A stretch of 24,027 nt of DNA from a virus: positions 1-24,027 of IMG/VR virus record IMGVR_UViG_3300005613_000413. One strand, written 5' to 3'. Under the pieces are notes generated by a model. That model was not told the DNA's origin. It searched no databases and saw only the letters and a program-made list of their open reading frames with translations. The position numbers and the translations under genes were made by a program. Positions 1 through 24,027 of this stretch are shown here, piece after piece (positions within the stretch are counted from its first letter, which is position 1; each line of letters starts with the position of its first letter).

Positions 1-272
1 CCAACAAACAGTTTTTCAAGCCCTGTCGCATCCGCATATCCTGCATTCAGGATTAATACCTTTTCAGTTTTTACGACATTTTCCCGGTTATCCTGATTGA
101 GATTATATATCGATATATCAGCCGTATTTGTTTCAGGCTTATTGGTCTTTTTTATATCAAACATTATTCTTAAATTGCTAACTTTTATAGCCTTGTCAGC
201 AGGCCCAAAAACGCCAAGCCCTAAGCTTGCAGCTCCTATTTCTACTGATGCTGTCCTATTAAATAATGGCAT
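1..272 (-). CDS. Baseplate hub-type protein, N-terminal part (cut by window edge)
   Basis: Partial gene; its ATG shares one base with the stop of the upstream plug gene (TAATG), and a GAGGA sits about 12 nt before it. About 90 residues are visible, beginning MPLFNRTASVEIG. They contain the pattern NTADISIYNLNQDNRENV, then VLILNAGYADATGLEKLFV, which I recognise from baseplate hub or gp27-like proteins of contractile-tail phages (NTAxIxIYNL, then an AGY strand). In this gene order such a protein would form the central hub below the tail tube. The C-terminus lies outside the window. The assignment rests on motif resemblance and position. Confidence 0.7.
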   Translation of the reverse strand, partial: MPLFNRTASVEIGAASLGLGVFGPADKAIKVSNLRIMFDIKKTNKPETNTADISIYNLNQDNRENVVKTEKVLILNAGYADATGLEKLFV

Positions 273-595
273 TATACGAATTCATCCTCTGTGACATACA
301 CAAGTTGAAGATCATCATTATAAAAATCAATTTGACTCGGCCTTGTAACATTTCCGCTCGTATCTACAACGGCCATCGCTCCCGGTGGTAAACTCCTTCC
401 GGGAAAATTGGAAATTAACTTTTGCCCAAGAACTATTTTAATCCCTGCAACCAAAATATTATCATCTGAATCAGATATTGTCATTGTCCAGAATTCACCT
501 CTATCATTCCAATTAAATGAAAATTTATATGGAATATTATCCAGAATGATATCCTCTGTGAATGAAGGGTAATCTGCAAAGGGTATATTTACCAT
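272..595 (-). CDS. Baseplate plug protein (Pam3 gp18-like)
   Basis: Encodes 107 aa. I chose the ATG at 595 (MVNIPFADYP) over the ATG at 625 because a GAGGAA lies 6 nt upstream of it, right at the stop of the preceding gene; the longer form would overlap that gene without a binding site. The protein shows the compact beta pattern of the phage baseplate plug family: a hydrophobic strand with NIPYKFSFNWNDRGEFWTM, a second with LVAGIKIVLGQKLI, a PPGAMAVVD turn, and an ending in LQLVYVTEDEF. Family members seal the hub of Pam3-like myoviruses. Its place between a Dit-like protein and the hub gene fits. Confidence 0.75.
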   Translation of the reverse strand: MVNIPFADYPSFTEDIILDNIPYKFSFNWNDRGEFWTMTISDSDDNILVAGIKIVLGQKLISNFPGRSLPPGAMAVVDTSGNVTRPSQIDFYNDDLQLVYVTEDEFV

Positions 596-605
596 ATAAA
601 ATTCC

Positions 606-1280
606 TCATTTAAATACTCTATCAAATAAACCGGCTGCGGATGATTTTAATTTTGCTTGCGTTTCTACGCTTGATGTTTGCGGTGTCTGTTTTCCATTGT
701 TCTGTTTTGGAATGCCTTTATTTGCCACTCCATTTTTCCCACGTCCGCCTCCTGCTCCTGTCTGTTTCAGGTTTCCGATTATTGTGTTTTGTGAACTGAC
801 TTTTTTTATCTCTTTAAATTCAGCTGTAAATCTCAGGCTTTCGCCCAATGCCGCGTTTCGTGGGATTGTCATTCTTACAAATGCCATCTGCTTATATGTA
901 TTTAATCCCGTCACTATATCGACAAGCTCATGTTCGTATTTATTTGTTAGTGAATTCCAATACCCTTTCAACAATTTTCGCAGTTCGTCAAAAGCAATAT
1001 TTGTTCGTGTTTTATCTGCTCCCAATATCCTGCCTACCGGACTTGATTTTATGGCTTGCAATTTTCCAAGATAATCAATAGGTGCATTCGTGACATGACC
1101 TGTTATTATTACTCTATCTGGTAATTTAATTATATGGTCACTTATGGAAAGGTCGTCCTCAACAGGAAAATTCGTCACCTGATTTTGATACATATGGGAT
1201 TCATTTATAGTCGCATCAAGCTCAATATCCTGTATCTTAGGTTGAGTTTTTCTGCCTAATAATATTGATAATACAGCCAT
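606..1280 (-). CDS. Dit-like baseplate/tail protein
   Basis: Encodes 224 aa, with its ATG overlapping the end of the tape measure gene. The N-terminal 110 residues have the signature of Dit-like phage tail proteins: IELDATINESHMYQNQVTNF followed by PVEDDLSISDHI and then VIITGHVTNAPIDYLGK. In contractile phages this family links the tube end to the baseplate hub. Residues from about 175 onward are low complexity, rich in Gly, Asn, Lys and Gln (GAGGGRGKNGVANKG), and probably flexible. The gene after the tape measure is the expected location. I cannot tell which baseplate ring it joins. Confidence 0.75.
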   Translation of the reverse strand: MAVLSILLGRKTQPKIQDIELDATINESHMYQNQVTNFPVEDDLSISDHIIKLPDRVIITGHVTNAPIDYLGKLQAIKSSPVGRILGADKTRTNIAFDELRKLLKGYWNSLTNKYEHELVDIVTGLNTYKQMAFVRMTIPRNAALGESLRFTAEFKEIKKVSSQNTIIGNLKQTGAGGGRGKNGVANKGIPKQNNGKQTPQTSSVETQAKLKSSAAGLFDRVFK

Positions 1281-3331
1281 TATTCTACCACCGGATTATT
1301 TGCATTAATAATTCTCGCTTGTTTGCTGAAACCTTCTTCAACGCCTTTTTTAACTTTGTCCTCGATATCTCGAACCGTTTCCTCAGATGTCACTCCTTCT
1401 GCGTTCACTGTTATATTATTCTCTACCTTAAAATCCTGCTTTGTATGAAATATTTTACCTCCCGCAATGCCTCCGGGTATTCCTGCAAATTGCGGAACCA
1501 TTTGCGGTTGTCTGGCTGCTCCTTCAAAAAACCTTGCCAGCTTAAAAAACAATCCTTCAGTGATTTGTTTTTCTGCTGCCGCTCTACCCTCTGGCGTTTC
1601 CAGACTTTTAACAGTATATTCACGCAAGCCTTTGAAAAATAATGGTGCTCCCTTTTTCTTTATTTTTTCTCTTTCCTTTTCGGTTATCTGTTCTCCAGGA
1701 ATAAAAAGCTCCCCTGCTCCCTGTATTATTTTTTTTACTCCATCAATAGCTTTTTCTAAATTAAGTGAAAATGCACCCTCTATGAATTCAATTAAACCAT
1801 TAAGTATGAATTTCATGCCTGTGACCATATTGGCCATATCGTTTTTTACATGATCCATAGTAAGGCCAAGAGCATCCTGCCACTCTCTAAAATCTTTTAT
1901 GTTTAATTCCAATATTGCTTTAAGGTCTTTTCTCATCCCATCAAAGCCGCCAACAAGCCTGCCTATTAATGAATCTCCGCCCTTAGTCCAGACAAGGAAA
2001 TCCTCAACCAATAAAGCAATTAAGGCTATGATTGCGAGTATTATTGCAGGTATTACCAACAATGAGGCATTGAACGCTCCTGCGGCACCGGCGGCACCAA
2101 AAAAAGCCGCCTTTAATGTGACCATTGCTCCCGCAACGAAAGCCATAGTTTTTACCATTACAGACAGTCCGAGAAGGACAGGCCCAATGGCTGCCAATAA
2201 TACCGCAAGAGTCACTATTATATTAAGCATTTCAGGATTCAATTCAGCCAATTTATCTACGAGCTTGCCTGCTGCCGTGACCATTTTTCCAAGAACTTTC
2301 GCAAAGCCTGATTTTGCAATCTTTATAAAAAGGACATCAAGTTTACTTGCTAATTTTCTCATAGCTCCGCCGAGCCCGGACAGTCTGGCTGATGCCATTC
2401 TTGCCGCTGCTCCTACATCTGTCCTCATTATTTCTGCCATTTCACGAAGCCTTGGAGTTCCTGTAGCCAAAGCCGCTTGAACCGCTGCGAGTGCTCTTGT
2501 TCCAAACAAATGGGTCAAGTCATTAGTGGTGACCTGTGCTTTTTCAAGCCTTTCCAGTATATCAATAAAAGGAAGCATTTCACCAGTAGAATCCTTAACT
2601 CGTACCCCCAATCGTTCTAAAGTCCGAGTTACTTCTGGTGTGGGCTTTGCAAGGTTCAGCAATGCCATACGAAGGCTGGTTCCTGCCCTTGTCGCTGTAA
2701 TCTGTCTCTTTGCAAAAGATCCCAAAATTGCGAGAGTTTCTTCCAAGTTATTATTAAAGCCCGCAGCGACACCGCCTGCAAAGCTTAAAGCCTGAGATAA
2801 TTCAGGAAGATTTGTCGCCGCTAAATTTGAAGCCACTGTCAATGAATCTGCCACTCTTGTCGCTTCCTCTGCTGTAAGACTGAATGAATTTATCGCTCCC
2901 GATGCGACCCTTGCAGTTTCTGCCATATCCATATTAGACGCAGCGGCCAAATCCATCACACCCGGAGTCGCTCCATATATTTTATTGACGTTGAATCCTG
3001 CGGCTCCTAAGTTATTCATGGCATCAGCCGTTTCTGCTGCCGTAAAGACAGAATTTTTCGCCAGCTCCAAAGCTCTATTGCTTAATAGTTTAAATTCATC
3101 TGCCGTTAATTTAATTCTGGATTGTAAAAACAGCATTGCATCTTCAAAGCCTGTGAAAGCCGTTGTTATTCTTTTGCCTAACAATACCAAAGGAAGCGTG
3201 AAAGCTGCGGACATTTTAAGTCCTGCGGTCTGCATCTGTTGTCCTACGCGATTCATTCTTGATTGTGCTTTTCTCAGAGCAGATTCGTCAATCCTGAATC
3301 CGATTTTATTCACTAATTCTCTAACGACCAT
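1280..3331 (-). CDS. Tail tape measure protein
   Basis: Encodes 683 aa, the longest protein here. It has an N-terminal helical region (LRKAQSRMNRVGQQMQTAG), then a TP901-type core with a GFEDAM motif and repeated Ala-rich helices (FTAAETADAMNNLGAAGF, LPELSQALSFAGGVAAGFN). A very hydrophobic stretch at about residues 370-460 could span membrane two or more times. Tape measures set tail length and can reach the host membrane during DNA ejection. At 683 aa it is short for the class, so a modest tail is expected. Its start overlaps the stop of the frameshifted chaperone by 11 nt, the usual chaperone to tape measure arrangement. Confidence 0.9.
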   Translation of the reverse strand: MVVRELVNKIGFRIDESALRKAQSRMNRVGQQMQTAGLKMSAAFTLPLVLLGKRITTAFTGFEDAMLFLQSRIKLTADEFKLLSNRALELAKNSVFTAAETADAMNNLGAAGFNVNKIYGATPGVMDLAAASNMDMAETARVASGAINSFSLTAEEATRVADSLTVASNLAATNLPELSQALSFAGGVAAGFNNNLEETLAILGSFAKRQITATRAGTSLRMALLNLAKPTPEVTRTLERLGVRVKDSTGEMLPFIDILERLEKAQVTTNDLTHLFGTRALAAVQAALATGTPRLREMAEIMRTDVGAAARMASARLSGLGGAMRKLASKLDVLFIKIAKSGFAKVLGKMVTAAGKLVDKLAELNPEMLNIIVTLAVLLAAIGPVLLGLSVMVKTMAFVAGAMVTLKAAFFGAAGAAGAFNASLLVIPAIILAIIALIALLVEDFLVWTKGGDSLIGRLVGGFDGMRKDLKAILELNIKDFREWQDALGLTMDHVKNDMANMVTGMKFILNGLIEFIEGAFSLNLEKAIDGVKKIIQGAGELFIPGEQITEKEREKIKKKGAPLFFKGLREYTVKSLETPEGRAAAEKQITEGLFFKLARFFEGAARQPQMVPQFAGIPGGIAGGKIFHTKQDFKVENNITVNAEGVTSEETVRDIEDKVKKGVEEGFSKQARIINANNPVVE

Positions 3332-3985
3332 GGGCTTTGCCTTCTCTTTTTATTCTTTCTTCTTCCTTTTTTTCCACATCTTCCTTAATGTCAAGTATCG
3401 CATTTGCTTGAGCCATCTCATCATAATCATAGCATGTTTTCAATTCCTCCCAAGTTGCGATACCATTAACTATAAGCCTCCAAGCAAACCATTTTTCAGT
3501 TAATTCTGGATCGATTCTTTTTCCGATGTATTCGGAGTATTGGTCATTTTTTGTATTATGTTTTGCCTTGCGATCGCTTCTCCAATACTCCTGTTTCCGA
3601 AAAAACGATTAGCATCCACAACAAATAATAAGACTTTATATAGTGTCATGTAGTTTGCTGCGAACTCCATATCGATTGTTTCTTTTTTTAATACCTTTCC
3701 ATCATATTGAACATATTCTAAAAGGTCTATTATTAAATCGATCACTCCGGGCTGGGCAAGGTTTTCAGTTAATCCAAGTAAAGCGTTTCCAACCTCATTC
3801 ATATTAACATCAATATCCAGCAATGAGCTTCCAGTTTTTATTCCTTTCACCATACCAGAAAAGGCAGGCCCTAATAATTTCAGGAGCCTGCCTTTAAGTT
3901 CTAATCCCTTGAGCGCCATAAAGGCTGTGACTTCAACCTTATGCCCGTCAATATCTTTTTTTTCCGATCTTAACATTCCCGCCAT
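3321..3985 (-). CDS. Tail assembly chaperone, long form made by -1 frameshift
   Basis: Predicted fusion of 221 aa. Residues 1-129 are shared with the short form; the ribosome then slips back one base on TTTTTTC (3605-3599) and reads 92 codons to a TAG at 3321. The extension is open throughout and looks like protein: RKQEYWRSDR at its start, then ELTEKWFAWRLIVNGIATW, EELKTCYDYDEMAQA, and a charged lysine/glutamate-rich end. I see no ATG early in that frame, so independent initiation is unlikely. It fills the gap between the short form and the tape measure. Frameshifted chaperones such as lambda G/GT are common at this position. Confidence 0.72.
3500..3985 (-). CDS. Tail assembly chaperone, short form
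   Basis: Encodes 161 aa and lies between tail tube and tape measure genes. The sequence is mostly helical (MALKGLELKGRLLKLLGPAF, LIIDLLEYVQYDGK, YMTLYKVLLFVVDANRFFG), like chaperones that coat the tape measure before tube polymerisation. The 0-frame product ends in a polar tail (NTPNTSEKESIQN) with TAA at 3500. A slippery heptamer lies inside the gene, so this would be the major product and the frameshifted one the minor. Family resemblance is moderate; location and the frameshift signal carry most of the weight. Confidence 0.78.
   Translation of the reverse strand: MAGMLRSEKKDIDGHKVEVTAFMALKGLELKGRLLKLLGPAFSGMVKGIKTGSSLLDIDVNMNEVGNALLGLTENLAQPGVIDLIIDLLEYVQYDGKVLKKETIDMEFAANYMTLYKVLLFVVDANRFFGNRSIGEAIARQNIIQKMTNTPNTSEKESIQN
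3599..3605 (-). promoter_or_regulatory. -1 ribosomal frameshift slippery site TTTTTTC
   Basis: On the minus strand the 0-frame codons are CGT TTT TTC GGA, giving the heptamer T TTT TTC of canonical X XXY YYZ form. After slipping, both tRNAs re-pair (TTT on TTT, Phe on TTT). The -1 frame then stays open from CGG at 3599 to TAG at 3321. I did not fold the downstream RNA for a stimulatory structure. Confidence 0.68.
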
Positions 3986-4007
3986 TTTTATTCTCCCGCT
4001 TTAAATG

Positions 4008-4445
4008 TTAAACTGAGGGTTCTACATCTGCATTTCCTGCGACAGCCATAATTAAATCAGCGCAATCAATAGTCCATTCCCTGTTTTCGATTTCCTTAGA
4101 ACCTACAACATCGGCAGGCTTTCTTACCCATGCATGGCCGGCCGCACATACAGTTCTTCCGGAATTGTCCTTTATTATAATGGGCAAAACGCCAACATTT
4201 GTAAGCTCATCAGCTTCAAGAAAAGCAAAAAGCACATCATTTGATCCGCTTGTTTGCTGTAAGGTGATTACTACCACTCCGCGTTTATCGTTGGATTTTG
4301 ATCTGCTAACTAATCCATCCGCCCCACTAACGGCAGTGAATGAATCTTCCGCCCTTGAAACATTGATGAATTCGCCATCAGCATATCCCGACATAGGAAC
4401 ACCGCCAACTATTAAGGCGAATTGTGCTGGATCGTATGTTTTCAT
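4008..4445 (-). CDS. Tail tube protein (DUF3277-like)
   Basis: Encodes 145 aa directly after the sheath gene, the usual sheath-tube order in contractile phages. It begins MKTYDPAQFALIVGGVPMSGY, followed by the GEFINVSRAEDSFTAVSGADG and SRSKSNDKRGVVVITLQQTS patterns that I associate with DUF3277 tube proteins. The rest alternates beta strands (VLPIIIKDNSGRTVCAAGHA, REWTIDCADLIMAVAG), as expected of a tube monomer that stacks in hexameric rings. The length fits the family. Spacing to the sheath gene is 24 nt, with a GGAGATGG just before the start. Confidence 0.85.
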   Translation of the reverse strand: MKTYDPAQFALIVGGVPMSGYADGEFINVSRAEDSFTAVSGADGLVSRSKSNDKRGVVVITLQQTSGSNDVLFAFLEADELTNVGVLPIIIKDNSGRTVCAAGHAWVRKPADVVGSKEIENREWTIDCADLIMAVAGNADVEPSV

Positions 4446-4469
4446 TTTTCCATCTCCTTATTTTATATG

Positions 4470-5774
4470 TTATACTGATATCGTTCCCCGAATTATTGTT
4501 TTATGTATTGCGCCAGCAAGCTCGGCCGTGAATGTCACATCCGGTAGAGTTCTCGCGGCCTTGTCTACACTCGAAACATCCTTAACAAGAGGAACAGTCA
4601 CAGTAGGAGCAGGATCATCTTTTAATCCACCTCTGTCAATACCTTGCTGCAATTGGGCTTTGATTTCTCCCTCTATAATTGCCACTCCCTTATCCGTGAA
4701 AGGTATCTTAGGCAGGTTTGTCATGCGGCTGAATATCCTTTCAGTCATTCTCGCCTGCAACCAATCAATGAAAACAACAACATCAACAAATTGCGGTTTG
4801 GCCATTGTACCGTTTTCTATGATGTTCACTCCGCCGACTTCTGTGTATGTATTGCAATTCTTAGCAAGCGCATTTGCCTTTTCTGTGTCATTCAATACAT
4901 CGACTGTCACGCTTGAAATGGTTTTGAATTTAAGCGTGTATGATCCCGGATCATTAGGCATTATCTGACCCATTGAACCAGCATCCAGATATTCTGTGGC
5001 TGCCGTTGCACTGTAAAAGCAAGCCGTTCTTTCGTATGCCAAATCTTTAAGCTGTTTCGGAAGGGAACCGGTATCTGCTGCCAATGTGGTATTAATGATT
5101 TCACTATCAGATGAAGCCGTGAAGAAAATCTTTTTCTTAGTTTCAATCCATGCAGCAAGGAGAAGAACCGTAGCCTCTGTCCTGTCTGTAAGAATCACTC
5201 CATAAAAAGCATCGGATATATTGACAATCGCATCCATAGTATCGCCAATGGCTTCTGTAACCGTGAAAGCTGGAACAGTGATATAATCACCTACCTTTAA
5301 GCTCCATGCGGTACCTGCCACGTCATGCGATACAGTGAAGTTTCCCCCTGATCCATCTGTCGCATCAACAGGTTCAGAGCCTGCATCTATCGCAGCCACA
5401 AGACCGGTTGCAATGCTTGTCACGGTTGCTCCTACACCAGATGTATATGTGAGCTTTGTACCATTAACATATACATCATAGTCAGTTGAATCATGGGCTT
5501 CTGAAACGGTTATGGTTACAGGATCATCGACTTTGCGTCTTCCGACTGCCACCTGTGTTGGTTGTGGACTCTGTGCGAAAAGGTCGCTTGCTGCTATGTA
5601 TTCCTTGTCAGTAGATTCAAAATCATCAGCCATAGCAGTTAGGGAAGAATAAAATTTGATCCTCTCATTGAATCTCTTATGAGAACCAACGATTAAACAG
5701 GTACCAAATCCCGCTCTGGAGACCGTTCCGGCCTGCAGGGAGATTTGGACATCAACGATATCAGTGATAGGCAT
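4470..5774 (-). CDS. Tail sheath protein (DUF3383-like)
   Basis: Encodes 434 aa with a strong AAGGAGG site. The N-terminus (MPITDIVDVQISLQAGTVSR, then FGTCLIVGSH) and the segment YIAASDLFAQSPQPTQVAVGRR are typical of DUF3383 sheath proteins. The C-terminal half has NDPGSYTLKFKTISSVTVD and FVDVVVFIDWLQARMTERIF, matching the conserved assembly domain. Around residues 84-175 there is a Thr/Val/Gly-rich beta insertion (YDVYVNGTKLTY onward) that looks like a separate module and resembles one in the cement protein at 9356-10126. The sheath contracts to drive the tube into the host. Confidence 0.9.
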   Translation of the reverse strand: MPITDIVDVQISLQAGTVSRAGFGTCLIVGSHKRFNERIKFYSSLTAMADDFESTDKEYIAASDLFAQSPQPTQVAVGRRKVDDPVTITVSEAHDSTDYDVYVNGTKLTYTSGVGATVTSIATGLVAAIDAGSEPVDATDGSGGNFTVSHDVAGTAWSLKVGDYITVPAFTVTEAIGDTMDAIVNISDAFYGVILTDRTEATVLLLAAWIETKKKIFFTASSDSEIINTTLAADTGSLPKQLKDLAYERTACFYSATAATEYLDAGSMGQIMPNDPGSYTLKFKTISSVTVDVLNDTEKANALAKNCNTYTEVGGVNIIENGTMAKPQFVDVVVFIDWLQARMTERIFSRMTNLPKIPFTDKGVAIIEGEIKAQLQQGIDRGGLKDDPAPTVTVPLVKDVSSVDKAARTLPDVTFTAELAGAIHKTIIRGTISV

Positions 5775-5793
5775 ATATGCCTCCTTTTTTTGG

Positions 5794-6333
5794 TTATGTT
5801 GCGTCTATTGTGAATGTATCTGATAGAACAGTTTGTTCATTTTGTTCGTATGTTGCCTCCATATCTTTAACGATTGCAATATAGCCCGGTTCGTCTGTGC
5901 TTTCCTGTGCGATACGGAAAAGCAAATCCATTCCCCGGCGTTCTTGATATTCTGTATCTTGCAAAAAATTCAAATTCTGTATAGGAAAAGAATCTACAAA
6001 GACAATCCCGCCATCTCGCAATGTTTGCAGAACACTATCTTTATTTAATGCCATGCGTATATTTTCAAATGCTGTCAATGCCTGATACGGAGTAGTGCCG
6101 TCATGGGTCATGCTTAAAGTAAATTCCCTATTGCCAGTTATTTTATTATCTCCAGACCCATCCGGACGACCTATATAATCATGCCCAATTTTAACAAAAG
6201 GTAGCATCGCAATCGTTATATAGGGCTTTGCTGGTTGCGGAGCGTTCTGATCTGTCCATATAGTCATGACGTTCGGGCTGTTATCATATACAAAAGCTCT
6301 CAAGCTATTTTGCAATGTCTGGAAATTTATCAC
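5794..6333 (-). CDS. Neck terminator / tail terminator protein
   Basis: Encodes 179 aa directly upstream of the sheath gene. It shows the pattern FQTLQNSLRAFVYD, then IWTDQNAPQPAKPYITIAM and REFTLSMTHDGTTPYQAL, seen in the LIC_12616-type neck terminator family, which joins the completed tail to the head. The central DGGIVFVDSFPIQNLNFL and the ERRGMDLLFRIAQES strand are also typical. It overlaps the coiled-coil gene by 4 nt (ATGA). The assignment combines pattern recognition with position. Confidence 0.75.
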   Translation of the reverse strand: MINFQTLQNSLRAFVYDNSPNVMTIWTDQNAPQPAKPYITIAMLPFVKIGHDYIGRPDGSGDNKITGNREFTLSMTHDGTTPYQALTAFENIRMALNKDSVLQTLRDGGIVFVDSFPIQNLNFLQDTEYQERRGMDLLFRIAQESTDEPGYIAIVKDMEATYEQNEQTVLSDTFTIDAT

Positions 6334-6701
6334 TTTCTTATTTCCTCTATCTTTGTTGTTTCCACTTTGGTATCATTTTTTTTCATTCCAAAATAGGTCA
6401 TTAATAATGAAAGTATTGCGAATCCTAAAAATAGAAAGCTGTAAATCGTATTTTTACACGGCATTTTCAATTCAATTTCCTGTATTTTTTCTTCATTGTC
6501 ATTCAGCCGGTCTTCATGCCTTTCAAAAGCTTTGTTTCCGCTCTTTAATCTTTGCTCTGTCGCGCTTTGAAAATCCTTCAAGTCATCAACTTTTTTTTCA
6601 ATATTTTTAAGAGTATCACCCATATTAATTTGGTTCTGTTTTATCTCTCCCAGCATTTGGCTATATGGATCAATAGGTGGCATTTTCATATCCTCATTCA
6701 T
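6330..6701 (-). CDS. Coiled-coil protein with one C-terminal membrane helix
   Basis: Encodes 123 aa and overlaps both neighbours by ATGA. Residues 15-80 form a heptad-like charged stretch (MGDTLKNIEKKVDDLKDFQS, then HEDRLNDNEEKIQEIEL). A hydrophobic helix follows at about 86-105 (YSFLFLGFAILSLLMTYFG), then a charged tail. The layout resembles XhlA-type or i-spanin-like small proteins, but position among head-tail connector genes is unusual for lysis. Without a clear homologue I give no function. A single-pass tail-anchored protein involved in lysis, superinfection or virion assembly are all possible. Confidence 0.65.
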   Translation of the reverse strand: MNEDMKMPPIDPYSQMLGEIKQNQINMGDTLKNIEKKVDDLKDFQSATEQRLKSGNKAFERHEDRLNDNEEKIQEIELKMPCKNTIYSFLFLGFAILSLLMTYFGMKKNDTKVETTKIEEIRK

Positions 6702-7039
6702 ATTAATACAGCAATAGTTTTATAATGGCTTATGATATTATTCTGCCAAGAACCACATGACAGAACTTCAAAATTCTTTCCATTTATTGCGACTATATCT
6801 GCGTTTTTTCCATCTTTGTCGCTCGCTGGATTTAGTTTTGTATCCGAATATATTCTAAAAGCTTCTTTTTCACGCCGGGCTTCTGGAAGCATTTCCATTT
6901 CCCGAGGCGTAAGAGGCTGAACGCTCGCTTTAATATTAAAAGTTGATTTTGCACTTTCAATCCATCTCCCGTTTGCATCATAATTACCCGCACCGTTGAC
7001 TCTGCTTACAGTCAATGTAAAATTTCTTAACCCGCTCAT
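6698..7039 (-). CDS. Head closure / head-tail connector protein
   Basis: Encodes 113 aa within the connector block. It has FNIKASVQPLTPREMEMLPE followed by ARREKEAFRIYSDTKLNP, a pattern I know from phage head closure (stopper) proteins, in which a beta-barrel core carries a PREMExLPExRR stretch. The end, CGSWQNNIISHYKTIAVLI, also fits. Such proteins plug the portal after packaging. The gene lies between the HK97 gp10-like protein and the coiled-coil protein, with short spacing. Confidence 0.72.
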   Translation of the reverse strand: MSGLRNFTLTVSRVNGAGNYDANGRWIESAKSTFNIKASVQPLTPREMEMLPEARREKEAFRIYSDTKLNPASDKDGKNADIVAINGKNFEVLSCGSWQNNIISHYKTIAVLI

Positions 7040-7040
7040 A

Positions 7041-7538
7041 TTATCCTTTTATAACTTCAATATGTTGTATGCTTTGCTTCATCTGGCCGGTATCAACAAG
7101 GGGATTTTTAGAGCCTTTTCGGTCAATCGTGGATTGTGCAAGCGGAGGGGATTTTATCTTATTTATTTTAGCGATTGTTTTTCCTGTAAGCCATTCTCCA
7201 ATCACGCCAAGTGCTTTTTCAATAGTTGTTGAACCTCTTATAAATTTATCGTATTGCTTTTCCAGCATCGCTTGAAGTTGGCTCTTTGTCTCATCATAGG
7301 TTGTCCGCATGAAAGGTCTTGCAGGAATATTCCTGTTCGGAGCGCCAAATTCGTGAACCGCTCCGACAATAATAAGCTCCGACATATCGGTTGCTTCTTC
7401 ATGGCCACTTCCAATTTTATCGCCTGCATTTACTTCTCCATCGTCTGGCAAACCTACCTTCGTATAGCTGTCTCCCGCTTTTTGGAGTTCCGTTTTTATG
7501 CGATTCCAACCTCTGTCTATTATAATAAGATTTTTCAT
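7041..7538 (-). CDS. HK97 gp10-like neck/tail completion protein
   Basis: Encodes 165 aa. The central ELIIVGAVHEFGAPNRNIPA followed by RPFMRTTYDE, and the C-terminal PPLAQSTIDRKGSKNPLVDT followed by GQMKQSIQH, are the signature of the HK97 gp10-like/virion morphogenesis family (IPARPFxR, PLxxxTxxxKGSxxPLxDTG). Members sit at the neck or tail end. The order DUF4054, gp10-like, closure, terminator, sheath matches known myoviruses. Spacing to the next gene is one base. Confidence 0.85.
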   Translation of the reverse strand: MKNLIIIDRGWNRIKTELQKAGDSYTKVGLPDDGEVNAGDKIGSGHEEATDMSELIIVGAVHEFGAPNRNIPARPFMRTTYDETKSQLQAMLEKQYDKFIRGSTTIEKALGVIGEWLTGKTIAKINKIKSPPLAQSTIDRKGSKNPLVDTGQMKQSIQHIEVIKG

Positions 7539-7880
7539 TCAAATCGTTCTGTTCCTCGCGCTCATTATTAACCCATCTCTCAAGGCTTTCAATTGTAATC
7601 CCCATGTAGTCTGGTCAAGGTAATGTGAAGTCTTTGAACTCGTAGTTCCATATGACCTTGCCAGATCACCCTCTTTCTCAGATTTAATTGAACCAGCTGC
7701 GGCGGCAGCCCCCCGGTTCTCCAGAGCTAACCAATGGAGAACCAGAAGGGCTATCGCATCATTTCTCTGCGTGTCATATATTGTGCCAGTTTGTGCATCA
7801 GCAAGTATGATTAAATTGTCCACCCGGGCATCAATAACGACATCCGGGTTTCTGGCTGCAATAATTTGACTGACGGTCAT
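7539..7880 (-). CDS. Head-tail adaptor (DUF4054-like)
   Basis: Encodes 113 aa, all-helical in appearance. The pattern AIALLVLHWLALENRG, a Gly/Ala linker, IKSEKEGDLARSYGTTSS and LDQTTWGLQLKALRDG is the hallmark of DUF4054 head-tail connectors, which form the ring directly beneath the portal. Its start overlaps the stop of the 150-aa gene (ATGA), and its stop abuts the start of the gp10-like gene. Length is normal for the family. Confidence 0.85.
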   Translation of the reverse strand: MTVSQIIAARNPDVVIDARVDNLIILADAQTGTIYDTQRNDAIALLVLHWLALENRGAAAAAGSIKSEKEGDLARSYGTTSSKTSHYLDQTTWGLQLKALRDGLIMSARNRTI

Positions 7881-8329
7881 GCTAATTCCTTAATCCTTTT
7901 CTTGATCGCCTTTTTCACTGTTTTACGGTCTTCTGTCTCAAGCATCTGTTCAAGTTGTGCAACATCCTCAACCTGATCAATCACATCGCAAGCGTCTCCG
8001 ACATTCATTTCTGATATGTCATCAGTCTCGCCATCATTATTATTCACTTCGCTTTGAGCTGGTTTTGTTTCAGGTGCTTTTGCTGCCTTATTCTTCTCCT
8101 TAGGAGTTTCATCCGCAGCAACAACACCATTAAGTCGAGGATGAGGCTTGACAGTCTTTTTGGGAGTTTCGTCCCTTAATTCAATCAAGCCAATTGCAAT
8201 TTTTTCCTGAACGAATGCATCGTTCCTGAAAGCTTCTTCTTTTTCCTTGGGAATCGCATTGTCCTCCCCCGGAAAAATGAAGATGCCTTGAATCTTTGTG
8301 AGACTCGCTTTTTTCCATCGCAGTATCAT
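7877..8329 (-). CDS. Hypothetical acidic protein between capsid and connector
   Basis: Encodes 150 aa. The N-terminal 50 residues look folded (ILRWKKASLTKIQGIFIFPG), then a polar linker carries a repeated DETPKK/DETPKE motif and KAAKAPETKPAQSE. The C-terminal 45 residues (NVGDACDVIDQVEDVAQLEQ, then EDRKTVKKAIKKRIKEL) look like a small helical SAP- or Rho-N-like bundle. Proteins of this layout commonly follow the capsid gene in phages and may help in head completion. I do not recognise a named family. Confidence 0.7.
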   Translation of the reverse strand: MILRWKKASLTKIQGIFIFPGEDNAIPKEKEEAFRNDAFVQEKIAIGLIELRDETPKKTVKPHPRLNGVVAADETPKEKNKAAKAPETKPAQSEVNNNDGETDDISEMNVGDACDVIDQVEDVAQLEQMLETEDRKTVKKAIKKRIKELA

Positions 8330-8344
8330 ATTACCTCCCGCTGG

Positions 8345-9328
8345 TTAGATACCTTCTTTGATATTAATTGAAAGAGGATAATAAATTATCACTCCTCCGA
8401 TTCTCGAATGACAATCAACAACGAACTCAAGACCACGCTTTTCAACAGGGAGCTGCTCGAAAGGCTGTGGAAGTTCAAGAGTGAGATGATCAGGGCTTTT
8501 CACGTAAACCATGAAAATGTCGATTGGTCCCGCTCCGCCCGACGGTTTCGGATTAACCGCACCCATCTGAATGACAGGTTCGATTGTCATGCCCGGATTG
8601 TTTCTAAGGAAAAATTCCTTTACTGTCGTATCCGTTCCAGTGCTCATTCTGGTATTGCTTATAAGACCGAAATGATCATAGTCCATGAGCATTGTATCAG
8701 GTACTTCTACGCCATTGGTTGTACTGATAACATCCTGCCGGGCATCGCTCATGTCCTTGACAATTTCTGTAGGGGTTTTCACATTCGCTGGAGTTCCCGC
8801 ATTAATCCAAAGCGTATGTCCAGAGCTTGCTCCTGCACCAACCGCAGAACTCGGTATGTTTGGATTATAAAGCAATCCAACGAGTCCGCCGTTTATATTG
8901 TCAGCAGCATAGGCACTCCATGCGATACGCTCAACCTTCTGGTCATTACCTCTACGGGCTGCATTCGCTTTTCTCTGTGTAAGAGGTTTACCAGCCATCT
9001 GAGCTTCTCGGATTTCCTGCAAGTTATAGCCGTATGATCCGCCGAGCGATTTCACATCGACTGTGAACTGTTCACCTTTTACGTCTGCTCGAGGCAGATC
9101 GTTGCCATAGTTCGATATGACTTTGAAAATCCCAACCGTGTCATATTGCTCATATGTTATAGATGCCGCTCCACTCCCTGCATCTGTCGAAACGGGAATT
9201 AGGCGTGTGGCCTTTAACTCTGGATATTTTACATCGTAACTTCTAGCCTTGATAAATTCCAATTCACGGGCGAAAAACGCCGACTCATTGGCATCAAGAA
9301 CCGGGGTTTGTATTAAATCTTTAGGCAT
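8345..9328 (-). CDS. Major capsid protein (DUF2184-like)
   Basis: Encodes 327 aa with GGAGG upstream. The N-terminus reads LDANESAFFARELEFIKARS followed by YDVKYPELKATRLIPVSTDA, then ITYEQYDTVGIFKVI and VDVKSLGGSYGYNLQEIREA, the recognised opening of DUF2184 major capsid proteins with an HK97-like fold. The central GNDQKVERIAWSAYAADNIN and the final IGGVIIYYPLSINIKEGI also match. No long N-terminal delta domain is present, consistent with a separate scaffold (the internal product at 10156-10716). Confidence 0.9.
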   Translation of the reverse strand: MPKDLIQTPVLDANESAFFARELEFIKARSYDVKYPELKATRLIPVSTDAGSGAASITYEQYDTVGIFKVISNYGNDLPRADVKGEQFTVDVKSLGGSYGYNLQEIREAQMAGKPLTQRKANAARRGNDQKVERIAWSAYAADNINGGLVGLLYNPNIPSSAVGAGASSGHTLWINAGTPANVKTPTEIVKDMSDARQDVISTTNGVEVPDTMLMDYDHFGLISNTRMSTGTDTTVKEFFLRNNPGMTIEPVIQMGAVNPKPSGGAGPIDIFMVYVKSPDHLTLELPQPFEQLPVEKRGLEFVVDCHSRIGGVIIYYPLSINIKEGI

Positions 9329-9355
9329 TTTGAATTTCCTCCGTATGGTTTAAGG

Positions 9356-10126
9356 TTATGGAATATTGATTTCTACTTTTGCGATCCCCGCGTCAGAGGT
9401 TGCACTACGAAACTTCGCAGTGGCTATCTGCACATTCGGGCTTGAGCTGTCATCTGTGAGCTTGCCTTTGTCTGCACCTGTTATGATGACGTAGACATCA
9501 GCATTCTCAACAACGGCATCCGCAACCTCAGCCCATACTACTATCTGGCGACCTACACTCACAGCATCATACTGAACATAACCTGTCGCGCTGAAAGAGG
9601 AAGAACCTGCCACCGGCAAAGTTCTGTTCCTTATTTGGCTATGAACAGCTATACCACGCATCACGTCAGAGGAAGTCCCGGTTATGCTGGTAATGGTCAT
9701 ATTGCCTGTAATGCCTGTGACATCCATTGTGATTGTAAGCTCAACATCATTGGCAGCCACAACCGTGATTGTGTGTGCCACTGAGGAATAAGTGGCTGTC
9801 AATACTGTGGCAAGCGCCTGTATGCTGGCAGCAAGAGCGGTCATTGTAACATCTTTACTGGTATCAAATGATTCTGTAACATCGGTTCCATTCACAGTAG
9901 CTACAATGTCGCCAGCTGTAAACGTCCCTGCGTCATCCAGTATGACAACGTTATTAACATGAGCAAGCCGACAGGCACTAGTCGGATTTGCCTGGCTTCG
10001 AGCGATACCGAAGCCGAAGCTTATCGCCTCCAAAGCCTGCATGCTTTCTATTCTGTGGAACCCATCGTCTGCAATCAATCCGGCAAAAGCTTCCGACTGA
10101 TTCTGCGGATAAGATAATTGTGGCAT
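9356..10126 (-). CDS. Capsid cement/decoration-type structural protein
   Basis: Encodes 256 aa with a strong GGAGGG site, located between scaffold and capsid genes. The start, MPQLSYPQNQSEAFAGLIAD followed by DGFHRIESMQALEAISFGFG, and the end, IVVWAEVADAVVENADVYVI followed by AKFRSATSDAGIAKVEI, match the small structural cement family usually found just before the capsid gene. Residues 60-140 are a Thr/Val/Ala-rich beta insertion (FTAGDIVATVNGTDVTE onward) that seems to be an added domain. It probably binds the outer capsid surface and stabilises it. Confidence 0.78.
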   Translation of the reverse strand: MPQLSYPQNQSEAFAGLIADDGFHRIESMQALEAISFGFGIARSQANPTSACRLAHVNNVVILDDAGTFTAGDIVATVNGTDVTESFDTSKDVTMTALAASIQALATVLTATYSSVAHTITVVAANDVELTITMDVTGITGNMTITSITGTSSDVMRGIAVHSQIRNRTLPVAGSSSFSATGYVQYDAVSVGRQIVVWAEVADAVVENADVYVIITGADKGKLTDDSSSPNVQIATAKFRSATSDAGIAKVEINIP

Positions 10127-10155
10127 TTTTTAGCCCTCCAAGTTTAAGTTAATAT

Positions 10156-10716
10156 TTATTTCTTCTCTTCGTTTTTGTATGCTGATTTCATATCATCAAC
10201 CATTTTTTTTCTGCTTTCATCAGCATCTAAGATTTCCGTTTTATTGCCTTTATTATCAGTGGCATCGCCGATCTGTTTCTTCTGTTGCTTTGTGCCATTG
10301 TCATTGGAGTCGTTATTTTCAAGGACAGCTTCAAAGCGTGCATCAACATAGTCGTCTGATTTTTCGTCAAGCTTGAGGTCTTTATGCACCTTATTGATTG
10401 CCATTACCTTTATTTCACGGTCGGTTTTGTCGGAAATTTCCTTCAATTCCTTTTCGTCAAAAAGCTTTGCGACTTTGCCAACCAAATCAATGCGAGCTTG
10501 TACAGCATCATTGATTTCCTTGCTGTGATCCTTTTTCTCAAGCTCATCGATTTTGGCTTTTTTCTCATCTCGGTCGGCAGTGATTTTCTCAACCTCCTTT
10601 TGATTATCTTCAAGCTTTTTCGTAAGGTCTGCATTGTCCTTCTCAAATTTGGTCAGCCGGTTGATTACTTCCTGAGCTGATTCATAGGACACACCGTCAA
10701 TGATTATGTTAGGCAT
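10156..10716 (-). CDS. Scaffold protein from internal in-frame start
   Basis: Predicted 186-aa product sharing frame and stop with the protease gene. The ATG at 10716 (MPNIIIDGVSYESAQEV) is preceded by AAAAGGAGGGCGAAAG, one of the best ribosome binding sites in the window, although it lies inside a longer gene. The product is coiled coil from about residue 20 to 75 (alternating Lys/Glu/Asp/Leu) followed by a helical, highly charged C-terminus. Nested scaffold genes are known in lambda (C/Nu3) and Mu (I/Z). It would guide capsid assembly and then be cleaved. Confidence 0.72.
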   Translation of the reverse strand: MPNIIIDGVSYESAQEVINRLTKFEKDNADLTKKLEDNQKEVEKITADRDEKKAKIDELEKKDHSKEINDAVQARIDLVGKVAKLFDEKELKEISDKTDREIKVMAINKVHKDLKLDEKSDDYVDARFEAVLENNDSNDNGTKQQKKQIGDATDNKGNKTEILDADESRKKMVDDMKSAYKNEEKK

Positions 10717-11595
10717 CTTTCGCCCTCCTTTTGAATTATGGTTAATTGGATTAACTTCCGCTTCATCTATATACAATCGAACTGCACTTCCCGCTCTTGC
10801 AGAATCGACAATTGCTAAATGATTGTATTTGAAATTTTTCATTATGCCGTCATACTTTTGACCACGCCAAATTCCGGGTATCATATATTCGTCCGCATAA
10901 TAACCTAATGAAAGCTCTTTTTTTCCTTTCTTTATTGTTTGGATTGAATCTTCTCGGTTAACGACAACAGGCGAAAAAACATAATTATCATCATGAGTGA
11001 TATTCTCCCCTGTGGAACCGATTTGCAAATCCTTTGAATTTTTAGCGTCTACAAATTTATTAGGATGCCCGTTAGTAATAGGAATCATTTTCATTGTATC
11101 AAGCGACTGCCTATCGAATACATCATCGGCAAGTCGCAGCATATTCTTAGGTGTTCCATCTAAATTGCGATATTTAAATATGCCTATTCTTGTTACAGGA
11201 GCGGCATCAACTCTTAAAAATCCCTCTTTCGTGATTACTGCTTTCGGTATTGCAGAGCGGTCATAATGCTCTACGGTTTTGAATTCTTTATCATCAAAAA
11301 ATTCCTTATTAAATATAGCAATATTATCTATGCTATCTGTATTTCCTTCGCCAGCTTTCATAAAACTTATCGCGGTAAAATCATGCTCTTTCAACCATGC
11401 TTCTGATTGTTCAGGCGTGAACTTATCTTTGGGAAATTTAATTGAATGAACTTCCGATTTGCCTCCTTTTATCCCGAATACCACAACGATTCCGCCTGGA
11501 AATTTATCATCATTCCACGCATAATTATCGTAATCGGCCTTTGTTAATCTGGCAGAATGATATTTAGCATACCTTCTCGGCCTGTCTTCTGGCAT
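10156..11595 (-). CDS. Prohead protease with C-terminal scaffold (DUF2213-like)
   Basis: Encodes 479 aa. Residues 1-75 form an extra N-terminal domain (RPRRYAKYHSARLTKADYDN). Residues 120-280 match DUF2213: VDAAPVTRIGIFKYRNLDGT, MIPITNGHPNKFVD, GKKELSLGYYADEYMIPG and NHLAIVDSARAGSAVRLYID. His in GHPNK, Ser in ELSLGY and the NHLAIV segment are candidate protease residues by analogy with phage head maturation proteases. From residue 294 on the protein is a long coiled coil with an acidic tail, typical of scaffold. An internal in-frame start makes the scaffold alone. Confidence 0.82.
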   Translation of the reverse strand: MPEDRPRRYAKYHSARLTKADYDNYAWNDDKFPGGIVVVFGIKGGKSEVHSIKFPKDKFTPEQSEAWLKEHDFTAISFMKAGEGNTDSIDNIAIFNKEFFDDKEFKTVEHYDRSAIPKAVITKEGFLRVDAAPVTRIGIFKYRNLDGTPKNMLRLADDVFDRQSLDTMKMIPITNGHPNKFVDAKNSKDLQIGSTGENITHDDNYVFSPVVVNREDSIQTIKKGKKELSLGYYADEYMIPGIWRGQKYDGIMKNFKYNHLAIVDSARAGSAVRLYIDEAEVNPINHNSKGGRKMPNIIIDGVSYESAQEVINRLTKFEKDNADLTKKLEDNQKEVEKITADRDEKKAKIDELEKKDHSKEINDAVQARIDLVGKVAKLFDEKELKEISDKTDREIKVMAINKVHKDLKLDEKSDDYVDARFEAVLENNDSNDNGTKQQKKQIGDATDNKGNKTEILDADESRKKMVDDMKSAYKNEEKK

Positions 11596-11609
11596 ATCAG
11601 ATCCTTTCC

Positions 11610-12158
11610 TTATTCAATGTAGAAATCAGCCGTTATCGTTCCGCTCTTTGCTGCTCCTGCAATGTTTTTCACTCTTACCATGTAATTCGTATCTACTTTT
11701 AAAAGCCATTCAAAACGGCCTTGATTATTGCCCCCTGATGCATTTGGTCCGGAAGCACCGGGAATGACTGTCTTTGAAATACTTGTGCCATCATCTGTTA
11801 TTGTGGGAGTATGGAAGGCTGTCGCTCCTGATGCTGTGGTAGAACTTCTCTTGCGGTTATATACCGTGATTTCTGTTCCATCTGCCGAAACCGTCGTTCC
11901 TTCAAATACATCGACAATCGCATTACCTTCAAAATTAATGGCAAACACAGCATGCAATTCTGAAACATCTGTATTTTTAATGAGGAAATTATACTCTGCA
12001 TCGTCAGCTAAATCTTCCTTGTAAGTGCTAGCTATAAAAGCCTTCCCCTCGTGAATCTTAGAATGCTCAGTGTCTATTGTTCTAAGGCATGAGCTTTCGA
12101 TATCAAGAACCGATTCATCTGTTTTAGAACCATCATTCTGTTTGTAATTGACTGCCAT
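11610..12158 (-). CDS. Virion decoration/structural protein
   Basis: Encodes 182 aa. I chose the ATG at 12158 (MAVNYKQNDG) because GGAGGTAGAA precedes it; an earlier ATG at 12197 would begin inside the terminator-like hairpin. The sequence has the pattern HEGKAFIASTYKEDLADDAE, FLIKNTDVSELHAVFAINFE, VFEGTTVSADGTEITVYNRK, SSTTASGATAFHTPTITDDG and RFEWLLKVDTNYMVRVKN, which I recognise from a widespread phage structural family found near capsid genes. It is beta-rich with no signal peptide, and likely a capsid surface protein. Its exact role is unknown. Confidence 0.65.
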   Translation of the reverse strand: MAVNYKQNDGSKTDESVLDIESSCLRTIDTEHSKIHEGKAFIASTYKEDLADDAEYNFLIKNTDVSELHAVFAINFEGNAIVDVFEGTTVSADGTEITVYNRKRSSTTASGATAFHTPTITDDGTSISKTVIPGASGPNASGGNNQGRFEWLLKVDTNYMVRVKNIAGAAKSGTITADFYIE

Positions 12159-12170
12159 TTCTACCTCCAT

Positions 12171-12203
12171 AAAAAAAGCCCTCACATCTGTAGACATGAG
12201 GGC
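12171..12203 (-). terminator. Terminator-like hairpin abutting the decoration gene RBS
   Basis: On the minus strand, stem GCCCTCATGTC pairs with GATGTGAGGGC through 11 positions (two of them G-U wobbles) around loop TACA, followed at once by seven T. This is a textbook intrinsic terminator or attenuator. The T-run ends directly at the start of the Shine-Dalgarno region of the next gene, leaving no room for a promoter in between. Confidence 0.75.
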
Positions 12204-12263
12204 AAATGCTTCCGGTATGTTTCTCCGGGCAATTATGCCATCTATTTAATAAATAGATTTATT
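12204..12263 (-). promoter_or_regulatory. Structured leader upstream of the decoration gene
   Basis: Sixty intergenic nucleotides contain a perfect 19-nt AT-rich inverted repeat at 12240-12258 (ATCTATTTATTAAATAGAT), a small GGCATAATTGCC hairpin and a CCGG/CCGG pairing around AGAAACATA, all immediately before the terminator-like hairpin. I see no convincing promoter in it. Together with the hairpin it may be an attenuator, an RNA-processing region or an undescribed structured RNA. Confidence 0.4.
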
Positions 12264-12446
12264 TTAGGCTTTTTGCAAATTTTTTTTAAAGTCTGCATCC
12301 CTTTGCTTTATTTCAAGGATACAATTCCCGATGCCTCCATCTCGCATATCGAGTTGAAAAGTTAATTGTCCGGTGAATTTGTTTGCTGCATATTTACCAA
12401 CGCATTGTATTATTTTTTGACTGATTTCCCGCAAATTTAAAGTCAT
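12264..12446 (-). CDS. Small hypothetical protein
   Basis: Encodes 60 aa. I chose the ATG at 12446 (MTLNLREISQK), which overlaps the stop of the MuF-like gene as ATGA and has GAGGAG about 11 nt before it, over an upstream start at 12488 that would overlap more. The middle (FTGQLTFQLDMRDGGIGNCI) predicts a beta hairpin and the N-terminus a helix. I recall similar short proteins (TGxLxxxxxxRDGGI) scattered in phages, but no function. It is the last gene before the terminator-like hairpin. Confidence 0.6.
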   Translation of the reverse strand: MTLNLREISQKIIQCVGKYAANKFTGQLTFQLDMRDGGIGNCILEIKQRDADFKKNLQKA

Positions 12447-13501
12447 ACTGATAGTAACTCCTCTGTAAATACTGGTTCCGCAGTGCATCTACAATTTATA
12501 TCTTCGCCCGGATGTCCTGTATCCGCTGGCGGATTGTTCCATGAAAATGTTTCACCTTCCTTTTCCATATGGGAAGGTCGTACCCGCTCATCTAAGCTGG
12601 TTCGCCAGATATATTTTTGGATGCCTAATCCTTCTTGCCTGTTTTTGGTTATTTGAGAATTGAGCTTTGAAACCTGATCCCGGGCAATTAATGCAGACCT
12701 TTTTCGTAGATTCACAGCTCTGAATCCGCTCTTTGCTGCTTTTGTGGGCTCTATTTTTACTATTTCATATTTTCTGCGGATTTCCTTTGCGATAGTCTCA
12801 TGCCTGAATCCGCCTTTAATTCCTCGCTGGACAGTTCCTTCAAGGTCTGATATATATTGCTGCGGAATTGATTTTATGAGTGCGGCATTTTCCCTTGAAA
12901 ATGATTGAAGCAGGTCATTCATCCAAGGTTCTCTTTGATAGTATTCAACTCCCATTACTCCACGCATTATCTTTCGCCACTCCTTATCATTCCAATCGCT
13001 AGTATATTGACCTATTTCCATTGCCATTAGTTCAGGATTTGGAATAGGATTGTTTGCTGTTATATTCATTTGCAATGTATTAACAAGCCTGTCTGCATTC
13101 TCAGCCCAGCCATCTGTGAATAAGGAATCATATTTTGCCAATGTTGAATTATATTCCGAAACAAGACTTTCAAGATGCGGAATAATTATCTGTTCTGTTT
13201 GTTTTTGTATTACATTAATTAATTCTAAGAGCCTTTGATAATACTGCCTTTCAATGGATGTTGGATGAAGCTGTTTTGGAGGCCTTTTGCGAAATGTCTT
13301 TTTGATGTTGCCCATTAATTCACGCCTACGCATGATTTTATTTTGAATAATATCTTCTGCTGCATCCCTGTAACCTGCCGCAAAAATAGCCTTCATTTGC
13401 TTTTCTGCTTTTGCCTTTGCCCCTGCCCCTACATAACAGAATCCGGATTTTCCCCATTTATATCCAAGCTTTCCGTTTTTATGGCATCGCATTATTGGCA
13501 T
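12443..13501 (-). CDS. MuF-like minor head / head morphogenesis protein
   Basis: Encodes 352 aa. The C-terminal 80 residues carry the phage Mu gpF/SPP1 gp7 signature: ALIARDQVSKLNSQITKNRQ, then YIWRTSLDERVRPSHMEKEG and HPGEDINCRCTAEPVF. The N-terminal 45 residues are a distinct small domain with two Cys (MRCHKNGKLGYKWGKSGFCY) and the motif KAKAEKQMKAIFAAGY, sometimes fused to phage head proteins. Such proteins ride in the head near the portal and may be ejected with DNA. It lies two genes after the portal, separated only by the Cys-rich gene. Confidence 0.85.
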   Translation of the reverse strand: MPIMRCHKNGKLGYKWGKSGFCYVGAGAKAKAEKQMKAIFAAGYRDAAEDIIQNKIMRRRELMGNIKKTFRKRPPKQLHPTSIERQYYQRLLELINVIQKQTEQIIIPHLESLVSEYNSTLAKYDSLFTDGWAENADRLVNTLQMNITANNPIPNPELMAMEIGQYTSDWNDKEWRKIMRGVMGVEYYQREPWMNDLLQSFSRENAALIKSIPQQYISDLEGTVQRGIKGGFRHETIAKEIRRKYEIVKIEPTKAAKSGFRAVNLRKRSALIARDQVSKLNSQITKNRQEGLGIQKYIWRTSLDERVRPSHMEKEGETFSWNNPPADTGHPGEDINCRCTAEPVFTEELLSV

Positions 13502-13505
13502 TTGA

Positions 13506-13715
13506 TTATCCCTTCCCGGAATAGCTATGACACATCATAAGAGGTTTTTTCACTCCCTCTTTTCCTTCATCTTGCATTATATTCATAAATGTAAAATGAG
13601 GAAATGTTGTGCAATATAAATGGTCATTAAATACACAGTCAGTTAGAACGCAACTGCATGAGGTTTTTTTCTTAACAGTATCATTCTTGTTTAATAGAGA
13701 TATATCAATCGGCAT
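13506..13715 (-). CDS. Cys-rich DUF1540-like protein
   Basis: Encodes 69 aa; its ATG shares one base with the portal stop (TAATG). Residues 19-45 read SCSCVLTDCVFNDHLYCTTF with PHFTF after, close to the DUF1540 pattern (CxVxxCxYNxxxxCxAxxIxV), which is thought to bind a metal. More Cys and His follow (MMCHSYSG). DUF1540 is mostly known from Firmicutes and some phages. A metal-binding protein wedged between portal and MuF genes is odd and may be a small virion or accessory component. Confidence 0.6.
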   Translation of the reverse strand: MPIDISLLNKNDTVKKKTSCSCVLTDCVFNDHLYCTTFPHFTFMNIMQDEGKEGVKKPLMMCHSYSGKG

Positions 13716-15106
13716 TATTCCGCTCCGCCAGTTGGTGTTTCTTCTTCTACAGACTTTCTTCGAGCCTTTAGGTCTTCTTCCTCAAGTATTGTCTCAGTGG
13801 AATATTCCGCTCCCCCGAATCTATTTATAGCCACCTCCTCTGGAGTCAATACACTATTTTCGATATATATCTTATCAGATTCTGCTACTTTTTTTCTTGT
13901 TTCTGCCTGTTCATCTTCTGTTGGTTGCCAGAGTGGTAAGTATTCAACACTCCAATCGTCATTCACCATTCCCTTTGTTGGACCTTCTTTGGATTTCTGA
14001 ATGAGGTATAAAAGCCTTTCATCAACTGGCAATAATTTTTCTTCCTGCTCTGCTGCAATACTGTCATACCAAAAACGGATATCCGTCTCACCCTTGCTTG
14101 CGAGCCCTTTTGTGCTTTGACCAAATAACAAAGTGAGAGGTTCTCCGGTAACACAGCTCAAAGCCGTTTGGAATGAATGCATAATATCTGCTATGCCAGC
14201 CACTGATGAGGTCTGTTTTTGAAATGTTTCCCTTTCATCTAATAAGCGTGTGTTGATAATATGCTTAGATAAATCAAGAAGCTCTAATCTGGTTTTTATG
14301 ATATCCTCTTGTCCGGCTGCAATCATGTCCTGCAGGTTGCTCATGCTTAATGTTGACGTGACAAAATCATCCATTATGTTTTCAACATTGCCATATAAAA
14401 CGGATAGTCTTTTTATGGCGTATTGAGTAGCCTGATAGAATGATAATCCCCAATTGTTATTTGTACGTTTTTCTTCCTCTGGAATATCAATGCCGTCTAT
14501 AATTAAACATCTGCTGCAATGAACATCAAAAAATGTTCCCAATGTCGCCGGAGAAACCCGATAAAAAATGACTTCACCATAGGTTTCGCTATCTGGATTC
14601 ATATCAATACCTATAGTTCGATCAACTTGCCATCTGTGATATACTTTTATTTGTTCAATCTTTCTGATGTTGTTTTCGTTTAATGGTTGCTCTAAATCAT
14701 CATTGCCATCGTCAATAATCATAACACCTAATCCGCCGCCGAATATTTTAGACCATTTAAGCATACGTCTGACTTGAATATCGAATTTCTTTTTTTTGTA
14801 ATACTTTAATATCAATCCATCGGTATCCCCCTCAATCTTGAAGCCTCTGCGTGTCATTTCACGCACCATTAATTCTACCGTTCTTCTTGCAAATCCATCG
14901 CTCATATAAAGAGAATATTGATCCTCTTTAGTCATAAGTTGACCGCGATAATGAGTTGTTGATTTGGTTTTGTCTCTGCCTCTTATTCCAAATCCTGTCA
15001 GCAAATTTGCCCAGCCATCATTGAAAGATTTTACGCCTTGAACAATTTTTGATGCTAGACTATTTTTTGATGAATCAACTTTATTTATTTGCTGGATTTG
15101 GTTCAT
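13715..15106 (-). CDS. Portal protein (DUF1073-like)
   Basis: Encodes 463 aa with a CCGGAG site. The pattern RGQLMTKEDQYSLYMSDGFA, RRTVELMVREMTRRGFKIEG, LKWSKIFGGGLGVMIIDDG, then NVENIMDDFVTSTLSMSNLQ and LSCVTGEPLTLLFGQSTKGL is characteristic of DUF1073 portals. It forms the dodecameric ring at the packaging vertex. The C-terminus (EEEDLKARRKSVEEETPTGG) is a short charged tail and carries no extra domain. The gene directly follows the large terminase and one small ORF, as usual. Confidence 0.9.
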   Translation of the reverse strand: MNQIQQINKVDSSKNSLASKIVQGVKSFNDGWANLLTGFGIRGRDKTKSTTHYRGQLMTKEDQYSLYMSDGFARRTVELMVREMTRRGFKIEGDTDGLILKYYKKKKFDIQVRRMLKWSKIFGGGLGVMIIDDGNDDLEQPLNENNIRKIEQIKVYHRWQVDRTIGIDMNPDSETYGEVIFYRVSPATLGTFFDVHCSRCLIIDGIDIPEEEKRTNNNWGLSFYQATQYAIKRLSVLYGNVENIMDDFVTSTLSMSNLQDMIAAGQEDIIKTRLELLDLSKHIINTRLLDERETFQKQTSSVAGIADIMHSFQTALSCVTGEPLTLLFGQSTKGLASKGETDIRFWYDSIAAEQEEKLLPVDERLLYLIQKSKEGPTKGMVNDDWSVEYLPLWQPTEDEQAETRKKVAESDKIYIENSVLTPEEVAINRFGGAEYSTETILEEEDLKARRKSVEEETPTGGAE

Positions 15107-15299
15107 ATTTCATTCTCCGGTTTAATTTATAATAATATTGACTATTTATGATCTTATGAAAAGAATATGGCTCAACACGTTTTTTATCCTCTGTTAATAA
15201 ATTCCACCAATTCCGATATTCTGCCGAGACTAAGGTTCTTCCATCCCAATAACCACCAAGAAAACGACAAATATATTGCTCTTTCTTTTCTGCTTCCAT
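15081..15299 (-). CDS. Small hypothetical protein
   Basis: Encodes 72 aa between large terminase and portal, overlapping the portal start by 26 nt. It begins MEAEKKEQYICRFLGGYWDG, then RTLVSAEYRNWWN and ends in a basic Tyr-rich tail (YYYKLNRRMKYEPNPAN). The CxFxGGxxDG opening occurs in several small phage proteins of unknown role. No Shine-Dalgarno is visible at this ATG, so the start is uncertain. A palindrome (15302-15316) lies just upstream. Confidence 0.55.
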   Translation of the reverse strand: MEAEKKEQYICRFLGGYWDGRTLVSAEYRNWWNLLTEDKKRVEPYSFHKIINSQYYYKLNRRMKYEPNPANK

Positions 15300-15301
15300 A
15301 T

Positions 15302-15316
15302 ATCTATAAAATAGAT
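15302..15316. repeat. AT-rich palindrome ATCTATTTTATAGAT
   Basis: Perfect 6-bp inverted repeat with a TTT centre in the gap between large terminase and the 72-aa gene. It shares the half-site ATCTATTT with the palindrome at 12240-12258. It could be a protein-binding site or chance in AT-rich DNA. Confidence 0.35.
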
Positions 15317-15320
15317 TATT

Positions 15321-16868
15321 TCATATACTTGTCAATAAATCATAATCAACACCACTTATCCGGGCAAAGCACATGACAAGGGCATCTGCTCTATTTGGTG
15401 ACCGGATTCCTTTTTTCTTTAATACTTCCTTACTTTCCATAATGATTTTTCCGTTGGGTTTGAATTTATATGTCTGCTGTGAGAGTTCCATTATAAGTTG
15501 GCCATCGTTTGGTATGCTTATTAATTCATAAGGCTTATATCTACGAATATTATTTCTGTTCTCATATGTTTTTCTGAATCGTTCTCTAAGCTCCCACCAT
15601 AATTCAGCTTTTAAATTCATAAACATTTCGCTGTTTGGTTTGCCCGGAGCAAAATTCCCCGGATGCACCTTACCACCTGAATTAATGCCTCTTGCTATTA
15701 CTGCCGATTTACCTTCCCGCTCTGCAATAGACCAGAATTCAGCCTTTACGCCTGCTCCAACTCCTACATTATCATAATTGCATAGCTTCACACCTCGCTG
15801 CTTTAATAGCCCGTATGCCCTGCGTGTCGTTTGTGCTGTATTACCGAGCTTCCAAGCGTCTACATGCTCAACCACTACTCCATGCCTGTCTATAAGGCAG
15901 TTCTCATCACCTCCCTCGTCTGCGACATCCAGAGCAGATATTTTCATTCCGCTTTTCGGCAGATTGTAATTGACTGCCGCTGCAACCCATTCGTGAGGTA
16001 TTACAACCCTTTCCATGGTTGCGGCCGGATTAATGTCAATTTCTTGTGCGATAATGACTGGATCGAAAGAATATTCTTCGCATTTTTTCTTGTACCATGC
16101 ATCATCTTTCCGGGGATCGTCCTTCCAGTGAAAAGTAAATACTGGTATTTTTCCGGACATACGTTTCTGGTAAAATGGATTGCCTGTGCCATTGTATGTG
16201 GACACATCAACCTGGACATTGGTATTCATAGATAATGCTGCTTCTACTTTCACAGGTCTTTCATAAAATGCAGATTCATCTTTGAAATATATCGACTTAC
16301 GGCCTCCACGTCCCATCTGGTCGCCGCCCTCTCCTGTAATTGTTGAGCCATTTTGCGGATTCAATATCTTCAAATACGGGCAATGATCCTCAAGATTAAA
16401 ATCCAAAGGCAGGAATTCTCGTGGCAGATATTTTATGAACCACCTTATTTTCTCAAATATGGTATCGGGATCCCCGAGTCTATCCATCTTGTCTACTTTG
16501 CTTGACCCAAAGCCTATCGCTCTGCCCGGATGGAATAGCCAAAGCCAAACAGCAAAAGCAATGCACAGCCATGTCAAACCCATATCCCTTGATTTCTCAA
16601 CAAGGCAATTTTGCTGATCCTCCATGTTTTTTTTGAGCCAGTTTATATATTCAACTTGCCTGGGAAATAGAATAAAAGGAAGGAGAGCCTTTTTCCGGCG
16701 TGGATCGTATGTAATGCCCCAATCGTTTATGAAGTCAACAGGCTTGTCCTTATAATGCCAGACAAGCGTATTGTAATACTTATTATCTTCCCTGATGCGA
16801 TTAAGCCTATCATTTCTTAATCGCCATATTGAGTTGTAATCCGGATTTTTCCAGTTTTTTATCAGCAT
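15321..16868 (-). CDS. Terminase large subunit
   Basis: Encodes 515 aa. The ATPase half has a Walker A-like CLVEKSRDMGLTW (residues 88-100), a GSSK motif at 121-124 and Walker B SIYFKDESAF (192-201, with Asp-Glu). The RuvC-like nuclease half shows ALDVADEGGDENCLID (312-326), YDNVGVGAGV (365-374) and SPNRADALVM (490-499), giving candidate metal ligands D314, D366 and D495. This divergent KSRDMG P-loop is seen in Mu gp28-like terminases. The enzyme translocates and cuts DNA. It starts 7 nt after the acyl carrier protein gene. Confidence 0.93.
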   Translation of the reverse strand: MLIKNWKNPDYNSIWRLRNDRLNRIREDNKYYNTLVWHYKDKPVDFINDWGITYDPRRKKALLPFILFPRQVEYINWLKKNMEDQQNCLVEKSRDMGLTWLCIAFAVWLWLFHPGRAIGFGSSKVDKMDRLGDPDTIFEKIRWFIKYLPREFLPLDFNLEDHCPYLKILNPQNGSTITGEGGDQMGRGGRKSIYFKDESAFYERPVKVEAALSMNTNVQVDVSTYNGTGNPFYQKRMSGKIPVFTFHWKDDPRKDDAWYKKKCEEYSFDPVIIAQEIDINPAATMERVVIPHEWVAAAVNYNLPKSGMKISALDVADEGGDENCLIDRHGVVVEHVDAWKLGNTAQTTRRAYGLLKQRGVKLCNYDNVGVGAGVKAEFWSIAEREGKSAVIARGINSGGKVHPGNFAPGKPNSEMFMNLKAELWWELRERFRKTYENRNNIRRYKPYELISIPNDGQLIMELSQQTYKFKPNGKIIMESKEVLKKKGIRSPNRADALVMCFARISGVDYDLLTSI

Positions 16869-16875
16869 TCACAAT

Positions 16876-17109
16876 CTAAACCTTGCTTTCAACTAACTTA
16901 ATGGCCTTTTCAACTGTATCAATCATTATAGTCTCTTCATCATTTACAGTGATATTAAACTCATCTTCAATAGCCATGAGAAGTTCTATCATATCAAGCG
17001 AATCCGCTCCAAGATCATTTTCGAAACGATCTGATAATTTAATGATTGTTTTATCAATACAAAGATAATTTGCAATTATTGTGATTAATTTTTTAGGTAT
17101 ATCAATCAT
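16876..17109 (-). CDS. Acyl carrier protein
   Basis: Encodes 77 aa, the normal size for a bacterial acyl carrier protein. Residues 24-45 contain DRFENDLGADSLDMIELLMA with the DSL motif; Ser37 is the expected 4'-phosphopantetheine site. The flanking helix II/III pattern (AIEDEFNITVNDEETIMIDT, then VEKAIKLV) is complete, so the protein looks functional. It lies between small and large terminase genes with gaps of 6 and 7 nt and lacks a clear Shine-Dalgarno, suggesting translational coupling. I see no acyltransferase or ketosynthase in the window. It could use host enzymes or serve a modification pathway. Confidence 0.88.
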   Translation of the reverse strand: MIDIPKKLITIIANYLCIDKTIIKLSDRFENDLGADSLDMIELLMAIEDEFNITVNDEETIMIDTVEKAIKLVESKV

Positions 17110-17115
17110 TATTTT

Positions 17116-17628
17116 TTACGGTTCTAAGTTTGCCAGATATTCAGCCTGTGCATCATCCGGGCTCATAGGAACGCCGAACTGCAAGCCGACATTTTTAACA
17201 TCCATTTTATGCTTTTCAACCCAGCCCTCCATGACCTGAAACCATAATTTTCTATCTGCTGGATGACCTCGCATCGCATGAGAAAATAATGCCATTATAA
17301 CTTTATCAGTCAAAAGGCGAAAGCTGCTTTCCAGAGGTTTGAACTGTAATTTCTTGACATGCTTCCTTACCGTTTCATAAGAAAAACCTGTTTCCTGCAT
17401 GAGCATTTTATATGTTGGTTTCTTTTTTCTATCAATCATTAATTTGTAATATGCTCCAGATATCACTTCATGATTAAACTCCCAATCCTTACGCATTTTT
17501 TCATCATTTAAATCAAGAACCTGTACCGCTTTGGCTTTAGGTTTCTTATTTACATACTTTTGAATACTTTTTTTTGATGCCTTTTTCCTATGTACGTTCT
17601 TCTTTTTGGGACGTGTTAATTTTTTCAT
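17116..17628 (-). CDS. Terminase small subunit (probable)
   Basis: Encodes 170 aa. The N-terminal 35 residues are a very basic tail (KKKNVHRKKASKKSIQKYVN). Residues 70-95 look like a helix-turn-helix (PTYKMLMQETGFSYETVRKH), and the later HAMRGHPADRKLWFQVMEGW is the kind of segment found in small terminase and related phage HTH proteins. Position just before the large terminase (with the acyl carrier protein inserted) supports DNA recognition for packaging. It could instead be a DNA-binding regulator of the operon. Confidence 0.65.
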   Translation of the reverse strand: MKKLTRPKKKNVHRKKASKKSIQKYVNKKPKAKAVQVLDLNDEKMRKDWEFNHEVISGAYYKLMIDRKKKPTYKMLMQETGFSYETVRKHVKKLQFKPLESSFRLLTDKVIMALFSHAMRGHPADRKLWFQVMEGWVEKHKMDVKNVGLQFGVPMSPDDAQAEYLANLEP

Positions 17629-17643
17629 ATAACTATCCGCCTG

Positions 17644-17925
17644 TTATAATTTCTGCTCTATTATATCCTTCATTGTTTTTACTTCATCATTTCTTCGTTT
17701 TATTGTATTGATAATATTAGTACGCATTTTGCTTTTCACATCTGATATGAATAAATTCACTTCTGGATTATATTTAACTTTTATCATTCCAACATAAAAA
17801 TCGTCTATATTAAATTTGCATATTATATCAGGAAATTTTGATATATTAAAATTAATAATAAAAGGAAAAATGATAGCAATTTTTCTCATCCATTCTTGTA
17901 TTGTGATATCATGTTGTGTATTCAT
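17644..17925 (-). CDS. Unknown 93-aa protein in the modification cassette
   Basis: Starts at the ATG at 17925 (MNTQHDITIQEW), preceded by AAAAGGTG; a GTG nine bases earlier would overlap the glycosyltransferase. It lies 1 nt after that gene and is as AT-rich. The sequence has a Trp-containing helix, a hydrophobic Ile/Phe-rich stretch (IAIIFPFIINFNISKFPDII), beta-like FYVGMIKVKYNPEVNLFISD, and a basic C-terminal helix (RTNIINTIKRRNDEVKTM). No family is recognised. Tight coupling suggests a partner or small subunit of the upstream enzymes. Confidence 0.6.
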   Translation of the reverse strand: MNTQHDITIQEWMRKIAIIFPFIINFNISKFPDIICKFNIDDFYVGMIKVKYNPEVNLFISDVKSKMRTNIINTIKRRNDEVKTMKDIIEQKL

Positions 17926-17926
17926 T

Positions 17927-18709
17927 TTAAACACCTTTTATCGGAATATTCACTCTGCCATTTAATAAATCTGTTTTCTTTAAAGGTGGTATTCTGTATT
18001 TAATTATATTTTTTCCCCATTTTCGCATAATAGCTTCACAATAATTTATTTCAATTTTTTGCGTTCTACTCGATACACTACCACCAGAATTATCGCCATG
18101 CTTACAATCATAAGCATATTTATTTATCCGTAATATTTTATTGTATCTATTCAACATTTGCAGGCTGAAATCATAATCTTGCTTCGTTCCTGTTCTTTCG
18201 TCATAATTCAAATCATGGTTTAAATGAGCTTGGAAAGGTCCCAAAATCGGTTGGGTTAATGAAAAAGGTTTATATTGCTGATAATTTCTTCTGTCTGTGT
18301 TTACATTAATCCCCCAAAATTTGCAACCAAATTGATAAGCAAGGTTAAATCCATTTATTATAAAATTATCTGCCTGCTCCGATGTTAAGGTTATTTTCTC
18401 AGTTGCCTTATAATGCTTATTTCTTTTTACCTTATACATTCCCTCAGTCATAACTATAGCCTTGACATCATCATCTAGCATCAATAAAGGCCTTTTAATA
18501 TTGTTCATAATCCATATTCGTTTTTTAACACACAGCCCGTCATTTTTATCCGGTATAATTATCAATCTGTTTTTATCATAACAAGCCAAATATTCATTTT
18601 TCTGGGATTCGGGTATTACTATTTTAGCGGTTGGAAAATAATTATAACCAGCTACCCGGCCAGCTCTTTTATAACTCAATATGCAAATATTAACAAAATT
18701 CTGCGTCAT
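17927..18709 (-). CDS. Glycosyltransferase, TET-associated (TAGT)-like
   Basis: Encodes 260 aa and overlaps the radical SAM gene by 20 nt. The N-terminus has ICILSYKRAGRV (8-19), AKIVIPESQKNEYLACY, then IIPDKNDGLCVKKRIWIMNN, and a catalytic-looking LLMLDDDV (75-82, DxD-type metal/nucleotide-sugar site). Later come ILGPFQAHLNHDLNYDERTG, KQDYDFSLQML (176-186) and HGDNSGGSVSS (204-214). This order matches the TET-associated glycosyltransferases that decorate modified bases in phage DNA. A glycan transferase acting on another polymer is the alternative. No TET/JBP gene lies in the window, so the acceptor is unknown. Confidence 0.75.
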   Translation of the reverse strand: MTQNFVNICILSYKRAGRVAGYNYFPTAKIVIPESQKNEYLACYDKNRLIIIPDKNDGLCVKKRIWIMNNIKRPLLMLDDDVKAIVMTEGMYKVKRNKHYKATEKITLTSEQADNFIINGFNLAYQFGCKFWGINVNTDRRNYQQYKPFSLTQPILGPFQAHLNHDLNYDERTGTKQDYDFSLQMLNRYNKILRINKYAYDCKHGDNSGGSVSSRTQKIEINYCEAIMRKWGKNIIKYRIPPLKKTDLLNGRVNIPIKGV

Positions 18710-19619
18710 CTATAATCCTATAATTTTTTATGTAATCATTCAACCCGCTTAACCTGCATGGACTCGGGCAATTTTTTTTGATTTTATTAAAATCCATTTT
18801 TTCCTTTTTGTTTAATATATCAATATCAAAAATGCTTCCGACCACTTTTTCCCACATTGAACAGCAATAGGATACCGTTCCATCATGTCTTATTGCTATT
18901 GTCGTCCAGTTAGCATAACATTGTTCATATTTATTAAATAAATAATTCCATTTGAAACTTACGTTTAATTTTCTATCCTCCAAATCTGCTAATTTTTTTA
19001 GCTCTTTTTTTATTTCCTGCAATTCATTTTTTTTATAATGATTAGTCACTGAATCAATTGGCCTAATACTTATGCAATCAATATCATATTTTTTAAAATA
19101 ATCATAAAATTCAGACGCCATGCCGGGATATTGAGCCAGACATTGCAATACAATTTTGGTTTTTAAATTGGCCTTTATTAACTTTTTTAAATTAAAAACA
19201 ACCTTATCAAAATAATCAGCTCCCTTTATTGTCTTATATTGCTTTTTATCCACAGAATCTATATTTATTTTTAACCAAGACGCGCCTCGAGGCTCTATAT
19301 ATTTCACCAAATTACTATTTATACCATAATTGATTTTTTCATTATGTAGGCGGCCAATAATCTTATAGAAATCAGGATTTAAGCCCGGTTCTCCCTGTCC
19401 AGAAAAAACCAAGCCCCTAACCTGCAATTTTATCAATCTTTTCAATACTAAATCAAATAATATATATGCCATATAATCATTATCTTTTATGCCATTCCGA
19501 TGAAAACAATATGAGCACTTCAAATTACATTTTCGCGTTATTGATAATTGAGCAGTTATCGGCTTTCTGTTAAATATAATCCGCTCTTGATATATTTTTA
19601 ATTTGCTCTCAGTTATCAT
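18690..19619 (-). CDS. Radical SAM enzyme
   Basis: Encodes 309 aa; start overlaps the ParB-like stop as ATGA. It carries the radical SAM cluster motif RKCNLKCSYCF (C31, C35, C38), the GGE-like SAM-binding stretch FSGQGEP (72-78) and the barrel pattern YGINSNL, WLKINIDSVD. The C-terminal Cys set (C234, C252, C253, C284, C288, C309; SYCCSMWE, NCPSPCRLSG) suggests a SPASM-like auxiliary cluster region. Such enzymes occur in phage DNA-modification operons with ParB and glycosyltransferase genes. The substrate cannot be read from sequence; peptide or base are both possible. Confidence 0.85.
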   Translation of the reverse strand: MITESKLKIYQERIIFNRKPITAQLSITRKCNLKCSYCFHRNGIKDNDYMAYILFDLVLKRLIKLQVRGLVFSGQGEPGLNPDFYKIIGRLHNEKINYGINSNLVKYIEPRGASWLKINIDSVDKKQYKTIKGADYFDKVVFNLKKLIKANLKTKIVLQCLAQYPGMASEFYDYFKKYDIDCISIRPIDSVTNHYKKNELQEIKKELKKLADLEDRKLNVSFKWNYLFNKYEQCYANWTTIAIRHDGTVSYCCSMWEKVVGSIFDIDILNKKEKMDFNKIKKNCPSPCRLSGLNDYIKNYRIIDDAEFC

Positions 19620-20236
19620 TTTATTTTTTCAATCCAATCCTTGCCCTTTATTACTCTGCCGACTCCAACAGGTTGCCCTTTCCTTGGGATTAAATCCTTA
19701 ACCTTTTTCAATCCAAATTTATCTAAGGCCACCTGCCAATCGAATGAATTATCAAAATATAATACGATATAATTATGCTCAAGTAATAACTCTTGTGAAA
19801 ATTCAACTTCGGGATTTTCACTTGTTCCGCCTCCGCTTTCTCCCAACAATTCCTTTTTATCAAAACCCATATTTAACAATTCGTCAACTTCAAATAAATT
19901 CCCTAAAATATCATAATCGAATTCGCCTGTATTTTTATTGCTGCGGACATTATACTCCTTAACTTCTGAAGGAGTAAGCTTTCTATTAGGTATCCTTACA
20001 TCAATCGTTTCGTTTCCCCTGCCTATAAGCTGCATTATCTTTAATCTTTGGTGGCCTGCAATGATGGTCTTATCTGTATTTACAGCAGGAATCTCTACAA
20101 GGTTGAATTTTTCAAGGCTTTTCCTTATTTCCTCCGCTTGCTTATTAGTAAGAATTCGAGGGTTATTAGGATATGGCATGAGGTCATTGATTTTGCGCTT
20201 TTCTGTTTTCCATGATAATTTATTTTTTTTCTGCAT
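19616..20236 (-). CDS. ParB/sulfiredoxin-fold protein
   Basis: Encodes 206 aa with AGGAG just before the start. Residues 14-110 are a ParB-type domain: KINDLMPYPNNPRILTNKQA, ITAGH-like core IIAGHQRLKIM (58-68) and NVRSNKNTGEFDYDIL. The C-terminal part (NYIVLYFDNSFDWQVALDKF, then PVGVGRVIKGKDWI) is an added domain I have seen in phage ParB proteins next to DNA methylases or modification genes. These are not plasmid partition proteins; the domain can bind nucleotides or nick DNA. It likely starts the cassette that continues with the radical SAM gene. Confidence 0.82.
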   Translation of the reverse strand: MQKKNKLSWKTEKRKINDLMPYPNNPRILTNKQAEEIRKSLEKFNLVEIPAVNTDKTIIAGHQRLKIMQLIGRGNETIDVRIPNRKLTPSEVKEYNVRSNKNTGEFDYDILGNLFEVDELLNMGFDKKELLGESGGGTSENPEVEFSQELLLEHNYIVLYFDNSFDWQVALDKFGLKKVKDLIPRKGQPVGVGRVIKGKDWIEKIK

Positions 20237-20476
20237 TTAAGCTCCTATTCCCAATATTTTGGCTTCGTCAATCGTAGAATGTTTTTTATCAGAAATTGCC
20301 CTTTCCATTTGCATACGGTTTAAGAACCTTTTCGTCCATGGCTGGTTTTTCCACCATCTTTTTATGATGCTGTTATTCATACGCCAGCTTCTTTTTTTGG
20401 CCGGGATATCAGATATAAAGTCATTCCCAAATAGATGAGCAAACCTTTTTAATATTATGGCAGTTCGCTTATTCAT
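20237..20476 (-). CDS. Basic hypothetical protein
   Basis: Encodes 79 aa with GGAGG upstream and an 8-nt overlap with the Tad1-like gene. Strongly basic, with Trp (RSWRMNNSIIKRWWKNQPWT, then KRFLNRMQMERAI). This may bind nucleic acid, but no known domain is recognised. Its stop lies directly before the ParB-like start, so it is co-transcribed with the modification cassette. Confidence 0.6.
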   Translation of the reverse strand: MNKRTAIILKRFAHLFGNDFISDIPAKKRSWRMNNSIIKRWWKNQPWTKRFLNRMQMERAISDKKHSTIDEAKILGIGA

Positions 20477-20816
20477 TTAACGTGCCCTCCACTCCCCTTT
20501 TTTTCCTGCTCCGGGTTCTGCGATTCAATGCATCAATAGCAGACTTCAACATGCAAATTGCGTGTTCATTTTCAGGATGTTTGAATTTTCCTTCCTGATA
20601 GAATTCCAGCCTGTCAATTGCCGCTTCGATTATTTCTTCAACAAAGGCACCATTGGGTTGAGACTTTTTCGGTATAGTATCAGATCGAACGGTAGGTTCA
20701 ATATTTTTTAAAGGACCACGTTGCCATGCTATGCAAAAGCCTCTCCCGTATGTTTGTCCGCCTCCCGGGTTGCCTTCTGTGTCAAGCCAATGTTTTGACT
20801 GCAATGTTTTTTTCAT
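20469..20816 (-). CDS. Tad1/Acb2-like cyclic nucleotide sponge (candidate anti-Thoeris/anti-CBASS)
   Basis: Encodes 115 aa, overlapping the upstream gene by ATGA. The N-terminus (GGGQTYGRGFCIAWQRGPL) predicts beta strands, followed by NGAFVEEIIEAAIDRLEFYQ, FKHPENEHAICMLKSAIDAL and NRRTRSRKKRGVEGT, a helical hairpin. This ENxxAI...LxxRTxxRxxRGVEGT pattern is what I recall of the Tad1/Acb2 hairpin family, whose members sequester immune signals of Thoeris or CBASS. From memory, published Tad1 ligand residues are Phe82, Asn92, Arg109 and Arg113; here Tyr73, Asn83, Arg100 and Arg104 have the same spacing. The family match is probable; the activity is an inference. Confidence 0.68.
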   Translation of the reverse strand: MKKTLQSKHWLDTEGNPGGGQTYGRGFCIAWQRGPLKNIEPTVRSDTIPKKSQPNGAFVEEIIEAAIDRLEFYQEGKFKHPENEHAICMLKSAIDALNRRTRSRKKRGVEGTLNE

Positions 20817-20986
20817 GCTCCAGCCTCCTTCCTGAAAAAATTTTGGATATATTCAGAGCGGGAATAACCTAATGCAGCTTTCTTTTTATCCACAATTAGA
20901 ACATGGGATTTTAAGACCCTGATATTGATTAGGATTTTTTCTTCATCGTCCGGTAGTTTCGGACGACCCCGCATTTTTTTTGGCAT
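20813..20986 (-). CDS. Ribbon-helix-helix-like small DNA-binding protein
   Basis: Encodes 57 aa: MPKKMRGRPKLPDDEEKILI, then NIRVLKSHVLIVDKKKAALG and YSRSEYIQNFFRKE. A beta strand (KILINIRVLK) followed by two helices, the second starting GYSRSEYIQ, is the ribbon-helix-helix (Arc/CopG) layout. The RGRPKLP start is an AT-hook-like basic tail. It likely dimerises and represses transcription. It lies between the 51-aa gene (1-nt gap) and the Tad1-like gene (ATGA overlap). No clear Shine-Dalgarno is visible before the ATG; M5 is an alternative start. Confidence 0.68.
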   Translation of the reverse strand: MPKKMRGRPKLPDDEEKILINIRVLKSHVLIVDKKKAALGYSRSEYIQNFFRKEAGA

Positions 20987-20987
20987 G

Positions 20988-21143
20988 TTATATGATTATT
21001 AATTTGGAAACATAATCAAGTATCTTGTGAGCAATAAAATATACCATTGCTCGCGCTCTTTTGTTTTCATGACAACAGAGCATTCTATATAAATCCATCT
21101 GCATACCCTTTTTAAAAAGGTATAATCCGAAAGCTTCTGCCAT
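20988..21143 (-). CDS. 51-aa hypothetical protein
   Basis: Starts at 21143 (MAEAFGLYLFKKGMQMDLYR), with GGAG about 10 nt upstream and the preceding gene ending in TGA one base before. The remainder is MLCCHENKRARAMVYFIAHK plus a hydrophobic end. Helical, with an adjacent Cys pair and His (CCHEN). A longer reading from 21239 has no binding site and would run through the 39-aa gene in another frame. No family recognised. Confidence 0.5.
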   Translation of the reverse strand: MAEAFGLYLFKKGMQMDLYRMLCCHENKRARAMVYFIAHKILDYVSKLIII

Positions 21144-21144
21144 A

Positions 21145-21264
21145 TCAGATACACTCCTTTCCTTCACCCATATTAGGGATATCCTTACCCGACAAGGTAA
21201 TATTTTGAAATGTATGATATATGTTAAGGCAGCATTCATATTGATTAATTCTTATGGTTGACAT
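21145..21264 (-). CDS. 39-aa hypothetical microprotein
   Basis: Encodes 39 aa starting MSTIRINQYECCLNIYHTFQ, with AGAAGGA seven nt before the ATG. Its TGA ends one base before the start of the 51-aa gene, and the region holding that gene's GGAG lies inside this one, a typical coupled pair. Contains a Cys pair and a His but no recognised motif. Reading frame and binding site support it; composition alone would not. Confidence 0.45.
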   Translation of the reverse strand: MSTIRINQYECCLNIYHTFQNITLSGKDIPNMGEGKECI

Positions 21265-21284
21265 TTTTCATTCCTTCTTCTATT

Positions 21285-21313
21285 AATATATTTCCTGTAT
21301 TACAAAAAAGCAA
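21285..21313 (-). promoter_or_regulatory. Possible sigma70-type promoter
   Basis: On the minus strand TTGCTT (21313-21308) and TATATT (21290-21285) are separated by 17 nt. The -10 matches TATAAT at five of six positions and the -35 at only three. It would start transcription just before the 39-aa gene, leaving a very short leader. AT-rich background makes chance matches likely. Confidence 0.3.
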
Positions 21314-21347
21314 ATATTTGTATTACTAATATTTCAGCCGAATGCCC

Positions 21348-21452
21348 TTATTTCTTCCAAAGCCTGATTTTATAGCTGTCTCTTTCTTTCCTTCCAAGGA
21401 AGAAACCTACTATGAATATTATTATTGCTATCATGATATTAAAAATCAGCAT
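21348..21452 (-). CDS. 34-aa single-span membrane peptide
   Basis: Encodes 34 aa: MLIFNIMIAIIIFIVGFFLG, then RKERDSYKIRLWKK. One hydrophobic helix with a basic cytoplasmic tail. Its ATG overlaps the end of the HNH-like gene (TGA at 21446-21448), and AAGGA lies about 7 nt upstream, which supports expression. Small one-helix phage peptides can be lysis, exclusion or host-takeover factors; the sequence alone does not say which. Confidence 0.5.
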   Translation of the reverse strand: MLIFNIMIAIIIFIVGFFLGRKERDSYKIRLWKK

Positions 21453-21757
21453 ATCAATTCCTTATATTTATCCCTATAATAAGAACTTATTTTTTCAAAA
21501 TCAATTCCGTATTTTTCTTGAATAAATTTATTTCCCTTCCAGTGGACTTCGTTATGATGCTTTAAGCAAATAGGAACAGTCTGATAATCGCTGCATTTCT
21601 GGCCTTTGCCCTTTCCCTTTTTACCATAATGATGAGCCATTCCGCCGGGCTTATATCTTGGTACACATACAATGGGATAGCATATGCAGCAAGGCTCTTG
21701 AGCAAGCTGCTTTAAATATTCGGGATCCCTTTCGGGTTTATTTTTTGGAAAAAACAT
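21446..21757 (-). CDS. HNH/DUF968-like Zn-binding protein
   Basis: Encodes 103 aa with PCCIC (C23, C24, C26), MAHHYGKKGKGKGQKCSDYQ (H42, H43, C55, D57) and VPICLKHHNEVHWKGNKF (C64, H67, H68, H72), then YGIDFEKI. This is the layout of DUF968/Ref-like HNH proteins, which in phages help recombination. Metal ligands appear intact. The start overlaps the zinc-ribbon gene by 20 nt. Nuclease activity is likely but unproven. Confidence 0.75.
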   Translation of the reverse strand: MFFPKNKPERDPEYLKQLAQEPCCICYPIVCVPRYKPGGMAHHYGKKGKGKGQKCSDYQTVPICLKHHNEVHWKGNKFIQEKYGIDFEKISSYYRDKYKELIC

Positions 21758-21887
21758 CCTTAATATAATTTTTAACCTTCACTTTATAGCATCCATAACA
21801 GAGCCTGAAAATTTTACCATAAAATTCAACGTCTCTTAGATCATTGGTTTGCCTTCCGCAATTTATGCAAATGGTATATATTGACAT
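21738..21887 (-). CDS. Zinc-ribbon microprotein
   Basis: Encodes 49 aa: MSIYTICINCGRQTNDLRDV, then EFYGKIFRLCYGCYKVKVKN. Four Cys in two CxxC knuckles (C7, C10, C30, C33) with a basic C-terminal tail are a simple zinc ribbon. The ATG at 21887 has an AAAGGAG site 4-5 nt upstream, and a 12-bp hairpin lies immediately before that. It overlaps the HNH-like gene. Probably a nucleic-acid or protein binding adaptor. Confidence 0.65.
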   Translation of the reverse strand: MSIYTICINCGRQTNDLRDVEFYGKIFRLCYGCYKVKVKNYIKDVFSKK

Positions 21888-21899
21888 GATTCTCCTTTC

Positions 21900-21930
21900 A
21901 AGGCAGCTCTGGGCTAATCAGAGCTGCCTT
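21900..21930 (-). other. Strong hairpin abutting the zinc-ribbon RBS
   Basis: AAGGCAGCTCTG pairs perfectly with CAGAGCTGCCTT over 12 bp around a short loop. No T-run follows on either strand, so it is a poor intrinsic terminator. On the minus strand the hairpin ends directly before GAAAGGAG, the ribosome binding site of the 49-aa gene. It may be an RNA-processing or 5'-end stabilising element. Confidence 0.6.
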
Positions 21931-21960
21931 AGTCTGACAATAGTTAAGTAAGATTTATAT

Positions 21961-21993
21961 CATTTCTCCTTTCTCGGTTAAAGGTTGTAATAT
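21961..21993 (-). repeat. 33-nt direct repeat, downstream copy
   Basis: About 27 of 33 positions match the copy at 22708-22740 without gaps. It includes a Shine-Dalgarno and ATG, but here the ATG is followed by ATA TAA, so nothing is translated. The copies bracket the PAPS-reductase-like gene. The following 30 nt up to the hairpin hold nothing I can identify. Confidence 0.6.
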
Positions 21994-22710
21994 TTATTCT
22001 CCATAAATCCACCAACGAAACATCTCTTTTCCATCTTTCCAACGAAGAACCGACTTTTTACCTTGCTTTATTCTGTTTTCATATAGCTTGCAAAAAGCCT
22101 TTTCAAAAGCTCTTGCATATTTAGGATATCGAATTAACTCTTTTATTCTCATTTTTTTGCTTGCCTGTGGACAAAAAAGACACCCAAGCCTTTTAAAGCC
22201 TTCATCATATAGCTTGCAATAAGGCAGACTGTATTTACCTATAAAATACCAGATATCCGCATCAGTCCAATCAATTATCGGATGGACAAATTTTTTGCCT
22301 TTTCCTTTATAACAGCTTTCAACCATTTGTCTTTTTTCTCTTTGTCTGCTTTCATCCCATCGAATACCAACAAGACAAGTTCTGCCATTACCCGATTTCT
22401 CCTTTAATATTTCACAGCACCAACGAGATTGACGTAATGGAAAGCCTTTTGTTTGTAGTTTTTTTAAGAAAGGCTCTTGCCATGCTCTTTCAAACTTAAC
22501 GTCTGGATGTTCTTGCCTTATAAATTTAACCAGCTCAGGCGGATCGATAGTAGTATTATTATAATGCGAATCATATTTAACATCAGCCATATTTGCCAAT
22601 TCTTTTAGCACACAAGAATCCTTACCACCTGAAAAGCATAGATAATATCCTTCTGGCGGCTGGAAAGCCTGTAGCCTGTCTAATGTTTTATAGAGCTTTT
22701 CTTTATTCAT
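21994..22710 (-). CDS. PAPS-reductase-like PP-loop enzyme
   Basis: Encodes 238 aa from the ATG at 22710 (MNKEKLYKTLDRL), which has AAAGGAGAA directly before it; an earlier start at 22809 would overlap the membrane gene. The PP-loop SGGKDS is at 27-32, the Cys pair RWCCE at 96-100, GIRWDESRQR at 115-124, and GCLFCP at 176-181. The CC and CxxC can ligate a 4Fe-4S cluster, as in CysH- and DndC-like enzymes. It adenylates or moves sulfur; in phages it may serve nucleic acid modification or sulfur capture. Flanked by 33-nt repeats. Confidence 0.85.
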   Translation of the reverse strand: MNKEKLYKTLDRLQAFQPPEGYYLCFSGGKDSCVLKELANMADVKYDSHYNNTTIDPPELVKFIRQEHPDVKFERAWQEPFLKKLQTKGFPLRQSRWCCEILKEKSGNGRTCLVGIRWDESRQREKRQMVESCYKGKGKKFVHPIIDWTDADIWYFIGKYSLPYCKLYDEGFKRLGCLFCPQASKKMRIKELIRYPKYARAFEKAFCKLYENRIKQGKKSVLRWKDGKEMFRWWIYGE

Positions 22711-22740
22711 TTCTCCTTTTTCGGTTAGGGTTGTTAATAT
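22708..22740 (-). repeat. 33-nt direct repeat, upstream copy
   Basis: Spans the end of the membrane protein gene, the ribosome binding site and the ATG of the PAPS-reductase-like gene. Its partner is at 21961-21993. In both copies the preceding gene's stop codon lies at or next to the far end, then TAACC, GA, AAAGGAGAA and ATG. Confidence 0.6.
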
Positions 22741-23081
22741 TTTATTAATCTTATAATATCTCTTAATGCATAATATTCCGGATTGAATATTTGTGTTATG
22801 GTAAACCATACAAGAATAAAAGAAAAAAATGAAATAATACCCAACATCATAGTAGTAAATATATTTATGTTAAATTCATCCCAATCTTTTACTTTCCTTG
22901 CGCTAATGTAACATATTATACCTGATAATATAAAAACTACTAATGGAACAACCCCCTCTATTATCTTCTGCTTTACAACTATGGGATACACATAATCAGC
23001 TGATTGCCCAATACCTTTGCCTAATGCTATAATAGCATTTTCTACTTTTTCAACCAAAACTGTTACTGTTGAATCTTGCAT
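22734..23081 (-). CDS. Two-helix membrane protein
   Basis: Encodes 115 aa with AAAGGA 7 nt before the ATG. The first 38 residues are soluble (EKVENAIIALGKGIGQSADY), then two membrane helices at about 42-60 (EGVVPLVVFILSGIICYIS) and 74-98 (IFTTMMLGIISFFSFILVWF), with a charged loop between. Size and layout resemble phage membrane proteins annotated as holin-like, but no endolysin is visible nearby, so I leave the function open. Confidence 0.65.
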   Translation of the reverse strand: MQDSTVTVLVEKVENAIIALGKGIGQSADYVYPIVVKQKIIEGVVPLVVFILSGIICYISARKVKDWDEFNINIFTTMMLGIISFFSFILVWFTITQIFNPEYYALRDIIRLIKY

Positions 23082-23157
23082 TTTTCAATCCTTTCTGTTA
23101 AGGTTATGCTTGTTGTACGAAGAGACAGCTTTCCTTATTATTTCTTTGGCGCTGGTT

Positions 23158-23364
23158 TTATTCAGGTTTAATTACCTCACATTTTTTTGTTATTGTATCT
23201 ATTGATACCGTTAAATATTCACCGTATTTCATCCACTCTTTACATGCTGATTCAATTTCTTCTTTCTTTTCTTCTTTCTCATCTTCATCTACTATATCTT
23301 CGATAGCATCGCTCACAGCATACATTAAAGCATCTGGGTCTTTCATTGTAATTTGTATTTTCAT
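23158..23364 (-). CDS. Acidic hypothetical protein
   Basis: Encodes 68 aa with GGATAGG before the ATG. The middle is an extremely acidic/lysine helix (DEDEKEEKKEEIESACKEWM), and the end predicts a beta hairpin (GEYLTVSIDTITKKCEVI). No domain is recognised. Small acidic proteins of this kind sometimes mimic DNA or bind host factors, but nothing here demonstrates that. The 76 nt up to the next gene hold nothing obvious. Confidence 0.55.
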   Translation of the reverse strand: MKIQITMKDPDALMYAVSDAIEDIVDEDEKEEKKEEIESACKEWMKYGEYLTVSIDTITKKCEVIKPE

Positions 23365-23394
23365 TTCCTATCCTTTTCTTAGCGCCAACTCTGT

Positions 23395-23574
23395 TTACGC
23401 TTCTCCGTGTACAACTTCCTTAGCCTGTTGGCGGTGCAAGTCTCTTATTGGCTGGTTAATATATCTATCCCACAAATATTCAAGCGTGGCTTTGCGCATC
23501 CTTGGGGTAGTAAACTCCATTCCGCGAACGCACGTTTTAAGACCTTTAAAATCAGGGTCAAGTTTTTTACTCAT
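23395..23574 (-). CDS. Small hypothetical protein
   Basis: Encodes 59 aa from the ATG at 23574 (MSKKLDPDFKGLKTCVRGME); a GTG two codons earlier is possible. AGGCGG lies about 5 nt before the ATG. The rest (FTTPRMRKATLEYLWDRYIN, then QPIRDLHRQQAKEV) is basic and helical. Not recognised. The 30-nt gap to the next gene is ordinary. Confidence 0.55.
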   Translation of the reverse strand: MSKKLDPDFKGLKTCVRGMEFTTPRMRKATLEYLWDRYINQPIRDLHRQQAKEVVHGEA

Positions 23575-23727
23575 AAGCACCGCCTTTCATTTTTGTTGCG
23601 CATGGCATTTAACGTTCCCGCAAACGGGTGAAGTGTGGCGTGGCATTTGCGTATACGCCACTTTAACCTACTGCCATGCATGACGCACCATACCGCACTA
23701 AGTGACCACACATTTCACCCTTTGTTC
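23575..23727. other. Intergenic segment with inverted repeats
   Basis: About 150 nt without a supported gene, and visibly richer in G and C than its surroundings. It holds GTGGCGT/ACGCCAC as a 7-bp stem around a 13-nt loop (near 23636-23662), a CCCGCAAACGGG hairpin near 23628, and repeated TGGCATTT elements. Only trivially short reading frames occur. It could be a regulatory or structured RNA region, or a scar of DNA exchange. Confidence 0.4.
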
Positions 23728-24003
23728 TCACGCATGATGAAGTTGCGCTAAGACTGCATTCCATTTTTTATTCACATCATCAAAAACAGATTTTGGCAAC
23801 TCAATAGCAAGACACATAACAGCTTTTGACATTTCAGAAATTTCTTCATACGCTGTATTGTTGGAATGTTGCGAAAGTTCCTCCAGTAGTGGCGCAACAT
23901 CTTCCCATTTTACATACACATCATACTTACCTATAGCAGAATCATTCACTGGCAATATCAAAGCATCACCATCTATACAATATTTTTTTATTCGTTGTGC
24001 CAT
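23728..24003 (-). CDS. Hypothetical protein
   Basis: Encodes 91 aa with GAAAGGAAA 5-6 nt before the ATG. Begins MAQRIKKYCIDGDALILPVN, continues with a beta/helix mix (YDVYVKWEDVAPLLEELSQH) and ends in an amphipathic helix (KSVFDDVNKKWNAVLAQLHH). The KYDVYVKWEDVAPLLEEL stretch is of a type common in small phage proteins of unknown function. It is the first gene of the window in transcription order. Confidence 0.6.
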   Translation of the reverse strand: MAQRIKKYCIDGDALILPVNDSAIGKYDVYVKWEDVAPLLEELSQHSNNTAYEEISEMSKAVMCLAIELPKSVFDDVNKKWNAVLAQLHHA

Positions 24004-24027
24004 ATAATTTCCTTTCGCAATTTACAA

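Follow-up and report, generated by a model that had tools for sequence, protein, structure and literature searches.

The gene studied here lies on an IMG/VR virus fragment of 24,027 bases, analysed as a whole and called the window below. Its minus strand bears a structural module of the KPP10/E217/Pam3 type, from a phage with a contractile tail. This module codes for a DUF3383 (sheath-like) protein, KPP10_Orf10, an E217 gp24/Pam3 gp6 cement protein, a Pam3 plug, a Mu F-like protein and a portal, together with a weak match to the E217 collar. Ahead of these genes, and pointing in the same direction, stand seven genes that include an acyl carrier protein (ACP) and the terminase large subunit (TerL):

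19616 to 20236, minus strand: ParB-like protein (phrog_620 "ParB-like partition protein", E = 1.1e-21)
18690 to 19619, minus strand: radical SAM/SPASM protein (PF04055, E = 7.8e-15; PF13186, E = 1.2e-5)
17927 to 18709, minus strand: TAGT-family glycosyltransferase (PF20691, E = 1.6e-10; phrog_842, E = 1.3e-19)
17644 to 17934, minus strand: 96-aa protein (no Pfam, PHROG or NCBIfam match)
17116 to 17628, minus strand: probable terminase small subunit (TerS), 170 aa (assigned from position, a weak helix-turn-helix (HTH) and a short C-terminal motif)
16876 to 17109, minus strand: ACP, 77 aa, Ser37 in GADSLD (PF00550, TIGR00517, phrog_5934, AlphaFold2, Foldseek)
15321 to 16868, minus strand: TerL, 515 aa (phrog_2, E = 3.7e-26; 38 relatives in IMG/VR)

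The ACP gene is tightly packed between its neighbors. Six nucleotides separate the stop codon of the upstream gene (17116–17628) from the ACP start codon, and seven separate the ACP stop codon from the TerL start codon, all on the same strand; an earlier sequence-only reading had given these gaps correctly. No minus-strand terminator-like site was found between ACP and TerL, and inspection by eye revealed no strong Shine-Dalgarno sequence at these junctions. Since the gaps are short and no terminator-like site intervenes, ACP and TerL are likely co-transcribed, and the suggestion that the ACP is made along with the packaging proteins is probably right. With 29% GC and 24% GC at third codon positions (GC3), the ACP gene differs from TerL (41.5% and 39.5%) and from the probable TerS gene (36.5% and 35.7%), and it resembles the radical SAM gene (29% and 28%) and the 96-aa gene (23% and 20%). 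The low GC3 is consistent with a later insertion, although 77 codons make composition a weak clue. Among the window proteins scanned, we found no phosphopantetheinyl transferase, acyltransferase, ketosynthase or thioesterase domain and no fab gene; the window itself is a fragment.

Two further features of the window deserve mention. The AT-rich 96-aa gene (17644–17934, GC 23%) is an orphan with the glycosyltransferase on one side and the probable TerS on the other, and a PAPS-reductase-family protein is encoded at 21994–22809. A relative of the latter (about 40% identity) is split into two open reading frames at 3241–4076 of contig L207, about 1.2 kb upstream of a ParB-glycosyltransferase-radical SAM block.

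The ACP assignment itself is practically certain, and it extends to the type II fatty-acid-synthesis (FAS) kind. The open reading frame starts with ATG, is intact and codes for 77 residues with Ser37 in a GADSLD motif. It matches PF00550 above the Pfam gathering cut-off (E = 5.5e-12), the equivalog TIGR00517 "acyl_carrier" with 73.3 bits (cut-off 70.45), NF002148 with a score of 73.9 (cut-off 71) and phrog_5934 "acyl carrier protein" with E = 1e-15. These matches lie far beyond what chance could produce. The AlphaFold2 model (mean pLDDT 88.3) contains four helices (residues 4–16, 37–51, 57–62 and 66–76) with Ser37 as the first residue of helix II. The top Foldseek matches to this model are FAS-type ACPs with TM scores of about 0.9, and the structural neighbors include ACP complexes with AcpS, FabD and FabZ. 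The claim of a complete 77-residue carrier with the expected motif and helix pattern was borne out.

The surface of helix II is the face of AcpP that is read by AcpS and the FAS enzymes. On this helix, the window ACP retains D36-S37-L38-D39, E42, M45, E48 and F51. An alignment of the window protein with 21 viral and bacterial ACPs shows DLGADS, D39 and E48 to be invariant, and the window ACP keeps them all. Its identity to the other aligned sequences is 36–47%; it shares 38% with E. coli AcpP and no more than about 48% with any bacterial ACP found. A pattern search of IMG/VR returned no close relative, and a poorly resolved tree of 89 ACPs (78 columns) placed neither the window ACP nor its donor lineage. 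All sequence and fold features of AcpP that could be assessed here were present, including the equivalog score, the DSL serine at helix II and the four-helix fold. Compared with AcpP (TIGR00517; PDB 1l0h, 2x2b), the window protein is alike in length, reactive serine, fold, predicted pI (4.2) and equivalog-level score. It differs in that it is phage-encoded, AT-rich, only 38% identical to the E. coli protein and free of adjoining fab genes. By sequence and model, the protein is a conventional, intact ACP and not a remnant. It probably works, and phages have acquired genes of its kind repeatedly.

The earlier statement that this ACP sits between the two terminase genes holds firmly on one side, where TerL is identified by its PHROG match and its relatives. 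On the other side, gene 17116–17628 matches no PHROG, no Pfam family above cut-off, and no protein in IMG/VR or phage records. The TerS proteins that accompany the TerL relatives are themselves recognized by PHROGs, and the window protein shares with them a 13-column C-terminal motif alone (hhalign E = 0.012, probability 3.7%). We consider this gene a likely TerS because of its position, its Lys-rich N-terminus and the weak HTH.

We then asked whether the arrangement is conserved. The 38 IMG/VR records with TerL relatives (31–55% identity) contain no PF00550 match. Neither do the 13 records with relatives of the glycosyltransferase (55–63% identity) or the 10 records with relatives of the radical SAM protein, six of which are clear relatives (32–34% identity). 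Two further records, MT835491 and Javan291, also lack an ACP. The overall count is zero of 63, in records that are mostly fragments and not close relatives, so that each absence is soft. Conserved ACP-TerL synteny was therefore rejected for the TerL relatives, where the proposed survey for the same gene order found not one example, and membership of the ACP in the glycosyltransferase/radical SAM block was rejected as well. Absence from close relatives with identical packaging, together with a lack of phosphopantetheinylation, had been named as a point against the earlier proposal. Half of this was observed: the ACP is missing from relatives with homologous packaging genes, but the nearest TerL proteins are only 52–55% identical to that of the window. 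In three records with TerL relatives (L002, L003 and L007), terS is followed directly by terL. In two others (L005 and L006), other small genes lie between a recognized TerS and TerL, which indicates that this spot accepts insertions. Since the ACP is absent from the records related by TerL, by glycosyltransferase and by radical SAM protein, it is a conserved part neither of packaging nor of the ParB/glycosyltransferase/radical SAM block, and the window ACP is likely a lineage-specific insertion.

The position of an ACP between TerS and TerL does recur. In the unrelated contig L146 (IMGVR_UViG_3300049491_000490), TerS (phrog_51, E = 7e-31), a small open reading frame, the ACP, three genes and TerL (phrog_3717, E = 4e-39) follow each other, the ACP and both terminase genes being on the same strand. 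Unlike in the window, TerL of this contig falls first in phrog_3717, and the small reading frame and three additional genes also lie between the terminase genes; its 12-kb locus contains no relative of the window glycosyltransferase or radical SAM protein. In contig L188, an ACP and an HTH gene precede TerL (phrog_38, E = 1.5e-101). Among 31 larger contigs with both ACP and TerL, the distance from the ACP to a TerL downstream of it is at most 2.5 kb in three (0.7–1.4 expected) and at most 6.5 kb in eight (1.9–3.7 expected). Both distances were set after looking at the data, and the enrichment is weak, a hint only. TerL-like matches 1.5–2 kb downstream of ACPs in L136, L143, L163 and similar contigs were dropped; they are weak phrog_2 matches (E = 1e-6 to 1e-10) to what by eye are PhoH-like ATPases.

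Phage ACPs had been called uncommon. This view does not hold: a strict-motif scan of IMG/VR found 385 contigs that encode an ACP, which is a lower bound, and a second scan found at least 457. Some of these contigs are probably host DNA, since fab genes adjoin the ACP in L132 and L196. A plsX or fabG gene just ahead of the ACP is the arrangement of bacterial chromosomes. In L118 the gene immediately ahead of the ACP is plsX (4953–6222), and in L196 it is fabG (2–953). Some records filed as viral are thus probably of host origin or flanked by host sequence. Annotated ACPs occur in Kuttervirus, Vibrio, Erythrobacter, Prochlorococcus, Xanthomonas and Brevundimonas phages. Their neighbors vary, from a DNA methyltransferase and RusA in an Erythrobacter phage to gyrase genes in a Xanthomonas phage and cpeT and baseplate genes in P-HM1. 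Phage ACPs are dispersed over many phage types, and they form no single clade in a tree of poor resolution. One account lists them among the auxiliary metabolic genes and says that their function "remains unclear" (PMC5463345); similar annotations are found elsewhere (PMC10152775, PMC8224337). The PHROG 5934 ACPs of Erythrobacter phages vB_EliS-R6L and ZS04 (PMC5463345) resemble the window ACP in standing alone as auxiliary metabolic genes of unclear function. In those phages the ACP adjoins RusA and methyltransferase genes, whereas in the window it adjoins the terminase. The window ACP is a new member of this known kind of phage ACP, and its place beside the terminase is unusual.

What might such a protein do? 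The most likely of several roles, to which we assign a probability of about one half, is that an ACP of cellular origin joins the host acyl-ACP pool as an auxiliary gene. According to this proposal, the phage lineage would have acquired a cellular FAS-type ACP and inserted it as a "moron" between the probable TerS and TerL. The protein would be made late, from the terminase transcript. Host AcpS would add 4'-phosphopantetheine to Ser37, which we infer because the window showed no phosphopantetheinyl transferase. The resulting holo-ACP could then serve as a second carrier in host acyl-ACP traffic (FabD, FabF, FabG, acyltransferases), so that acyl-ACP might be raised or diverted during assembly and before lysis. 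Charging by the host and entry into the host pool make the simplest reading because the recognition helix is intact and the window contains no dedicated partner. The equivalog-level FAS match, the preserved helix II surface, the AcpP-like model, the absence from relatives of the neighbors, the low GC3 and the scatter of phage ACPs over many phage types with different neighbors all speak for this role. Against it, a phage phosphopantetheinyl transferase or acyl enzyme could lie outside the fragmentary window, and the recurrence of ACPs ahead of TerL in L146 and L188 could mean that position matters.

The same intact recognition helix would also suit a decoy. Such a protein would compete with the host's own AcpP for AcpS and phosphopantetheine, for FAS enzymes or for ACP-binding regulators, and so throttle host lipid synthesis or ACP-dependent signaling instead of aiding it. 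A stand-alone gene without acyl enzymes fits this idea, as does a place in a late operon that may provide high expression. Sequence cannot separate a decoy from a working carrier, but the reactive serine, superfluous in a protein that only binds, is kept, and we regard this role as doubtful. A passenger captured recently and now without function, or an assembly chimera, might explain why the collections searched hold no close ACP relative, why the composition is unlike that of TerL and why the exact arrangement occurs in one genome only. Yet the reading frame is intact, the invariant residues persist despite at most about 48% identity to the bacterial ACPs found, the operon gaps measure 6–7 nt and phage genes flank the insertion on either side, which makes this explanation improbable.

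Roles tied to the neighboring genes are weakened by the absence of an ACP in relatives. One such role, the supply of substrate to the ParB/TAGT/radical SAM block for modification of phage DNA or another target before packaging, is suggested by the shared operon, by the AT-rich composition common to the ACP, radical SAM and glycosyltransferase genes, and by the name of the TAGT family, which stems from the link of its members to TET DNA-modifying enzymes (Pfam PF20691). This idea, also raised in the sequence-only reading, is unlikely: the block does without an ACP in the 13 glycosyltransferase-related and 10 radical SAM-related records, in MT835491 and in Javan291, and in the window the ACP stands apart from the block, on the far side of the probable TerS. 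The tight coupling to TerL, the gene orders TerS-ACP-TerL in L146 and ACP-HTH-TerL in L188, and the eight of 31 contigs mentioned above could point to an accessory role in packaging through binding of TerL or TerS, or to a gene placed to tune TerL translation. However, the 38 related terminases manage without an ACP, the terminases near ACPs fall in different PHROGs, and the enrichment depends on thresholds picked afterwards; a packaging role of either sort, including the binding to the terminase once proposed, is improbable. We hold it equally improbable that a host-charged ACP hands on an acyl group, or a related one, to the ParB/TAGT/radical SAM enzymes or to the terminase and so couples acyl metabolism to phage DNA modification or packaging.

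Mitochondrial ACP works with NFS1-ISD11. By analogy, the window ACP might help a cysteine desulfurase to supply Fe-S clusters to the radical SAM enzyme. The Foldseek neighbors include the ACP of an NFS1-ISD11 complex, and by eye ACPs follow IscU-like and IscA-like genes in the marine contig L131 and a NifU-like gene in L127. However, these structural neighbors, being ACPs themselves, match by their fold, which is uninformative about a partner, the records with radical SAM relatives lack an ACP, and ISD11 is not known from bacteria. This is the least probable of the roles considered. The gene families next to these ACPs (L131, 2983–3911; L127, 2276–2817) were judged by eye. Viral contigs were also compared for an association of ACP and radical SAM genes: 9 of 49 scored above the cut-off and none of 28 controls did, but many of the matches come from large contigs that have several genes of this type.

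The block next to the ACP is a recurrent feature in its own right. A ParB-like gene and a TAGT-like glycosyltransferase gene, accompanied in some cases by a radical SAM/SPASM gene, stand directly upstream of unrelated kinds of terminase in many phages. Examples are the window (20236–15321) and the contigs L123 (6374–10884), L207 (5324–8283), L210 (6147–7915), L211 (26–3793), L126 (4405–7497) and L040 to L052. It is possible that this block is a modification module tied to packaging, and it is possibly of greater interest than the ACP.

The ACP is missing from the tested records with relatives of its neighbors, which shows how little a gene's place beside the terminase reveals about its function. 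A stand-alone ACP in a late operon, with its serine intact, makes the role testable by asking whether the protein is charged, which acyl chains it carries and whether the phage needs it.

Follow-up and report, generated by a model that had tools for sequence, protein, structure and literature searches.

Gene organization at the locus

The analysed window, i.e. the whole 24,027-nt stretch of the IMG/VR virus record IMGVR_UViG_3300005613_000413, carries on its minus strand a 115-aa ORF, which is listed in Table 1 together with its neighbors and the segments of its product. The ORF is a genuine gene, and inspection of the sequence showed a perfect AAGGAGG motif 5' of its ATG. As the genes for a 79-aa product, a ParB-like protein, a radical SAM/SPASM protein and a TET-associated glycosyltransferase (TAGT) follow with overlaps or without any gap, the 115-aa gene looks like an upstream member of one tight operon. 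The 79-aa product is basic and Trp-rich, and searches of Pfam, PHROGs and NCBIfam assigned it to no family.

Table 1. Coordinates of the 115-aa gene, the segments and candidate ligand codons of its product, and the adjacent genes.
Feature	Position	Strand	Evidence or remark
TAGT	17927-18709	(-)	downstream of the 115-aa gene; overlapping or abutting neighbors
Radical SAM/SPASM protein	18690-19619	(-)	downstream of the 115-aa gene; overlapping or abutting neighbors
ParB-like protein	19616-20236	(-)	downstream of the 115-aa gene, within 17927..20236; overlapping or abutting neighbors
79-aa ORF	20237..20476	(-)	overlaps the end of the 115-aa gene by 8 bases; same apparent operon
115-aa gene, assigned to the Tad1 family	20469..20816	(-)	ATG 20814-20816, stop 20469-20471; ORF and Tad1 homology
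Shine-Dalgarno sequence AAGGAGG	20824..20830	(-)	7 nt 5' of the ATG; read from sequence
Residues 1-36, predicted N-terminal beta domain	20709..20816	(-)	AlphaFold strands 6-11, 17-24, 27-31; profile alignment
Residues 37-54, loop from last strand to helix 1	20655..20708	(-)	low model confidence; site of variable subfamily insertions
Residues 55-115, NG motif, predicted hairpin (59-74, 81-107) and RGVEGT tail	20472..20654	(-)	SBSphiJ7 Tad1 45% (55-112); phrog_2428 2e-16
Tyr73 codon (CbTad1 Phe82)	20598..20600	(-)	Y in 77/79 subfamily; F in 44/71 Tad1 clade
Asn83 codon (CbTad1 Asn92)	20568..20570	(-)	N in 78/79 subfamily; 69/71 Tad1 clade
Arg100 codon (CbTad1 Arg109)	20517..20519	(-)	R in 79/79 subfamily; 71/71 Tad1 clade
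Arg104 codon (CbTad1 Arg113)	20505..20507	(-)	R in 79/79 subfamily; 70/71 Tad1 clade

The ParB-TAGT pair was found in 13 relatives, with TAGT identities of 55-63% and ParB always directly upstream of TAGT. A Tad1-like gene was present beside the pair in none of them (0/13; in 10 the sequence continues for 2.8 kb or more on the upstream side of ParB), nor in any of 40 loci retrieved through the ParB protein. We therefore rejected the idea that the 115-aa gene is a constant component of the modification cassette; since the pair is kept elsewhere without it, the gene is an accessory beside a conserved modification pair. The initial annotation had placed the gene just upstream of this cassette and suggested that both form a counter-defence block. 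The position is correct, while the joint block, plausible as a counter-defence region, rests on adjacency to a pair that is maintained elsewhere on its own.

Regarding the other genes in the window, the radical SAM/SPASM gene is located between ParB and TAGT, and no similar gene was found in the 13 TAGT relatives; its product possibly adds a further base- or sugar-modification step. An acyl carrier protein gene (PP-binding, E 5.5e-12) occupies an unusual position at 16876-17109 (-), its neighbors being the large terminase gene and, immediately upstream, a gene for a 170-aa product. A protein with a PAPS-reductase domain is encoded at 21994-22809 (-) (PF01507, E 1.5e-24; phrog_424, E 5e-41). 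Genes with this domain are common, poorly understood auxiliary genes of phages.

Sequence homology to Tad1

Searching all PDB chains with the single 115-aa sequence (phmmer) returned Tad1 of two species, with E-values of 2.4e-5 and 3.3e-5, and the gp184 chain (8y6v) at 0.001; this search gave no other significant match. With a profile of 66 subfamily members the E-values for the PDB chains fell to 2.8e-19 for CmTad1, 2.8e-15 for CbTad1 and 9e-10 for gp184. As the profile alignment to Tad1 begins in the strand WQNGP (FQEGP in Tad1), the homology is not confined to the helical hairpin, and the last strand of the 115-aa protein, CIAWQRGP, is hereby paired with VNFQEGP or TIKFQKG of Tad1.

Tad1 of phage SBSphiJ7 is the founding anti-Thoeris protein. 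A tblastn search of phage genomes aligned it to residues 55-112 of our protein, the helical hairpin, with 45% identity (E 2e-7), and its gene is annotated as Tad1 in record OM982674. Among the PHROGs the 115-aa protein matched phrog_2428 at E 2e-16, the family also matched by all of its aligned relatives (66/66) and by SBSphiJ7 Tad1, which was used as positive control (8e-47). The E-values for the PDB chains and for phrog_2428 are too low for a resemblance by chance. The Pfam model PF24729 (Acb2_Tad1_hairpin) scored the same control above cut-off (34 bits) and gave no match for the 115-aa protein. Since it scored only 17 of the 66 relatives, all of which match phrog_2428, we consider this model insensitive here. 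A PADLOC match to PDC-M10A (E 0.003) covers only the hairpin and adds nothing, and a RecX_HTH1 match (E 0.18) was dismissed as noise.

Predicted fold

An AlphaFold2 model of the monomer, built with a 66-row alignment, reached a mean pLDDT of 86 and a pTM of 0.76, with a stretch of low confidence at about residues 31-50. The model shows an antiparallel beta N-terminus followed by two long C-terminal helices, with three strands assigned compared with four in Tad1 (limits in Table 1). The Gly-rich beta N-terminus and the helical hairpin that had been read from the bare sequence of the 115-aa product thus agree with both translation and model, and the RGVEGT noted near the end is found in the actual C-terminus, ...KKRGVEGTLNE.

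The top 20 Foldseek matches in the PDB were all Tad1, and after these 20 rows no PDB match was better than E 0.57. In VIA-align the model was aligned with Tad1 chains across residues 1-115, with a Z-score of 10.2 for CmTad1 (98 residues, rmsd 2.2) and 9.7 for CbTad1, while the first row other than Tad1 had a Z of 7.2 over 54 residues. The best viral model in BFVD is an 'Acb2/Tad1 hairpin domain-containing protein' of Vibrio phage VP-1 (TM 0.81). Sequence, a family model shared with the SBSphiJ7 Tad1 control and predicted fold all agree with the Tad1-like identity assigned at first sight, and on this combined evidence from sequence and model we regard the 115-aa product as a divergent Tad1 homologue.

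Candidate ligand residues

In the HMMER alignment of the hairpins Tyr73, Asn83, Arg100 and Arg104 correspond without any gap to CbTad1 Phe82, Asn92, Arg109 and Arg113, which bears out the spacing originally proposed for these four positions (numbers in the PDB chain of CbTad1 are higher by one than those given there). We take these CbTad1 residues to be the ones that contact gcADPR. The conservation given in Table 1 was counted in 150 relatives, 79 from the subfamily of the 115-aa protein and 71 from the Tad1 clade. Cys80/Arg81, present in most of the Tad1 clade, are replaced by His-Pro, and Trp96 of the Tad1 clade is likewise not kept; in that clade K89-E92 and W96 look more invariant than they are, as KLEEALMW had served as search pattern.

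The NPAGG subfamily

A close-knit, widespread subfamily with the pattern NPAGG...WQNGPLGRG...PNGAFVE...VEGTH emerged from scans of viral contigs, 177 or more of which encode a member. Its full consensus reads D-x-NGNPAGG-xxxGxG-xx-I-x-WQNGPLGRG-xx-R-x-EPNGAFVE ... RLxFYQxSKFxCxENAxAI ... RTxxREARxVEGTH. In residues 1-36 of the 115-aa protein the subfamily motif reads GNPGGG...GxGFxIxWQxGPL. The branch leading to the protein is long (0.83 substitutions per site), and all subfamily-invariant positions are retained in it, namely G26, Q32, G34, N55, G56, E60, R69, A86, R100, T101, R104, E110 and G111. Its loop 37-54 is about 8 residues longer than the common GRGxxRxE form and longer than in most relatives. 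In the same loop Cys/His-rich insertions, possibly metal-binding, were observed in three further loci (L016:8001-8357, L017:7977-8384, L080:2355-2726).

Regarding the genomic context of the subfamily, no recurrent partner was found among 136 neighbors of 37 relatives; HNH endonucleases, DNA polymerases, terminases and regulators each occur beside 1-3 of them. The curated Acb2/Tad1 Pfam model overlooks most of the subfamily, yet its candidate ligand residues are kept, which suggests that annotation underestimates how common signal sponges are.

Proposed function and alternative explanations

We consider it likely, with a probability of about 0.84, that the gene encodes a sponge of the Tad1 family. 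Family and fold are well supported, and by analogy with Tad1 the sponge function is probable. The architecture of Tad1, its action as a sponge and its ligands have been reviewed (PMC12043709): gcADPR and cyclic dinucleotides are bound in shared pockets, which are formed by loops and the C-terminal tail of one protomer and by helices of the other, while cyclic trinucleotides sit at the trimer interfaces of the hexamer. From the known behavior of the family we infer an oligomer, sponge action and a role in counter-defence for the 115-aa protein. The hairpins would mediate assembly as in Tad1, where dimers are joined into a hexamer, and during infection the protein would capture, but not degrade, a nucleotide with which the infected host raises the alarm. 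This may be glycocyclic ADP-ribose, as made by Thoeris TIR proteins, and/or a cyclic di- or trinucleotide of CBASS. With the signal captured, the effector of Thoeris or CBASS would not be triggered and phage replication would continue. Points against this assignment are the long branch, the shorter N-terminal domain, the long low-confidence loop at a place where the Tad1 pocket is lined, the loss of Cys80/Arg81, and the missing match to the Pfam hairpin model.

Some of these features could also be read as a change in ligand. According to this explanation, which overlaps with the preferred one and which we rate as somewhat unlikely, the protein is a sponge with the Tad1 fold, but its pocket now accommodates a different nucleotide, be it another isomer of cyclic ADP-ribose, another cyclic oligonucleotide or the signal of an undescribed system, with loop 37-54 setting the specificity. 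The N-terminal signature peculiar to the subfamily (NPAGG, GxG, WQNGPL, R51, PNGAFVE), the recurrent insertions into one and the same loop, some of them Cys/His-rich (L016, L017, L080), Tyr instead of Phe at position 73 and the absence of Trp96 and Arg81 would all fit such a shift, and judged from the sequence the longer loop together with the loss of Cys80/Arg81 could alter specificity. However, the contact residues named above are shared with Tad1, and since Tad1 itself already binds several ligand classes (PMC12043709), no new specificity is needed. The further-reaching idea that the NPAGG subfamily may be a functionally distinct class of sponges, in which the variable loop has re-tuned the pocket to a host signal new for Tad1, appears unlikely to us.

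A structural or virion role of a hairpin-domain protein that is not a sponge is far less probable. The hairpin also occurs in longer proteins, such as gp184, whose chain in 8y6v was matched, and the annotation 'structural protein' is found in some phage relatives, but for phiKZ Tad1 itself both inhibition of CBASS and Thoeris and injection into the host were reported (PMC13282480). Moreover, the 115-aa gene is located outside the head/tail module, its product has the beta-plus-hairpin architecture of Tad1 in the model, and the neighborhoods of its relatives are mixed. Slightly less probable still is a decayed or non-functional Tad1 relic, to which the long branch, the lost Cys80/Arg81 and the unusual loop might point, as the frame is intact, the ribosome-binding site perfect and every subfamily-invariant position retained.

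The Tad1-family sponge stays our preferred explanation, and in all probability the protein serves counter-defence in an ordinary way, although its sequence is divergent. This would put a Tad1-type counter-defence gene into an uncultured tailed phage; the individual finding is ordinary biology, as the Tad1 family is already known.

Comparison with known systems

Acb2 (anti-CBASS 2) has the Acb2_Tad1 hairpin domain PF24729, the model that scores 17/66 relatives, in common with Tad1. At its N-terminus Acb2 has a short helix in place of a beta domain (PMC12043709), unlike the 115-aa protein with its predicted beta N-terminus. Because of this beta domain Tad1 is the right label, and Acb2 was rejected. 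No Acb2 chain was returned by the sequence-profile search of PDB chains or seen among the top fold matches, an absence which alone proves nothing.

Among phage records the nearest are Tad1-like hypothetical proteins of Vibrio phages VP-1, BX-1 and 1.244.A, with 40-46% identity over nearly the full length; these do not have the long loop. The jumbo phage phiKZ Tad1, gp184 (8y6v), resembles the 115-aa protein in hairpin and tail, whereas gp184 has 230 aa with a larger N-terminal part, and the alignment is limited to the hairpin. In PMC12043709 orf184 is named as the gene for a Tad1 that CBASS-resistant phages carry naturally.

Compared with the solved Tad1 proteins, the 115-aa protein has a shorter N-terminal domain with the NPAGG signature, a longer loop 37-54, Tyr instead of Phe at position 73 and no Trp96, and its identity to CmTad1 is 28% over the structural alignment. 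With Tad1 of SBSphiJ7, CmTad1 (8kbb) and CbTad1 (7uav, 8smd) it nevertheless belongs to the same sequence family, with a beta N-domain and a C-terminal helical hairpin according to the model, and it has the aromatic/Asn/Arg/Arg set, the WQ(or FQ)xGP and NG loops and the RGVEGT tail in common with them.
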